64,000 bases of DNA from Variovorax paradoxus EPS (GTDB lineage Bacteria; Pseudomonadota; Gammaproteobacteria; Burkholderiales; Burkholderiaceae_C): the NCBI RefSeq assembly GCF_000184745.1, contig NC_014931.1, positions 1,736,001 to 1,800,000 of the forward strand, written 5' to 3'. The position numbers and the translations under genes are program-made. Below are positions 1-64,000 of this stretch, one piece after another. The notes under the pieces were generated by a model. It had not been told where the DNA came from. It made no database searches and saw only the letters and a program-made list of their open reading frames with translations. How positions within the stretch are numbered: position 1 is the stretch's first letter; each line of letters opens with the position of its first letter.

Positions 1-602
1 GCTGCTGCGACGGGGGGCGCTGCGGATGCGACGGCCGCGGCACGTTCACGGCGTGCGCGGGCTGCCGCCACGGCAGGGCGCTCGACCGGGGTGCTGATCT
101 GGGGAGCGATCGGCACGGCCGGAGCCGCCGCCTGTCGCGTGACCGGCGGATCGAGCAGCACGGTGTAGTCGCGAACGATGCGGCCCGAGGAGCCGTTGGC
201 TTCGAGCAGCAGGTCGATGAAGGGGTCGCTGAGCGGGCGGCTGCCGCTCAGGCGCACCACATACTGGCCGCCCGCACGGCGCTGCAGCGTCGCCTTGACG
301 TCGCCCAATGCCGAGTTGTAGGGGATGCCTGCGTTCTTGAAGGCTTCAGGGGTGGCGATGTTGATCTTCAGGCCGTCCGCTTCGGCGGCCGCGATCTCGG
401 TCACATCGATCTCTGCGCGAAGCGGTTCACCCAGCGCCGATTGCACCTTCAACTGCCCCAGCGTGAACGCGCTGGCGTCGGTGCTGGCCATTCCCAGGGC
501 CACGGCGGCGGCCGCACCCAGGATGGAAAGGCGCCAACCGCTGAACGATGGGGAGGGGCGAACGGCCGATGGGCGGGCCGCGGGCAACAGATGTCTTGTC
601 AT
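1..602 (-). CDS. fimV: FimV-like protein, N-terminal part (cut by window start)
   Basis: The reading frame is open from an ATG at 602 to the window edge (200 codons seen). It starts with an Arg-rich n-region and a hydrophobic stretch ending near AMASTDASA, which fits an export signal. The mature start FTLGQLKVQSALGEPLRAEI is the typical N-terminal signature of FimV/TspA-family proteins, which act in the periplasm and inner membrane in polar organisation and type IV pilus function. After about residue 150 the chain turns Ala/Pro/Arg-rich, as expected for the linker before the LysM domain, which would lie outside the window. It follows asd on the same strand after a 166-base gap with no clear terminator, an order common in Comamonadaceae. 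The family call rests on this N-terminus only. Confidence 0.85.
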   Translation of the reverse strand, partial: MTRHLLPAARPSAVRPSPSFSGWRLSILGAAAAVALGMASTDASAFTLGQLKVQSALGEPLRAEIDVTEIAAAEADGLKINIATPEAFKNAGIPYNSALGDVKATLQRRAGGQYVVRLSGSRPLSDPFIDLLLEANGSSGRIVRDYTVLLDPPVTRQAAAPAVPIAPQISTPVERPAVAAARARRERAAAVASAAPPVAA

Positions 603-768
603 GCTGATAGGGGCGGCTCAGGCCCAGAATTTGTAAGAGGACGTTAGCATCATCACCCCGGGCTGACAAGGCAATGCGCCTGTTCTACCCAGTGCGCGCA
701 TACTTACGAACACACTTTTCGTTGCCAAACTGCAACAATTCGGGATTCGAAGGCCTGAGCGACCCGCA

Positions 769-1911
769 TCAGGCTTCGAGCAGGATGCGCAGCATGCGGC
801 GCAGCGGTTCTGCGGCACCCCACAGCAACTGGTCGCCGATGGTGAAGGCGCCGACGTATTCGGGGCCCATCGCCAGCTTGCGGATGCGGCCGACCGGAAT
901 GTTCATGGTGCCCGTCACCGCCACCGGCGTCAGGTCCTTGAGGGTGGCTTCGCGGGTGTTCGGCACCACGCTGGCCCAAGGGTTGTCCGCGGCGATCATC
1001 GCTTCGATGTCGGCCACAGGCACATCCTTCTTGAGCTTGAAGGTCAGCGCCTGGCTATGGCAGCGCATGGCGCCGATGCGCACGCAGAAACCGTCGACCG
1101 GCACGGCGGCGGTGCCGAAGCCCGCGCCCTGGCCGAGGATCTTGTTGGTTTCGGCGCCGGCCTTCCATTCTTCCTTCGACATGCCGTCGCCCAGGTCCTT
1201 GTCGATCCAGGGGATCAGCGAGCCGCCGAGCGGGGCGCCGAAGTTGGCCGTTTCGGCCGCGCTCAGATTCTGCTGCTTGTGCAGCACCTTGCGGTCGATT
1301 TCGAGAATGGCCGACTTCGGGTCGTCCAGCAGCGCGCGCACTTCGGTGTTGAGGGTGCCGAACTGGGTCAGCAGTTCGCGCATGTGCTGCGCGCCGCCAC
1401 CCGAGGCTGCCTGGTAGGTCATGCTGGTCATCCACTCGACCAGGCCGGCCTTGTAGAGGGCGCCCACGCCCATGAGCATGCAGCTCACGGTGCAGTTGCC
1501 GCCGATCCAGTTCTTGCCGCCGTTGGTGAGGGCGTTCTGGATTACCGGGAGGTTGACCGGGTCCAGCACGATGACCGCGTCGTCCTGCATGCGAAGGGTG
1601 GAGGCGGCGTCGATCCAGTGGCCGGTCCAGCCGGCGGCGCGCAGCTTGGGGAAGACCTCGCTGGTGTAGTCGCCGCCCTGGCAGGTGATGACGATGTCGC
1701 ACTTCTTCAGTGCTTCGATGTCGTTCGCATCCTTCAGCGCGGTTTCGTTCTTGGCCATCGCCGGGGCCTTGCCGCCGGCGTTGGAAGTCGAGAAGAAGAC
1801 TGGCTCGATGAGACCGAAGTCGCCTTCGGCCTGCATGCGGTCCATCAGGACCGAGCCGACCATGCCGCGCCAGCCTACGAGGCCGACCAGAGGTTGAGAT
1901 GCGTTCGCCAT
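769..1911 (-). CDS. asd: Aspartate-semialdehyde dehydrogenase
   Basis: 380 residues, normal length for the proteobacterial Asd family. The enzyme makes L-aspartate 4-semialdehyde from aspartyl phosphate with NADPH, the branch point to lysine/diaminopimelate, threonine and methionine. The Rossmann start [11 protein letters not shown] binds NADP, and the catalytic cysteine is C140 in [10 protein letters not shown]. The conserved segment [10 protein letters not shown] follows. It lies 90 bases downstream of leuB on the same strand and probably shares its transcript in part; a GC hairpin (1956-1976) sits between them but has no U-tract. Joining leu genes to asd is common in betaproteobacteria. 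Confidence 0.97.
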
Positions 1912-2001
1912 TTCAGTTTGCCCTTATGAAAAAAGAAAAAGTTGTCTTTTCTTGCCCCCGACTCGTCGAGCCGGGGAGGGGCGTGACGAAGCGGGCTGCG
2001 G

Positions 2002-3090
2002 TTAGCCGGTAATCGTCTTTTTGGTGATTGCTGCAACGACCGCGTCGCCCATTTCGCGGGTGCCGACGCGCTTCGTACCTTCTGACCAGATGTCACCCGT
2101 GCGCAGCCCCGAGGCCAGCACGTCCTTGACCGCCGACTCGATACGGTCGGCAGCTTCGGGTTGGTTGAGTGAAAAGCGGAGCATCATGGCAGCGGACAGG
2201 ATTGTAGCCAAAGGATTGGCAACCCCTTTGCCGGCAATGTCGGGCGCGCTGCCGTGGCTCGGCTCGTACAGGCCCTGGTTGCTCGAATTGAGCGACGCGG
2301 AGGGCAACATGCCGATGGAGCCGGTGAGCATCGCGGCCTCGTCCGAGAGGATGTCGCCGAACATGTTGCCGGTGACCACCACGTCGAATTTCTTGGGCGC
2401 CTTCACGAGCTGCATGGCTGCGTTGTCGACCAGCATGTGGTCGAGTTCCACGTCCGGATATTCCTTCGCGACGTCGAGCATCACGTCTTTCCACAACTGC
2501 GAGGTTTCCAGCACGTTGTTCTTGTCGACGCTGGTCACGCGCTTGCTGCGCTTGCGGGCCGCTTCGAAGGCCACGCGCCCGATGCGCTCGATCTCGGGGC
2601 GCGAGTAGCGCATCGTGTCGAACGCTTCCTCGGCGCCCGGAAAGTGCCCATCCGTCGCGATGCGGCGGCCGCGCGGCTGGCCGAAGTAGATGTCGCCAGT
2701 CAGTTCGCGAATGATGAGGATGTCCAGTCCCGCGATCAGTTCGGGCTTCAGGCTCGATGCATCCACCAGTTCCTCGTAGCAGATTGCCGGGCGGAAGTTC
2801 GCGAAGAGCCCGAGGTTCTTGCGCAGCCCCAGGATGGCCTGCTCGGGGCGCAGCGGCCGGTCGAGCTTGTCGTACTTCCAGTCGCCGACCGCGCCGAACA
2901 GCACCGCGTCGGATTCCTTGGCGAGCTTGAGCGTCGATTCGGGCAGCGGGTGGCCGTGCGCCTCGTAGGCCGCGCCGCCGACCAGCGCCGACTCCATCTC
3001 GAACTTCAGGTCGAGGACGTCGAGGACCCTGACGGCTTCCGCCACGATTTCGGTGCCGATGCCGTCACCCGGGAGAACTGCGATTTTCAT
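2002..3090 (-). CDS. leuB: 3-isopropylmalate dehydrogenase
   Basis: 362 residues, standard length. It oxidises and decarboxylates (2R,3S)-3-isopropylmalate to 2-oxoisocaproate with NAD, the third step specific to leucine synthesis. The start [16 protein letters not shown] is the family nucleotide-site signature. The metal/substrate motif [19 protein letters not shown] and the late [14 protein letters not shown] segment are intact. It is the third gene of leuC-leuD-leuB, with 40 bases between leuD and leuB. No sign of damage. Confidence 0.97.
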
Positions 3091-3130
3091 AAGTTGGTCT
3101 GAGGTTTGAATGCGGAAATGGTGAGGCTGA

Positions 3131-3781
3131 TCACGAGATCATCGTGTGCGCGAGCCAGGGCTTCTGCGCCAGGCGCTCGGTCTCGAAGGCCTTGATCTTG
3201 TCCTTGTGGCGCAGCGTGAGGCCGATGTCGTCCAAGCCGTTGATCAGGCAGTACTTGCGGAAAGCCTGCATGTCGAACGCGAGCTCGCCGCCATCGGGCT
3301 TCACGACCACCTGGCGCTCCAGATCGATGGTCAGCGAATAGCCCGGGAAGGCAAAGGCCTCATCGAACAACTGTGCGACCTGTGCTTCGGACAGCACGAT
3401 CGGCAGCAGGCCGTTCTTGAAGCTGTTGTTGAAGAAGATGTCCGCATAGCTCGGCGCGATGATCGCGCGGAAGCCGTACTGGTCGAGCGCCCACGGTGCG
3501 TGTTCGCGCGACGAGCCGCAGCCGAAGTTCTTGCGCGCGAGCAGCACCGAAGCGCCCGCGTAGCGCGGCTGGTTCAGCACGAAGTCCGGGTTCGGCTTGC
3601 GGGTGGCCGGGTCTTGGCCCGGAAAGCCGGCGTCCAGGTAGCGCCATTCGTCGAACAGGTTCACGCCGAAGCCGGTCTTCTTGATCGACTTGAGAAACTG
3701 CTTGGGAATGATCGCGTCGGTGTCGACGTTCTCGCGGTCCATGGGGGCCACGAGGCCCTTGTGCACGGTGAATTTCTGCAT
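3131..3781 (-). CDS. leuD: 3-isopropylmalate dehydratase small subunit
   Basis: 216 residues, the swivel domain of isopropylmalate isomerase. It pairs with LeuC to convert 2-isopropylmalate to 3-isopropylmalate. Family motifs are visible: [14 protein letters not shown] near the N-terminus and the substrate loop [15 protein letters not shown], followed by [17 protein letters not shown]. It lies 14 bases after leuC on the same strand. In some relatives a small entericidin-like gene sits between leuC and leuD; here there is no room for one. Confidence 0.97.
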
Positions 3782-3795
3782 GTGATGTCTCCAGG

Positions 3796-5217
3796 TCAGG
3801 CGAAGGTGCGCACGTCGACGAAATGGCCGTGCACAGCGGCAGCGGCGGCCATGGCCGGGCTCACGAGGTGGGTGCGGCCACCGGCGCCCTGGCGGCCTTC
3901 GAAGTTGCGGTTCGAGGTCGATGCGCAGCGCTCACCGGGCTCGAGGCGGTCGGCGTTCATCGCGAGGCACATCGAGCAGCCGGGTTCGCGCCATTCGAAG
4001 CCTGCGGCCTTGAAGATCACGTCCAGGCCTTCGCGCTCGGCCTGCTCCTTCACCACGCCCGAGCCGGGCACGACCATCGCGAGCTTCACGTTCTTCGCGA
4101 CCTTCTGGCCGAGCTTCTTCACGACCGCCGCGGCTTCGCGCATGTCTTCGATGCGGCTGTTGGTGCACGAGCCGATGAACACCTTGTCGATGAAGATGTC
4201 GTTCATCGCCTTGTTCGGCTCCAGGCCCATGTAGACCAGCGCGCGCTCGATGGCGCCGCGCTTGCTGGCGTCCTTTTCCTTGTCGGGATCGGGCACGCGG
4301 CCGTTGATGTCGACCACCATCTCGGGCGAGGTGCCCCAGGTGACCTGCGGCGGGATCTGCGCGGCATCGAGCTCGACCACGGCGTCGAAGGCCGCGCCGG
4401 GGTCGGACTGCAGCGTGCGCCAGTAGGTGGTCGCCTGTTCCCACTCCACGCCGGTGGGTGCGAGCGGTCGGCCCTTGATGTAGCTGATGGTCTTCTCGTC
4501 GACGGCCACGAGGCCCGCGCGCGCACCGGCCTCGATGGCCATGTTGCAGACCGTCATGCGGCCTTCCATGCTCAGGTCGCGAATGGCGGAGCCCGCGAAT
4601 TCGATGGTGTAGCCGGTGCCGCCGGCGGTGCCGATCTTGCCGATGATGGCCAGCACGATGTCCTTCGCCGTGCAGCCGAGGGGCAGCTTGCCTTCGACCT
4701 TCACCAGCATGTTCTTCGCCTTCTTGCCCAGCAGCGTCTGCGTGGCCATGACGTGCTCGACCTCGCTGGTGCCGATGCCGTGCGCCAGCGCGCCGAACGC
4801 ACCGTGCGTGGAGGTGTGCGAGTCGCCGCAGACGACCGTCATGCCCGGCAGCGTTGCGCCCGACTCCGGGCCGATCACGTGCACGATGCCCTGGCGCTTG
4901 CTCAGGAACGGAAAGAACGCGGCGGCGCCGAATTCGGCGATGTTCTTGTCCAGCGTGGTGACCTGCTCCTTGCTGGTCGGGTCGGCGATGCCTTCGTAGC
5001 CGCGTGCCCAGCCGGTGGTCGGGGTGTTGTGGTCGGCCGTGGCCACTACAGAGCTGATGCGCCAGAGCTTCCGGCCTGCTTCGCGCAGCCCTTCGAAGGC
5101 TTGCGGGCTGGTGACTTCGTGCACCAGGTGGCGGTCGATGTAGAGGATCGCGGTGCCGTCTTCCTCGGTGTGGACGACGTGTTCGTCCCAGATCTTGTCG
5201 TAGAGCGTGCGTGCCAT
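3796..5217 (-). CDS. leuC: 3-isopropylmalate dehydratase large subunit
   Basis: 473 residues, the Fe-S catalytic subunit of isopropylmalate isomerase (aconitase superfamily). It shows [13 protein letters not shown], and the [4Fe-4S] cysteines appear in FIGSCTNSR and [11 protein letters not shown]. The ending [20 protein letters not shown] is typical of LeuC. The 39-base gap to the upstream LysR gene suggests LysR-leuC-leuD-leuB may be co-transcribed. It is paralogous to the two aconitases in the same window. Confidence 0.97.
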
Positions 5218-5256
5218 GTCGGTCTCTTGTCTTTCGTGGGGAAATGGATTGTCTGT

Positions 5257-6219
5257 CTATGCGGCCCGTGCCGCGAGCTGTTCGGGGGCGTCGGCAGAAT
5301 CAGCCGCCGCGTGCAGGTGGTTCACCAGCGTGCGCGCCGCCACCGGCAGCGTGGAGAAGTCGCGCGCCACCAGGCGGATTTCGCGCGCCGCCCAGGCGTC
5401 GTTGAGCGTCACGCTCACGAGGCCGCGGCCGATGCCGTTCTGCATCAGCTCGAAGGCGCGCTGCGGCATCACGCCGATGCCCAGGCCGTTTTCGATCATC
5501 CGGCACATGGCATCGAGGCCGGTGACGTGGATGCGCAGCTTGACGCTGCGCCCCGCACCCAGCGCTGCTTCGTGCATCGCGACGTAGATCGAGCTGTTGG
5601 TGTGCAGGCCGACGTGGTCGAAGTCCAGCGAGTCGATGAAGTCGACGGCGACGTGCGACGCCAACGCATGCCCCGTGGGGACGATCAGCGCGAGGCGGTC
5701 GTGCCGGTACGACAGGCTCTGCAACTCGCCCGCGCCGCCCGCCACATGGCACACGCCGAGGTCGGCCGCGCCTTCCTGCACCGCGCGGGTCACCTCGCTG
5801 CTCAGGTGCTCCTCGAGGTCGATCTTGATGGCTTCATGCGCCCGCGTGAACACGCCCAGGTCCTCGGGCAGGAACTGCACGATGGCCGAGATGTTGGCGT
5901 GCACCCGCACATGGCCGCGCACGCCGTCAGCGTATTCGCTGAGCTCGCCCTGCATCTTCTCCAAGCTGTAGAGCACCGAGCGAGCGTGGTGCAGGAGGCT
6001 TTCACCGGCCGGCGTGAGGTCCACGCCGCGCGCATGCCGATAGAGCAGGTTGGTGCCCAGCGTGGCCTCCAAGTCCGACAGCCTCTTGCTGATGGCCGAT
6101 GCCGCGATGAATTCGCGCTCGGCCGCGCGACCAATGCTGCCCAACTCGCACACAGCCACGAACAACTGCAACGACGTGAGGTCGATGCGGCGGGCAAAGT
6201 TGCGTTCGGACGTGCTCAT
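5257..6219 (-). CDS. LysR-family transcriptional regulator
   Basis: 320 residues with an N-terminal winged HTH (LQLFVAVCELGSIGRAAERE, then AISKRLSDLEATLGTNLLYR) and a LysR substrate-binding fold after about residue 90. Unlike most LysR regulators it is not divergent from its likely target: it is co-oriented with leuC, 39 bases upstream. It could control the leu genes from inside the same unit, or act elsewhere. The effector cannot be read from the sequence. The ATG at 6219 gives the usual short lead (MSTSERNFARRIDLTSLQLF) before the HTH. Confidence 0.9.
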   Translation of the reverse strand: MSTSERNFARRIDLTSLQLFVAVCELGSIGRAAEREFIAASAISKRLSDLEATLGTNLLYRHARGVDLTPAGESLLHHARSVLYSLEKMQGELSEYADGVRGHVRVHANISAIVQFLPEDLGVFTRAHEAIKIDLEEHLSSEVTRAVQEGAADLGVCHVAGGAGELQSLSYRHDRLALIVPTGHALASHVAVDFIDSLDFDHVGLHTNSSIYVAMHEAALGAGRSVKLRIHVTGLDAMCRMIENGLGIGVMPQRAFELMQNGIGRGLVSVTLNDAWAAREIRLVARDFSTLPVAARTLVNHLHAAADSADAPEQLAARAA

Positions 6220-6343
6220 GGGGTGTGGGGCATCGCGTTTTGCGATGAGATGGCTATTTTCTTACCGATTTCTCGCTGTCGCCATCGTCATCTGAGATGG
6301 CCTTGCTGCCGGCCTGCGAAGAGAGGCATCTCGAACGGGCAAT

Positions 6344-6371
6344 AAAAAAGCTGCCCGAAGGCAGCTTTTTT
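6344..6371 (-). terminator. Intrinsic terminator after gltA
   Basis: Perfect 12-base arms AAAAAAGCTGCC and GGCAGCTTTTTT enclose a CGAA tetraloop, starting 24 bases after the gltA stop. On the minus strand this is a GC stem with a U-tract and closes the sdh-gltA operon. The matching A-tract could also make it act on plus-strand transcripts. Confidence 0.92.
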
Positions 6372-6395
6372 GAGGGGCGAGGTTTCGCGAATCGC

Positions 6396-7706
6396 TCAGC
6401 GGGCCGAAATCGGCTTCACATCGCGCTTTGGCGAACCTTCGAACAACTGGCGCGGGCGGCCGATCTTGTACTCGGGGTCGCCGATCATTTCGTTCAGCTG
6501 GGCGATCCAGCCGACCGTGCGGGCCAGCGCGAAGATCGCGGTGAACAGCGGCACCGGGATGCCGATGGCGCGCTGCACGATGCCCGAGTAGAAGTCCACG
6601 TTCGGGTAGAGCTTGCGCGAGACGAAGTACTCGTCTTCGAGGGCGATCTTTTCCAGTTCCTTGGCCAGCTTGAACAGCGGGTCTTGCTCCAGGCCCAGCT
6701 CGGTCAGCACTTCGTTGCAGGTTTCCTGCATCAGCTTGGCGCGCGGGTCGTAGTTCTTGTACACGCGGTGGCCGAAGCCCATGAGCTTGACGTTCGAGTT
6801 CTTGTCCTTGACCTTCTTGATGAACTCGCCGATCTTCTCCACGCCGCCTTCGCGCTGGATGTCGTACAGCATGTTGAGCGCTGCTTCGTTGGCGCCGCCG
6901 TGGGCGGGACCCCAGAGGCAGGCCACGCCGGCCGCGATGGCCGCGAAGGGGTTGGTGCCCGACGAGCCGCACAGGCGCACGGTCGAGGTCGAGGCGTTCT
7001 GCTCGTGGTCCGCGTGCAGGATGAAGATGCGGTCGAGCGCGCGCTCGAGCACCGGGTTCACCTTGTACTCCTCGCAGGGCGTGGCAAACATCATGTGCAG
7101 GAAGTTGCCCGCATAGCTCAGGTCGTTCTTCGGGTACATGTACGGCTGGCCGATCGTGTACTTGTAGGCCATGGCCACGAGCGTGGGCATCTTCGCGATC
7201 AGGCGGATCGCGGCGATCTCGCGGTGCTCGGGATTGTTGATGTCCGTGCTGTCGTGATAGAAGGCCGACAGCGCGCCCACCAGGCCGGTCATGATGGCCA
7301 TCGGATGGGCATCACGGCGGAAGCCGCGCAGGAAGAACTGCATCTGCTCGTTCACCATCGTGTGGTTCGTCACGAGCTTGGTGAAGTTGGCCTTCTTGGG
7401 TGCGTCCGGCAGTTCGCCGTACAGCAGCAGGTGGCAGGTTTCCAGGAAGTCGCAGTTGGTCGCGAGCTGCTCGATCGGGTAGCCGCGGTACAGCAGCTCG
7501 CCCTTGTCGCCATCGATGTACGTGATGGCCGACTGGCAGGCGGCGGTCGACATGAAGCCCGGGTCATAGGTGAACATGCCGGTCTGCGCGTACAGCTTGC
7601 GGATGTCGATCACGTCGGGGCCGACGGTGCCCTTGTAGATCGGCAGTTCGACGCTGTCGCCGCCGTTGCTGAACGACAGCGTGGCCTTGGTATCGGATGC
7701 TTTCAT
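6396..7706 (-). CDS. gltA: Citrate synthase (type II, hexameric)
   Basis: 436 residues, matching the Gram-negative NADH-sensitive type. It condenses oxaloacetate and acetyl-CoA to citrate. The active-site regions are present: [20 protein letters not shown] and [17 protein letters not shown] (catalytic His in GHR), with a late Asp in the [19 protein letters not shown] segment. The N-terminal all-beta part (residues 1-45) typical of type II enzymes is present. Last gene of the sdhCDAB-sdhE-gltA run, 24 bases after sdhE and followed by a strong terminator. Confidence 0.98.
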
Positions 7707-7730
7707 TTCGATTTACTTTCAGAGGAGGAT

Positions 7731-8045
7731 TCAGGACGAAGGAGAGATTGCGGGGCGCTGGGCGCCGTCGGTGCGCATCAATTGCAGCAATGCGACCACC
7801 TCGGCACCGGCCCATTCGGGCTCGGGCTCCTTCCTGCGCAGCAAAAGGTCGAGGAGGTCGTTGTCCGACAGGTCCATCAATGTCTCCATCGCTCCCGCCT
7901 GACCATTGGTCATGTGGGATTCGTGCCGCTCGAAGAAGCGGGCGATGAACAGGTCGTTTTCGAGCAGGCCGCGCCGGCAACGCCATTTCAGCTTGCTCAG
8001 CGCACGTTCGCTGAGCGGCTGCTGGAGTTCGTCGGCGGTTTGCAT
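7731..8045 (-). CDS. sdhE: FAD assembly factor SdhE (succinate dehydrogenase assembly factor 2)
   Basis: 104 residues, an all-helical small protein that helps covalent attachment of FAD to SdhA. The diagnostic RGxxE motif is present as RGLLE at residues 25-29, with WRCRRG before it and DLFIARFFE after it. It lies between sdhB and gltA on the same strand (25- and 24-base gaps), the usual betaproteobacterial position. The ATG at 8045 was chosen because the family fold starts right after it. The C-terminal 20 residues look like a disordered tail. Confidence 0.93.
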   Translation of the reverse strand: MQTADELQQPLSERALSKLKWRCRRGLLENDLFIARFFERHESHMTNGQAGAMETLMDLSDNDLLDLLLRRKEPEPEWAGAEVVALLQLMRTDGAQRPAISPSS

Positions 8046-8071
8046 GGTGATGATTTCTTCTCGAAGAAGGA

Positions 8072-8773
8072 TCAGATGGCGCGACGCACCATCAATTCCT
8101 TGATCTTGCCGATGGCCTTGGTGGGGTTCAGGTTCTTCGGGCACACGTCGACGCAGTTCATGATCGTGTGGCAGCGGAACAGGCGGTACGGGTCTTCCAG
8201 GTTGTCCAGGCGCTCGGCGGTGGCTTCGTCGCGGCTGTCGGCGATGAAGCGGTAGGCCTGCAGGAGGCCTGCCGGGCCGACGAACTTGTCGGGATTCCAC
8301 CAGAAGCTCGGGCAGCTCGTGGAGCAGCTCGCGCACAGGATGCATTCGTACAGGCCGTTGAGCTCTTCGCGCTCTTCGGGCGACTGCAGGCGTTCCTTCT
8401 CGGGCGGCACGTTGTCGTTCTGCAGGTACGGCTTGATCGAGTTGTACTGCTTGAAGAACTGCGTCATGTCCACGATCAGGTCGCGAATGACGGGCAGGCC
8501 CGGCAGCGGCTTCAACACGATCGTGCCCTTGAGCGTGAGCATGTTGGTGAGGCAGGCAAGGCCGTTCTTGCCGTTGATGTTCATCGCGTCGGAACCGCAG
8601 ACGCCTTCGCGGCACGAGCGGCGGAACGACAGCGTCGGGTCTTGCGCCTTGAGCTTCATCAGGGCGTCCAGCAGCATGCGTTCGTGGCCGTCGAGTTCGA
8701 TCTCGATGGTCTGCATGTAGGGCTTGGCGTCCTTGTCCGGGTCGTAGCGGTAGATCTGGAATGTGCGCTTCAT
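8072..8773 (-). CDS. sdhB: Succinate dehydrogenase iron-sulfur subunit
   Basis: 233 residues. It carries electrons from SdhA flavin to ubiquinone through three clusters. The ligand sets are visible: [12 protein letters not shown] plus a later Cys for [2Fe-2S], [12 protein letters not shown] for [4Fe-4S], and [17 protein letters not shown] for [3Fe-4S]. Peripheral membrane protein of complex II. The gap to sdhA is 47 bases. Confidence 0.98.
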
Positions 8774-8820
8774 CGTAGTGACCTTGTGAATGCTTTTATT
8801 GGCTGACTGTTAGCCGTGAC

Positions 8821-10629
8821 TTAGAACGTGCGGACCTTCGGTGGAACCGAGGCCACCGTGAGCGGCTGCAGCTTGACCGGCTTGTACGAGAGGCGGTTGT
8901 CCTGGCTGTACCAGAGCGTGTGCTTCATCCAGTTGGCGTCGTCGCGGCCGAGCGGCGCGACCGGGTCGTCCGCGGGGCGCTCGTAGTCTTCCACCGTGTG
9001 GGCGCCGCGGCATTCGCGGCGGGCGGCGGCCGAGACCATCGTGGCCTGCGCCACTTCGATCAGGTTGTCGACTTCCAGCGCTTCGATGCGGGCGGTGTTG
9101 AACACCTTGGACTTGTCCTTCAGGCCGATCGAATTGACGCGCTCGCGCACGGCGGCGATCTTGACCACGCCTTCGTCCATCGAGGCTTGCTTCCTGAACA
9201 CCGCGGCGTGCTGTTGCATGACGGCGCGGATCTCGCCGGCCACGTCCTGTGCGTATTCGCCGGTGGTGGTCGATTCGAGGCGGTTCAGACGCTCCAGCGT
9301 GCGGTCGGCCGCATCCTTCGGGAGTTCCTTGTGTTCCTTCAGCTTGTCGTTGAACTCGACGATGTGGTTGCCGGCCGCGCGGCCGAACACCAAGAGGTCG
9401 AGCAGCGAGTTCGTGCCCAGGCGGTTCGCGCCGTGCACGCTCACGCAGGAGCATTCGCCCACCGCGTAGAGGCCGTTTACCACGGCGCTGTTGTCCTCGC
9501 CCTTCTGGATGACGACCTGGCCGTTGATGTTGGTCGGGATGCCGCCCATCTGGTAGTGGATGGTCGGCACGACGGGAATCGGTTCCTTCGTGATGTCGAC
9601 GTTGGCGAAGTTGACGCCGATTTCGTACACCGAAGGCAGGCGCTTGTGGATGGTGTCGGCGCCCAGGTGGTCGAGCTTGAGCAGCACGTAGTCCTTGTTG
9701 GGACCGCAGCCTCGGCCTTCCTTGATTTCCTGGTCCATCGAGCGCGAGACGAAGTCGCGCGGCGCCAGGTCCTTCAGCGTGGGCGCATAGCGCTCCATGA
9801 AGCGTTCGCCGTTGCTGTTGAGCAGGATGGCGCCTTCGCCGCGGCAGCCTTCGGTCAGAAGCACGCCCGCGCCGGCCACGCCGGTCGGGTGGAACTGCCA
9901 GAACTCCATGTCCTGCAGCGGAATGCCCGAGCGCGCGGCCATGCCCAGGCCGTCGCCGGTGTTGATGAAGGCGTTGGTCGAGGCCTGGAAGATGCGGCCC
10001 GCGCCGCCGGTGGCCAGCAGCACGGTCTTGGCCTGCAGGATGTGCAGGTCGCCGGTTTCCATTTCGAGCGCGGTCACGCCGACCACGTCACCTTCGTCGT
10101 CACGGATGAGGTCCAGCGCCATCCATTCGACGAAGAACTGGGTGCGCGCCTCGACGTTCTTTTGATAGAGCGTGTGCAGCATCGCGTGGCCGGTGCGGTC
10201 GGCCGCGGCGCAGGCGCGCTGCACGGGCTTCTCGCCGTAGTTGGCCGTGTGGCCGCCGAACGGGCGCTGGTAGATCGTGCCGTCGGGGTTGCGGTCGAAA
10301 GGCATGCCGAAGTGCTCGAGCTCGTACACGACCTTCGGGGCTTCGCGGCACATGAACTCGATCGCGTCCTGGTCGCCGAGCCAGTCGGAGCCCTTGATCG
10401 TGTCGTAGAAGTGGTAGTGCCAGTTGTCTTCGCTCATGTTGCCGAGCGATGCGCCCACGCCGCCTTGCGCGGCGACGGTGTGCGAACGGGTGGGGAACAC
10501 CTTGGAGAGCACAGCCACGTTGAGGCCGGCGCGTGCGAGTTGCAGCGAAGCGCGCATGCCGGAGCCGCCGGCACCGACGATCACGACGTCGAACTTGCGC
10601 TTGGTGATTTGTTCTTTTGTATAGGTCAT
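8821..10629 (-). CDS. sdhA: Succinate dehydrogenase flavoprotein subunit
   Basis: 602 residues, normal for SdhA. It oxidises succinate to fumarate. The N-terminal FAD-binding VVIVGAGGSGMRASLQ is followed by TRSHTVAAQGG, where H50 is the expected covalent flavin attachment site (helped by SdhE). The substrate segment GCRGEGAILLNSNGERFMERY and the fold-closing SVHGANRLGTNSLLDLLVFG are intact. It lies 15 bases after sdhD. Confidence 0.98.
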   Translation of the reverse strand: MTYTKEQITKRKFDVVIVGAGGSGMRASLQLARAGLNVAVLSKVFPTRSHTVAAQGGVGASLGNMSEDNWHYHFYDTIKGSDWLGDQDAIEFMCREAPKVVYELEHFGMPFDRNPDGTIYQRPFGGHTANYGEKPVQRACAAADRTGHAMLHTLYQKNVEARTQFFVEWMALDLIRDDEGDVVGVTALEMETGDLHILQAKTVLLATGGAGRIFQASTNAFINTGDGLGMAARSGIPLQDMEFWQFHPTGVAGAGVLLTEGCRGEGAILLNSNGERFMERYAPTLKDLAPRDFVSRSMDQEIKEGRGCGPNKDYVLLKLDHLGADTIHKRLPSVYEIGVNFANVDITKEPIPVVPTIHYQMGGIPTNINGQVVIQKGEDNSAVVNGLYAVGECSCVSVHGANRLGTNSLLDLLVFGRAAGNHIVEFNDKLKEHKELPKDAADRTLERLNRLESTTTGEYAQDVAGEIRAVMQQHAAVFRKQASMDEGVVKIAAVRERVNSIGLKDKSKVFNTARIEALEVDNLIEVAQATMVSAAARRECRGAHTVEDYERPADDPVAPLGRDDANWMKHTLWYSQDNRLSYKPVKLQPLTVASVPPKVRTF

Positions 10630-10644
10630 GGTGGGGATGTCAGG

Positions 10645-11010
10645 TCAGATCTTCCAAAGCACTTGAATGGCCCAACCCGCACAACCGACAAGCCAGACGA
10701 TGGTGAAAATTTGCAGCACAAGACGGATGCCGACGGGCTGGACATAGTCCATCCACACGTCGCGCATGCCGACCCACACGTGATATAGCAGGGAGACGAT
10801 CACGGAGAAGGTCAGCACCTTCATCCACTGCGCGGCGAAGATGCCGGCCCAGAGGTCGTAGCCGATGGGGCCGCGCGTGAAGATCATCTGCGCGAGCAGG
10901 ATGACCGTGAAGAGCGCCATCAGGCCGCCCGTGATGCGCTGGCTGAGCCAGTCGCGCAAACCGTAATGAGCACCGACGACGATGCGCTTGGAGCCGTAAT
11001 TCACAGACAT
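10645..11010 (-). CDS. sdhD: Succinate dehydrogenase membrane anchor subunit
   Basis: 121 residues with three predicted membrane helices: about 30-45 to 48, 58-80 and 92-115. The conserved HYGLRDWLSQRITG lead matches SdhD of proteobacteria. With SdhC it forms the quinone and heme b site and anchors SdhAB in the inner membrane. Overlap-free, 12 bases after sdhC. Confidence 0.93.
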   Translation of the reverse strand: MSVNYGSKRIVVGAHYGLRDWLSQRITGGLMALFTVILLAQMIFTRGPIGYDLWAGIFAAQWMKVLTFSVIVSLLYHVWVGMRDVWMDYVQPVGIRLVLQIFTIVWLVGCAGWAIQVLWKI

Positions 11011-11022
11011 GGGGGCTCCTTC

Positions 11023-11469
11023 TCAGTACAGGCCGAACAGTTTGGCGCCGAGCACGACGGTGAGCAGAACGCTCAGTGCCAGCGTCACGACGGCCGACGT
11101 GTGACCGAACTCCTTGGTCACGGCGGCGTGGCTCACGTCCATCCAGAGATGGCGCAGACCGGCGATGAAGTGGTGCAGGTAGGCCCAGATCAGCGCGAGT
11201 GCGACGAGCTTGAAAAACCATCCCGGAACGAAACCAAGGCCGCTGTTGAATGCGGCCTTGAATCTGGCGAACGAATAGTCCGAAGAGAGCGAGGTGTCGA
11301 ACATCCAGATGGTGAACGGCAGCAACAGGAACATCAGCACGCCGCTGACGCGGTGCAGGATCGACACGATGCCGGCCGGCGGGAGCCGGTACGTCGTGAG
11401 ATCGGTGAACGCATTGATGTTTCGGAATTCGCGACGCGGTGGCCGGGGGGGAGATGCAAGCTCTGTCAT
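11023..11469 (-). CDS. sdhC: Succinate dehydrogenase cytochrome b556 subunit
   Basis: 148 residues from the ATG at 11469. The frame stays open upstream to 11547, but that lead is basic and unlike the family, so the later start is preferred. RPPRREFRNINAFTDLTTYR and then SILHRVSGVLMFLLLPF are SdhC hallmarks. The heme-ligand region is AYLHHFIAGLRHLWMD. Three membrane helices are predicted. First gene of the sdh operon, 228 bases downstream of the GntR regulator gene on the same strand. Confidence 0.93.
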   Translation of the reverse strand: MTELASPPRPPRREFRNINAFTDLTTYRLPPAGIVSILHRVSGVLMFLLLPFTIWMFDTSLSSDYSFARFKAAFNSGLGFVPGWFFKLVALALIWAYLHHFIAGLRHLWMDVSHAAVTKEFGHTSAVVTLALSVLLTVVLGAKLFGLY

Positions 11470-11697
11470 TGAGGGGCTTTCGTGGCTTGTTGGTGGCTTG
11501 TTCTGAGAGCGAACGCTTTTGTTTCTCTTCTGCGGAAATGCAAACAACGCAAAATTCTATTGCAATGCACCATTGCGTATCGGACGCGTTCGAGTCGGCG
11601 CACCGCAGCAGTCGGATGCTATTGACTTCGTAGCGTGTTGTGCGCGCTGTGCGGGCGCTTCGAGGCGGTCGGTTCGATGGTCCATGTCGATGCGTCG
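11470..11697. promoter_or_regulatory. sdh operon upstream region with inverted repeat
   Basis: 228-base non-coding gap between the GntR gene and sdhC. It is locally AT-richer than the surroundings (about 11500-11580) and should hold the sdh promoter. A perfect inverted repeat GCAATG-CAC-CATTGC lies at 11562-11576, about 95 bases from the sdhC ATG. A regulator site is possible but no family can be named. The GntR palindrome found upstream of mdh is not repeated here. Confidence 0.4.
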
Positions 11698-12465
11698 TCA
11701 GCCGAGCTGGTTGCGATAGTGGTGCGTGTCGGTGCGATAGAGGCCTCGGCGCAGTTCCATCGGCATGTCGTGATACGTGTGCGCCACGCGTTCGACGCTC
11801 AGCAGCGGCATCTGCGACGTCACCGCGAGCAGCGCAGCTTGCTCCGCATCGGGAAGCACCGCACGGATTTTTTCTTCGGCGCGCACCATGCGCACGCCGA
11901 ACTCGGTTTCGAAGAGCGCATACATCGGGCCGGGCCATGCGCGCAGGCGCTCGGCCGTGAGTCCCTTGAAGGGTGTGCCGGGCAGCCAGAGGTCTTCCAG
12001 GATGGTCGGCACGCCCGCATAGGCGAGCACGCGGCGCACCTGCAGCACGGCGTCGCCCGTGCGAAGGCCAAGGGCGCGCGCCACGTCGGCCGATGCGCGC
12101 AGGCGCTTGCAGTCGACGATCGTGCGTTCGGCGGGGCCTTCGATGTTCGGGTCGCCGGCATCGGGCACGAGCTTGAGGAAGCGGTACTGCACATGCTGCT
12201 CGGCATGCGTGGCGACGAAGGTGCCCTTGCCCTGGCGTCGCACCACCAGGTTTTCGGCCGAGAGTTCGTCGATGGCCTTGCGCACCGTGCCCTGGCTCAC
12301 GCGATAGCGCACGGCCAGGTCCATCTCGCTGGGAATGGGTTCGCCCGGCTTCCACTCGCCCGCCTGCAGGCTCTGCAGGATCAATGTCTTGATCTGCTGG
12401 TAGAGCGGACTGAAGGACGGCGTAGACGGCGTAGGGGGCTCGTCGAGGGCAGTGGGGGTGTTCAT
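11698..12465 (-). CDS. GntR/HutC-family transcriptional regulator
   Basis: 255 residues. The winged HTH is at about residues 18-85 (SPLYQQIKTLILQSLQAGEW, IPSEMDLAVRYRVSQGTVRK), followed by a UTRA ligand-binding domain with LQVRRVLAYAGVPTILEDLW. It sits between the sdh operon (downstream, same strand) and mdh (divergent). The position suggests control of TCA-cycle genes, with a likely small-acid effector; this is inference. A palindrome 40 bases from its own start may be an autoregulatory site. The Pro/Thr-rich first 17 residues are probably disordered. Confidence 0.9.
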   Translation of the reverse strand: MNTPTALDEPPTPSTPSFSPLYQQIKTLILQSLQAGEWKPGEPIPSEMDLAVRYRVSQGTVRKAIDELSAENLVVRRQGKGTFVATHAEQHVQYRFLKLVPDAGDPNIEGPAERTIVDCKRLRASADVARALGLRTGDAVLQVRRVLAYAGVPTILEDLWLPGTPFKGLTAERLRAWPGPMYALFETEFGVRMVRAEEKIRAVLPDAEQAALLAVTSQMPLLSVERVAHTYHDMPMELRRGLYRTDTHHYRNQLG

Positions 12466-12500
12466 GGCAGCGGTGGGGTGCGCCTTGGCGTCGCCCCCGA

Positions 12501-12527
12501 GGATATCTTATATAAGACATAAGACGA
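12501..12527. promoter_or_regulatory. Candidate GntR operator between the GntR gene and mdh
   Basis: A perfect 12-base palindrome TCTTATATAAGA lies at 12506-12517 in an AT-rich island of an otherwise GC-rich gap. A further half-site ATAAGAC follows directly (12519-12525), giving ATAAGAC-ATAAGAC tandem halves. HutC-type GntR proteins commonly bind such AT-rich palindromes next to their own gene. It lies between the divergent GntR (start 12465) and mdh (start 12649) and could serve both promoters. Confidence 0.5.
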
Positions 12528-12648
12528 GGCTCATTGAATCGGCTTAAAATGCGGGCCGGTCTCGCGCCGCGGGACACTGTTTCCCCCGTCGGACCTTGGC
12601 GCCCCACGAGAGCGCCGACACCGTTTCACCACCTTCTGGAGTCTTCCC

Positions 12649-13635
12649 ATGAGCAAAAAGCCTGTCCGCGTTGCCGTTACCGGTGCCGCCGGTCAAATCG
12701 GTTACGCCCTGTTGTTCCGTATCGCATCCGGCGAAATGCTCGGCAAAGACCAGCCGGTCATCCTGCAATTGCTCGAAATCCCCGACGAGAAGGCCCAGAA
12801 GGCGCTCAAGGGCGTGATGATGGAGCTGGACGACTGCGCCTTCCCGCTGCTGGCCGGCATGGAAGCCCATGGCGACCCGATGACGGCCTTCAAGGATGCC
12901 GACTACGCTCTGTTGGTTGGCTCGCGCCCCCGCGGCCCCGGCATGGAACGTGCCGAATTGCTGGCCGTCAATGGCGCCATCTTCACCGCGCAAGGCAAGG
13001 CGCTGAACGCCGTCGCCAGCCGCAACGTCAAGGTGCTCGTGGTCGGCAACCCCGCCAACACCAACGCCTATATCGCCATGAAGAGCGCGCCCGACCTGCC
13101 GCGCAAGAACTTCACCGCCATGCTGCGCCTGGATCACAACCGCGCCGCCAGCCAGATCGCCGCCAAGACCGGCAAGGCCGTGGCCGACATCGAGAAGCTC
13201 ACCGTCTGGGGCAACCACTCGCCCACGATGTACGCCGACTACCGCTTCGCCACCATCAACGGCGAAAGCGTCGCCAAGATGATCAACGACCAGGAATGGA
13301 ACGCCAACACGTTCCTGCCGACCGTCGGCAAGCGCGGCGCGGCGATCATCGAAGCGCGCGGCCTGTCGTCGGCTGCCTCTGCCGCCAACGCCGCCATCGA
13401 CCACATGCGCGACTGGGCCCTGGGCACCAGCGGCAAGTGGGTCACGATGGGCATCCCGTCGGACGGCCAGTACGGCATTCCGAAGGACGTGATGTTCGGC
13501 TTCCCGGTCACCTGCGAAAACGGTGAGTACAAGCTGGTCGAAGGCCTGGAAATCGATGCATTCAGCCAGGAACGCATCAACAAGACCCTCGAAGAGCTCG
13601 AAGGCGAACGCGCTGGCGTCGCCCACTTGCTGTAA
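12649..13635 (+). CDS. mdh: Malate dehydrogenase
   Basis: 328 residues, the betaproteobacterial dimeric type. It interconverts malate and oxaloacetate with NAD. The Rossmann motif is [15 protein letters not shown]. The mobile substrate loop has [11 protein letters not shown], and the catalytic pair is D162 (RLDHNRA) with H190 ([11 protein letters not shown]). First gene of a plus-strand run mdh-tam-citE-like-exported protein-acnB, divergent from the GntR regulator. A ribosome site (TGGAGTC) lies just upstream of the ATG. Confidence 0.98.
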
Positions 13636-13654
13636 GCCAAGCAAAGCTGCCCGC

Positions 13655-14434
13655 ATGCTCGACTGGAACCCCGCGCTCTACCGTCGCTACGAAGACGAGC
13701 GCACCCGACCCGCACAGGAACTCCTGGCGCGGGTGCCATTGGCCGAAGCCGACCGCGTGGTCGACCTCGGTTGCGGGCCGGGCAACTCCACCGAACTGCT
13801 GGTCAACCGGTTCCCGAAGGCGCAAGCCCTCGGGACCGACAACTCCGAGGCCATGCTGGTCAGCGCTCGCGAGCGCCTGCCCAGTGCGCGCTTCGAGTTG
13901 AGCGACATCGCGACCTGGGTGCCGCAAGACAAAGCGCCCGACCTCATTTACGCCAACGCGTCCCTGCAATGGGTGCCGGATCACGAAACGCTGATCCCCC
14001 GCCTGTTCGACGCGCTGGCCCCGGGCGGCGTGCTCGCCGTCCAGATGCCCGACAACCGCCAGGAGCCCACGCACCGACTGATGCGTGCGCTCGCTGCCGA
14101 AGCGCCCTGGGCCGAGCCCATCGGCGATGCCGACCGGCTGCGCACCAAGCTGCTGCCGCTCGGCGGTTATTACGACCTCTTGGCGCCGCATGCGGCCAAT
14201 GTCGATGTCTGGCACACGATCTATCAGCACCGCATGGCCGACGCAGCTTCTATCGTCGAATGGGTGCGCGGCACGGGCCTGAAGCCCTTCGTCGACCGGC
14301 TGCCGCCCGACCTGCAGGCGAGCTACCTCGCCGAATACGAACGCCGCGTGCACGAGGCTTATCCGGCGCGCCCCGACGGCAAGCGGCTGCTTGCGTTCCC
14401 GCGCATGTTCATCGTGGCGCAGAAGAAGGTATGA
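13655..14434 (+). CDS. tam: Trans-aconitate 2-methyltransferase
   Basis: 259 residues from the ATG at 13655, 19 bases after mdh. This class I SAM-dependent methyltransferase has motif [13 protein letters not shown] (residues 35-46) and motif II/III segments [12 protein letters not shown] and [38 protein letters not shown] at the N-terminus is characteristic of Tam. The family methylates trans-aconitate, which forms spontaneously from cis-aconitate and inhibits aconitase, so a location between mdh and acnB makes sense. The stop overlaps the next start (ATGA). Confidence 0.9.
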
Positions 14435-15513
14435 CGAGCGCCGCGCCGGGCCGCCCCAAGCCAGCGAGCGCCCCCTCGGGGGGCAGCGAGGACACGCAAG
14501 TGCCGAGCGTGGGGGCTCGTGCCGCCGTTCACCCAGGTGAAGTGCTGCTCGGCGCGCAGGCCGGCGCCGTGACGCTGCCCGTGTGCGACCACTACAGCGG
14601 CGTCGAAGCGCGCATGAAGAAGAGCCTCGCGCTCCAGGCCGAGATGGCCGAGGAGTTCGGCGCCTGCGTGTTCGACGTCACCCTTGATTGCGAAGACGGC
14701 GCCCCGGTGGGCGGCGAGGCCGAGCATGCCGCGCTCGTCACCGAATTGGCGCTGGCCGCCAAGCCCGGCATGCGTGTCGGCGTGCGCGTGCACCCGGTCG
14801 ATCACCCGGCCTTCGCCGGCGACGTGATCACCATCGCCGGCCGCGCCGGCCAGCGCCTGAGCCATCTGATGGTGCCCAAGGTCGAATCGGTGGCCGATGT
14901 GTTGCAGGCCGTGGCCGCGCTCGAGGCGGCCGATGCCGACACGCTGCCGCTGCATGTGCTGATCGAATCCCCCCTGGCGGTGCACAACGCCTTTGAAATC
15001 GCCGCGCATCCGCGCGTGCAGTCGCTCAGCTTCGGCCTGATGGATTTCGTGTCGGCGCATGCCGGCGCCATTCCCGCTGACGGCATGGGCGCGGCCGGGC
15101 AGTTCACCCATCCGCTGGTGGTGCGCGCCAAGCTGGCGATCGCCTCCGCGGCGCACGCCTACGGCAAGGTGCCTTCGCACTGCGTGGTGACCGAATTCAA
15201 CGACACCGACGCGATGCGCGTCGCGGCCCGCAAGGCGACCACCGAATTCGGCTACACGCGCATGTGGAGCATCCATCCGAACCAGATCCGGCCCATCCTC
15301 GAGGCCTTCGCGCCCGACGAGGCGCAGATCCAGGTTGCTACACAAATCATTGCAAAAGCCGCAGCCGCCGATTGGGCGCCGACACAAATTGATGGCACAT
15401 TGCACGACCGCGCGAGCTACCGCCACTTCTGGCAGGTTCTGACGCGCGCCCACGCAACAGGGCGCGCGTTGCCCTCCGAGGCGAAAGCCTGGTTTGCATT
15501 CGCGGCCTCCTGA
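14431..15513 (+). CDS. HpcH/HpaI aldolase / citrate lyase beta-like (CitE-type) protein
   Basis: 360 residues from the ATG overlapping the tam stop. The TIM-barrel CitE-like domain runs from about residue 30, with FDVTLDCEDGAP (metal and acyl-CoA region), HLMVPKVES, LHVLIESPLAVHN and FGLMDFVSAHAGA. Relatives cleave malyl-CoA, citramalyl-CoA or methylmalyl-CoA esters; no citrate lyase alpha or gamma gene is nearby, so a stand-alone lyase is likelier. Exact substrate unknown. The first ~28 codons coincide with a palindromic mosaic repeat (see separate entry), so the functional start may be a later GTG at 14500 or 14509. Confidence 0.85.
   Translation: MTSAAPGRPKPASAPSGGSEDTQVPSVGARAAVHPGEVLLGAQAGAVTLPVCDHYSGVEARMKKSLALQAEMAEEFGACVFDVTLDCEDGAPVGGEAEHAALVTELALAAKPGMRVGVRVHPVDHPAFAGDVITIAGRAGQRLSHLMVPKVESVADVLQAVAALEAADADTLPLHVLIESPLAVHNAFEIAAHPRVQSLSFGLMDFVSAHAGAIPADGMGAAGQFTHPLVVRAKLAIASAAHAYGKVPSHCVVTEFNDTDAMRVAARKATTEFGYTRMWSIHPNQIRPILEAFAPDEAQIQVATQIIAKAAAADWAPTQIDGTLHDRASYRHFWQVLTRAHATGRALPSEAKAWFAFAAS
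14447..14517. repeat. Comamonadaceae-type palindromic mosaic repeat inside a coding start
   Basis: The segment contains a short hairpin GCCCCC-TCG-GGGGGC (14470-14484) flanked by CGCCCCAAGC on the left and GAGCGTGGGGGC on the right. From memory this matches a very abundant dispersed intergenic repeat in Variovorax and Acidovorax genomes. Here it falls within the 5' end of the CitE-like frame and would encode a low-complexity Gly/Ser/Pro-rich leader. No second copy was noticed in this window. Confidence 0.6.
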
Positions 15514-15551
15514 AACGAAACCTTCGAACCCAGCCTCAAGGAAACCCACAC

Positions 15552-16112
15552 ATGAAGAAAATTGCCCTGATCGCCGCACTGGCCCTGGCTCTGCCGTTCG
15601 GTGCCATGGCACAAAGCGCGGCGCCTGCCAAGCCGGCTGCAAAGTCCACCGAAGCAAAGAAGAAGGCCCCGCCCAAGCGCCAAGTGACCCGCAAGGCCGC
15701 CAAGGCGGTCGAGGAAGTCACGCCGATCGCCGACGAAACCAACGTTGTGCTGACCGACGCCGATCTGGAAGTCGCCAAGCGCGTGTCCACCGGCAAGGCC
15801 CAGTGCGAACTCGGCGCTGACGTGACGGTGACCGAAGACGAGAAGAAGCCCGGCTTCTTCAACGTGACCACCAAGGGCCTGAAGTACCGCATGCACCCGG
15901 TCGAAAGCCGCACCGGCGCCATCCGCCTCGAAGACCCGCGTGCCGGCGCCATGTGGCTCCAGCTGGGCAACAAGTCGATGCTGATGAACCAGAAGGCGGG
16001 CCTGCGCATCGCCGACGAGTGCCAGACGGCCGCCCAGGTCGCGTTTGCCGAAGAAATGAAGAAGAACCCGCCGAAGAGCCTTTTCGAAGGCGCCGACCCG
16101 GCCAAGAAGTAA
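15552..16112 (+). CDS. Exported protein of unknown function
   Basis: 186 residues with a clear signal peptide (MKKIALIAALALALPFGAMA, cleavage after about residue 20), then a Lys/Ala/Pro-rich linker to about residue 50. The folded part begins near residue 65 (VVLTDADLEVAKRVSTGKAQ) and contains only two cysteines, one early (QCELG) and one late (DECQT), which could form a disulfide in the periplasm. It sits 38 bases after the CitE-like gene and 75 bases before acnB. I do not recognise a named family, although the sequence looks like a conserved betaproteobacterial protein. Confidence 0.75.
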   Translation: MKKIALIAALALALPFGAMAQSAAPAKPAAKSTEAKKKAPPKRQVTRKAAKAVEEVTPIADETNVVLTDADLEVAKRVSTGKAQCELGADVTVTEDEKKPGFFNVTTKGLKYRMHPVESRTGAIRLEDPRAGAMWLQLGNKSMLMNQKAGLRIADECQTAAQVAFAEEMKKNPPKSLFEGADPAKK

Positions 16113-16187
16113 GAGTCCCCACGGGATGCGGCGCGGCTCTTGCTTGCCGCGCTGCACACCCGCCAGTCAGTTTCCGGAGAAAAGAAG

Positions 16188-18770
16188 ATGTTGCAAGCCT
16201 ACGTTGACCATGTTGCCGAACGCGCCGCGCTCGGTATCCCGCCGCTGCCCCTGAGCGCGAAGCAGACCTCTGAAGCGATCGAGCTCCTCAAGAGCGCGAA
16301 CGAAAAAGACGGCGCCTTCCTGCTGGACCTGCTGACCTATCGCGTGCCTGCCGGCGTGGACGATGCGGCCAAGGTCAAGGCGAGCTACCTCGCCGCCGTG
16401 GCGCATGGCACCGAGAAGAGCGCGTTTCTTTCGCGCGCCCGTGCCACCGAACTGCTCGGCACCATGCTCGGCGGCTACAACATCAGCCCGATGATCGATC
16501 TGCTGGACGATGCCGAAGTCGGCGCCGTGGCGGCCGAGGGCCTGAAGAAAACCCTGTTGATGTTCGACCAGTTCCACGACGTCAAGGAAAAGGCCGACAA
16601 GGGCAACGCCAACGCCAAGGGCGTGCTGCAGAGCTGGGCCGATGCCGAGTGGTTCACCAGCCGCCCCGAAGTGCCCGAGAGCATCACTGTCAGCATCTTC
16701 AAGGTGGCTGGCGAAATCAACACCGACGACCTGTCGCCTGCACCCGATGCGACGACGCGTCCCGACATTCCGATGCACGCCCTGGCGATGCACAAGAACG
16801 CCCGCCCCGGCATCGTCCCTGAAGAAGACGGCAAGCGCGGCCCGGTGAAGTTCATCGAAGACCTGCGCGCGCGCGGCCATCTCGTGGCTTATGCGGGCGA
16901 CGTGGTCGGCACGGGTTCGTCGCGCAAGAGCGCCACCAACTCGGTGCTGTGGTTCACCGGCGAAGACATTCCCTTCGTGCCGAACAAGCGCTTCGGCGGC
17001 GTCTGCCTCGGCGGCAAGATCGCGCCGATCTTCTACAACACCATGGAAGACTCGGGCGCACTGCCCATCGAGCTCGACGTGGCGCAGATGAACATGGGCG
17101 ACGTGGTCGAACTGCGTCCCTACGAAGGCAAGGCACTGAAGGACGGCAAGGTCATCGCCGAATTCCAGGTCAAGAGCGAGGTGCTGTTCGACGAAGTGCG
17201 CGCCGGCGGCCGCATTCCGCTGATCATCGGCCGCGGCCTCACCGCCAAGGCGCGCGAAGCGCTGGGCCTGCCGGTCTCCACGCTGTTCCGCCTGCCGACC
17301 AGCCCGGTTGACACCAAGAAGGGCTACTCGCTCGCGCAGAAGATGGTCGGCCGCGCCTGCGGCCTGCCCGAGGGCACCGGCGTTCGCCCGGGCACGTATT
17401 GCGAACCCAAGATGACCTCGGTCGGCTCGCAGGACACCACCGGCCCGATGACGCGCGACGAGCTCAAGGATCTGGCCTGCCTCGGCTTCTCGGCCGACCT
17501 CGTGATGCAGTCGTTCTGCCACACGGCGGCGTACCCGAAGAAGGTCGACGTCAAGATGCACCACGAACTCCCCGAGTTCATGGCCAACCGCGGCGGCGTC
17601 TCGCTGCGCCCGGGCGACGGCGTGATCCATTCCTGGCTCAACCGCCTGCTGACCCCCGACACCGTGGGCACGGGCGGCGACAGCCACACCCGTTTCCCCA
17701 TCGGCATCAGCTTCCCCGCAGGCTCCGGCCTCGTGGCCTTCGCGGCTGCCACCGGCGTGATGCCGCTGGACATGCCCGAATCGGTGCTCGTGCGCTTCAA
17801 GGGCAAGATGCAGCCGGGCGTCACGCTGCGTGACCTGGTCAACGCGATTCCGCTGTACGCCATCAAGTCGGGTCTGCTGACCGTGGCCAAGCAAGGCAAG
17901 AAGAACATCTTCTCGGGCCGCATCCTGGAAATCGAAGGCCTGCCCGACCTGAAGGTGGAGCAAGCCTTCGAGCTGAGCGACGCCTCGGCCGAACGCTCGG
18001 CCGCCGGTTGCACGGTGCACCTGAACAAGGAACCGATCCAGGAGTACATCAACAGCAACATCACGCTGATGAAGTGGATGATTGCCGAAGGCTATGCCGA
18101 CGCCCGCACACTGGCGCGCCGCATCGCCGCGCAGGAAGCCTGGCTTGCGGACCCGCAACTGCTCAAGGGCGATGCCGACGCCGACTACGCCGCCGTCATC
18201 GAGATCGACCTGGCCGAGATCCACGAACCCATCGTGGCCTGCCCGAACGATCCGGACGACGTGAAGACGCTCAGCGACGTGGCTGGTGCCGTGATCGACG
18301 AAGTGTTCATCGGTTCGTGCATGACCAACATCGGTCACTTCCGCGCCGCATCGAAGCTGCTCGAAGGCAAGCGCGACATCCCGGTCAAGCTGTGGATCGC
18401 GCCGCCGACCAAGATGGACGCGCAGCAGCTCACCGAAGAAGGCCACTACGGCGTGTTCGGCAATGCCGGCGCCCGCACCGAAATGCCGGGCTGCTCGCTG
18501 TGCATGGGCAACCAGGCACAGGTGCGCGAAGGCGCGACGGTGATGTCGACCAGCACCCGCAACTTCCCGAACCGCCTGGGCAAGAACACCAACGTGTACC
18601 TCGGCTCGGCCGAACTGGCCGCGATCTGCTCGCGCCTGGGCCGCATCCCGACGCGCGAGGAATACATGGCCGCAACCGGCGTGCTCGATGCATCGAGCAG
18701 CCAGATCTACCAATACCTGAACTTCGACAAGATCGACGACTACAAGGTGACGGAGACGGCGGCAGCCTGA
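16188..18770 (+). CDS. acnB: Aconitate hydratase B (bifunctional aconitase / 2-methylisocitrate dehydratase)
   Basis: 860 residues with the AcnB order: HEAT-like N-terminal domain (residues 1-150), swivel domain, then the Fe-S catalytic domains. Cluster cysteines are C711 (IGSCMTN), C769 and C772 (GCSLCMGN). It isomerises citrate to isocitrate through cis-aconitate. The ATG at 16188 is preceded by GGAGAAAAGAAG, a strong ribosome site; the frame extends 16 codons upstream with no family match. A terminator follows at 18793. A second aconitase (acnA) is encoded 20 kb away. Confidence 0.97.
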
Positions 18771-18792
18771 TCTTCATCCCGCAGGTCCATTG

Positions 18793-18820
18793 AAAAAGCC
18801 CCGTCTCGACGGGGCTTTTT
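18793..18820 (+). terminator. Bidirectional intrinsic terminator between acnB and a glycosyltransferase gene
   Basis: Perfect arms AAAAAGCCCCGTC and GACGGGGCTTTTT with a two-base centre. It starts 22 bases after the acnB stop and has U-tracts in both orientations, so it can also end the minus-strand glycosyltransferase operon, whose last stop is at 18840. Confidence 0.92.
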
Positions 18821-18839
18821 CTTGGGTGCTGCGCCTGGC

Positions 18840-19697
18840 TCAGCCTGGCAGGTTCGGCTGCAGGTATTCCTGGCCCTTGAGCACCATCGCCGCGCCGGCA
18901 GGGCCACCCACCGCGTGCGGCAGCGACGTCAGCAGCGAACTGGCGAAATCACCGCGGTACATCTTGGCGCCCTGGTGGCTCAGGTTGGAGTTCGCGTCGA
19001 TGTAGATCGACTCGCCCAATCCCGACCACAGGCGGCAGAAGCCGTAGTCTTCCGACAGGTAGCGGCGCGTCTCGGGGTCGACCATCACGTCGAAGAAGCG
19101 GTAGTGCAGGCCCTGGTCGGTCTCGCCGATGCTGTCGGGAACGTAGTTCAGGTCGGGATAGCTCGCGATGAGGCGCTCGAACACGGCGCGCTTGATCACC
19201 ATGAAGCCGGTCGGCGCCTCGGTCATCTTCATGAAGCCGTCGGGCTGCACCTCGAGCTCGACCTGCGAAGTGAGCTCGGACGCCTTTGCGTTGACCGTGT
19301 AGCGGGTGAAGGTAGCTTCGAATTGCTGCTGTGTGGTGCCCGCCGGCACGCCCTCGGCGGGCCAGTTCTCGCGCTTGAGCGGATAGACGCCGGCCGCGAT
19401 GTCGTAGCCCGACAGCAGCAGCCGGAACGCGGCTTGCGCCGAGAAACCGATGTCGGCGTCGATCCAGAACAGGTGCGTCCAGTTCGGATTGGCAAGGAAC
19501 TGGGCCACGCAGTTGTTTCGCGCGCGCGTCACCAGGCTCTCGCCCTGGTGAAACAGCACCTGCATGCGCATGCCGGCGCGTTCGGACTCGATGGCGAAGT
19601 TCAGCAGCGAGGTCACATAGTTCTGGAAGAACTTGCCGTCATGGCTGGGTGATACGACCACCGGGAAAAACTGCCGAAGCTCGGAAGGGTCAAGCAT
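18840..19697 (-). CDS. GT-A-like glycosyltransferase
   Basis: 285 residues, no signal peptide, so cytoplasmic. The start PVVVSPSHDGKFFQNYVTSL and the motif HLFWIDADIGFS (D80-A81-D82, a DxD-type metal/nucleotide-sugar site) fit a GT-A fold seen in small bacterial and phage-like glycosyltransferases. YPLKRENWPAEG and GFMVIKRAVFERLI follow in family-like positions. It lies 15 bases after a DUF2827-type gene on the same strand, and that pair diverges from the giant adhesin gene. I infer a role in adhesin glycosylation. Sugar and acceptor are unknown. Confidence 0.7.
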   Translation of the reverse strand: MLDPSELRQFFPVVVSPSHDGKFFQNYVTSLLNFAIESERAGMRMQVLFHQGESLVTRARNNCVAQFLANPNWTHLFWIDADIGFSAQAAFRLLLSGYDIAAGVYPLKRENWPAEGVPAGTTQQQFEATFTRYTVNAKASELTSQVELEVQPDGFMKMTEAPTGFMVIKRAVFERLIASYPDLNYVPDSIGETDQGLHYRFFDVMVDPETRRYLSEDYGFCRLWSGLGESIYIDANSNLSHQGAKMYRGDFASSLLTSLPHAVGGPAGAAMVLKGQEYLQPNLPG

Positions 19698-19712
19698 GGA
19701 AAAGGTGTCCGT

Positions 19713-20849
19713 TCATCGGGCAGGACGCTGCATCAGGCCGAGCAGCAATTGGTTGTAGACCTCGGTGGCCGCTGCGTTGCCGGGAAGGTAACGGTCGATC
19801 AGTCCGCGCTGGCGCTCGCGGTAGGCGGTGGCCTCGGCATCGTGGGTGTCGATGGCTTCGAGCACCCGGGCACTGCCCGCGGCCACGTCGTTGCCTCGGT
19901 AGTAGTAACCGAGGTCGGCGCACAGGTGCGCGTTGTGCACCAGCGGGTAACCCTGCCAGCAGGTTTCCAGATAGAAGTAGTTGAGCGGGTTCTCCCATTG
20001 GTGGGACACCACGATGTCGGTGTTCTGCGCAAGGAACACCGGCGTTTCGTGCCGGCCCAGGAACACCGCCTTGTGCTGGCGAACCAGGTCGAGCTGGTTC
20101 ATCAGCATGATGAACTCCATGTTCTCCTTGGCCATCCGTTCGGAATTGGTGACCTGCAGCAGGGCGATGGCGTCAGGCCGCGCGCGATAAGACAGCTCGG
20201 CAAGGAGGATCGGATAAAGGCAGAACTTCACAACATTGATGTTCGGCTCCATCACGCTGAGCCGCCGCGGCCCGCTGCGCGGCTGGTACACGCCGGCATC
20301 GGGCAGGGTGCGGCTGCGCTCGTCCAGGAACACCGGGCTCCAGACAAAAGGCACGGGACGCGCCTCGGTGCGGCGCAACACCTCGAAGAACGGCTGGCTG
20401 ATGTTGGCGACCTGCGGAACCATCCAGATGTCGTCGTAGCGCTGGTTGACGTACAGGTTCTGGCCCCAGAGGGGCTTGTTGAACAGCATTGACTCCATGG
20501 CGTGCACGTACTCGAAGCCGCAGCAGTACGACACGAGGCGTGCGCCGCGCTGCTTCAGGTAGTCGGTCTGCGCGCCGTCGATTTGGCCGCCGAGCTCGAT
20601 CAGCACATCGACGTTGTCCTTGGCTGCCTCGAAGGTCACGGTAGGCCAGCGCGTCTGGTCCCAGGGCAGGGCCGGGGTGATCGCGGTGGCGGTGGTGTTG
20701 ACCAGCACGACCGAGGCGACGCTCGGGCAGTGCTTGAGCGCTTCGGCCAGGAACACGGCGTTCTGCTTGATGCCGTTGTTCCAGAGGGTTTCGGCTTCGT
20801 GGTGCAGGCCGATGGTGATGCCGATGCGCAGGCCGGTGCTGGGGGTCAT
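19713..20849 (-). CDS. DUF2827-type GT-B-like protein (copy 1)
   Basis: 378 residues from the ATG at 20849. It shares with the two plus-strand copies an N-terminal RIGITIGLHHEAETLWNNG and a C-terminal block HQWENPLNYFYLETCWQGYP followed by LVHNAHL. The C-terminal block resembles the donor-binding end of GT-B glycosyltransferases (Glu followed by GxPLVxN). I recall this family as DUF2827 and know of no characterised member. The frame extends upstream to a TTG with a signal-like stretch, but the paralogues start at the ATG position. Upstream lies a 348-base divergent promoter region shared with the adhesin. Confidence 0.75.
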   Translation of the reverse strand: MTPSTGLRIGITIGLHHEAETLWNNGIKQNAVFLAEALKHCPSVASVVLVNTTATAITPALPWDQTRWPTVTFEAAKDNVDVLIELGGQIDGAQTDYLKQRGARLVSYCCGFEYVHAMESMLFNKPLWGQNLYVNQRYDDIWMVPQVANISQPFFEVLRRTEARPVPFVWSPVFLDERSRTLPDAGVYQPRSGPRRLSVMEPNINVVKFCLYPILLAELSYRARPDAIALLQVTNSERMAKENMEFIMLMNQLDLVRQHKAVFLGRHETPVFLAQNTDIVVSHQWENPLNYFYLETCWQGYPLVHNAHLCADLGYYYRGNDVAAGSARVLEAIDTHDAEATAYRERQRGLIDRYLPGNAAATEVYNQLLLGLMQRPAR

Positions 20850-21197
20850 TGTTTGTTGTGTAAGAGATGCTTGCTTGGCCTGTGCCAACCCGCCAGCGGC
20901 CGAAAAGGCGAGAAGAAGAAAGGCTGGCAATTTTAGGTTGCGCTGCGCCCACCGTCTCTTGGTTGCAACGGCCTGGGCCGGTGTTGGGCGCCAAACGTTA
21001 GTTTTTGTGAACTAAATCATCCCTCTGCATGTTTGGTCTTGCTGCATTGCATCAGGAATGTAAATGACTGCGTACATTCCGACATTCCTGTAAACGATGG
21101 CGCCTGTTGCGCCTGAGTGATCGACAAACGGTTGTCCATCCGCTGGCAACCGTTGCGCTTCGATCCGTATCGGCCATTTGCCACAAGCCCAAAGCAC
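20850..21197. promoter_or_regulatory. Divergent promoter region of adhesin and glycosyltransferase operon with repeated ACATTCC sites
   Basis: 348 non-coding bases, AT-richer than the surroundings. At 21053-21090 there are three half-sites: GGAATGT (21055-21061), ACATTCC (21074-21080) and ACATTCC (21082-21088). The outer pair forms perfect 9-base arms CAGGAATGT and ACATTCCTG; the inner pair forms perfect 8-base arms GGAATGTA and TACATTCC. The group lies about 110-145 bases before the adhesin ATG. A second palindrome TTAGTT-TTTGTG-AACTAA is at 20998-21015. Such spacing fits a response-regulator operator; the regulator is not in the window. Confidence 0.5.
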
Positions 21198-24100
21198 ATG
21201 AATAAGTCATATAGAAGTATCTGGAACGAGTCGCTCGGTGCATGGGTGGCGGCATCGGAAGTGACGTCTGCACGAGGAAAGCGAAGCAGTTCGCGCCTTG
21301 CGATGTCCGCTGCAGTGCTGAGTGTGGCAATGGCATCTTTCGGCTGGATGCAGAGCGCGAACGCCTACATCGTCGGGCCGCCAAACGGCTCCTGCACCAT
21401 CGGCTCCAACGCTGGTCCCGATGGAAAGATATATCCGGCGGCAGGCAACCCCGCTGACGGTTCTGGCGTGTACTCGACCGTGGTCGGCGGGTGCTCTGCC
21501 AATGGCGCGGGCTTTCTTGGTGTGACCCTTTTCGGTTCTTTCACGACTGCCACGGGAAAGGGCGCCAGCATGTACGGCATGGGGTCGACCGCCGGGCAAT
21601 ATGCCTCGGCTTTCGGTCTCAATGCCAACGCTTTCGGCATTGACAGTGTTGCGATGGGGCACAACTCCATCGCTGCGGGTAGCAACAACATCGCGATTGG
21701 AGCAACCGCCAACGCGGCTGCCATCAGCAGTGGGACTGCGATCGCAATCGGCGCCAATTCCCTGGCTTCGTCCAACACGACAAGCGGCGACTCGATGGCA
21801 ATCGGCACCGGCGCAAAGGCTACGGCGCAGGATGCAATCGCGATCGGTGGGCAAGCCAACGCGAGCGGCACAAATTCCCTGGCCATCGGCGGCAACGAAG
21901 GTGGCGCGACCGGCACCAATTCCTCTGCCATCGGCGTGGGCGCCAACGCAACGAGCAACTACGCGACGGCAGTGGGCGCAGGAGCAACCGCAAGCGGTAT
22001 TGGCTCGACGGCGATTGGTGCCAGCGGGACTGCTGCGGCAAGGGCACTCGGAGCTAATTCGGTTGCCATTGGAGCTGAATCCATCGTGACGGCCACAGCG
22101 CCGTCGGGTGTTGCCATTGGCCAGAATGCCAACGCCACCGCGGGTGCGGGAGCGATGGCGCTTGGGCAGAACAGCTTGGCCAGTGGCACCAGCGCGGCGG
22201 CTTTCGGGGTGAGCGCCAATGCGACCGGCAGCAATACGCTCGCCATCGGCACCAATGCCCGCGCGAGCGGGGGCGCGGCGATGGCCATTGGCCAGAATGC
22301 CAATGCCGCTGGCGTGAACGACGTTGCTTTCGGCGTCAGTTCGCTTGCCGTTGGTACCGATGGATCGTCACCTGCGATGGCTTTCGGCAATCTCGCCAAA
22401 GCCACCGGCGGTGCGTCCGTGGCATTCGGAACGATCTCGAATGCCGCGGGCACCAGGTCTCTTGCGTTCGGCTATGACGCGACGGCAAGCAAAGTAGATA
22501 GCGTCGCGATCGGCACAGCAACGACGTCGAGCGGGAACTCCAGTACCGCGGTGGGCAACTTTGCAAAGGCAAGCGCCGATGGCGCAGTAGCGGTGGGGGG
22601 CAACACCACCGCGAGCGCGTCGGCGGCGGCAAAAGACTCAATCGCGATCGGTGGACAGTCTTCGGTGGCCGCTACGGCCACCTCGGGCATCGCGGTCGGT
22701 CGCGGCGCGGTCGTCAACGGTATCTATGCGTTGGCAATTGGCGATGGTGCCAATGCATCCGGCAGCGGCAGCGGCATCACCGCCATCGGCAACGGGGCGA
22801 GGGCGAGTGTCGGGACCAGTACGGCAATCGGCGTCAACGCCAATGCCGCCAACACCGACGCCACGGCACTCGGCAACGGCGCGTTGGCATCGGGAACACA
22901 GGACACGGCCATTGGCGTCACCGCCAGAGCCACTGGCGGTTCTAGCTCCGCGTTCGGCAATGCTTCCAACGCCAGCGGCGGCAATTCGCTGGCACTGGGT
23001 GTCGGCAACGTCGCATCGAACTTCGCCGCGGTGGCTGTGGGCAACCAGAGCAAGGCATCGGGCTTGCGCAGCGTCGCATTGGGCGACCAGGCCAACGCCA
23101 GCAATACCAGCGCGATCGCCTTTGGCACCAACGCCAATGCGACCCAGATTGGGGCCATCGCGGTGGGGCAAGGGGCTCAAGGCACAGGCGTGAACGCCGT
23201 CGCCCTGGGCGCTGGAGCACTGGTGCGGACCGACAACTCGGTGGCGCTGGGTGCGGGCTCGACCACCGCCGCGACTTCGCCGACCGGCACCGGTTTCATG
23301 ACCGGCACGGCAGCTCCGGCGTCGGAAGTCTCGGTGGGGGCGTCCGGCGCCACGCCGACGCGACGCATCACCAACCTGGCCGATGGCGCGGCACAGCAGG
23401 ACGCGGTGACTGTGGCGCAGCTGAGCACCAGCAACACCAGCCTCTCGACCAGCATCACGAGTCTGTCGACCTCGACATCGAGCGGGTTGAGCACGGCCAC
23501 GAGCAGCATCAACAGCCTGTCGACGTCTACCTCGAGTGGTCTCAGTAGCTTGTCGACTTCTGCGTCGTCTGGTCTGAGCACTGCAACCAGCAGCATCGGA
23601 AGCCTGTCGACGTCTACCTCCAGCGGGATCAGCAGCCTGTCGACTTCCACGTCGTCGGGCCTGAGCACTGCGACCAGTAATATCCGCAGCCTGTCGACCT
23701 CGACCTCTTCTGGTCTGAGCACCGCGACCAGCAGCATTGGCAGCTTGTCGACTTCGACCTCGAGCGGTCTGAGCACTGCGACGAGCAGCATCGGCAGCCT
23801 GTCGACCTCGACCTCTTCTGGTCTGAGTACCGCGACCAGCAGCATCGGTAGCCTGTCGACGTCCACCTCGAGCGGCATCAGCAGCCTCTCGACGTCTACT
23901 TCGAGTGGCCTGAGCACTGCTACGAGCAGCATCTCCAGCCTGTCGACTTCCACGTCGTCTGGCCTGAGCACGGCCACCAGCGGTATCGCTAGCCTGTCGA
24001 CCTCGACGTCGTCTGGTCTGAGCACCGCGACCAGCAGTATCGGTAGCCTGTCGACGTCCACCTCGAGCGGCATCAGCAGCCTCTCGACGTCTACTTCGAG

Positions 24101-27100
24101 TGGCTTGAGCACGGCCACGAGCAGCATCTCCAGCCTGTCGACTTCCACGTCGTCTGGTCTGAGCACGGCAACCAGCGGTATCTCTAGCCTGTCGACCGCG
24201 ACGTCGTCTGGCTTGAGCACTGCTACGAGCAGCATCGGTAGCCTGTCGACGTCCACCTCGAGCGGAATCAGCAGCCTCTCGACCTCCACCTCGTCCGGCC
24301 TGAGCACGGCCACCAGCAGCATCGGCAGCCTTTCGACCTCGACGTCTTCTGGCCTGAGCACTGCCACGAGCAGCATCGGTAGCCTGTCGACGTCCACCTC
24401 GAGTGGCATCAGCAGCCTGTCGACCTCCACCTCGTCCGGTCTGAGCACCGCTACGAGCAGCGTTGGTAGCTTGTCGACCTCGACCTCGAGCGGACTGAGT
24501 ACGGCGACCAGCGGGATCTCGAGTCTGTCCACCGGCTTGAGTACGACCAACAGCAGCGTGAGCAGCCTCTCGACAGGGCTGAGCTCTTCCGTCAGCGGTA
24601 TCGGCAGCCTGTCGACGGGGCTGAGCACGACCAACAGCAATCTGGGCGCCCTGAGCACCACCGTCAACACCATCAACGACAAGGGCACGAAGTATTTCCA
24701 TGCCAACAGCACGGGGGCCGACAGCCAGGCACTCGGCGCCGACAGCGTGGCGATCGGGCAGGGGGCCATCTCGAATGGCACCGACAGCGTTGCCATCGGC
24801 AGGGGCGCTGTGACCAACATGCCCAACAGCGTAGCTCTGGGAGCAGGGTCCGCCGCCAATGTGGGCGCGCTGATCAATTACCTCGCTTTCGGTCTGGCCG
24901 GCAAGCAGAGTTCGGCAGGCGAAGTGAATGTGGGCAATCGCCAGGTCACAGGCGTGGCTCCGGGCAGTGCAGACCAGGACGCAGTCAACGTCTTGCAGTT
25001 GAAAACCGTCACCGCCTCATTGTCCAGCGGCCTGAGCACGGTCAGCAGCAACGTTGACAGCCTGTCGACGTCCACGTCGAGTGGTTTGAGCACAGCAACG
25101 AGCAGCCTCGGGAGCTTGTCGACGTCGACGTCGTCGGGCCTGAGCACTGCGACCAGCAGCATCGGCAGCCTGTCGACTTCGACGTCGTCTGGCCTGAGCA
25201 CTGCGACCAGCAGCATCGGTAGCCTGTCGACATCGACATCGTCTGGTCTGAGCACTGCGACCAGCGGTATCTCCAGTCTGTCGACCTCGACCTCGAGTGG
25301 CTTGAGCACTGCGACGAGCAGCATTGACAGCTTGTCGACCTCGACATCGTCGGGCTTGAGCACGGCGACCAGTGGCATCAGCAGCTTGTCGACATCGACC
25401 TCGTCTGGTCTGAGCACTGCGACCAGCAGCATTGGCAGCCTGTCGACGTCGACCTCTTCGGGTCTGAGCACCGCGACGAGCAGCATCGACAGCTTGTCGA
25501 CATCGACGTCGTCTGGCTTGAGCACTGCGACCAGCGGCATCAGCAGCTTGTCGACTTCGACCTCGTCTGGCTTGAGCACGGCGACGAGCAGCATCGGCAG
25601 CCTGTCGACTTCGACGTCGTCTGGTCTGAGCACTGCAACTAGCAGCATTGGCAGCCTGTCGACTTCGACCTCTTCGGGTCTGAGCACCGCGACGAGCAGC
25701 ATCGACAGCTTGTCGACGTCGACCTCGTCGGGATTGAGCACGGCGACGAGCAGCATCAGTAGCCTGTCGACGTCTACTTCGAGCGGCTTGAGCACTGCTA
25801 CCAGCAGCATTGACAGCCTGTCCACTTCGACCTCCAGCGGCCTGAGCACCGCGACGAGCAGCATTGACAGCCTTTCGACCTCGACCTCGAGTGGCTTGAG
25901 CACGGCGACCAGCGGCATCAGCAGCTTGTCAACCTCGACCTCGTCTGGCTTGAGCACTGCTACGAGCAGCATCGGCAGCCTTTCGACCTCGACATCTTCG
26001 GGTCTGAGCACCGCCACGAGCAGCATCGATAGCCTGTCGACTTCGACCTCGTCTGGTCTGAGCACTGCGACCAGCAGCATTGGCAGCCTGTCGACGTCGA
26101 CCTCTTCGGGTCTGAGCACCGCGACGAGCAGCATCGACAGCTTGTCGACATCGACGTCGTCTGGCTTGAGCACTGCGACCAGCGGCATCAGCAGCTTGTC
26201 GACTTCGACCTCGTCTGGCTTGAGCACCGCTACCAGCAGCATCGGCAGCCTGTCGACGTCGACGTCATCTGGCCTGAGCACTGCGACCAGCGGTATCTCC
26301 AGCCTGTCGACTTCGACCTCTTCGGGTCTGAGCACGGCGACGAGCAGCATCGGTAGCCTGTCGACGTCTACTTCGAGCGGCTTGAGCACTGCTACCAGCA
26401 GCATTGATAGCCTGTCGACCTCGACTTCCAGTGGTCTGAGCACGGCGACCAGTGGTATCTCCAGTCTGTCGACTTCGACCTCGAGCGGGCTGAGCACGGC
26501 CACCAGCAGCATTGGCAGTCTGTCGACCTCGACGTCGAGTGGCCTGAGCACCGCTACCAGCAGCATCGGCAGCTTGTCGACTTCGACCTCGTCTGGTTTG
26601 AGCACTGCCACAAGCAGCATCGGTAGCTTGTCCACTTCGACCTCAAGCGGCCTGAGCACTGCTACGAGCAGTATCGACAGCCTGTCGACGTCTACTTCGA
26701 GTGGCTTGAGCACCGCTACAAGCAGCATCGGCAGCCTGTCGACTTCGACTTCGAGTGGTTTGAGCACTGCAACCAGCAGCATCGGTAGCTTGTCCACTTC
26801 GACCTCAAGCGGCCTGAGCACGGCTACGAGCAGTATCGACAGCCTGTCGACATCCACGTCGTCTGGTCTGAGCACTGCCACCAGCGGTATCAGCAGCCTG
26901 TCGACCTCGACATCGTCCGGTCTGAGCACTGCGACCAGCAGCATCGGCAGCCTGTCAACCTCCACGTCGTCGGGTTTGAGCACTGCAACCAGTGGCATCT
27001 CTAGCCTGTCCACCGGCCTGAGCACGACCAATAGCACTGTTGGCAGCTTGTCGACTTCGACCTCAAGCGGTCTGAGCACTGCAACGAGCAGCATCGATAG

Positions 27101-30100
27101 TCTGTCGACTTCCACGTCTAGTGGCCTGAGCACGGCGACCAGTGGTATCTCCAGCCTTTCGACCTCGACGTCGTCTGGGCTGAGTACTGCAACCAGCAGC
27201 ATCGGCAGCCTGTCGACTTCGACTTCGAGTGGGTTGAGCACTGCGACGAGCAGCATCGGCAGCTTGTCAACTTCGACCTCGAGCGGTTTGAGCACCGCAA
27301 CGAGCAGCATCGATAGCCTGTCTACTTCGACGTCGTCTGGTCTGAGCACTGCGACCAGCGGCATCTCGAGTCTGTCGACGGGCCTGAGCACGACCAACAG
27401 CACTGTCGGCAGCTTGTCGACGTCCACATCGTCGGGTCTGAGCACTGCTACCAGCAGCATCGGCAGCCTGTCGACTTCGACTTCCTCCGGTCTGAGCACT
27501 GCAACGAGCAGCATTGACAGCTTGTCGACCTCGACATCGTCGGGCTTGAGCACTGCGACCAGTGGTATCTCCAGTCTGTCGACTTCGACCTCGAGCGGCC
27601 TGAGCACGGCGACCAGCGGCATCTCCAGCCTGTCCTCCGGCCTGAGTACGACCAACAGCACCGTCGGCAGCTTGTCGACGTCCACGTCGTCGGGTCTAAG
27701 CACCGCGACCAGCAGCATCGGCAGCTTGTCGACTTCTACTTCGAGTGGCTTGAGCACGGCGACCAGCAGCATCTCCAGCCTGTCGACTTCCGCGTCGTCA
27801 GGTCTGAGCACTGCGACGAGCAGCATCGACAGCCTGTCAACCTCGACGTCGTCGGGTCTGAGCACTGCAACCAGCGGCATCTCCAGCCTGTCCACTGGCC
27901 TGAGCACGACCAACAGCACCGTTGGCAGCCTGTCGACTTCGACCTCCTCAGGTCTGAGCACCGCGACCAGCAGCATCAGCAGCTTGTCGACTTCTACTTC
28001 GAGCGGCTTGAGCACTGCTACGAGCAGCATCGGCAGCCTGTCGACTTCGACCTCCTCGGGTCTGAGCACCGCAACGAGCAGCATCGGCAGCCTGTCGACT
28101 TCGACCTCCTCGGGTCTGAGCACCGCAACGAGCAGCATTGACAGCTTGTCGACCTCGACGTCGTCTGGTCTGAGCACGGCGACCAGCAGCATCGGCAGCT
28201 TGTCGACTTCGACCTCGTCTGGTTTGAGCACTGCCACAAGCAGCATCGACAGCCTGTCGACCTCGACGTCTTCTGGTCTGAGCACTGCGACCAGCGGCAT
28301 CTCGAGCTTGTCTACCGGCCTGAGCACGACGAACAGCACTGTCGGCAGCTTGTCGACGTCCACATCGTCGGGTCTGAGCACCGCGACCAGCAGCATCGGC
28401 AGCTTGTCGACCTCCACGTCCAGCGGCCTGAGCACTGCTACCAGCGGTATCTCCAGCCTGTCGACCTCGACGTCGTCTGGCCTGAGTACTGCAACCAGCG
28501 GCATCAGCAGCTTGTCGACCTCCACGTCGTCTGGTCTGAGTACGGCCACCAGCAGCATCAGCAGCCTGTCGACTTCCACGTCGTCAGGTCTGAGCACCGC
28601 GACCAGCAGCATCGGTAGCCTGTCGACCTCCACATCGTCCGGCCTGAGCACGGCCACCAGCGGTATCTCGAGCCTGTCGACGTCTACTTCGAGTGGCTTG
28701 AGCACCGCTACCAGCAGCATCAGCAGCCTGTCGACTTCCACGTCGTCCGGTCTGAGCACCGCCACAAGCAGCATCGATAGCTTGTCGACCTCGACATCGT
28801 CGGGATTGAGCACGGCGACCAGTGGTATCTCAAGCCTGTCTACCGGCCTGAGCACGACCAACAGCACGGTTGGCAGCTTGTCGACTTCGACATCGTCTGG
28901 CCTGAGTACTGCAACCAGCAGCATCGGCAGCTTGTCGACGTCTACTTCGAGCGGGTTGAGCACTGCGACGAGCAGCATCGGTAGCCTGTCGACCTCGATG
29001 TCGTCTGGTTTGAGCACTGCAACCAGCGGCATCTCCAGCCTGTCCACCGGCCTGAGCACGACCAACAGCACTGTCGGCAGCTTGTCGACGTCCACATCGT
29101 CGGGTCTGAGTACGGCGACCAGCAGCATCGACAGCCTGTCGAGCTCGACATCGTCGGGCCTGAGCACTGCCACCAGCGGTATATCGAGCCTGTCGACGTC
29201 TACTTCGAGTGGCTTGAGCACCGCTACCAGCAGCATCGGCAGCCTGTCGACTTCGACGTCGTCGGGTCTGAGCACTGCGACCAGCGGCATCTCGAGCCTG
29301 TCCACCGGCCTGAGCACGACCAACAGCACCGTTGGCAGCCTGTCGACTTCGACCTCCTCGGGTCTGAGCACTGCCACGAGCAGCATCGATAGTCTGTCGA
29401 CCTCGACATCGTCGGGCTTGAGCACGGCGACCAGTGGTATCTCGAGCCTGTCTACCGGCCTGAGCACGACCAACAGCACGGTCAACAGCTTGTCGACGTC
29501 GGCATCGTCCGGTCTGAGCACTGCCACCAGCAGCATCGATAGCCTGTCGACCTCCACGTCGTCAGGTTTGAGCACTGCGACCAGCGGCATCTCCAGCCTG
29601 TCCACCGGCTTGAGCACGACCAACAGCACCGTTGGCAGCCTGTCGACTTCCGCGTCCTCGGGTTTGAGCACCGCGACCAGCAGCATCGGCAGCCTGTCGA
29701 CCTCCACGTCGTCGGGTCTGAGCACGGCGACCAGCGGTATCTCGAGCCTGTCGACGGGCCTGAGCACAACGAACAGTACGGTCAACAGCTTGTCGACCTC
29801 GACGTCGTCTGGTTTGAGTACCGCAACCAGCGGCATCTCCAGCCTGTCCACAGGCCTGAGCACGACCAACAGCACCGTTGGAAGCCTGTCGACTTCCACA
29901 TCGTCGGGTTTGAGCACCGCGACCAGCAGCATCGGCAGCTTGTCGACTTCTACTTCGAGCGGCTTGAGCACTGCTACGAGCAGCATCGGAAGCTTGTCGA
30001 CGTCTACTTCGAGTGGCTTGAGCACGGCCACAAGCAGCATCGATAGCCTGTCGACCTCCACGTCGTCTGGTTTGAGCACCGCGACCAGCAGCGTTAGCAG

Positions 30101-31979
30101 TCTTTCGACCTCGACCTCGAGCGGCCTGAGCACTGCAACCAGCGGCATCACGAGCCTCTCCACAGGCCTGAGCACGACCGACAGCACCGTGAGCAGCCTC
30201 TCGACCTCCACTTCGAGCGGCCTGAGCACAGCGACGAGCAGCATCGGCAGCCTGTCCACCGGCATGAGCACGGCGTTCAGCGGCATCGGCAGCCTGTCCA
30301 TCGGCCTGAGCACTGCGGTCAGCGGCATTGGCAGCCTTTCCACGGGCCTGAGCACCGCCACCAGCGGCATCTCGAGCCTGTCGAGCGGCCTGAGCACGGC
30401 GACCAGCGGCGTCAACAGTCTGTCGACTTCGACTTCGTCGGGCCTGAGCACTGCCACCAGCAGCATCAACAGCCTCTCGACCTCGACTTCGAGCGGCCTG
30501 AGCACTGCCACGAGCAGCATCAACAGCCTGTCGACCTCGACCTCGTCCGGCCTGAGCACGGTCACCAGCAGCGTCGACAGCCTCTCGACCTCCACGTCGA
30601 GCGGCCTGAGCACTGCGACCAGCAGCATCAGCAGCCTGTCGACCGGTCTGAGCACCGTGACCAGCAGCGTCGGCAGCCTGTCGACGGGCCTGAGCACGAC
30701 GAACAGCAACGTCAACAGCCTGTCGACGTCTACGTCGAGCGGCCTGAGCACTGCCACCAGCGGCATCTCGAGCCTGTCGACCGGCCTGAGCACGACGAAC
30801 AGCAACCTGACCAGCCTGTCCACCAGCGTGGGCGGCACCACCAGTGGCCTGGCCAGCCTGTCGACCTCGACTTCTTCGGGCCTGAGTACTGCAACGAGCA
30901 GCATCAGCAGCCTGAGCACGACGGTCAACACGATCAACGACAAGGGCACGAAGTACTTCCACGCCCAGTCGACCGCTGCTGACGCGGTGGCCAGCGGCCA
31001 GGAAGCCGTGGCGATCGGCCCGCAGTCGCTGGCCAGCGGCGCCAACTCCTTCGCCGCGGGCAATGGTGCAAAGGCGACGGCAGACGGTGCCGTGGCGATT
31101 GGCTTCGGCGCGCAGGCGACGGGGGCCAACGCGATTGCCATCGGCTCCGGCGCGCTGGCGACCGGCTCGCAGGCGATCGGTGTCGATTCCCGCGCAGGTG
31201 GCGGAGGCGTGGCGTTGGGCGACAAGGCCGACGCCGGCGGTACGGTGCTGAGCAAGGCGCAGAACGTCTCCCAGGGCACAGCCATCGGCTTCAACTCGCT
31301 GGTCACACAGAGCGGTGGCGTGGCGTTGGGCGCGGGGTCCAAGGCGACGACCGCGGCGGGCATGGTCGGCTATGTCCCCGGCAGTGCGAATGCGCAGCAG
31401 GAAGCAGCCATCAAGGCCACGACCAGCACGCAAGCCGCGGTGTCCGTGGGCGACGCAGCCAACGGCCAGTTCCGCCAGATCACCGGTGTGGCGGCAGGCT
31501 CGGCCGACAGCGACGCGACCAACGTCGCCCAGCTGAAGGCCGCATCGACCGCAGCCAAGGCCAGCAGCGTGCAGTACGCGACCAACCCGGACGGGTCGGT
31601 CAACTACAACCAGATCACGTTGGGTGGCGGCCAGGCGCCGGGCGGCACGCGCATCTCGAACGTGGCGCCGGGCATCTTGCCGGGCGATGCGGTCAACGTG
31701 CAGCAGCTGAACCAGGTGCAGGGCCAGGTCGGCGAGGTGGCGCGCATCGCCTACTCGGGCTCGGCGATGGCCTTCGCGATGTCGGGCACCTACCTGCCGA
31801 CGCTCTACCCGGGTGAGAAGACCGTGGGCGTGGGCTTCGGCAACTACAAGGGCTACAGCGCCGTGGCACTGACCTTCAAGGCCCTGTCGGACGACGGCAA
31901 GATGTCCTGGGGCGCGGGCCTGTCGACCACCGGCAAGGAGTGGGGCGTGAACGCCGGCATCGGTTGGAAGTGGAAATAA
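21198..31979 (+). CDS. Giant YadA-type trimeric autotransporter adhesin
   Basis: 3593 residues from the ATG at 21198, where the extended signal peptide region (ESPR) begins: MNKSYRSIWNESLGAWVA, then a hydrophobic core and likely cleavage after ANA (residue 56). Order: YadA-like left-handed beta-roll head repeats (about 125-700, xAIGxxAxAxG pattern), neck RRITNLADGAAQQDAVTVAQL shortened here to RITNLADGAAQQDAV (about 721), Ser/Thr-rich stalk 1 (743-1151), an internal head/neck island (1153-1274), stalk 2 (1274-3235), a second head segment, necks, and the C-terminal YadA membrane anchor (3485-3593, ending GIGWKWK). Secreted by the type V route, surface-located as a trimer. Flanked on both sides by glycosyltransferase-like genes; a terminator follows. 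Confidence 0.95.
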   Translation: MNKSYRSIWNESLGAWVAASEVTSARGKRSSSRLAMSAAVLSVAMASFGWMQSANAYIVGPPNGSCTIGSNAGPDGKIYPAAGNPADGSGVYSTVVGGCSANGAGFLGVTLFGSFTTATGKGASMYGMGSTAGQYASAFGLNANAFGIDSVAMGHNSIAAGSNNIAIGATANAAAISSGTAIAIGANSLASSNTTSGDSMAIGTGAKATAQDAIAIGGQANASGTNSLAIGGNEGGATGTNSSAIGVGANATSNYATAVGAGATASGIGSTAIGASGTAAARALGANSVAIGAESIVTATAPSGVAIGQNANATAGAGAMALGQNSLASGTSAAAFGVSANATGSNTLAIGTNARASGGAAMAIGQNANAAGVNDVAFGVSSLAVGTDGSSPAMAFGNLAKATGGASVAFGTISNAAGTRSLAFGYDATASKVDSVAIGTATTSSGNSSTAVGNFAKASADGAVAVGGNTTASASAAAKDSIAIGGQSSVAATATSGIAVGRGAVVNGIYALAIGDGANASGSGSGITAIGNGARASVGTSTAIGVNANAANTDATALGNGALASGTQDTAIGVTARATGGSSSAFGNASNASGGNSLALGVGNVASNFAAVAVGNQSKASGLRSVALGDQANASNTSAIAFGTNANATQIGAIAVGQGAQGTGVNAVALGAGALVRTDNSVALGAGSTTAATSPTGTGFMTGTAAPASEVSVGASGATPTRRITNLADGAAQQDAVTVAQLSTSNTSLSTSITSLSTSTSSGLSTATSSINSLSTSTSSGLSSLSTSASSGLSTATSSIGSLSTSTSSGISSLSTSTSSGLSTATSNIRSLSTSTSSGLSTATSSIGSLSTSTSSGLSTATSSIGSLSTSTSSGLSTATSSIGSLSTSTSSGISSLSTSTSSGLSTATSSISSLSTSTSSGLSTATSGIASLSTSTSSGLSTATSSIGSLSTSTSSGISSLSTSTSSGLSTATSSISSLSTSTSSGLSTATSGISSLSTATSSGLSTATSSIGSLSTSTSSGISSLSTSTSSGLSTATSSIGSLSTSTSSGLSTATSSIGSLSTSTSSGISSLSTSTSSGLSTATSSVGSLSTSTSSGLSTATSGISSLSTGLSTTNSSVSSLSTGLSSSVSGIGSLSTGLSTTNSNLGALSTTVNTINDKGTKYFHANSTGADSQALGADSVAIGQGAISNGTDSVAIGRGAVTNMPNSVALGAGSAANVGALINYLAFGLAGKQSSAGEVNVGNRQVTGVAPGSADQDAVNVLQLKTVTASLSSGLSTVSSNVDSLSTSTSSGLSTATSSLGSLSTSTSSGLSTATSSIGSLSTSTSSGLSTATSSIGSLSTSTSSGLSTATSGISSLSTSTSSGLSTATSSIDSLSTSTSSGLSTATSGISSLSTSTSSGLSTATSSIGSLSTSTSSGLSTATSSIDSLSTSTSSGLSTATSGISSLSTSTSSGLSTATSSIGSLSTSTSSGLSTATSSIGSLSTSTSSGLSTATSSIDSLSTSTSSGLSTATSSISSLSTSTSSGLSTATSSIDSLSTSTSSGLSTATSSIDSLSTSTSSGLSTATSGISSLSTSTSSGLSTATSSIGSLSTSTSSGLSTATSSIDSLSTSTSSGLSTATSSIGSLSTSTSSGLSTATSSIDSLSTSTSSGLSTATSGISSLSTSTSSGLSTATSSIGSLSTSTSSGLSTATSGISSLSTSTSSGLSTATSSIGSLSTSTSSGLSTATSSIDSLSTSTSSGLSTATSGISSLSTSTSSGLSTATSSIGSLSTSTSSGLSTATSSIGSLSTSTSSGLSTATSSIGSLSTSTSSGLSTATSSIDSLSTSTSSGLSTATSSIGSLSTSTSSGLSTATSSIGSLSTSTSSGLSTATSSIDSLSTSTSSGLSTATSGISSLSTSTSSGLSTATSSIGSLSTSTSSGLSTATSGISSLSTGLSTTNSTVGSLSTSTSSGLSTATSSIDSLSTSTSSGLSTATSGISSLSTSTSSGLSTATSSIGSLSTSTSSGLSTATSSIGSLSTSTSSGLSTATSSIDSLSTSTSSGLSTATSGISSLSTGLSTTNSTVGSLSTSTSSGLSTATSSIGSLSTSTSSGLSTATSSIDSLSTSTSSGLSTATSGISSLSTSTSSGLSTATSGISSLSSGLSTTNSTVGSLSTSTSSGLSTATSSIGSLSTSTSSGLSTATSSISSLSTSASSGLSTATSSIDSLSTSTSSGLSTATSGISSLSTGLSTTNSTVGSLSTSTSSGLSTATSSISSLSTSTSSGLSTATSSIGSLSTSTSSGLSTATSSIGSLSTSTSSGLSTATSSIDSLSTSTSSGLSTATSSIGSLSTSTSSGLSTATSSIDSLSTSTSSGLSTATSGISSLSTGLSTTNSTVGSLSTSTSSGLSTATSSIGSLSTSTSSGLSTATSGISSLSTSTSSGLSTATSGISSLSTSTSSGLSTATSSISSLSTSTSSGLSTATSSIGSLSTSTSSGLSTATSGISSLSTSTSSGLSTATSSISSLSTSTSSGLSTATSSIDSLSTSTSSGLSTATSGISSLSTGLSTTNSTVGSLSTSTSSGLSTATSSIGSLSTSTSSGLSTATSSIGSLSTSMSSGLSTATSGISSLSTGLSTTNSTVGSLSTSTSSGLSTATSSIDSLSSSTSSGLSTATSGISSLSTSTSSGLSTATSSIGSLSTSTSSGLSTATSGISSLSTGLSTTNSTVGSLSTSTSSGLSTATSSIDSLSTSTSSGLSTATSGISSLSTGLSTTNSTVNSLSTSASSGLSTATSSIDSLSTSTSSGLSTATSGISSLSTGLSTTNSTVGSLSTSASSGLSTATSSIGSLSTSTSSGLSTATSGISSLSTGLSTTNSTVNSLSTSTSSGLSTATSGISSLSTGLSTTNSTVGSLSTSTSSGLSTATSSIGSLSTSTSSGLSTATSSIGSLSTSTSSGLSTATSSIDSLSTSTSSGLSTATSSVSSLSTSTSSGLSTATSGITSLSTGLSTTDSTVSSLSTSTSSGLSTATSSIGSLSTGMSTAFSGIGSLSIGLSTAVSGIGSLSTGLSTATSGISSLSSGLSTATSGVNSLSTSTSSGLSTATSSINSLSTSTSSGLSTATSSINSLSTSTSSGLSTVTSSVDSLSTSTSSGLSTATSSISSLSTGLSTVTSSVGSLSTGLSTTNSNVNSLSTSTSSGLSTATSGISSLSTGLSTTNSNLTSLSTSVGGTTSGLASLSTSTSSGLSTATSSISSLSTTVNTINDKGTKYFHAQSTAADAVASGQEAVAIGPQSLASGANSFAAGNGAKATADGAVAIGFGAQATGANAIAIGSGALATGSQAIGVDSRAGGGGVALGDKADAGGTVLSKAQNVSQGTAIGFNSLVTQSGGVALGAGSKATTAAGMVGYVPGSANAQQEAAIKATTSTQAAVSVGDAANGQFRQITGVAAGSADSDATNVAQLKAASTAAKASSVQYATNPDGSVNYNQITLGGGQAPGGTRISNVAPGILPGDAVNVQQLNQVQGQVGEVARIAYSGSAMAFAMSGTYLPTLYPGEKTVGVGFGNYKGYSAVALTFKALSDDGKMSWGAGLSTTGKEWGVNAGIGWKWK
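23425..24650 (+). repeat. In-frame 54-base repeat tract 1 (adhesin stalk 1)
   Basis: Tandem coding repeats of the 18-residue unit SLSTSTSSGLSTATSSIG, mixed with shorter forms such as SGISSLSTSTSSGLST. It ends with 14-residue units of the SLSTGLSTTNSSVS kind. Nucleotide copies are diverged at third positions and in Ser codon choice, while the protein is nearly invariant. GTCGAC recurs in most units. The 18-residue period fits a coiled coil of five helical turns. Confidence 0.9.
25019..30900 (+). repeat. In-frame 54-base repeat tract 2 (adhesin stalk 2)
   Basis: About 5.9 kb of the same 18-residue unit, on the order of a hundred unit-equivalents. The last residue of the unit varies mainly among G, D, S and N. 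Inserts of SLSTGLSTTNSTVG (14 residues, two heptads) occur at intervals and become frequent toward the 3' half. Near the 3' end (30240-30900) the units grow more degenerate. The repeats preserve an 18-residue periodicity also in the antisense strand, producing a long spurious ORF there. Confidence 0.92.
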
Positions 31980-32008
31980 GCCACTGAACCAGCGTTGCCG
32001 CAGCAACG

Positions 32009-32045
32009 TGGCTCCCGCACCGAGGGTGTGGGAGCCATTTTTTTT
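32009..32045 (+). terminator. Intrinsic terminator after the adhesin gene
   Basis: Arms TGGCTCCC and GGGAGCCA around an inner G/C-rich loop, then eight T residues. A smaller hairpin CGTTGC-CGCA-GCAACG (31993-32008) precedes it. It starts 30 bases after the adhesin stop and ends 17 bases before the next gene, which therefore depends on read-through or its own promoter. Confidence 0.9.
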
Positions 32046-32062
32046 GGTACACACTCACCCCC

Positions 32063-33211
32063 ATGCGCATTGGTATTTCAGTCCTCACCCACGCGGGGCA
32101 GAACATCTGGGAAAACGGAATGGGACAGAACGTCCTGTTTCTTGCCCGGCTGCTGCAACGCATCGACTTCGTCGAGTCCGTCACGCTGGTCGATGCGGGT
32201 GACCAGCAGGCCATGCCGCCGCAGGTCGACCTGTCCGCCATGGGCCTGGCCTTCGGACGCGCCCGCGAGCTGACCGACGCGCTGGACGTGGTCATCGAGA
32301 TGGCCGGCGCGCTCGACGTGCAATGGCTCTCCTACTTCCGCGCTTGTGGCGGGCGTGCCGTCTTCCATTGCGTGGGGCAGCCCTTCGTGGCGCTGGCCGA
32401 GCCGATCGTGTTCAGCGACAAGGGCCACTTCAGCAAGCCCGACCGCTGCGACGAGGTCTGGCTGCTGCCCAAGGACGGCGTCTTCGCACCGATGATGCGC
32501 ACCCTGCACCGCTGCCCGGTGCATGAGGTGCCGTACCTCTGGTCGCCGCAGTTCCTGGACCAGCGCGTGGCCGAGGTCGAGGCGTCGGGCTATCGCTTCG
32601 GCTACACGCCGCGCACCGCCGAACAACCCGGATTCCGCGTGGCGATCTTCGAGCCCAACATCTCGGTGGTGAAGTCCAGCAGCGTGCCCATGCTGATCTG
32701 CGACGGCGCCTACCGCATCGACCCGAACGCCGTCACTTCGATGCAGGTGCTCAACACCCTGCACCTGAAGGACCACGCGACGATGCTCTACATGGCGAAC
32801 TCGCTGGACATCGTGCGCCAGCACAAGGCCATCTTCCATGGGCGGCATGACTTCGCGGGGTTCATGGTGCAGTTTGCCGACGCGGTGGTGTCGCACCAGT
32901 GGCAGAACGATCAGAACTACAGCTATCTCGACGCGCTGTACGGCAACTACCCGCTGGTGCACAACTCGCCCTGGCTGCGCGATGCCGGTTATTACTACCC
33001 CGATTTCGACATCGCCGCCGGCACCGACCAGTTGCTGCAGGCGGTGCGCGGGCACGATGCGCAACTGGACGACTACCGCGCCCGCAGCCAGCGCGTGTTC
33101 GATGCGATCGATCCGCTCCATCAGGCGAACATCGATGGCTACGCGCAGCGGCTGCTGCACCTCGTGGGCGGCGACCCCGCATTCCGTGCCGATGGCGTGA
33201 GGGCCGCATGA
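32063..33211 (+). CDS. DUF2827-type GT-B-like protein (copy 2)
   Basis: 382 residues. N-terminal MRIGISVLTHAGQNIWENGM and the core phrase IFEPNISVVKSSSVPML match copies 1 and 3. The C-terminal block is HQWQNDQNYSYLDALYGNYP followed by LVHN. No signal peptide or membrane helix, so cytoplasmic. The start lies just past the adhesin terminator without a clear ribosome site. Its stop overlaps the start of copy 3 (ATGA), implying translational coupling. Likely modifies the adhesin before export; inferred from context. Confidence 0.75.
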   Translation: MRIGISVLTHAGQNIWENGMGQNVLFLARLLQRIDFVESVTLVDAGDQQAMPPQVDLSAMGLAFGRARELTDALDVVIEMAGALDVQWLSYFRACGGRAVFHCVGQPFVALAEPIVFSDKGHFSKPDRCDEVWLLPKDGVFAPMMRTLHRCPVHEVPYLWSPQFLDQRVAEVEASGYRFGYTPRTAEQPGFRVAIFEPNISVVKSSSVPMLICDGAYRIDPNAVTSMQVLNTLHLKDHATMLYMANSLDIVRQHKAIFHGRHDFAGFMVQFADAVVSHQWQNDQNYSYLDALYGNYPLVHNSPWLRDAGYYYPDFDIAAGTDQLLQAVRGHDAQLDDYRARSQRVFDAIDPLHQANIDGYAQRLLHLVGGDPAFRADGVRAA

Positions 33212-34371
33212 GCGAACAACAGCAGCAACAGCACGGCGCCATGCCCGCGAAGCTCCGCGTCGGCGTTTCCATCTTCATCCGCAAGGGCGAGCAGAGCCTC
33301 TGGGAGAACGGCGTCTACCAGAACTGCCTGTTCCTCGTGATGCTGCTGATGCGCTCGCCGCGCGTGGGCAGCACCGTGCTGGTGGCCGGCGGCGGCGACG
33401 GCGGCCCGGCGGACGCCACCAACTTCCTGGCCGATTCGCCCGTGCCGATCATCGACATGGCCACCGCCGCGCAGGAGCTCGATCTCATGATCGAGATGAG
33501 CGCGCAACTGGCGCGCGAGTGGTCGGTGGCGTTCAAGGAGCGCGGCGGCAAGATCGTCTCGATGCGCGTGGGCAACGACTACGTGATCGACATCGAACGC
33601 ATGATCTTCAACAAGCCGCACGGCATGCTGGTCTCGGGCGCGCCCTACGACGAGGTCTGGACGCTGCCGGAGTACGAGGTATCGTGCAAGCCGTACTTCG
33701 CGAGCACCTTCCGCGCGCCGGTGCGGCTGATGCCCCACCTCTGGAGCCCGATGGTTCTGGAAAAAGCCATGGCGCGTGCCGAAGGCAACGACAAGGACAA
33801 GGGCTTCGACTACGTGCCCGGCCGCAAGCACTGGCGCGTGGCCATCTTCGAGCCCAACATCTGCATGGTGAAGACCAGCTTCATCCCCATGCTCGGCTGC
33901 GAGGCGGCGCACCGCGCGCAGCCGCGGCTGCTCGAGCGGGTGTGGGTCTACAACAGCTTCCACCTGAAAGAGAAGCCGCTGTTCGTTGGCTTCGCGCAGA
34001 GCCTGAACATCGTGCAACACGGGCTGGCCACCTTCGAAGGGCGTTTCCCGCTGTACCAGGTGCTGCCCGGCAACGTCGATGCCGTCTTCGCGCACCACTG
34101 GGAGAACGCGCAGAACTATCTCTACTACGAGGCGCTCTACGGCGGCTATCCGCTGATTCACAACTCGCACCTCATCGGCGACTGCGGCTACCGCTACCAC
34201 GACTTCGACTGCGAGGAGGGCGGCCGCGCGCTGCAGGAGGCCTTTGCCACGCACGACGCCAACCTGCCGGCCTACCGTGAGCGCGCACGCCAGCTCGTCG
34301 CCAGGCTCGACCCCGAAGGCGAGGAAAACGTGCGCATCTACACCGCCGCCATCGAGAGCCTTTACACGTGA
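33208..34371 (+). CDS. DUF2827-type GT-B-like protein (copy 3)
   Basis: 387 residues after a Gln-rich lead (residues 3-8). Shared motifs: LRVGVSIFIRKGEQSLWENG, IFEPNICMVKTSFIPML and HHWENAQNYLYYEALYGGYP followed by LIHN. Copies 2 and 3 are closer to each other in architecture than to copy 1, which suggests local duplication with divergence. It is overlapped 4 bases by copy 2 and followed after 23 bases by a small exported protein, so the three form one operon. Confidence 0.75.
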   Translation: MSEQQQQQHGAMPAKLRVGVSIFIRKGEQSLWENGVYQNCLFLVMLLMRSPRVGSTVLVAGGGDGGPADATNFLADSPVPIIDMATAAQELDLMIEMSAQLAREWSVAFKERGGKIVSMRVGNDYVIDIERMIFNKPHGMLVSGAPYDEVWTLPEYEVSCKPYFASTFRAPVRLMPHLWSPMVLEKAMARAEGNDKDKGFDYVPGRKHWRVAIFEPNICMVKTSFIPMLGCEAAHRAQPRLLERVWVYNSFHLKEKPLFVGFAQSLNIVQHGLATFEGRFPLYQVLPGNVDAVFAHHWENAQNYLYYEALYGGYPLIHNSHLIGDCGYRYHDFDCEEGGRALQEAFATHDANLPAYRERARQLVARLDPEGEENVRIYTAAIESLYT

Positions 34372-34394
34372 GCACGCGTGAGAGGAGAACCCGG

Positions 34395-35030
34395 ATGAAG
34401 ACTGCTGCAACACAACGATCCGCGCGGCTGCTGTCCATTGCGACAACCGTGGCCGCGTGGGCCATCGCCGGCACCGCGCTCGCACAAGGCGTGCTGGTGC
34501 CCCAGGCACCGGCCGCAGCGCCACAAGACACGCTGACCCGCGCCGCCGCCAGCGTGGGCATCAAGCGCTGCCTGCCCGCGATCACGCGGCTCGCGACGCT
34601 CACCGTGCAGGGCAGCCGCGGCCACGACGTGCTGCTCGACTGGGACCGCAAGCGCCCCGACGACGGCCCGATGTTCTCGCTGGTCGGCATCCAGTACCCG
34701 AACGCCGGCGTGGCGGCCTCGATCACCGCGATTCCCGGCGACGGCGGCAGCTGCACCGTGTCGGCCGAGCGCATCTCGGTCGCTCCCTTCACCTGCCAGA
34801 GCGTCGCCGAGCAGGAGCTCAAGGACTACCAGATGACGCGCCTGCTGCCCATCTACGCGGTCTACACCGATCCCAAGGAGCCGACCTCGTCGGTATCGCT
34901 GATCGATTCGCCGCCGGGCTGCCTCGTGATCCGCCGCTATGTCGAATACGGCTGGCGCGATCCGTCGGCCGCCGCCGCTGCGCCTGCACCTGCGGCAGCT
35001 CCGGCCGGACAGGCTCCCAAGCGCCGCTAG
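34395..35030 (+). CDS. Small exported protein downstream of the adhesin-glycosyltransferase genes
   Basis: 211 residues from the ATG at 34395 (ribosome site AGAGGAGA). An earlier in-frame ATG at 34368 would give a longer lead but has no good ribosome site. Signal peptide about 1-31 (hydrophobic core TVAAWAIAGTALA, cleavage before QGVLV). Four cysteines in the mature part (IKRCLPA, SCTVS, FTCQS, GCLVI) could form two disulfides. The C-terminus is Ala/Pro-rich. No family recognised. Being last in the adhesin island, it could be a periplasmic helper of the autotransporter; this is inference. Confidence 0.65.
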   Translation: MKTAATQRSARLLSIATTVAAWAIAGTALAQGVLVPQAPAAAPQDTLTRAAASVGIKRCLPAITRLATLTVQGSRGHDVLLDWDRKRPDDGPMFSLVGIQYPNAGVAASITAIPGDGGSCTVSAERISVAPFTCQSVAEQELKDYQMTRLLPIYAVYTDPKEPTSSVSLIDSPPGCLVIRRYVEYGWRDPSAAAAAPAPAAAPAGQAPKRR

Positions 35031-35163
35031 CCGGACCCATCGCGGGCGGGCTGGGGCGCGTCCGCATCCGACACGCAGGGACGCCCTTGACCGGCCCGGC
35101 GCGGGCGCGTTGAAGTTCAGCATGAAGGCCGATCCGCGCATCCGTCGCGGCGAAGGAGACCCC

Positions 35164-37452
35164 ATGCCTCTGGCTTCATTGATCGGCCGATGGGCGATGC
35201 AGCCCTTCTCGAAGGCGCTGCCGCCGCTGGGCGACACCGAGCGTGCGGCGCTCGAGGCCGGCACCGTCGGCTTCGAAGGCCAGCTCTTCGCAGGGCGCCC
35301 GGACTTCGATGTGCTCTCGGCCATGGGGCCCAACCAACTCACTGAACGCGAGCAGGCCTTCCTGCACAACGAGGTGCGCACGCTGTGCCATATGCTCGAC
35401 GACCACGCCATCGACCAGGCGCACGACCTGCCGCCCGAGGTGTGGCGGTTCCTCCGCGAGAAACGCTTCTTCGGAATGATCATTCCCGAGGAATTCGGCG
35501 GCCTCGGCTTCGGCCACTACGCCCACGCCACGGTGGTGGCGCGCATCGCCACCGTCAACGTGGCCACGGCCGTCACGGTGATGGTGCCCAACTCGCTCGG
35601 GCCGGCCGAGCTGCTGCTGCGCTACGGCACCGATGCGCAGAAGGAGCACTACCTGCCGCGCCTGGCCGATGGCCGCGAGCTGCCGTGCTTCGGGCTGACC
35701 TCGCCCTATGCCGGCTCCGATGCAGCATCGATTCCGGATCGAGGCGTGATCGTCGAGCGCGAGTTCAACGGCAAGCCGACGCGCGGCTTCCTGGTCGACT
35801 TCGACAAGCGCTACATCACCCTCGCGCCCGTCGCCACCGTGGTGGGCCTGGCCTTCCATGCGGTGGACGAGAGCCGGCCCGAGGGCCAGCGAGACCTAGG
35901 CATCACCTGCGCGCTGATTCCCGTGCCGCACGAGGGCATGGAGATCGGCCGGCGCCATCGCCCGATGGACAGCGCCTTCATGAACGGCCCGATCCACGGC
36001 CACCAGGTCTTCGTGCCGATGGACTGGATCATCGGCGGCGAAAAACAGGTCGGCCAGGGCTGGCGCATGCTGATGGAGTGCCTGGCCGCGGGACGCGCGA
36101 TTTCGTTGCCGGCACTCGGTTCTTCGATGCAGCAGACGGCGCTGTACGTGAGCAACGGCTACGGGCAGATCCGCGAGCAGTTCGGCCTGCCCGTCGGCAA
36201 GTTCCATGCGATTGCCGGACTGGTCGCGCAGATGTCGGCGGAGCTTTATGCGAGCGATGCGGCGCGGCGCTTCACCGCCGCCGCGCTCGACAAGGGCGAG
36301 CGGCCCAGCGTGGCGAGCGCGATCCTCAAGGTGCAGCTCACCGAGGCGGGGCGCCGCGCGGTCAACCATGGCATGGACATCCTCGGCGGCAAGGGCATCA
36401 TCTCGGGCCCGTCGAACCTGCTGGGTGTCGCGTACCGGCAAGCGCCGATCGCGATCACGGTGGAGGGCGCGAACATCCTCACGCGCGCACTCATCGTGTT
36501 CGGGCAGGGCGCGGTGCGCTGCCATCCGCATGTGCTCGACGAAATGGCGGCCGTGCAGGCGAAGGACGAAACCGCGCTCGGCAAGGCGCTCATCGCGCAC
36601 GGCAAGCATGTGGCGGTCAATCTGTGGCACAGCCTCTTCGGTGCGCCGGTGCTCGGCGAACCGCCGCAGGAGCTGGCGCGCGAGGCGCGGCTCATCGCGC
36701 GCATGAGCGCCAAGTACGCGCTCACCGCCGATCTCGCGATGGGCATGCTCGGCGGCAAGCTCAAGCGCATGGAGTTGCTGTCGGCGCGGCTGGGTGATGT
36801 GCTCGCGCACCTGTACCTGGCGAGCGCCTGCGTCTGGCGTTATCGCGTCGATGCGGCGCCGGAACTGCTGCCGTTCGCGCAGGCCGCGATCCGGCTGCAG
36901 CTCGACGAGGCCGGCAAGATCCTGCGCGATCTGTATGCCAATTTGCCGAAGGCCGGCCGGCGCGTGATCGGCGCGCTGGTGCTGCGCCGCACCGCGCACC
37001 TGGCACCGCTGCGCGATGTGCAGCTCATCGAACTCGCGGACCTGCTGCGCACGAATCCGCGCATCGTCGAGCGCCTGGCGCCCGACCTCAGCGAACCGGC
37101 AGCCGGGGGCCTGCGCGACCTGATGCATGCGATGGAACTGGGCGCGCAGCTCGGCGACACGACGGCCGCGCTCAACAAGGTGCTGCGCCGCACGAATTCG
37201 CTGGAAGAGGCGGCTCGTTCGGCGCCCGATCCCGAGCTGGCACTGGCCTACCTGAAGGCGGCCGACAAGGTCATTCAGGTGGACGATTTCGAAGGCCCGC
37301 CGCGCAACGCGGACGGCCGGGCCGATCTCGAGCGGCCTGCCGGCTCGTCGTCAGTCAACCCGCCTGCTGAGCCGCCGCCAGCGCCGTCAGCGCCGCAGCC
37401 GTCTGCTCGTCCGCCGGAAAGAACGACTCCACCGCGAGTTCCTGCAGCGTGA
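35164..37452 (+). CDS. Acyl-CoA dehydrogenase, FadE-like
   Basis: 762 residues from the ATG at 35164 (ribosome site GGCGAAGGAGA). The acyl-CoA dehydrogenase core covers about 60-450: FFGMIIPEEFGGLGFGHYAH, PCFGLTSPYAGSDAAS (flavin and substrate region), and GVAYRQAPIAITVEGANILT with the likely catalytic Glu. A C-terminal DUF1974-type helical extension follows, as in E. coli FadE, which does the first step of beta-oxidation. The last ~33 codons are Pro-rich and overlap the 3' end of the convergent XRE gene by 98 bases. An ATG at 35122 is an alternative start. Confidence 0.88.
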   Translation: MPLASLIGRWAMQPFSKALPPLGDTERAALEAGTVGFEGQLFAGRPDFDVLSAMGPNQLTEREQAFLHNEVRTLCHMLDDHAIDQAHDLPPEVWRFLREKRFFGMIIPEEFGGLGFGHYAHATVVARIATVNVATAVTVMVPNSLGPAELLLRYGTDAQKEHYLPRLADGRELPCFGLTSPYAGSDAASIPDRGVIVEREFNGKPTRGFLVDFDKRYITLAPVATVVGLAFHAVDESRPEGQRDLGITCALIPVPHEGMEIGRRHRPMDSAFMNGPIHGHQVFVPMDWIIGGEKQVGQGWRMLMECLAAGRAISLPALGSSMQQTALYVSNGYGQIREQFGLPVGKFHAIAGLVAQMSAELYASDAARRFTAAALDKGERPSVASAILKVQLTEAGRRAVNHGMDILGGKGIISGPSNLLGVAYRQAPIAITVEGANILTRALIVFGQGAVRCHPHVLDEMAAVQAKDETALGKALIAHGKHVAVNLWHSLFGAPVLGEPPQELAREARLIARMSAKYALTADLAMGMLGGKLKRMELLSARLGDVLAHLYLASACVWRYRVDAAPELLPFAQAAIRLQLDEAGKILRDLYANLPKAGRRVIGALVLRRTAHLAPLRDVQLIELADLLRTNPRIVERLAPDLSEPAAGGLRDLMHAMELGAQLGDTTAALNKVLRRTNSLEEAARSAPDPELALAYLKAADKVIQVDDFEGPPRNADGRADLERPAGSSSVNPPAEPPPAPSAPQPSARPPERTTPPRVPAA

Positions 37453-38206
37453 CATCGACCGGCGTGCCGAAGATCGTGATGGTGCTGATGAAGCTCAGCA
37501 CGCCGCTCGGCATGACCACCTGGAAGGGCACGGCCACGGCCGAAAGCGCGGTGTCGATGACGGGCGCGTCGTGGCTCACGGTGGGCGCGGGGTAGGCCGC
37601 CAGTTCGTCGTGCAGCGCCTGCAGTACCGCGTCGCCGGTGGCTGCGATCTGCTGCAGCAGCCGCTCGAGCAGGTGGGTGCGCCATTGCGCAAGGTTGGCG
37701 ATACGCGGCGCCACGCCTTCGGGATGCAGGCTCAGGCGCAGCACGTTGATGGGCGGCTTCAGCAACTCGGGCGCGGCACCTTCCATCAGCAGCGGCACCA
37801 GCGCGTTGTGCGCCACCAGGTTCCAGTGTCGGTCCACGGCCAGCGCGGGAAAGGGCTCGTGCCCCTTCAACACCAGGTCGACCGCGCGCCGCGCCGCGGC
37901 CATCGCCGGATCGTCCAGCGAACGCTGCCGGTACATCGGCGCGAAGCCCGCGGCCACCAGCAGCGCATTGCGCTCGCGCAGCGGCACTTCCAGCCGTGCG
38001 GCCAGGCGCAGCACCATCTCGCGGCTGGGCGCGGCGCGGCCGGTTTCCACATAGCTCAGGTGGCGGGTCGAGACCTCGGCTTCCTGCGCCAGGTCGAGCT
38101 GGCTCAGGCGCCGGTGGGTGCGCCAGTGCCGCAGGTGCGCGCCGAACGGATCGCGCGCGCCGGGCTGGCCGGCCTTGGACGAATGGGTGCTGCGGGTGGT
38201 GTTCAT
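37355..38206 (-). CDS. XRE-family regulator with MmyB-like ligand domain
   Basis: 283 residues from the ATG at 38206; in-frame starts up to 38257 exist. The HTH is at about residues 20-75 (RRLSQLDLAQEAEVSTRHLS, YVETGRAAPSREM). The C-terminal PAS-like domain of MmyB-type regulators follows (FPALAVDRHWNLVAHNALVP; INVLRLSLHPEGVAPRIANL). It diverges from a small membrane-protein gene, and a perfect palindrome sits between them, so it probably controls that gene and itself. Its 3' end overlaps the FadE-like gene. Confidence 0.88.
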   Translation of the reverse strand: MNTTRSTHSSKAGQPGARDPFGAHLRHWRTHRRLSQLDLAQEAEVSTRHLSYVETGRAAPSREMVLRLAARLEVPLRERNALLVAAGFAPMYRQRSLDDPAMAAARRAVDLVLKGHEPFPALAVDRHWNLVAHNALVPLLMEGAAPELLKPPINVLRLSLHPEGVAPRIANLAQWRTHLLERLLQQIAATGDAVLQALHDELAAYPAPTVSHDAPVIDTALSAVAVPFQVVMPSGVLSFISTITIFGTPVDVTLQELAVESFFPADEQTAAALTALAAAQQAG

Positions 38207-38240
38207 GGCCCGCATTCTGGCGCGGTGCCGGCGCGGCGCC

Positions 38241-38257
38241 ATGACCTCCCAGGTCAT
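38241..38257. promoter_or_regulatory. Candidate XRE operator
   Basis: Perfect inverted repeat ATGACCT-CCC-AGGTCAT, 35 bases upstream of the XRE start and 92 bases upstream of the divergent membrane-protein start. Size and position suit an operator for the adjacent dimeric HTH regulator. Confidence 0.5.
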
Positions 38258-38348
38258 CGACGCGATGCATGCCCGGCGGAATCATTGGCTCCAACGCGGC
38301 AGGACTGGCTTGCGGCGTACCACCCCAGTGACCCCCAAGGAGATTCAC

Positions 38349-38762
38349 ATGTCCGTCTTCGCTTCCCCCCGTTTCCTGCCCAACGTGATGTGGGCCGACG
38401 CCGCCTCCTGCGCCGCGACCGGTGCGCTGCAGGTGGTATTCACCGACGCATTGGCGGCGCTCACCGGGCTGCCCGCCGCACTGCTGATGGGCACCGGCGT
38501 GTTCCTGCTGGCGTATGCGGCGCTCGCCGCCTTCATGGCCAGCCGCGCCACGCCGCCGCGCACGCTGATCGGCCTCGTGATCTTCGGCAACTTCGGCTGG
38601 GCGGTGGCCTGCATCGCATTGCTGGTGAGCGGCGTGTTCGCGGTCACTGCGCTGGGCATGGCCTGGGTGCTGGCGCAGGCCCTGTGCGTGGTCGTGCTGG
38701 CCGAACTGCAGTGGACGGGCCTTCGCCGCACCCGCAGCCGCGCCGGAATGGCGCTGGCCTGA
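38349..38762 (+). CDS. Small four-helix membrane protein
   Basis: 137 residues with four hydrophobic helices at about 15-38, 42-64, 72-94 and 98-120. A strong ribosome site AAGGAGATT precedes the ATG at 38349. Divergent from the XRE/MmyB-like regulator, a pairing that often indicates the regulator controls its neighbour. I do not recognise a named family; a role in the inner membrane is all that can be said. Confidence 0.8.
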
Positions 38763-38925
38763 ACGAGAGGCGACGCGAGAGGTGCCGGCAACGCCCGTCT
38801 ACCCGGCATTTCTCGCTATGAGGAACATAGCGCGGAGAGAGCGTGAGAGGGAAGACCGACTACAGCTACTGACATCGATCCCTGATATCTTTGAGGAGCT
38901 TCCACGAAACAACAGGAGTTCCTCT

Positions 38926-41793
<2,868 letters not shown>

Positions 41794-41795
41794 GC

Positions 41796-42254
41796 TTGAT
41801 CCGCGTCGGGCTCATCTCCGACACCCACGGCCTGCTGCGTCCGGAGGCCGTGGCTGCCCTGCAGGGCAGCGATTTCATCGTGCACGGCGGGGACATCGGC
41901 AACGCCGGCATCCTCGAAGCGCTGGCCGCCATCGCGCCGCTGACGGTCGTGCGCGGCAACAACGACCGGGAGCCGTGGGCCGACGGCATTGGCGAGTCGG
42001 AATTCCTGAAGGTGGGCGGCGTGGTGATCTACGCCATCCACGACCTCTCGCAGATCGACATCGATCCCGCCGGCGCCGGCGTCCGCGTGGTGGTCTCCGG
42101 CCACTCCCACAAGCCGAAGATCGAGGAGCGCGACGGCGTGCTCTACGTCAACCCGGGCAGCGCCGGCCCGCGGCGATTCAAATTGCCGATCGCGGTCGCC
42201 GAGCTCATCGTCGATGGCAATGCGGTGTCGGCGCGCATCGTCGAGCTCGTCTGA
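41796..42254 (+). CDS. YfcE/MJ0936-like metallophosphoesterase
   Basis: 152 residues from a TTG start at 41796, two bases after the acnA stop. The calcineurin-like metal ligands are all visible: SDTHG, HGGDIGN, RGNNDRE and SGHSHKP, ending with VNPGSAGPRR. This small class hydrolyses phosphodiesters or phosphomonoesters in the cytoplasm; the physiological substrate is not known. The TTG start is chosen because MIRVGLISDTHG is the exact family N-terminus and no ATG or GTG fits. Confidence 0.9.
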   Translation: MIRVGLISDTHGLLRPEAVAALQGSDFIVHGGDIGNAGILEALAAIAPLTVVRGNNDREPWADGIGESEFLKVGGVVIYAIHDLSQIDIDPAGAGVRVVVSGHSHKPKIEERDGVLYVNPGSAGPRRFKLPIAVAELIVDGNAVSARIVELV

Positions 42255-42268
42255 ATTCCTCCTGCAGA

Positions 42269-42299
42269 AAAGCCCCGATCTTCGTGGTCATAGGGCTTT
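42269..42299 (+). terminator. Weak hairpin after the phosphoesterase gene
   Basis: AAAGCCC (42269-42275) pairs with GGGCTTT (42293-42299) across a 17-base loop. There is no run of T after it, so termination here is doubtful. It separates acnA and the phosphoesterase from feoAB. Confidence 0.3.
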
Positions 42300-42311
42300 A
42301 GTCAGGTGTCT

Positions 42312-42330
42312 GCAATTGAGAATTGATAGC
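42312..42330. promoter_or_regulatory. Possible Fur-like site upstream of feoA
   Basis: The AT-rich string GCAATTGAGAATTGATAGC lies 50-70 bases before feoA and resembles a degenerate Fur box in composition and half-site spacing. Ferrous iron uptake genes are commonly Fur-repressed. The match is by eye and weak. Confidence 0.3.
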
Positions 42331-42380
42331 ATCTAGGTTTTGCTTACAGGTGCGCCCGGTCTCCAGGGCGCCGCCCCACC

Positions 42381-42689
42381 GTGCGAACAAACGATTTCGG
42401 CACCGCGCCGGCCAACACCATGGCCGTCGCCCTGCGCCTCGACCAGCTTCCGAACAACCAGTGGGCCACCGTGCTCGACGTGGCGCGCCCCGAGGGCGTG
42501 GACGACCGCGAGCTCGTGCTGCGCCTGACCGAAATCGGCTTCGTGCCGGGCGAGGCCGTCCGCATCGTCGCGAGCGGCATTCCGGGCCGGGAGCCGCTGG
42601 CGGTGCGCCTGGGCCACACCACCTTCGCGCTGCGCCGCCACGAGGCCGCGCTCATCCACGTCACGCCGGGAGCCGCCAACCATGGCTGA
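42381..42689 (+). CDS. feoA: Ferrous iron transport protein A
   Basis: 102 residues from a GTG at 42381; an ATG at 42420 would give 89 residues and is equally possible, since neither has a clear ribosome site. The SH3-like FeoA fold is seen in RLTEIGFVPGEAVRIVASGI and PLAVRLGHTTFALRRHEA. It is a cytoplasmic partner of FeoB. It overlaps feoB by 8 bases. Confidence 0.9.
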   Translation: MRTNDFGTAPANTMAVALRLDQLPNNQWATVLDVARPEGVDDRELVLRLTEIGFVPGEAVRIVASGIPGREPLAVRLGHTTFALRRHEAALIHVTPGAANHG

Positions 42690-44577
42690 AGCCGTCATCC
42701 AGGGACCCGGCGGCTTCGCCCCCACCGCCCAGCCGGGGCGCATCGCGCTGCTCGGCAATCCCAACTGCGGCAAGACCGCGCTCTTCAACCTCTTGACCGG
42801 CAGCCGCCAGAAGGTCGCCAACTACGCCGGCGTGACCGTCGAGCGCAAGGAAGGAACGCTGCGCACGCCCTCGGGCCGCCGCGTCTTCGTGCTCGACCTG
42901 CCGGGCGCCTACAGCCTGAACGCCCTCAGCGCCGACGAAGCCGTCACCCGCGACATCGTCACAGGCAAGAGCAACGAAGCGCTGCCCGACCTGCTGGTGT
43001 GCGTGACCGACGCCACCAACCTGCGCCTGAACCTGCGCCTCGTGCTCGAGGCGAAAAAGCTCGGCCTGCCGATGGTGGTCGCGCTCAACATGACCGACAT
43101 GGCCAAGAAGCAGGGCATCGCGGTAGACACCGCCGTGCTCTCGCGCGAACTCGGCGTGCCGGTGATCGAAACTGTCGGTGTTCACACCGGCGGCGCGAAG
43201 AATTTGCTCGAAGCGCTCGACGCACCGGTCGCCGCCGCCGCACCGCAGCCCTGGCAGGCGCCCGGTCTGGACGACGTGCTCGCCACGCAGCGCGAGGTGC
43301 GCCGCATCCTCGGCCTCGCGGTGAAGGAGCCGGTCGGCAGCCTCGCCACCAGCGACCGCATCGACCGGGTGGTGATGCACCCGGTCTGGGGCATGGTGGT
43401 GCTGGCCGTCACGATGTTCCTGATGTTCCAGGCCGTGTTCAGCTGGGCCAACGTGCCGATGGACGCCATCAAGGCCGGCACCGAGGCGCTCGGCAACCTG
43501 CTTAAAACAGCCATTCCCGAAGGCATGCTGCAGAGCCTGCTGGTCGATGGCGTGATCGCGGGCGTGGGCGGCGTGATCGTGTTCCTGCCACAGATCCTGA
43601 TCCTGTTCCTTTTCATCCTCGCGCTCGAAGACTCGGGCTACCTGCCGCGCGCGGCCTTCCTGCTCGACCGCGTGATGGGCACCGTGGGTCTGTCGGGCCG
43701 CTCGTTCATTCCGCTGCTCTCCAGCTTCGCCTGCGCCATTCCGGGCGTGATGGCGACCCGCACCATCAGCAACTGGCGCGACCGCATCACGACGATCATG
43801 ATCGCGCCGCTCATGACCTGTTCGGCGCGGCTGCCGGTGTATGCGCTGCTGATCGCGGCGTTCATTCCGGCGCGCACCGTGGGCGGTGTCTTCAACCTGC
43901 AGGGCGTGGTGCTCTTCGCTCTGTATGTGTTCGGCATCGTCTCGGCGATGGCCGTGGCCTGGGTGATGAAGCGCTTTCGCGACAACACGCAGCATTCGCC
44001 GCTGCTGATGGAACTGCCGGCCTACCGCTGGCCGAACCTGCGCAACTTGGCGCTCGGCCTCTACGAGCGGGCGTGGATCTTCATCCAGCGCGTGGGCACG
44101 ATCATCCTCACGCTCACGATCCTGCTGTGGTTCCTGTCGACCTTCCCGTCGCCACCCGAAGGCGCGACCGGACCGGCCATCCAGTACAGCCTGGCCGGCA
44201 TGATCGGCCGCGGGCTCGAATACATCTTTGCGCCCATCGGCTTCAACTGGCAGATCTCGATCGCGCTGGTGCCGGGCATGGCGGCGCGCGAAGTGGCGGT
44301 GGGCGCGCTGGGCACGGTGTACGCGCTCTCGGCCACCGGCGACGACGTGGCGGGCGCGCTCGAACCGCTGATCGCCGGCAGCTGGTCGCTGGCGACGGCG
44401 CTGTCGCTGCTGGTCTGGTACGTGTTCGCGCCGCAATGCATCTCGACGCTGGCCGCCGTGAAGCGCGAGACGGCCTCGTGGAAGTACGTGTGGATCATGG
44501 CGGGCTATCTGTTCGCGCTCGCCTACGCGGCGTGCTTCATCACCTACCACGTTGCAGTGGCACTGGGCGCGGGTTAA
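42682..44577 (+). CDS. feoB: Ferrous iron transporter FeoB
   Basis: 631 residues. The N-terminal G domain has G1 GNPNCGKTALFN, the switch VANYAGVTVERKEG, G3 DLPGAYSL and ALNMTDMAKK (NxxD). From about residue 230 there are the membrane helices with two Gate regions (SFACAIPGVMATRT; AAREVAVGALGTVYALS). It takes up Fe(II) across the inner membrane. Somewhat shorter than E. coli FeoB, mainly at the C-terminus, where the next small gene encodes a Cys-rich partner. Confidence 0.97.
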   Translation: MAEAVIQGPGGFAPTAQPGRIALLGNPNCGKTALFNLLTGSRQKVANYAGVTVERKEGTLRTPSGRRVFVLDLPGAYSLNALSADEAVTRDIVTGKSNEALPDLLVCVTDATNLRLNLRLVLEAKKLGLPMVVALNMTDMAKKQGIAVDTAVLSRELGVPVIETVGVHTGGAKNLLEALDAPVAAAAPQPWQAPGLDDVLATQREVRRILGLAVKEPVGSLATSDRIDRVVMHPVWGMVVLAVTMFLMFQAVFSWANVPMDAIKAGTEALGNLLKTAIPEGMLQSLLVDGVIAGVGGVIVFLPQILILFLFILALEDSGYLPRAAFLLDRVMGTVGLSGRSFIPLLSSFACAIPGVMATRTISNWRDRITTIMIAPLMTCSARLPVYALLIAAFIPARTVGGVFNLQGVVLFALYVFGIVSAMAVAWVMKRFRDNTQHSPLLMELPAYRWPNLRNLALGLYERAWIFIQRVGTIILTLTILLWFLSTFPSPPEGATGPAIQYSLAGMIGRGLEYIFAPIGFNWQISIALVPGMAAREVAVGALGTVYALSATGDDVAGALEPLIAGSWSLATALSLLVWYVFAPQCISTLAAVKRETASWKYVWIMAGYLFALAYAACFITYHVAVALGAG

Positions 44578-44611
44578 AACCGCTCCTGACGCTGAAAGGT
44601 TTGAAGAAGAA

Positions 44612-44893
44612 ATGACGCAACAACTGATCGTCGGATTGATCGTCGCAGCGGCTGCGTTCTACGCGGTCTGGCGCTGGATGCCCGCAGGCTGGCGGCGCAG
44701 CGCGGCCCACAAGCTCGCGGCCGGCACGCAGCGCGCCGGTCTGGTCGACCAGGAGCGTGCCAACCAGCTGGCCGCCTCGCTCGCCAAGACCTCGGGTTGC
44801 GGCTCGTGCGACACCTGCGGCAGCTGCGCGCCCAGGAAACCCGGCAACACCAAGGCCACGGAAGCCGACACGGCCCTCTCGAACAGCCGCTGA
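44612..44893 (+). CDS. FeoB-associated Cys-rich membrane protein
   Basis: 93 residues, 34 bases after feoB. One N-terminal membrane helix (about 5-22, LIVGLIVAAAAFYAVWRW), a basic stretch, then four cysteines in CGSCDTCGSCAP (CxxCxxCxxC), a possible metal or Fe-S site on the cytoplasmic side. It occupies the place of FeoC or the C-terminal part of longer FeoB proteins. The function as an Fe handling partner is inferred from position and cysteines. Confidence 0.8.
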   Translation: MTQQLIVGLIVAAAAFYAVWRWMPAGWRRSAAHKLAAGTQRAGLVDQERANQLAASLAKTSGCGSCDTCGSCAPRKPGNTKATEADTALSNSR

Positions 44894-44898
44894 GATCG

Positions 44899-46083
44899 AT
44901 GCCCACGCACATCCTCGTCGCCGGGGGCGGCATCGGGGGGCTGACCACGGCGCTGGCGCTTTCGCGGGGCCGGCACCGCGCCGATGTCTTCGAGCAGGCG
45001 GCGGTCTTCGGCGAGATCGGGGCCGGCGTGCAGCTCGGACCCAACGTCACGCGGCGCCTTCAACAACTGGACCTGGCCACCGGCCTCGCGAAGATCGCGG
45101 CGCGCCCCGATGCACTGGTGGTCCGCAGCGCCGGCAGCGATGCCGTGCTGGCCCGCCTGCCGCTGGGCGATGCGATGCAGCAGCGCTACGGCGCTCCCTA
45201 CTTCTGCGCACACCGTGCCGACCTGCATGCACTGCTGCTCGAAGCGGTGCGCACGCGCGGCACCGGCACGCTGGTGACGGCCGCGCAGATCAAGCAGGTC
45301 GAGACCAGCGACGACCTCGTGTGCGTCTCGAGCGCCGATGCCCGCGCCTGGGAGGGCGAGGCGCTTGTGGGCGCCGATGGTCTCTGGAGCATGGTGCGGC
45401 GTCAACTCGATACGCCCGCGGCTGCGGAGCCACCTCGCGTCACCGGCCACACCGCATGGCGCGCGCTGGCCTTGCAGTCCGACTTGCCCGCGGCATTGCG
45501 GCGCCAGCAGATCGATGTGTGGCTGGGCCCGCATCTCCACGCCGTGGCGTACCCGGTGCGCGGTGGCGACTGGCTCAACGTGGTGGTCATCGCCGAATCC
45601 GCACCGGCCGGCGATGCACGCGACTGGGACCAGTCCAGCAGCATCGCGGCCCTGCAGCAGGCCACGGGCCGCAGCGGCGGCGGCCTGCAGGCGTTGCTCG
45701 AAGCGATGCCCGGCTGGCGCGCCTGGTCGCTCAGCGACCGCGCGCCGTTGACCTCCGCCGCCGACATGGCGCACGAGCGCGTCGCGCTAGTGGGCGATGC
45801 GGCGCATCCGATGGTGCCGTACCTCGCACAGGGCGCTGGCATGGCGATCGAGGATGCGGTCGCGCTGGCCGAAGCATTGGGCGATGGCAGCGCGGCCGAG
45901 GTGCCCGCAGCCTTCGCGCGCTACGCCGAGGCGCGCTGGCAGCGCAATGCGCAGGTGCAGGCCCGCGCGCGGCGCAACGGCGAGGTCTTTCATGCAACGG
46001 GCGCGATGCGCCTGGGGCGCGACCTCGCGATGCGCACGCTCGGCGCGCGCTTGCTCGACCAGCCCTGGCTGTACGGCGGTTGA
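44899..46083 (+). CDS. FAD-dependent aromatic monooxygenase (salicylate hydroxylase-like)
   Basis: 394 residues from the ATG at 44899, 5 bases after the Cys-rich gene. Group A flavoprotein hydroxylase: ILVAGGGIGGLTTALAL at the N-terminus, the second FAD motif GDAAHPMVPYLAQGAG, and ALVGADGLWSMVR (DG motif). Close in type to salicylate or 3-hydroxybenzoate hydroxylases and UbiH-like enzymes; the substrate cannot be told. Co-oriented with feoAB but probably unrelated in function. It converges on the SUKH-like gene (16-base gap). Confidence 0.85.
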   Translation: MPTHILVAGGGIGGLTTALALSRGRHRADVFEQAAVFGEIGAGVQLGPNVTRRLQQLDLATGLAKIAARPDALVVRSAGSDAVLARLPLGDAMQQRYGAPYFCAHRADLHALLLEAVRTRGTGTLVTAAQIKQVETSDDLVCVSSADARAWEGEALVGADGLWSMVRRQLDTPAAAEPPRVTGHTAWRALALQSDLPAALRRQQIDVWLGPHLHAVAYPVRGGDWLNVVVIAESAPAGDARDWDQSSSIAALQQATGRSGGGLQALLEAMPGWRAWSLSDRAPLTSAADMAHERVALVGDAAHPMVPYLAQGAGMAIEDAVALAEALGDGSAAEVPAAFARYAEARWQRNAQVQARARRNGEVFHATGAMRLGRDLAMRTLGARLLDQPWLYGG

Positions 46084-46099
46084 ATGAACCCCCGGGCCT

Positions 46100-47350
46100 T
46101 CAGAGCCTGAAGGTCTGCAGGTGTTCGATGCGTTCCGCCAGTCCTTCCGGCCCGAGGTAGTGCCCCAGCGAGCCATCGCGCACTTTCACCAATGTCGTTT
46201 CCAGTTCCGTCAGCATCGCATCGCGTTCCGCGACAAAGGCCGGCGGCACGTCGATGCCGGCTTCGGTGCAGGCATCGGCGATCAGGTGCGCGCTCGCGGG
46301 CGCACCGCATGCCACGCACTTGACGATAGCCGCCACGCTCGGCTCGGCGCCATTGGCCAGCAGCGCGCTCGTGAGTTCGGGCGCGATCTGGCCATCGACG
46401 TTGCGCAAGGCGTCGGCCGCCACCGGCGCGCCCGCACGCACCAAGGCCGCGGCCGCTGCGAAGGCACTCTGGCTCAACGCCACGTCAGTCGCGAGGGCGC
46501 TGCCTTGCTGCGGCCCGTCGAAGCTCACGCCCGAAGCCGCCAGATCGACCACCAGCGGCGCATCGTCGGTCGCGATCGCGTGGTGCAGCGCCGCGCGTGC
46601 GAGCGCTGAGTGACGGCGCAGCGTGCCGTCCGCGAGCGGCGTGCGCCAGTCGACCACGGCGCGGCAGTAGAAGGTGACCAGCTTGTCCATCAGGTCGAGG
46701 TCCAGCCCGTGGTCCTGATGGCGGTCGTCCAGGTACTGCAGCAGGGTCTGGCCCGAGAAGTAATCGCTCGTGGGGGCCAGCGGGTCTTCGTCGAGGTGCA
46801 ATGCGGCGAAGGCGCCTTGCAGGTCCGGTGCGATGGTGCTCAACGTGTCTTCGTGCAAGGCGTGCGTCCAGGCCGGCGGCAGGCCCTGCTTCCATGCGAT
46901 GACCCGGCCGTACGCCTCGCCGGGCTCGACCACGGCGTAGATGCGGTCGAGGTACTCGAAGCCGCCGAACGGCAGGTGCGTGAGCTTGCCGTTCCAGGGC
47001 GCGCCGTTCTCGGCAGCGGCGTCTTTGGCCAGCGCCTGCTCGTGCTCGATCCAGCCCTGCAGGTCGTGGTAGCCGTCGCTGCCGTCCCAGAAGAGTTCCG
47101 ACCAGCTCACGCTCTCGATGTTGCCGTTCATCGGCAGCGCAAGGTCGTAGTCGAGGCGCCCGCCCGCCGTCTCTTGCCACAACGCGACCAGTGCCTCGGG
47201 AATCGGTCCTGCGCAGAGGGCCTGCACGGCGGCGATCTGCTGTGCCGGCATCGGCGGCTGCGCATCGAAGATCACGCGGTCCGCGAACATCACGACGCCG
47301 TGTGCCCGCAAGGTGGAGATCTCGTCGGGTGAGAACCGGATGTTGTGCAT
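46100..47350 (-). CDS. SMI1/KNR4 (SUKH)-like protein with ankyrin-like repeats; possible retron accessory
   Basis: 416 residues from the ATG at 47350 (alternative 47377). Residues about 20-190 resemble the SMI1/KNR4 fold: IPEALVALWQETAGG, then LPFGGFEYLDRIYAV and GRVIAWKQG. Residues about 230-380 form helical pairs with ankyrin-like character (AALHHAIATDDAPLVVDLAA, AAAALVRAGAPVAADAL, ALLANGAEPSVAAIVKCVA). SUKH proteins often serve as immunity proteins or in defence loci. The gene is co-oriented 73 bases after the reverse transcriptase, so it may be the retron accessory or effector. No toxin gene is adjacent. Confidence 0.6.
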   Translation of the reverse strand: MHNIRFSPDEISTLRAHGVVMFADRVIFDAQPPMPAQQIAAVQALCAGPIPEALVALWQETAGGRLDYDLALPMNGNIESVSWSELFWDGSDGYHDLQGWIEHEQALAKDAAAENGAPWNGKLTHLPFGGFEYLDRIYAVVEPGEAYGRVIAWKQGLPPAWTHALHEDTLSTIAPDLQGAFAALHLDEDPLAPTSDYFSGQTLLQYLDDRHQDHGLDLDLMDKLVTFYCRAVVDWRTPLADGTLRRHSALARAALHHAIATDDAPLVVDLAASGVSFDGPQQGSALATDVALSQSAFAAAAALVRAGAPVAADALRNVDGQIAPELTSALLANGAEPSVAAIVKCVACGAPASAHLIADACTEAGIDVPPAFVAERDAMLTELETTLVKVRDGSLGHYLGPEGLAERIEHLQTFRL

Positions 47351-47423
47351 GGCAGTGGCCTCCGTCGTTGTTGCCAAAAATGTAGCGCTTTGCGCGGGTG
47401 TGGCAACCGGTACATGCGAGCGT

Positions 47424-48812
47424 TCAGCCTGTTGATTGCGAAACGACTGGCCATTCGATGCGTTCGAAGAGGCGCATCAGCCTCGCCTTGCGCGCCGGAT
47501 TGAACTGGCCGATCCACGCGATGTGGCCCAGGAGGTGGCCGCGGAAATCGGCGACCTTCGCGCGGTTCTGGCTCGCGGGGCCGTGCAGCACGCACTGATG
47601 CAGCACTGCTTTCAAACGGTCGAAGTCGGCGCGCGGCGTATTCGCTTTCTCGTTCACGACCACGCCTGTCACGCGCTGTTGGTGATGCCGCGGCATGCAA
47701 CGCACCTTGCGCGGATGAAGCGCGAAACCCTCGTCGGCCGAGATGCCATCGACCCAGGCACGCAGCGCGCTGAACCGTCCGCGCAGCGACGCGGGCCCCG
47801 AGAACACGAGGTCGTCCGCATAGCGCGTGTAGGTCGCGCCGAAGATCCACGCCAGCCCTTCGAGCCGCAGGTCGAGGCGAAAGGCGCACAGGTTCGCGAG
47901 CGCGGGCGAGCAGGGCGACCCCTGCGGCAGATGCGGCTCGGCCAGGCGCTTGGCGCCCATCCAGTCGAGCCCGCCGTCGTCGCGAAGGCGCTCGATCACC
48001 GCTGCCGACGTGCGGTGCGTGCACAGCGCGGTGAGAGCGCGCGCCACGCCCTCGGGATAGCCCAGCGTGCGCCACAGCGCATGCACACGCGAGGCGCGAA
48101 TGCTGGGAAAGAAGTCGCGCAGGTCGAAGCCGATCACCACCTCCTTGCCAACGTGCGCGGCCGCATGGCTCGCGACCGAGCGTTCCTGCACGAAGCCGTG
48201 GGCGGCCTCATGCACGGGCACCCGCTGCAGCAGGTCGTCGAGGATGCGACGCTGCGCACGTTTGAGGTCGGCCTTGGGAATCTCGAGCAACCGCAGACCG
48301 CCGAGGCGCTTGGGCTGCAACTGGTAGCGGTAGTGCGATGCGAGGCGAGGGCTCGATGCGTCGGGTGTACGGAAGGCCTGCGATGCGGCGGTGAGCCATG
48401 CGAGGCGGTCGGGTTCGAGTTCGAGCCATTGCGCAAGATCGGCCAGCGTGGGCAGCCGAGGCAAGGCGAAGTGATCGAGGCCCATCGGGCGCGGGAGCAT
48501 GTCGGCGGGACGCAGGATGAGCCTGCGGATGCGGGGCGGCTCGTCCTGTTCGAAGGCGAGTTCCAGCGCTGGCGTCTCGAGGATCGCCTGCGTCAGTCCG
48601 GGAAGATCGGTGCGCTCCCAAGTCGCGAGCGATCGCTTGCCGAGTTCTTCGGCCAGCAGTTTCAGCCACGGCAGGTTGACGCCAAGTGCCGCCTCGGCCC
48701 GCGCACGCAACGCATCCGGCGTGGTGCCGCCGGGCTGCCTCGCGTCGGCCAGCAGGGCATGCGCGAGGCCGCGTGCAATCCATTCCCTGTAGCTCGGTTC
48801 GCGCGTCGTCAT
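47424..48812 (-). CDS. Retron-type reverse transcriptase
   Basis: 462 residues from the ATG at 48812. The RT domain spans about 160-440: FDLRDFFPSI (229-238, first catalytic Asp), LPQGSPCSPALANL (295-308), catalytic TRYADDLVFSG (YADD at 331-334), then QRVTGVVVNEKANTPR (VTG at 381-383), a region-Y mark of retron RTs. The region-X NAxxH motif reads HAAAH (216-220), with Asn replaced by His. An N-terminal helical extension of about 150 residues is longer than in minimal retron RTs. No maturase or endonuclease domain, so not a group II intron. A structured non-coding segment lies 25 bases upstream. Confidence 0.88.
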   Translation of the reverse strand: MTTREPSYREWIARGLAHALLADARQPGGTTPDALRARAEAALGVNLPWLKLLAEELGKRSLATWERTDLPGLTQAILETPALELAFEQDEPPRIRRLILRPADMLPRPMGLDHFALPRLPTLADLAQWLELEPDRLAWLTAASQAFRTPDASSPRLASHYRYQLQPKRLGGLRLLEIPKADLKRAQRRILDDLLQRVPVHEAAHGFVQERSVASHAAAHVGKEVVIGFDLRDFFPSIRASRVHALWRTLGYPEGVARALTALCTHRTSAAVIERLRDDGGLDWMGAKRLAEPHLPQGSPCSPALANLCAFRLDLRLEGLAWIFGATYTRYADDLVFSGPASLRGRFSALRAWVDGISADEGFALHPRKVRCMPRHHQQRVTGVVVNEKANTPRADFDRLKAVLHQCVLHGPASQNRAKVADFRGHLLGHIAWIGQFNPARKARLMRLFERIEWPVVSQSTG

Positions 48813-48837
48813 GAAGGCGGTGAAGTGGAACGAAGGT

Positions 48838-49003
48838 GGCAACCGGCCCTTCAACCAGCCGGTGATGCGCCAGCTGCGCTGCGCGACAGCGCAGTCCCGC
48901 TCACGCGCCGAAATGTGTACCCATCCATCCACCGCGGGGGTGCCCCGCAGCACAAGGAAAGCGACGAATCGCTTGCCTTGTCGAGTCTTGAAGGTCCGGT
49001 GCC
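48838..49003 (-). ncRNA. Candidate retron msr-msd RNA
   Basis: 166 bases between kynA and the RT gene. The ends are complementary: GGCACCGGACCTTCAA (49003-48988, candidate a1) and TTGAAGGGCCGGTTGCC (48854-48838, candidate a2) pair over 15 bases with one mismatch and one bulge. Between them, on the minus strand: G48987 (possible branching G), a stem ACAAGG/CCTTGT plus AAGCGA/TCGCTT closed by TTCG (48981-48952), a GCGGGG-CAC-CCCCGC hairpin (48948-48934), and a long hairpin with CTGCGCTG/CAGCGCAG around TCGCG (48904-48862), the likely msd stem. Order, size and position match retron RNAs. Not confirmed by homology. Confidence 0.65.
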
Positions 49004-49033
49004 GCGGCGATTGTTGCACGCGGCCTGCGACGC

Positions 49034-49882
49034 TCAGAGGTCGGTGCGCAGCTTCCAGATCTCGGGGAACAGCACCACGTCGAGCATCTTGCGCAGGTAG
49101 CTCACGCCGCCCGTGCCGCCGGTGCCGCGCTTGAAGCCGATCACGCGTTCGACCGTCGTCACATGGCGAAAGCGCCAGAGGCGGAAGGCGTCTTCGAGGT
49201 CGGTGAGTTTTTCGCCGAGCTGGTACAGGTCCCAGTGGTCGTGCGGGTTGCGGTAGACCACGAGCCATGCCGCCTCGACGCCGTCGCTCGATTCGTAAGG
49301 CTGCGTCCAGTCGCGCTCCAGCCGGTCGGCTGGCACCGGCAGGCCGTGGCGCGCGAGAAGGCGCAGGGACTCGTCGTAGAGCGACGGCGAGCGGTAGGCC
49401 GCTTCGACCTGCGCGAGCAGATCGGCGCGGTGCGCGTGCGGCTTGAGCATCGCGGCGTTCTTGTTGCCGAGCGCGAACTCGATGCAGCGGTACTGCGCGC
49501 TCTGGAAGCCGCTGGAGTTCGCGAGGTAGGGGCGCATCGCCGTGTACTCGGGCGGCGTCATGGTCGAGAGCACGGTCCATGCGCTCACGAGCTGCTCCAT
49601 GATGCGGCTCACGCGCGCGAGCATCTTGAAGGCGTCGGCCAGCTTCTCGTCGGCGATGCAGGTGGTGGCGGCGCGCAGTTCGTGCAGCATCAGCTTCATC
49701 CAGAGCTCGCTGGTCTGGTGCTGCACGATGAACAGCATTTCGTCGTGCGCGGGCGAAAGCGGATGCTGGGCGTTGAGGATCTCGTCCAGGTGCAGGTAGT
49801 CGCCGTAGCTCATCGACTTGCTGAAGTCCAGCTGCGCCTTCTCTTCGTGGACGATGTTCTCGGGGGATTTGTCTGTGCTCAT
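49034..49882 (-). CDS. kynA: Tryptophan 2,3-dioxygenase
   Basis: 282 residues. It opens the indole ring of tryptophan to N-formylkynurenine. Motifs: [14 protein letters not shown] (substrate pocket), [18 protein letters not shown], and the heme-ligand segment [20 protein letters not shown]. Last gene of the kynB-kynU-exported protein-kynA run on the minus strand. The candidate retron RNA starts 30 bases past its stop. Confidence 0.97.
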
Positions 49883-49898
49883 GATGTGTGCCGGCCGG

Positions 49899-50384
49899 TC
49901 ATCGCCAGACCACGGCGGTGTAGGAAGACAGGCCCATGCCGGATTCTTTCTTCGGATAGACGAAGCGCACGACCTCGTTCTTGCGCTTGAACTCCTGGTA
50001 GGTCTCGCCGCCCGGGATGCGGCCCTTGTCGGCCGGTGCGTAGCCCGCGGCGCGAGCTTCCTTCACGAGCACGTCGAAGACAGCCTTGTCGGTCGTCGAG
50101 AACTGGATGCTGTTTTCGCCGGCGCGGTTTTCCACATAGGTGGACTTCATGACGTTGGTGGTGTGGTCGCCCGCGAACTTGTCGTACTCGATCATGCTGA
50201 CCCACTCGGTCGTGGTCTTGTCCCGGTAAGAGAACCCCTGGCGCTTGATCTCCTGCCGGAAGGCGTCGGGAGACATGGCGACGAAGGCCTTGAGCTGGGG
50301 CAGGGTGAAGTTCGGCTGCTGCGCGAAGGCCGGGGCAGCCAGCATCAGGAGCGACGCGAAGAACGCGATCAATCGATGTTTCAT
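49899..50384 (-). CDS. Exported protein within the kyn operon
   Basis: 161 residues with a signal peptide ([20 protein letters not shown], cleavage after AFA). The mature part is charged, without cysteines, and contains [20 protein letters not shown]. Sits 13 bases after kynU and 16 bases before kynA, so it is surely co-transcribed with tryptophan catabolism genes. I know no role for a periplasmic protein in this pathway and do not recognise the family. Confidence 0.8.
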
Positions 50385-50397
50385 GGAAAGGCGTTGC

Positions 50398-51675
50398 TCA
50401 GGTCACTGCGTTCTTGCGGTTGAATTCTTCGCGCTTCCACTCGCCGGATTCGAGCACCTGCACGAGGTGTTCGACCGAGTTCCACACGTCCTCGAAGCCG
50501 ATGTACAGCGGCGTGAAGCCGAAGCGCAGGATGTCGGGCATCTGCGAATCGCCGGCGCGGTAGTCGCCGATGACGCCGCGCGCGATCAGCGCCTGCACGA
50601 TGGCGTAGGCGCCTTCTTCGCGGCTGAGGCAGACCTGCGAGCCGCGCTGTGCGTGGTCGCGCGGGGTGATGAGCGAGAGACCTTGTCCGGCGCAGCGCTC
50701 CTCGACCAGCGCGATGAAGAGGTCGGTGAGCGCGAGCGACTTGGTGCGCAGCGCAGCCATCGCGCCCTGGTCCTTGTTGAAGGCTTCGGCGGCAAGCACG
50801 GTGTCCAGGCCGCATTCCAGACCCGCCAGCGCAATGATGGGTTGCGTGCCGCAGAGATAGCGGCCGACGCCCGGCGCGGGACGGTAGTGCGGCGTGAATT
50901 CGAATGGCGCCGCATGCCCCCACCAACCCGACAGCGGCTGCTCGAACTGGCCCGCGTGCTTCGTATTGACCCAGGCGAAAGCCGGTGCGCCGGGGCCGCC
51001 GTTCAGGTACTTGTAGCCGCAGCCGATCGCGTAGTCGGCGTTGCTGTCGTTGAGTGCGACCGGCACGGCGCCCGCGCTGTGCGCGAGGTCCCACACCGTG
51101 AGCGCGCCGGCTGCGTGCGCGGCGGCCGTGATGGCCTTCATATCGTGCATTTCGCCGGTGCGGTAGTTAACGTGCGTGAGCATCAACACGGCCACTTCGT
51201 CTGTCAGCACCGCAGGTAGTTCGCTCGCGTCGATCAGCTTGAGCGTGAAGCCGCGCTCGCGGCACAGCGACTCGGCGATGTAGAGGTCGGTCGGGAAGTT
51301 GCTGCGCTCGCTCACCACCAGCCTGCGGCCGCTTTCCTTCTGCTGCGAGAGCGCGGCGAACAGCACCTTGTAGAGATTGACCGAGGTGCTGTCGGTGCAC
51401 ACCACTTCGCCGGGCGCTGCGCCGATGAGTCGGGCCACCTTGTCGCCCAGGCGCTGCGGCAGGTCGAACCAACTGGCGGTGTTCCACGAGCGGATGAGGC
51501 CTTCGCCCCATTCCTTGGTCACGACTTCGGCGATGCGGGCTGGCGCGGACTTGGGCAGCACGCCGAGCGAGTTGCCGTCGAGGTACAGCACGCCCTCGGG
51601 AAGGATGAATTGGTCGCGCAGGGCGCGCAGCGGGTCTTGCGCGTCGAGCGCGCGGCAGTCTGCAAGGGTCGTCAT
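50398..51675 (-). CDS. kynU: Kynureninase
   Basis: 425 residues from the ATG at 51675. PLP enzyme cleaving kynurenine to anthranilate and alanine. [18 protein letters not shown] at the N-terminus, [13 protein letters not shown] (PLP Asp), and [15 protein letters not shown] with the Schiff-base Lys are all as expected. 11 bases after kynB. The frame stays open upstream over kynB but that is an antisense-like extension in another frame. Confidence 0.97.
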
Positions 51676-51686
51676 GGTGAAAGGTT

Positions 51687-52340
51687 TCAGCGGGGAAGAT
51701 CGCGCAGCACGGCGCGAACGGGAGAAGCATCGGCGCTCACCAGCTTGAGCGGCAGCGCGATGAGTTCGTAGTCGCCCTCGGGCACGGCGTCGAGCACGAG
51801 GTTTTCGAGCACGCGCAGGTCCAGGCGGCGAATGCGTTGGTGGCTCTCCAGCGTCTTGCTGTCGGCCGGGTCGATGCTGGCGGTGTCGATGCCGATGAGC
51901 TTCACGCCCATCGCCGCGAGGCGCTCGACGGTGGCGGGCGCATAGGCCGCCAGTTGCGGGTCCCAGTGGCCAACCGGCATGGTGGCGTAGGTGCGCACCA
52001 GCACGCGGGGCGGCAGGTCGCTCGTGACCGCATGCGCGATGTGCTCCCACTCGATCAGCGGCCCCTTGGCGATCGCATGGATCACCCGGCACGGGCCGAG
52101 GAAGGGCGCGAGGTCGACGTGGCCGATGGTCTGGCCCTCGGGGTCGTAGTGCAGAGGCGCATCGGCATGCGCGCCGATGTGGGGCGAGAGCTTGATCTCG
52201 CTGACGTTGACCGGGCACTCCGGTGAAATGGTCGCGGCCCAGCGCTGCTGGTAGGGCGTGTCGCCGGGGAACACCGGCGCGCCTTCATGCACCGGAGGGG
52301 AGATGTCCCAGACGCGGGGTTGGGGTTGCAGAGAACGCAT
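51687..52340 (-). CDS. kynB: Kynurenine formamidase (arylformamidase)
   Basis: 217 residues, the bacterial cyclase-like metal-dependent type. It hydrolyses N-formylkynurenine. The metal motif [12 protein letters not shown] (HxxxHxD) at about residue 52 and the later [14 protein letters not shown] fit KynB. First gene of the kyn operon. About 30 bases upstream (52372-52395) lies an AT-rich palindrome-like element GGTGT-N14-ACACC that may bind the operon's regulator (KynR-type, not in the window). Confidence 0.95.
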
Positions 52341-52415
52341 GGCGCGAAGTTAGCGCCGGGCGAGGGGTCGTGGTGTCGGTTATTTCCAACACACCTCGTG
52401 ACCAGATGCTGTGAC

Positions 52416-52724
52416 TCAGGCGTCCAGCGCGGGGAGGCCGTGCCGGGCGCGCGCCCGTTCGCAGGCGTCGCTGCCGGACTGCAACTCGTGGCACGGGTTG
52501 GGGCGCCATTCGTAGATGCCGCAGGCGACGGTCTGGCCGATCTTTCCGGTGAGCGCCGCGCAGCGCATCGGCGTGTGGTCGGTGCCGCGCATTCGGCAGA
52601 GCGCGTCGTTCACCTCGACTGCAAGGCCGGACGGCACGCGGCCACCGTTCTCGTCGAGCTCATGCACGCTGAAATCGACGCGGTAGCTGGCGCAGCAGGC
52701 GCCGCATTGCTGGCAAGGAGACAC
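52416..52724 (-). CDS. YkgJ-family cysteine cluster protein
   Basis: 102 residues. The N-terminal CQQCGACCASYRVDFS (CxxCxxCC) and the C-terminal IYEWRPNPCHELQSG (RPxxCxxF-like) are the marks of YkgJ/Fe-S-oxidoreductase-like small proteins that probably bind zinc or an Fe-S cluster. Function unknown. Lies 29 bases after argF on the same strand and 75 bases before kynB, without a clear terminator. Confidence 0.88.
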   Translation of the reverse strand: MSPCQQCGACCASYRVDFSVHELDENGGRVPSGLAVEVNDALCRMRGTDHTPMRCAALTGKIGQTVACGIYEWRPNPCHELQSGSDACERARARHGLPALDA

Positions 52725-52753
52725 GCGGCCGCGCCTTCTTTCTCAGGTGCTCG

Positions 52754-53689
52754 TCAGAGCCTGCCGAGCAGCAGGAACTCCATCAAAGCCTTTTGTGCGT
52801 GGAGGCGGTTCTCGGCCTCGTCCCACACGACTGACTGCGGGCCGTCGATGACCTCGGCCTGCACTTCCTCCCCACGGTGCGCGGGCAGGCAGTGCATGAA
52901 GAGGGCGCCGGGCTGGGCGATGCGCATCATGTCCTCGTCGACGCACCAATCGGCGAAGGCCTTGCGGCGCGCCTCGTTCTCGGCCTCGTAGCCCATGCTG
53001 GTCCAGACGTCGGTGGTGACGAGGTCGGCGCCGCGGCAGGCTTCCATCGGGTCCTTGAAGACCTTGTAGCTGTCGCCCGAGCGGATGCCGGCGATCGACT
53101 GGTCCACCTCGTAGCCGCTGGGCGTGCTCACGTGCACCGTGAAGCCCAGGATCTCGGCCGCCTGCAGCCAGGTGTTGGCCATGTTGTTGCCGTCGCCCAC
53201 CCAGGCCACGGTCTTGCCCTGGATCGATCCGCGGTGCTCGATGTACGTGAAGATGTCCGCCAGGATCTGGCAGGGGTGGAACTCGTTCGTGAGGCCGTTG
53301 ATGACCGGCACGCGCGAGTGCGCGGCGAAGGCATCGATCTTGGTCTGCTCATAGGTGCGGATCATCACGAGGTCGACCATGCGGCTGATGACCTTGGCGC
53401 TGTCCTCGATGGGCTCGGCGCGGCCCAGCTGGCTGTCGCCGGTGGTCAGGTGCACCACGCTGCCGCCCAGCTGGTACATGCCGGCCTCGAAGCTCACGCG
53501 GGTGCGCGTGCTGGCCTTCTCGAAGATCATGGCCAGCGTGCGGTCGACCAGCGGCTGGTGCTTTTCATACGTCTTGAACTTCTTCTTGATGATCGCCATG
53601 CGATCGAAGAGGTAGACGTACTCGTCGGCCGTGAGGTCGGCGAACTGCAGGTAGTGGCGGATGGTGGGCTGTGTCGTGGCGGTCGTCAT
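52754..53689 (-). CDS. argF: Ornithine carbamoyltransferase
   Basis: 311 residues from the ATG at 53689. Transfers the carbamoyl group to ornithine giving citrulline (arginine synthesis). STRTRVSFEAGM (carbamoyl-phosphate loop), HPCQILAD, and FMHCLPAHRGEEV are intact. The ATG overlaps the argD stop by 4 bases, so the two are translationally coupled. Confidence 0.97.
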   Translation of the reverse strand: MTTATTQPTIRHYLQFADLTADEYVYLFDRMAIIKKKFKTYEKHQPLVDRTLAMIFEKASTRTRVSFEAGMYQLGGSVVHLTTGDSQLGRAEPIEDSAKVISRMVDLVMIRTYEQTKIDAFAAHSRVPVINGLTNEFHPCQILADIFTYIEHRGSIQGKTVAWVGDGNNMANTWLQAAEILGFTVHVSTPSGYEVDQSIAGIRSGDSYKVFKDPMEACRGADLVTTDVWTSMGYEAENEARRKAFADWCVDEDMMRIAQPGALFMHCLPAHRGEEVQAEVIDGPQSVVWDEAENRLHAQKALMEFLLLGRL

Positions 53690-54894
53690 TGCGCGGCAGG
53701 CTCCGACAGGAAGTTTTTGACGATCGGCGCGAGGATCGCGACGATTTCGTCGGCCTCGGCAATGCTCAGGATGAGCGGCGGCACGAGGCGGATCACCTTG
53801 TCGGCGGTCACGCTCAGCAGCAGGCCGGCGTCGCAGGCGCGGTTCAGGATCACGCCGCAGGGACGGTCGAGTTCGATGCCGAGCATCAGGCCCTGGCCGC
53901 GGATTTCCTTCACGCCGGGCAGGCCGCCGATTTCGCGTTCCAGTGCTGCTTTCAGGTGCGCGCCGACGGTGGCGGCGTTCTCGAGCAGCTTGTGCTCTTC
54001 CATGATGCGGATGGTTTCCACGCCGGCACGCATCGCGAGCGGGTTGCCGCCGAAGGTGGTGCCGTGGTTGCCCGGTCCGAAGATGTTGGCGGCCTTCGGG
54101 CCGGCCACCACGGCGCCGATCGGCACTCCCGAGCCCAGGCCCTTGGCCAGAGGCATCACGTCGGGCTTGATGCCCGCCCACTGGTGCGCGAACCACTTGC
54201 CGGTGCGGCCCATGCCGCACTGCACTTCATCGATCATCATGAGCCAGTCGCGCTCGTCGCAGAGTTGGCGCACTTGCTTCAGGTAGTCCACGCGCATCGG
54301 GTTGATGCCGCCTTCGCCCTGGATGGTCTCGAAGAACACGGCCACCACGTTGGGGTTGCCTTCGGTGGCCTTCTTGAGCGCCTCGATGTCGTTCAGCGGC
54401 ACGCGGATGAAGCCCTCGACCAGCGGGCCGAAGCCGGCCTGCACCTTGGGGTTGCCGGTGGCCGACAGGGTGGCGATGCTGCGGCCGTGGAAGGCGGCTT
54501 CGTAGACGACGATTTCGGGACGCTCGATGCCCTTGTCGTGGCCGTACTTGCGCGCCAGCTTGAGGGCCGCTTCGTTGGCTTCGAGACCGGTGCAGCAGAA
54601 GAAGGCGTTGGTCAGGCCCGAGAGCTCGGTCAGCTTGGTGGCGAGCTGCTCCTGGCCGGGCACGTGGTAATAGTTGGAGCTGTGGATCAGCTTGGTCAGC
54701 TGGTCCTGCAGCGCGGGCACCAGCTCGGGGTGGTTGTGGCCCAGCGTGTTGACGGCGATGCCGCCCAGGCCGTCCAGGTAGGCCTTGCCCGCGGTGTCCC
54801 AGACTCGGCAGCCCTGGCCATGCGACAGTGCGATCGGCAGGCGACCGTAGGTGTTCATGACGTGGGGCGAGGTGGGTTGGGCGGTAGCGCTCAT
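53686..54894 (-). CDS. argD: Acetylornithine aminotransferase
   Basis: 402 residues, class III PLP aminotransferase. Converts N-acetylglutamate semialdehyde to acetylornithine, and may also act in lysine synthesis. MIDEVQCGMGRTGKWFAHQW (PLP Asp) and PLAKGLGSGVPIGAV (Schiff-base Lys) are visible. First gene of argD-argF. Divergent from the DUF3579 gene with 160 bases between the start codons. Confidence 0.97.
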   Translation of the reverse strand: MSATAQPTSPHVMNTYGRLPIALSHGQGCRVWDTAGKAYLDGLGGIAVNTLGHNHPELVPALQDQLTKLIHSSNYYHVPGQEQLATKLTELSGLTNAFFCCTGLEANEAALKLARKYGHDKGIERPEIVVYEAAFHGRSIATLSATGNPKVQAGFGPLVEGFIRVPLNDIEALKKATEGNPNVVAVFFETIQGEGGINPMRVDYLKQVRQLCDERDWLMMIDEVQCGMGRTGKWFAHQWAGIKPDVMPLAKGLGSGVPIGAVVAGPKAANIFGPGNHGTTFGGNPLAMRAGVETIRIMEEHKLLENAATVGAHLKAALEREIGGLPGVKEIRGQGLMLGIELDRPCGVILNRACDAGLLLSVTADKVIRLVPPLILSIAEADEIVAILAPIVKNFLSEPAAQ

Positions 54895-55054
54895 TGGGTT
54901 CTCCAGATAGGGAACGCGGATTCTAGGCGTGCGTTTTGACGGCTTCGTTGAGGATTCCGCATTACAGCAATGCCCGCTCTTCAGGATGCAAAAAGTGCCC
55001 CGGATAGAATCCGTTGCTGCACCGCAGCACCTGTTTCGGTCGCCTCAATCAACG

Positions 55055-55456
55055 ATGATTTCCCCCACCGCCAAAGAAATCTTCATCCAGGGCATCACCC
55101 GTGATGGCCGGACCTTCCGCCCCAGCGACTGGGCCGAGCGGCTGGCGGGCGTCATGAGCTCCTTCCGGCCCGGCGGCGCCTTTCCGGGCAGTTATCTGAG
55201 CTATTCGCCGTGGTGCGTGCCGACGAGCATCAACGGGATCAAGTGCGTGATCGTGAACCGCGACCTGCGCGATGCCGAGCCCATGGCCTGGGATTTCTGC
55301 GTGAACTTCGCAAAAGACAACGACCTGCAGGTCTCCGAGGTGTGTCCGGCGGCGCCCGCACCGGCCGCGCCGAAGGCCGCGCAGACCCCGGTGGCGACCG
55401 TGGTGCGGTCGGAGCCCACCGCGCCGGTGATTCCCGTCGAGCAGCCCAAAACCTGA
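55055..55456 (+). CDS. DUF3579-family protein
   Basis: 133 residues from the ATG at 55055. MISPTAKEIFIQGITRDGRT then FRPSDWAERLAGVMSSF and INGIKCVIVNRDL match a conserved betaproteobacterial family of unknown function that is commonly next to argF/argD. The last 35 residues are Ala/Pro-rich and probably disordered. No signal peptide. The frame extends upstream to 54929 but without family-like sequence. Confidence 0.88.
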   Translation: MISPTAKEIFIQGITRDGRTFRPSDWAERLAGVMSSFRPGGAFPGSYLSYSPWCVPTSINGIKCVIVNRDLRDAEPMAWDFCVNFAKDNDLQVSEVCPAAPAPAAPKAAQTPVATVVRSEPTAPVIPVEQPKT

Positions 55457-55464
55457 CGCCCATG

Positions 55465-55490
55465 AAAAAACCGCCCGAAGGCGGTTTTTT
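55465..55490 (+). terminator. Bidirectional intrinsic terminator between DUF3579 gene and rpsT
   Basis: Perfect 11-base arms AAAAAACCGCC and GGCGGTTTTTT with a CGAA loop, 9 bases after the DUF3579 stop. The U-tracts in both directions suit the convergent rpsT as well. Confidence 0.92.
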
Positions 55491-55561
55491 ACACTTTGCT
55501 GCAGCGCACCCCGATCAAACGGCGGACCGGAGAATTCCGATCCGGGCTTGCCTGACAGGTG

Positions 55562-55876
55562 TCAGGCGGCGGCCTTTTCAGGCGCGAGGGCGAGGGCCTT
55601 GACCTTGGCCGACAGGCGGCTCTTGTCGCGGGCTGCCTTGTTCTTGTGGAAGATGCCCTTGTCGGCGACGGTGTCGACGATGCTCTGGGCCTTCGCGAAC
55701 AGTTCGCTTGCCTTGGTCTTGTCGCCAGCCAGAACAGCCTTTTCGACGTTCTTGACCGCGGTACGGTATTTGGAGCGCAGCGAGGTGTTCGCAGCGTTGA
55801 GCTTGGTGTCCTGGCGGACGCGCTTACGGCCGGAGGCGAGGCGCGGGTTCTTTTTCTTGGGCTTGGCGGATGCCAT
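55562..55876 (-). CDS. rpsT: 30S ribosomal protein S20
   Basis: 104 residues, Lys/Ala/Arg-rich. [20 protein letters not shown] and [20 protein letters not shown] are the S20 signatures. Binds 16S rRNA early in small-subunit assembly. A C-terminal extension of about 15 residues (ALAPEKAAA) is common in this family of bacteria. Divergent from murJ. Confidence 0.97.
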
Positions 55877-55994
55877 GATTTAGTTCCTTAGGTGTCTGAG
55901 GATGATGCAGCAAAGCCCGCGATTATAAGCTGGCCGGCCCTCCCCAGCCAATTTGGCCGATTTGGTGGCCCTTGGGCACCCCTACACTCGCCCG

Positions 55995-57548
55995 GTGTCC
56001 CTGCTCAAATCCGCCTCCACCGTTTCCCTGCTGACCCTCGCCTCGCGCATCACGGGCCTCGTGCGCGACGTGCTTTTCGCCTCGGTGTTCGGCGTCAGCG
56101 CGCTCACCGATGCTTTCAACGTCGCCTTTCGCATCCCCAACCTGTTCCGGCGGGTCTTCGGCGAAGGCGCCTTCAGCCAGGCCTTCGTGCCAGTGCTGGC
56201 CGGGCGCAAGACGGAATCCGGCGAGGAGGGCGCCAAGGAGCTGATCGACCACGTCGCCACGCTGCTGACCTGGACCCTGCTGGTGGTCTGCGTGGCCGGC
56301 GTGGTCGGCGCGCCGCTCTTGGTCTGGGCCATGGCCAGCGGCTTGAAGGGATTCGACGCGGCCATCGTCATGACGCGCTGGATGTTCCCCTACATCGGCT
56401 TCATGTCGCTGGTGGCGCTGGCGGGCGGCATCCTCAATACATGGCGCAAGTTTGCGGTGCCGGCGGCCTCGCCGGTGCTGCTGAACCTGGCGCTGATCTT
56501 TTCCATCGTGGTCGGCGCACCGCTGTTCCGGCGCTATGGCATCGAGCCGATCTACGCCCAGTGCGTGGGCGTGCTGGTCGGCGGCGTGCTGCAGCTGGCC
56601 CTGCAGATTCCCGCGTTGCGCGCGCTCAACCTGATGCCGCGCGTCGGCGCGAGCTTCAAGGCGCTGCGCGCCGCCTGGACCGACCCGACCACCCGCAAGG
56701 TGATGAAGCTGATGCTCCCCGCGTTGCTCGGCGTGAGCGTCGCGCAGATCTCGCTGCTCATCAACACGCAGATCGCCTCGCACCTCGCGACCGGCAGCGT
56801 GACTTGGGTGGTCAACGCCGACCGCTTGATGGAGTTCCCCACAGCAATGCTCGGCGTCGCGCTCGGCGTGGTGCTGATGCCGCAGCTGTCCAGCGCCCGC
56901 GCTGCCAAGGACGACGCGCGCTATTCCGCGCTCCTCGACTGGGGCCTTCGCCTCGTGGTGCTGCTCTCTGCCCCGTGTGCCATCGCGCTTTTGCTCTTCG
57001 CGCAGCCGCTGGTCGCTGTGCTCTTCCACAACGGCGCTTTCGGCGACGAGGACGTGAAACGCACCACCCTGGCGCTGATGGGCTACGGCGTGGGCCTGGT
57101 CGGCATCGTGGCCATCAAGATCCTCGCGCCCGGCTACTACGCAAAGCAGGACACGCGCACACCGATGCTGATCGCCGTGGGCGTGCTGGTATTCACTCAG
57201 GTGCTCAATTTCTTCCTGGTGCCGGTGCTGCAGCATGCGGCACTGACGCTCACGATCGCCATCGGCGCGCTGGTCAATGCAACCTGGCTGCTGGTGGGCC
57301 TCGTGCGCCGCGGCAGCTACAAGCCCGAACCCGGCTGGGGCAAGTTCACGCTGCAGGTTTTGGCCGGTACGCTGGTGCTGGCGGCTTTCCTGGTGTGGGG
57401 CGCACGCTATTTCGACTGGATCGGCCTGCGCGCGCAGCCCCTGCATCGCATCGGCCTCCTGGCCGGGCTCGTCGCGGGCGCCGCGCTGATCTATTTCGCC
57501 ATCCTGGCGGCCGTTGGGGTGCGGCTGCGCAGTTTCATGCGCCGTTAG
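55995..57548 (+). CDS. murJ: Lipid II flippase MurJ
   Basis: 517 residues from a GTG at 55995 (SLLKSASTVSLLTLASRITG follows the start). Member of the MOP flippase group with about 14 membrane helices; moves lipid II across the inner membrane for peptidoglycan synthesis. Conserved DAFNVAFRIPNLFRRVFGEG near residues 37-56 is diagnostic. The frame is open to 55953, but that lead is not family-like. Divergent from rpsT, the usual betaproteobacterial arrangement. Confidence 0.95.
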   Translation: MSLLKSASTVSLLTLASRITGLVRDVLFASVFGVSALTDAFNVAFRIPNLFRRVFGEGAFSQAFVPVLAGRKTESGEEGAKELIDHVATLLTWTLLVVCVAGVVGAPLLVWAMASGLKGFDAAIVMTRWMFPYIGFMSLVALAGGILNTWRKFAVPAASPVLLNLALIFSIVVGAPLFRRYGIEPIYAQCVGVLVGGVLQLALQIPALRALNLMPRVGASFKALRAAWTDPTTRKVMKLMLPALLGVSVAQISLLINTQIASHLATGSVTWVVNADRLMEFPTAMLGVALGVVLMPQLSSARAAKDDARYSALLDWGLRLVVLLSAPCAIALLLFAQPLVAVLFHNGAFGDEDVKRTTLALMGYGVGLVGIVAIKILAPGYYAKQDTRTPMLIAVGVLVFTQVLNFFLVPVLQHAALTLTIAIGALVNATWLLVGLVRRGSYKPEPGWGKFTLQVLAGTLVLAAFLVWGARYFDWIGLRAQPLHRIGLLAGLVAGAALIYFAILAAVGVRLRSFMRR

Positions 57549-57622
57549 GCCGCCTGGCGATACCTGTGCAATACGCATGTGTCCCGCCTTGACGCTCCCC
57601 GGATGCTCCTCTACAAAGACAC

Positions 57623-58477
57623 ATGACGTTCACATTTCAGGTCCCAACCGCTCTGGAATATTTCGAATCGCTCGTCCGCAGCGATGACCATTTCCCGCTG
57701 CTCGAGGCGGCCGCCAGCCTGGCGCAAGACGAATACCCCGAACTCGATGTCCAGCAGGTCCTCGGCGACGTCGACCAACTCCTCGCCCGCCTGAAGCGCC
57801 GCCTCCCGGCCGACGCCGCACCGCTCGCCCGGCTGCGCGCGCTGAACCAGTTCTTCTTCAACGACCTGAACTTCGGCGGCAACGTCAACGACTACTACGA
57901 CCCGGACAACAGCTACCTGAACGCCGTGCTGCGCACCCGCCGCGGCATTCCGATTTCGCTGGCGGTGCTGTGGATGGAACTGGCGCAGGGCCTGGGCCTG
58001 CAGGCACGCGGCATCGGATTTCCGGGCCACTTCATGCTCAAGGTCACGCTGCCCAAGGGGCAGGTGGTGATCGATCCGTTCACCGGCAAGTCGCTCTCGC
58101 GCGAAGAGCTTGGCGAGCGGCTGGAGCCCTACAAGCGCAGCAACGGGCTGGTCGGCGACTTCGACGTGCCGCTGGGCCTCTACCTGCAACCGGCCAGTTC
58201 GCGCGAGATCATTGGCCGCATGCTGCGCAACCTGAAGGAAGTGCACCGCGCGCAGGAAGACTGGCAGCGCGCCATCGCCGTGCAGGATCGCCTGATCGCG
58301 CTCTTGCCCAGCGCCTGGGGCGAGTACCGCGACCGCGGCATCGCGCACGCGGAGCAGGGCAACACCGCGCTGGCGGTGCACGACCTGGAGGTCTACCTGA
58401 CCCACGCGGAGGACGCCCTGGACATCGACGCCATCGCCGAGCGCGTGGCCGCCTTGCGACGAACGGCCAACGGATGA
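57623..58477 (+). CDS. SirB1-family protein (transglutaminase-like, TPR)
   Basis: 284 residues. The N-terminal two-thirds hold a transglutaminase-like fold of the SirB1 type: LNQFFFNDLNFGGNVNDYYD, SYLNAVLRTRRGIPISLAVL and GIGFPGHFMLKV (the His). The usual Cys is replaced, as commonly in this family. The C-terminal ~90 residues form TPR-like helices (RAIAVQDRLIALLPSAWGEY). The biochemical role is unknown. Overlaps the next gene by 4 bases (ATGA). Confidence 0.88.
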   Translation: MTFTFQVPTALEYFESLVRSDDHFPLLEAAASLAQDEYPELDVQQVLGDVDQLLARLKRRLPADAAPLARLRALNQFFFNDLNFGGNVNDYYDPDNSYLNAVLRTRRGIPISLAVLWMELAQGLGLQARGIGFPGHFMLKVTLPKGQVVIDPFTGKSLSREELGERLEPYKRSNGLVGDFDVPLGLYLQPASSREIIGRMLRNLKEVHRAQEDWQRAIAVQDRLIALLPSAWGEYRDRGIAHAEQGNTALAVHDLEVYLTHAEDALDIDAIAERVAALRRTANG

Positions 58478-58914
58478 CCGCTAAGGCCGGCGTGAGCGGC
58501 GTGGGCGGCACGGCGCCCGACCTGGGCACCCTGCACGAATTCCATGGCGTGCAGCCGGTTTTGCCCGTATCGGATGTGTCCCGCGCCGCACGCTGGTTTC
58601 GCGACGTGCTGGGCTTCGAACTCGACTTCATCGCCGGCGAGCCGCCCAGCTATGCGCGGGTGAAAAAGGGCGACCGCAGCTACGGCGATCCCGTCTACCT
58701 GCGCCTCTGGCAGTGCAACACCCGCGGAACTCCGCCCTGGCGCGGCGAAATCGTCATCCACGTGGGCAAGGACATCGACGGCCTGCACGACGCCTATGTG
58801 AAGCGCGGCGTGACGGTCATCGAGCCGCCTGTCTCCCAACCCTGGGGCCTGCGCGAATTCGCGATCCGCGAACCCGATGGACATGTGCTGCGCTTCTGCG
58901 GCTACTTGCCCTGA
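58474..58914 (+). CDS. VOC-superfamily (glyoxalase/bleomycin resistance-like) protein
   Basis: 146 residues. The beta-alpha-beta-beta-beta pattern of the vicinal oxygen chelate fold is seen: QPVLPVSDVSRAARWFRDVL, GFELDFIAGEPPSYARVKKG and the end FAIREPDGHVLRFCGYLP (metal-type Glu/His region). Could be a small-molecule binding resistance protein. Translationally coupled to the SirB1-like gene. Confidence 0.85.
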   Translation: MTAKAGVSGVGGTAPDLGTLHEFHGVQPVLPVSDVSRAARWFRDVLGFELDFIAGEPPSYARVKKGDRSYGDPVYLRLWQCNTRGTPPWRGEIVIHVGKDIDGLHDAYVKRGVTVIEPPVSQPWGLREFAIREPDGHVLRFCGYLP

Positions 58915-59043
58915 ATTTCTGAAACGCAAAATTACATCTGGACCGATGCGAGCGTGTCGATCCGGCTTCCGTTCGTCCGACGTGAGTACAGGAGCAGGCG
59001 ATTTCAGCGGCTCCCGATTTCATCAACTTTCAGGAGAAACGAC

Positions 59044-59472
59044 ATGCGATTCATGATTCTGGTCAAGGCGAACAAGGATTCCGAAGCGGGCGTGATGCCC
59101 AGCACCGAAATCCTCACCGAGATGGGCAAGTTCAACGAAGAGCTGGTCAAGGCCGGCGTGCTGCTGGCGGGCGAGGGCCTGCATCCCAGTTCCAAGGGCG
59201 CGCGCGTGCGCTGCGAAGGCTCGAAGCGCACCGTGATCGACGGGCCCTTCGCTGAAACCAAGGAACTGCTGGCCGGCTTCTGGCTGCTGCAGGTCAAGTC
59301 GAAGGAAGAAGCCATCGAGTGGATCAAGCGCAGCCCCTTCCAGGAGGGCGAGATCGAGATCCGCCAGGTGTTCGAAGCCACCGACTTCGGCGATTCGATG
59401 ACGCCCGAACTGCTGGCGCAGGAAGACCGCCTGCGGGCCGAATCCGCCAAGCGCACCGGCGCTGCAGGCTGA
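59044..59472 (+). CDS. YCII/DGPF-domain protein (copy 1)
   Basis: 142 residues from the ATG at 59044 (ribosome site CAGGAGAAA). MRFMILVKANKDSEAG start, the DGPF motif in VIDGPFAETKELLAGFWLLQ, and the AIEWIKRSPF segment are typical. These cytoplasmic YCII-related proteins are regularly encoded next to ECF42 sigma factors. Copy 2 follows 26 bases later. Confidence 0.92.
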   Translation: MRFMILVKANKDSEAGVMPSTEILTEMGKFNEELVKAGVLLAGEGLHPSSKGARVRCEGSKRTVIDGPFAETKELLAGFWLLQVKSKEEAIEWIKRSPFQEGEIEIRQVFEATDFGDSMTPELLAQEDRLRAESAKRTGAAG

Positions 59473-59498
59473 ACACTCGAATCCCAAGGAGACACACC

Positions 59499-59915
59499 AT
59501 GCGATTCATGATGCTGATGATTCCCCACGGCTACGAGACGGCCGCCCCCGGCACGATGCCCGAGGACCGCGAGGCGATGGCCGCGATGATGGCCTACAAC
59601 GAATCCCTGCAGAAAGCCGGCGTGCTGATCAGCTGCGACGGCCTGCATCCACCCTCGATGGGCGCGCGCGTGAGCTTTCCGGGGCGCAAGCCGAAGGTGG
59701 TCGACGGCCCCTTCGCCGAGGTCAAGGAAGTGCTGGGCGGCTACTGGGTCATCGAAGTCGCTTCGCGCGCCGAGGCCATCGAATGGGCCACGCGCTGCCC
59801 GGGCGGGGAGAACGAGGTCATCGAGGTGCGGCAGATCCAGGAACTGGAGGATTATTCGCCCGACCTACAGGCCGTGGCCGAGAGCTTCCCGTCGATGCAG
59901 ACGGTGAAGAAATAG
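59499..59915 (+). CDS. YCII/DGPF-domain protein (copy 2)
   Basis: 138 residues; paralogue of the preceding gene with MRFMMLMIPHGYETAAPGTM, VVDGPFAEVKEVLGGYWVIE and AIEWATRCPG. Clear ribosome site AAGGAGACAC. Likely co-transcribed with copy 1 and probably a target of the nearby ECF sigma factor. Converges on the SUMF1-domain gene with only 5 bases between the stops. Confidence 0.92.
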   Translation: MRFMMLMIPHGYETAAPGTMPEDREAMAAMMAYNESLQKAGVLISCDGLHPPSMGARVSFPGRKPKVVDGPFAEVKEVLGGYWVIEVASRAEAIEWATRCPGGENEVIEVRQIQELEDYSPDLQAVAESFPSMQTVKK

Positions 59916-59920
59916 CCGTC

Positions 59921-60892
59921 TTACTGTTCGCGAACCAGCCGGGTGCCCACGAGCGTGTAGCGCGTGTCCGGTGCGTTCCAGTTGCGGTACGCGGCGCGCG
60001 CGTAGAACGGCCAGGTGTGCCAGGAGCCCCCGCGGCGCACCCGCACCGTGCCCTCGGCTGGGCCCTGCGGGTCGTCGACCGGGGAGCGCGCGTAGTATTC
60101 CTCGCCATGCCAATCGGCCACCCACTCCCAGGCATTGCCGTGCATGTCGTAGAGGCCCCAGGCGTTCGGCGCGAAGCTGCCGACCGGCGCGGTGAATGCG
60201 AAGCCGTCGTCGCCTTTCAGCGCCATCGGCGCCCAGCGCGGCCAGTACCTGGCGGTGCGCGCATCGAACACGTTGGCCGTGCGCAGCAGCGATTGCGGAT
60301 CGTCGCCCGCGCTGTAGCGCGTGCGGGTGCCGGCGCGGCAGGCGTATTCCCACTCGGCCTCGGTCGGCAGCCGGTAGCGCTTGCCTTCGGACTTGCTCAG
60401 CCAAGCGGCAAGCGCCTGCGCGTCGTTCCAGGTCACGTTGACGACGGGGTGCTCGTCGCTTTGTGCAAAGCCCGGGTTGCGCCAGGAGTAGCGCACGTCC
60501 CGCCCTTCGAAGGCATCGCCGCGCCGGGTCGTGGCCGGGTCGTAGTCGGCGCGCCAGCCGTAGCCGCCGGTGCCATCGGCGACCGACTCCGGCACGTAAC
60601 CCGAGGCTTCGACAAAACGGCGGAACTGGCCGACCGTCACCTCGTGCTGACCCATCCAGAACGAGCGCGTGATGCGCACGCGATGCACCGGCCCCTCGTC
60701 GCCCAGCTTGGTGAAACGCTCCTTCGGCAGCTCGGGGTAGGCGGCGGCCAGCGCTTCGGGCGTCTCGTCGCTGCCCATCATGAATTCGCCGGCCGGCAAC
60801 TTGACGAAGGCCATGCCGAGGCTGTTGCGTTCGACCTCGGCAGCCTGGACGCTGCCCAGGATGAGGCACAGGATCAGAAGACACTGTTTCAT
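59921..60892 (-). CDS. SUMF1/FGE-sulfatase-domain exported protein
   Basis: 323 residues with a signal peptide (MKQCLLILCLILGSVQA, cleavage after QAAEV region). The SUMF1 domain starts near residue 27 (MAFVKLPAGEFMMGSDE) and has the family marks RLPTEAEWEYACRAGTRTRY, GLYDMHGNAWEWVADW and VRRGGSWHTWPFYARAAYR. The position where true formylglycine-generating enzymes carry catalytic cysteines (after GGSW) has His, Thr, Ala instead, so sulfatase activation is unlikely. Role unknown. It interrupts the YCII-sigma gene set on the opposite strand. Confidence 0.88.
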   Translation of the reverse strand: MKQCLLILCLILGSVQAAEVERNSLGMAFVKLPAGEFMMGSDETPEALAAAYPELPKERFTKLGDEGPVHRVRITRSFWMGQHEVTVGQFRRFVEASGYVPESVADGTGGYGWRADYDPATTRRGDAFEGRDVRYSWRNPGFAQSDEHPVVNVTWNDAQALAAWLSKSEGKRYRLPTEAEWEYACRAGTRTRYSAGDDPQSLLRTANVFDARTARYWPRWAPMALKGDDGFAFTAPVGSFAPNAWGLYDMHGNAWEWVADWHGEEYYARSPVDDPQGPAEGTVRVRRGGSWHTWPFYARAAYRNWNAPDTRYTLVGTRLVREQ

Positions 60893-60939
60893 GGCCGCAT
60901 GCTAGCGCGCGCAACGAGCGCAAAAGAGGGGGCTGTAGC

Positions 60940-62223
60940 GTGAGCGACAGCAGGGACCAAGCGGCCATCCACCGCGCCATCGACGCCGTCTGGCGCATGG
61001 AATCGGCCAAGATCATCGCCACCGTCGCGCGCATGGTGCGCGACGTGGGCCTGGCCGAAGAACTGGCGCAGGACGCCTTGGTCGCCGCGCTGGAGCAATG
61101 GCCCGGGGCCGGCGTGCCCGACAACCCCGCCGCCTGGCTCACGCAGGTGGCCAAGCACCGCGCTCTCGACCGCTTGCGCCACGGCCAGCTGGCCGAACGC
61201 AAGGCGCCCAAGATCGGCCGCGAACTCGACGCGCAGCACGAGATGGCGCAGGCCGATTTCGCCGAAGCGGTCGATGCGGCCATCGACGACGACATCGGCG
61301 ACGATTTGCTGCGCCTCGTCTTCACCGCCTGCCACCCGGTGCTTTCGACCGAGGCGCGCGTGGCGCTCACATTGCGGCTGATGGGCGGCCTCACGACCGA
61401 CGAGATCGCCCGCGCCTTCCTGGTGCAGGAGGCCACTGTGGCGCAGCGCATCGTGCGCGCCAAGCGCACCCTGCTCGAGGCGCGCGTGCCTTTCGAGGTG
61501 CCGCGCCGCCACGAGCTCGAAGCGCGTCTGGCTTCGGTGCTCGAGGTGCTCTACCTGATCTTCAACGAGGGCTACTCGGCCACCGCCGGCGACGACTGGA
61601 TGCGTCCCGCGCTCTGCGATGAGGCGATGCGCCTGGGCCGCATCGTGGCCGGGCTGGTACCCGACGCGTCGGAGGTGCACGGCCTCGTGGCGCTGATGGA
61701 AATCCAGGCCTCCCGCACGGCTGCGCGCGTCGGCGCCTCGGGCGAACCGGTGCTGCTGCTCGAACAGAACCGCGCGCGCTGGGACCAGATGCTGATCCGC
61801 CGCGGCCTCGCGGGACTCGCGCGGGCGGAGGCGTTAGGCGCACTGGGCCCCTACGCCTTGCAGGCCGCCATCGCCGCCTGCCACGGCCGCGCGCGCACCG
61901 CCGAGGAGACCGACTGGCCGCGCATCGCCGCGCTCTACGACGCGCTGGCCGAACTTGCACCGTCACCCATCGTCGAACTCAATCGCGCGGTCGCGCTGTC
62001 GATGGCCTTCGGGCCGGCGGCGGGGCTCGAGGTGGTCGATGCGCTCATGGACGAGCCGGCGCTCAAGGGCTACCACCTGCTGCCGACGGTGCGCGGCGAT
62101 CTGCTCTTCAAGCTCGGCCGCCGCGACGAGGCGCGCAAGGAATTCGACCGCGCCGCCTCGCTCACGCGCAACACCCGCGAACAGGCGTTGCTGCGGGCGC
62201 GTGCGCGGGCCTGCACGGCCTAA
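60940..62223 (+). CDS. ECF42-type RNA polymerase sigma factor
   Basis: 427 residues from a GTG at 60940. Sigma2 (about 20-85, DVGLAEELAQDALVAALEQW) and sigma4 (about 130-185, GGLTTDEIARAFLVQEATVA) are followed by a long C-terminal TPR-like extension (RIAALYDALAELAPSPIVEL, LGRRDEARKEFDRAASL). This architecture and the neighbouring DGPF genes mark group ECF42, where the extension is needed for function in place of an anti-sigma factor. Divergent from the SUMF1 gene (47 bases). Its stop overlaps the convergent AraC gene by 4 bases. Confidence 0.92.
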   Translation: MSDSRDQAAIHRAIDAVWRMESAKIIATVARMVRDVGLAEELAQDALVAALEQWPGAGVPDNPAAWLTQVAKHRALDRLRHGQLAERKAPKIGRELDAQHEMAQADFAEAVDAAIDDDIGDDLLRLVFTACHPVLSTEARVALTLRLMGGLTTDEIARAFLVQEATVAQRIVRAKRTLLEARVPFEVPRRHELEARLASVLEVLYLIFNEGYSATAGDDWMRPALCDEAMRLGRIVAGLVPDASEVHGLVALMEIQASRTAARVGASGEPVLLLEQNRARWDQMLIRRGLAGLARAEALGALGPYALQAAIAACHGRARTAEETDWPRIAALYDALAELAPSPIVELNRAVALSMAFGPAAGLEVVDALMDEPALKGYHLLPTVRGDLLFKLGRRDEARKEFDRAASLTRNTREQALLRARARACTA

Positions 62224-63218
62224 GTCTTCAGTGCGGTGTTCGCTTCCGACGGCGAGCCGGGCAATCCGAACTGGTGCCACGCCCGCCGCAGTTGCGTGTC
62301 GGAGCCGAAGCCCGACAGCTCCGCCGCACGCGTGACGCTCGCGCCCGACGACAGCGCCAGTTGCGCCGCCGCGAGCCGCAGCCGCCGCAAATAGGCCAGC
62401 GGCGCCACGCCCGCATGCTCCACGAAGAGCCGCGTGAGGTGCCGCGCCGAGGTGTGGGCTACCTGGGCCATGCGCGGCACGCTCCATTCGGCCTGCGGCT
62501 GTTCGCTCACGGCGTCCTGCACGCGGTGCAGTGCGGCGTGCAGGTGGTTGCGGTAGGCCAGAAAGGGCGAGAGCTCCGGGTCGTGCGGGCCGCGCCGCAG
62601 CGCCACCACCATCGTCTGCGCCACTTGCGCCGCGAGCGCTTCGCCGCAGGTCTCGGCGATGCGATGCAGCACGAGGTCGATGCCGGTCGTGACGCCCGCG
62701 CTGCTGTAGAGCGGCGGATCGATCACGAACACGCGGTTGCTCACCACGTCGCAGCGCGGCTCCACCGCGCGCAACTCGTCCAGGTGATGGTGGTGTGTGG
62801 TGGCGCGCCGCCCCGCGAGCGCGCCGGCATGCGCCGCCAGCACCGCTCCCGCGCAGACCGTGACCAGCTCGACGCGGCCGCGCTCGAAACGCTGGCCGCG
62901 CAGCCAGTGCAGCAGGTCCTGTGTCTCGGGGTTGTCGATGGCGATGGTCTGGCCGGTCAGGCCGACGAGCACGACCCAGGCGGGGCCGTCCCATTGCGCG
63001 GGCAGCGGCGAGAGCCCGGCGAGCGCGACGCCGACCGAGGCCATGGACGTCGGCCGCGGGCTGGCGAACTCGATCGCGAAACGCTCGGGCCGGCCCGACG
63101 CCACGAGCCGCTGGTTCGCGATCCGCAGCGCCTCGGCCGGCCCGGCCCAGTCGAGCACGAGGCTGCCGGGGAGCAGCACGAAAACTACGCGGATGGGTGG
63201 CTGCTGTTGTGCGTCCAT
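62220..63218 (-). CDS. GlxA/FtrA-type AraC-family regulator
   Basis: 332 residues. N-terminal DJ-1/PfpI-like domain (VVFVLLPGSLVLDWAGPAEA, VELVTVCAGAVLAAHAGAL with a Cys in the nucleophile elbow position), C-terminal AraC HTH (MAQVAHTSARHLTRLFVEHA; PLAYLRRLRLAAAQLALSS). Its start overlaps the end of a separate DJ-1/PfpI gene by 34 bases, which suggests co-translation. Probable regulator of the neighbouring isochorismatase-like and DJ-1 genes. Confidence 0.92.
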   Translation of the reverse strand: MDAQQQPPIRVVFVLLPGSLVLDWAGPAEALRIANQRLVASGRPERFAIEFASPRPTSMASVGVALAGLSPLPAQWDGPAWVVLVGLTGQTIAIDNPETQDLLHWLRGQRFERGRVELVTVCAGAVLAAHAGALAGRRATTHHHHLDELRAVEPRCDVVSNRVFVIDPPLYSSAGVTTGIDLVLHRIAETCGEALAAQVAQTMVVALRRGPHDPELSPFLAYRNHLHAALHRVQDAVSEQPQAEWSVPRMAQVAHTSARHLTRLFVEHAGVAPLAYLRRLRLAAAQLALSSGASVTRAAELSGFGSDTQLRRAWHQFGLPGSPSEANTALKT

Positions 63219-63814
63219 GCGTAGTCCATCTGGCGCGCGGTGCGTTCGGCCAACGCGCGGCCTGCGAGGCGCTCGACCAGGTGCAGGCTCATGTCGATGC
63301 CTGCGCTGATCCCGGCCGAACTGACGATGCGGCCGGTGTCGACCCAGCGCTCGTCGTCGCGCACGTCGAGTTTCGGGAATTGCGCGCGCAGGTCGGCGAT
63401 GTCTTCCCAGTGCGTGGTGACGGCCTCCTGCGTGACCACGCCGCTCCTGGCGAGCAGGAAGACGCCGGTGCAGACCGAGGCGACGATCTGCGCGCCGGCC
63501 GCGCAATCGGCGATCCAGCGCAGGGTTTCGGGGCTCGCCATCGGCGCATCGACCACGCCGCCGGGAACGATCAGCACGTCGGCGGCCGGGTTGCTTGCGA
63601 CGGTGTGGTCGGCGAGCAGTTGCAGGCCGGCTCGCGCCTGTACGGGCCGGCCGGGCGACGTGAGCGCGACCGACGCGACTTCGAACGGCGCCGCCGTGCC
63701 CGGCTGCAGGCGCTGGCTGACGCGGCTGGCGGTGGTGAACACCTCGAAGGGGCCGGCGAAATCCAACGCCTCGACGCCGTCGTAGGCCAGGATCAGCACG
63801 CGCAACGCGGTCAT
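63185..63814 (-). CDS. DJ-1/PfpI-family protein
   Basis: 209 residues. LRVLILAYDGVEALDFAGPF at the N-terminus and the elbow VASVCTGVFLLARSG with the conserved Cys. ISAGIDMSLHLVERLAG near the end as in isonitrile hydratase/InhA-like members. Function may be hydratase or glyoxalase-like; not decidable here. Overlaps the upstream isochorismatase-like gene by 4 bases and the AraC gene by 34. Confidence 0.9.
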   Translation of the reverse strand: MTALRVLILAYDGVEALDFAGPFEVFTTASRVSQRLQPGTAAPFEVASVALTSPGRPVQARAGLQLLADHTVASNPAADVLIVPGGVVDAPMASPETLRWIADCAAGAQIVASVCTGVFLLARSGVVTQEAVTTHWEDIADLRAQFPKLDVRDDERWVDTGRIVSSAGISAGIDMSLHLVERLAGRALAERTARQMDYAWTHNSSHPSA

Positions 63815-64000
63815 GCCACTGAACCAGCGCGTTCCAGCGCCTGCGGCACGCTGCAGATCGTCGCGAAACGGCCGGCCAGCACGGCGGCGGTGCGCGACTT
63901 GATGTCGGCCGCCAGCAGCGGTTGGCCGTCGGGCTGCACCATGTCGAAGGTCAGCGTGGCGTCGGTCACGTAGTCGACCTCCCAGCCCAGGTCCGAGGCG
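63811..64000 (-). CDS. Isochorismatase-like cysteine hydrolase, C-terminal part (cut by window end)
   Basis: 62 codons visible, ending at the TGA that overlaps the DJ-1 start. ASDLGWEVDYVTDATLTFDM then AADIKSRTAAVLAGRFATIC is the typical C-terminus of the isochorismatase-like hydrolase family. The catalytic Asp-Lys-Cys residues lie outside the window. First gene of a hydrolase-DJ-1-AraC overlapping set. Confidence 0.75.
   Translation of the reverse strand, partial: ASDLGWEVDYVTDATLTFDMVQPDGQPLLAADIKSRTAAVLAGRFATICSVPQALERAGSVA

Follow-up and report, generated by a model that had tools for sequence, protein, structure and literature searches.

The window analyzed here, a 64,000-nucleotide stretch of Variovorax paradoxus EPS DNA (NC_014931.1, positions 1,736,001 to 1,800,000), carries a reverse transcriptase (RT) gene directly preceded by a short non-coding segment, which raises the question of whether the two form a retron and, if so, what role this retron plays. 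An earlier note, made from the letters alone, had read the locus as an intact retron that makes msDNA and acts in phage defense. Our analysis leads to a narrower reading, to which we assign a probability of about 0.88: the locus is an intact retron to which no effector gene is linked, presumably producing msDNA.

The RT gene and the non-coding segment ahead of it

The RT gene (47424-48812) and the retron features described below are on the minus strand. The 222-base gap between this gene and the kynA side holds the 166-base non-coding segment (48838-49003), and 25 bases separate the latter from the RT gene downstream. Upstream of the retron lies kynA, encoding tryptophan 2,3-dioxygenase, and then the kynureninase and arylformamidase genes; downstream of the RT, on the same strand, lies an ORF of 425 codons (46100-47377) that we term SUKH-like, its match to SUKH-1 being sub-threshold. 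A −10-like hexamer, AACAAT (49010-49015, minus strand), is located 6 bases before the segment and may belong to a promoter; the sequence at this site is TACAAT in 12 of 18 Variovorax loci, and no full sigma-70 match was found ahead of the window RNA. Two further features were noted in the surroundings. Between kynA and the kynureninase gene, positions 49899-50384 encode a protein of 161 residues that matches nothing in Pfam, NCBIfam or PADLOC and for which no match was found in 7 of 14 relatives having kynA in the stretch compared. The tRNA-Gly that ARAGORN called at 45075-45166 is probably spurious; it lies inside a monooxygenase-like gene, in antisense orientation.

The segment is organized as the earlier note had described it, with paired ends, hairpins and a G following the 5′ arm. 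Its 5′ arm, a1 (GGCACCGGACCTTCAA, 48988-49003), and its 3′ arm, a2 (TTGAAGGGCCGGTTGCC, 48838-48854), pair end to end at 15 positions, interrupted by a single A.G mismatch and a single bulged T, and the G at 48987, directly after a1, is the presumed priming (branching) nucleotide. This G is preceded by CAA, unlike the TAGC, CAGC or GAGC contexts of known retrons. Next come the msr hairpins P1 (48952-48981), which is predicted in the window sequence and variable in relatives, and P2 (48931-48951), which has an invariant GGGG-NNN-CCCC core and is backed by covariation over 39 sequences. The msd template region (48855-48930) contains two covarying helices, with a stem at 48867-48908, and a conserved ACCNGCNGG box immediately ahead of a2. 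The assignment of the whole as an msr-msd RNA is based on covariation and on a match to covariance model R2 (see below) that, pads included, spans 48835-49006.

Taken from the window sequence alone, the evidence against chance was mixed. The best structure of the 166-base segment, whose ends were chosen for pairing, includes the a1/a2 stem and has a z-score of −4.42, with none of 200 shuffles as good, whereas the whole 222-base gap gave a z-score of −1.98, with 5 of 200 shuffles as good and a best structure that lacks a1/a2. Similarly, 8 of 500 gap shuffles reached the a1/a2 score under strict pairing, as did 88 of 100 when scoring was lax, with G-U pairs allowed and gaps cheap. No Rfam family matched the window at gathering thresholds. 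The RT frame runs open through the RNA in the window itself; the idea that the RNA is a coding part of a longer RT was rejected, as 7 of 12 Variovorax loci have a stop in this frame within the RNA. Additional copies of the RNA in the genome were also rejected, with weak partial matches alone found beyond the single full copy.

The RT is an intact protein of 462 aa, as judged by PADLOC profiles and dN/dS, and both motifs named in the earlier note are present in its frame: the catalytic YADD (47811-47822) is invariant in 42 aligned proteins, window included, and in the VTG of retron region Y (47664-47672) the T and the G are each at least 90% conserved in the same set. Region X reads HAAAH (48153-48167) in place of NAXXH and aligns with NATPH of Ec86; in the passages concerned, a review of retrons defines region X by NAXXH and reports the N as absent also from two of 16 validated retrons (PMC6868368). 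Both this departure and the CAA context of the G speak against the retron reading. By profile score, this RT falls among retron rather than other bacterial RTs: it scored 471.9 bits with the PADLOC profile RT_other, 448.8 with RT_outgroup and 318.9 with RT_XIII, against 36 bits for a group II intron RT profile and 30 for Drt2. Across the 42 proteins, many retron RT profiles matched at E ≤ 1e-20, with RT_other and RT_outgroup giving the lowest E-values. NCBIfam retron families scored 147-168 bits on the window RT, under their curated cut-offs, and the best matches among solved structures were retron RTs, Ec86 first.

Ahead of the part shared with Ec86, whose RT aligns only from profile position 109, the window RT has an N-terminal extension of about residues 1-105 (48498-48812). 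We found no known domain in this extension: Pfam gave no match for the window, and the PDB none that was meaningful; in one relative a sub-threshold Pfam match of 12.6 bits was obtained. We also measured selection over 15 loci, a set that excludes L011 and L013, whose frames are broken, and L012, which is distant. The dN/dS of the RT was 0.10-0.21 against 15 relatives, above that of kynA (0.04-0.12) and similar to that of the SUKH-like gene (0.07-0.28), and that of the extension alone was 0.08-0.41. The results show that the RT is under purifying selection.

Comparative evidence for the RNA

Given that the single-sequence evidence was mixed, we collected relatives of the RT and carried out a guided a1/a2 search on 50 RT loci, requiring a GGGG...CCCC anchor, which doubled as the core of P2, together with CAAG or CGAG. 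The a1/a2 score was at least 9.5 in 48 of the 50 loci; L085 scored 5.0 and L099 gave none, and covariance model R1 recovered both. Because the search required these anchors, the position of the G and the P2 core are partly built in for the 50 loci; this applies to the invariance of the G48987 position in the 39-sequence alignment, which was drawn from loci picked with the CAAG/CGAG anchor. A G after a1 is also present in L236 and L237, both found by the model.

The alignment, A1, comprises 39 of the 50 RNAs, near-duplicates (L001, L009, L013 and L101) being left out along with L083, L085, L087, L090, L092, L093 and L099, and the other 38 RNAs are 43-96% identical to that of the window. Over these 39 RNAs, a 33-pair structure had 91.7% of its cells paired, compared with 35-44% in slid controls, a comparison that favors the structure because it was derived from A1 itself. 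Two-sided changes occurred in 23 of the 33 pairs and amounted to 162 cells, compared with 39.8 in shuffles (sd 7.9), none of 500 reaching as high a value; the covariation expected in homologous loci under the earlier reading is thus present, and strong. Helix by helix, 9 of the 11 pairs tested in a1/a2 had two-sided changes, and 84.5% of the cells of this helix were paired. In P2, 98.3% of cells were paired over the 39 sequences; 3 of its 9 pairs changed on both sides and another 4 were invariant. The two msd helices, with 91.9% and 94.8% of cells paired, together had such changes at 11 of 13 pairs. As judged from these alignments, the RNA fold is maintained across relatives far beyond chance.

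Covariance searches gave a concordant picture. Model R2, built from 20 RNAs exclusively of genera other than that of the window, matched the window at 117.5 bits (E 1e-22), the next match scoring 14.7 bits. Model R1 was applied to 9 RT loci on which it had not been trained, two Burkholderia replicons among them, and in all 9 it detected the RNA ahead of the RT (47-110 bits). At E ≤ 0.05, R1 found nothing in 14 loci with no RT or an RT remnant, some of which may be the same strain twice, and nothing in 8 loci of a second, type XIII-like RT described below or in 80 viral RT loci. A reciprocal R1 scan of 300 genomes of the order, run with strict filters able to lose weak matches, returned 5 matches at E ≤ 1e-6, of which 3 were from the training set and 2 were new, and an RT homologue adjoins all 5. 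Thus an intact RT is joined to an msr-msd RNA that covaries, has the a1/a2 ends and places a G immediately behind a1, and we retain the earlier call of an intact retron; that a non-retron RT should have an inverted repeat upstream by chance, as the ease of single-sequence pairing in GC-rich DNA could suggest, is extremely improbable, being refuted by the covariation and the R2 match, with the reciprocal scan and the RT profiles also against it.

A partial R1 match of 27.6 bits (2562-2649) was also observed on a Tsukamurella tyrosinosolvens plasmid, L225, upstream of an RT of the same PADLOC class, and by eye the region 2500-2700 shows complementary RNA ends followed by a G. On the basis of this one locus, the RNA family would possibly extend into Actinomycetota.

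Distribution, inheritance and possible roles

Among 399 genomes of the family, 29 carry the RT at E ≤ 1e-80, and these represent 19 of 141 genera; of the 369 class genomes drawn, 4 do so at E ≤ 1e-70, the window's own included. Within the genus, 29 of 101 genomes have some RT at E ≤ 1e-8, and 17 by count have the orthologous lineage. Of 16 named loci, 13 from Variovorax and one from Polaromonas contain most of the RT, and 2 a C-terminal stub alone. The surroundings are stable in Variovorax: kynA precedes the RT in 12 of the 13 Variovorax RT loci (no kynA was found in the flank of L006, and that of L008 lies at a distance of 1.4 kb), and all 13 have the SUKH-like gene after the RT on the same strand (partial in L005, at a contig end), about 50-105 bases past the matched RT end where measured. 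RT distances correlate with those of the SUKH-like gene with r = 0.88 (66 pairs) and with those of kynA with r = 0.43 (55 pairs). Among the 30 best-matching SUKH-like gene loci, a choice that favors close relatives, 15 have the RT, in frame-broken pieces at L043 and L047, 2 have a stub and 13 have no RT match; in one of the 13, L044, a short RT trace is visible by eye. Of the 17 genus genomes that carry the RT lineage, 2 have it with a broken frame, and in 2 further genomes just a stub is left; the lineage is therefore dispensable. We read the inheritance of the retron, as it appears in these comparisons, as probably mostly vertical with repeated loss. A phage-borne element was considered and rejected: 0 of 6 matching phage records cover 80% of the query, and no RNA match was found in viral RT loci (best 80 of 194).

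In L041, L044 and L045, a common piece with a short inverted repeat (AGTCCAACAGA..TGTTGGA) follows kynA; the 5′ part of the retron is missing, and C-terminal remnants of the RT come next. The piece probably represents one ancestral deletion or replacement.

What this distribution means for function can be read in several ways. The retron may have a non-defense, housekeeping or regulatory role, its msDNA serving the cell, as has been suggested for myxobacterial retrons, which a 2019 review describes in the relevant passages as likely vertically inherited and poorly understood in their roles (PMC6868368). The stable position between kynA and the SUKH-like gene across Variovorax, a divergence like that of the SUKH-like gene, the diverse flanks elsewhere, many of them metabolic by eye, and the RNA's absence from the 80 viral RT loci are all in line with such a role. 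Yet the retron is patchy, with 17 of 101 genus genomes carrying it and repeated loss, and therefore an accessory function fits better than housekeeping; we hold this role to be a possibility, at odds below even.

Alternatively, the retron could be a self-contained defense system in which the msDNA keeps inactive an effector or sensor built into the RT as its N-terminal extension. Consistent with this, the extension is invariant or nearly so in parts over the 42 aligned proteins, is itself under purifying selection and matches no known domain, and RT-fused effectors exist in other retrons, PADLOC naming Toprim, TIR and protease classes, as is also reported in the portion consulted of a published account (PMC12405507). 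Against this, the extension is less conserved than the RT domain and no catalytic motif was seen in it, inheritance is largely vertical, and among the ten genes around the window retron no PADLOC family was matched at E ≤ 1e-5 except by the kynureninase, a weak cross-match to DndA and SspA (37 and 36 bits) of what is clearly a kynureninase. We thus entertain this explanation tentatively. On present evidence, the built-in effector and the non-defense role are about equally likely.

Proteins of the SUKH family are known as immunity proteins. In a tripartite anti-phage retron, the SUKH-like gene or another neighbor would encode an effector released on infection, and the constant position of the SUKH-like gene after the RT, its family and its divergence tracking that of the RT would all suit this arrangement. 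However, the SUKH-like gene is found in 85 of 101 genus genomes, compared with 17 for the RT lineage, and persists where the retron has been deleted or is missing. The gap ahead of it contains a promoter-like sequence of its own (47406-47379), whose TACATT hexamer is seen at most of the empty sites compared. The gene is not beside the RT in Polaromonas or in 20 other loci compared, and matches no PADLOC family. We therefore rejected the SUKH-like neighbor as the best reading and consider a tripartite system of this kind very improbable.

A wider comparison of neighbors gave no better candidate. Across 24 loci (3 Variovorax, Polaromonas and 20 others), with up to 6 kb on each side and RT-overlapping ORFs removed, no recurring family of neighboring ORFs, Variovorax-only ones aside, was present in more than 4 of the 24: 2 clusters (a translation GTPase gene and the frame antisense to it) occurred in 4 loci, another 7 clusters in 3 loci and 55 in 2 loci. 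The flanking ORFs listed for 22 loci, with the RT frame resolved in 19, are the diverse ones mentioned above, many of them metabolic by eye and others short and perhaps not genes. As far as gene order can tell, these data argue against a linked effector, although not against an unlinked one. Accordingly, the claim of phage defense made in the earlier note was not borne out, with no linked effector here or in relatives and a distribution that looks mostly vertical. We favor a self-contained complex of RT and msDNA, with a host or defense function, over a hidden partner.

The translation GTPase gene is located about 4.5 kb or nearer to the RT in 4 of the 24 loci (L127, L128, L133 and L142). By eye it is RF3-like in L127 and EF-G-like in L142, and these loci perhaps share an old site.

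Proposed mechanism and relation to known retrons

In characterized retrons, the RT uses a folded RNA, primes from a G and copies the msd, with RNase H taking part, according to the sections consulted of two published accounts (PMC6868368, PMC8989520). By analogy, we propose that the RNA (49003-48838) is transcribed just ahead of the RT, and that pairing of a1 with a2 would place the 2′-OH of G48987 next to where the template starts. The RT would recognize the msr, probably via the P2 hairpin, which is invariant, and via the ACCNGCNGG box that precedes a2, prime from G48987 and copy the msd from about 48855 inwards, with copying predicted to stop between the msd stem and P2. Host RNase H would remove the template, as it does in characterized retrons, leaving a branched RNA-DNA whose DNA, estimated from the anatomy at about 54-76 nt, would stay bound to the RT. 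The working unit would then be the RT with its N-terminal extension plus the msDNA. More speculatively, and with the odds against us, the locus may belong to an effector-less retron lineage kept vertically over Burkholderiales, and possibly on an Actinomycetota plasmid, in which the N-terminal extension is the effector and one gene plus one RNA make up a sensing device.

Retrons as a kind, and the RT profiles matched here, are already known. RT_other and RT_outgroup, the best PADLOC profiles for the window RT and likewise for its Burkholderia and Tsukamurella relatives, describe the RT alone, and the window RNA is without an Rfam family. In our survey of the literature on retrons and on Variovorax we found no description of this RNA; an earlier listing in Mestre 2020 is possible. 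Myxobacterial retrons are not known to have a linked effector, which they would share with the window retron. Compared through their published descriptions, as far as these were available in part, Mx162, Mx65, Sa163 and Ne144 resemble the window retron in having an N-terminally extended RT and vertical-looking inheritance (PMC6868368, PMC8867640), and Mx65 is also substituted at the N of NAXXH, like the HAAAH of the window RT. They differ in detail: the myxobacterial G contexts given there are CAGC or GAGC rather than CAA, and the transcript of Mx162 is 241 nt long compared with 166 nt for the window RNA, whose predicted DNA is far below 162 nt. The role of N-terminally extended retrons, for example the myxobacterial ones, is called poorly understood in the relevant part of the 2019 review (PMC6868368). 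With Ec86 (Eco1), the window retron shares an alignable RT domain, including regions X and Y, and the arrangement of a1/a2, priming G, msr hairpins and msd; it differs in having no adjacent NDT-type effector gene, a different RNA and the approximately 105 extra N-terminal residues.

The locus lends itself to a deletion test of its role: its covarying RNA is clearly bounded and accompanied by the RT, and sister strains offer naturally empty sites as well as remnants. As a compact retron RNA that comes with its own RT, it may also serve for DNA production in Burkholderiales.

Type XIII retrons provide the third-best profile of the window RT, and identity with them was rejected given 318.9 bits compared with 471.9 for RT_other; the type XIII-like RTs of Variovorax reach 530-532. 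In one publication, a PADLOC "retron type XIII" is listed for a Variovorax strain, with no RNA mentioned in the part consulted (PMC11953036). The type XIII-like scores of 530-532 bits come from two tested examples of a second, separate RT that we observed in Variovorax relatives (L023, L024, L031, L032 and L112-L115). This second RT is present in 15 of 101 genus genomes and, by a hypergeometric test that ignores kinship (3.5e-5), accompanies the studied retron beyond expectation, in 9 of its 17 carriers compared with 2.5 expected.
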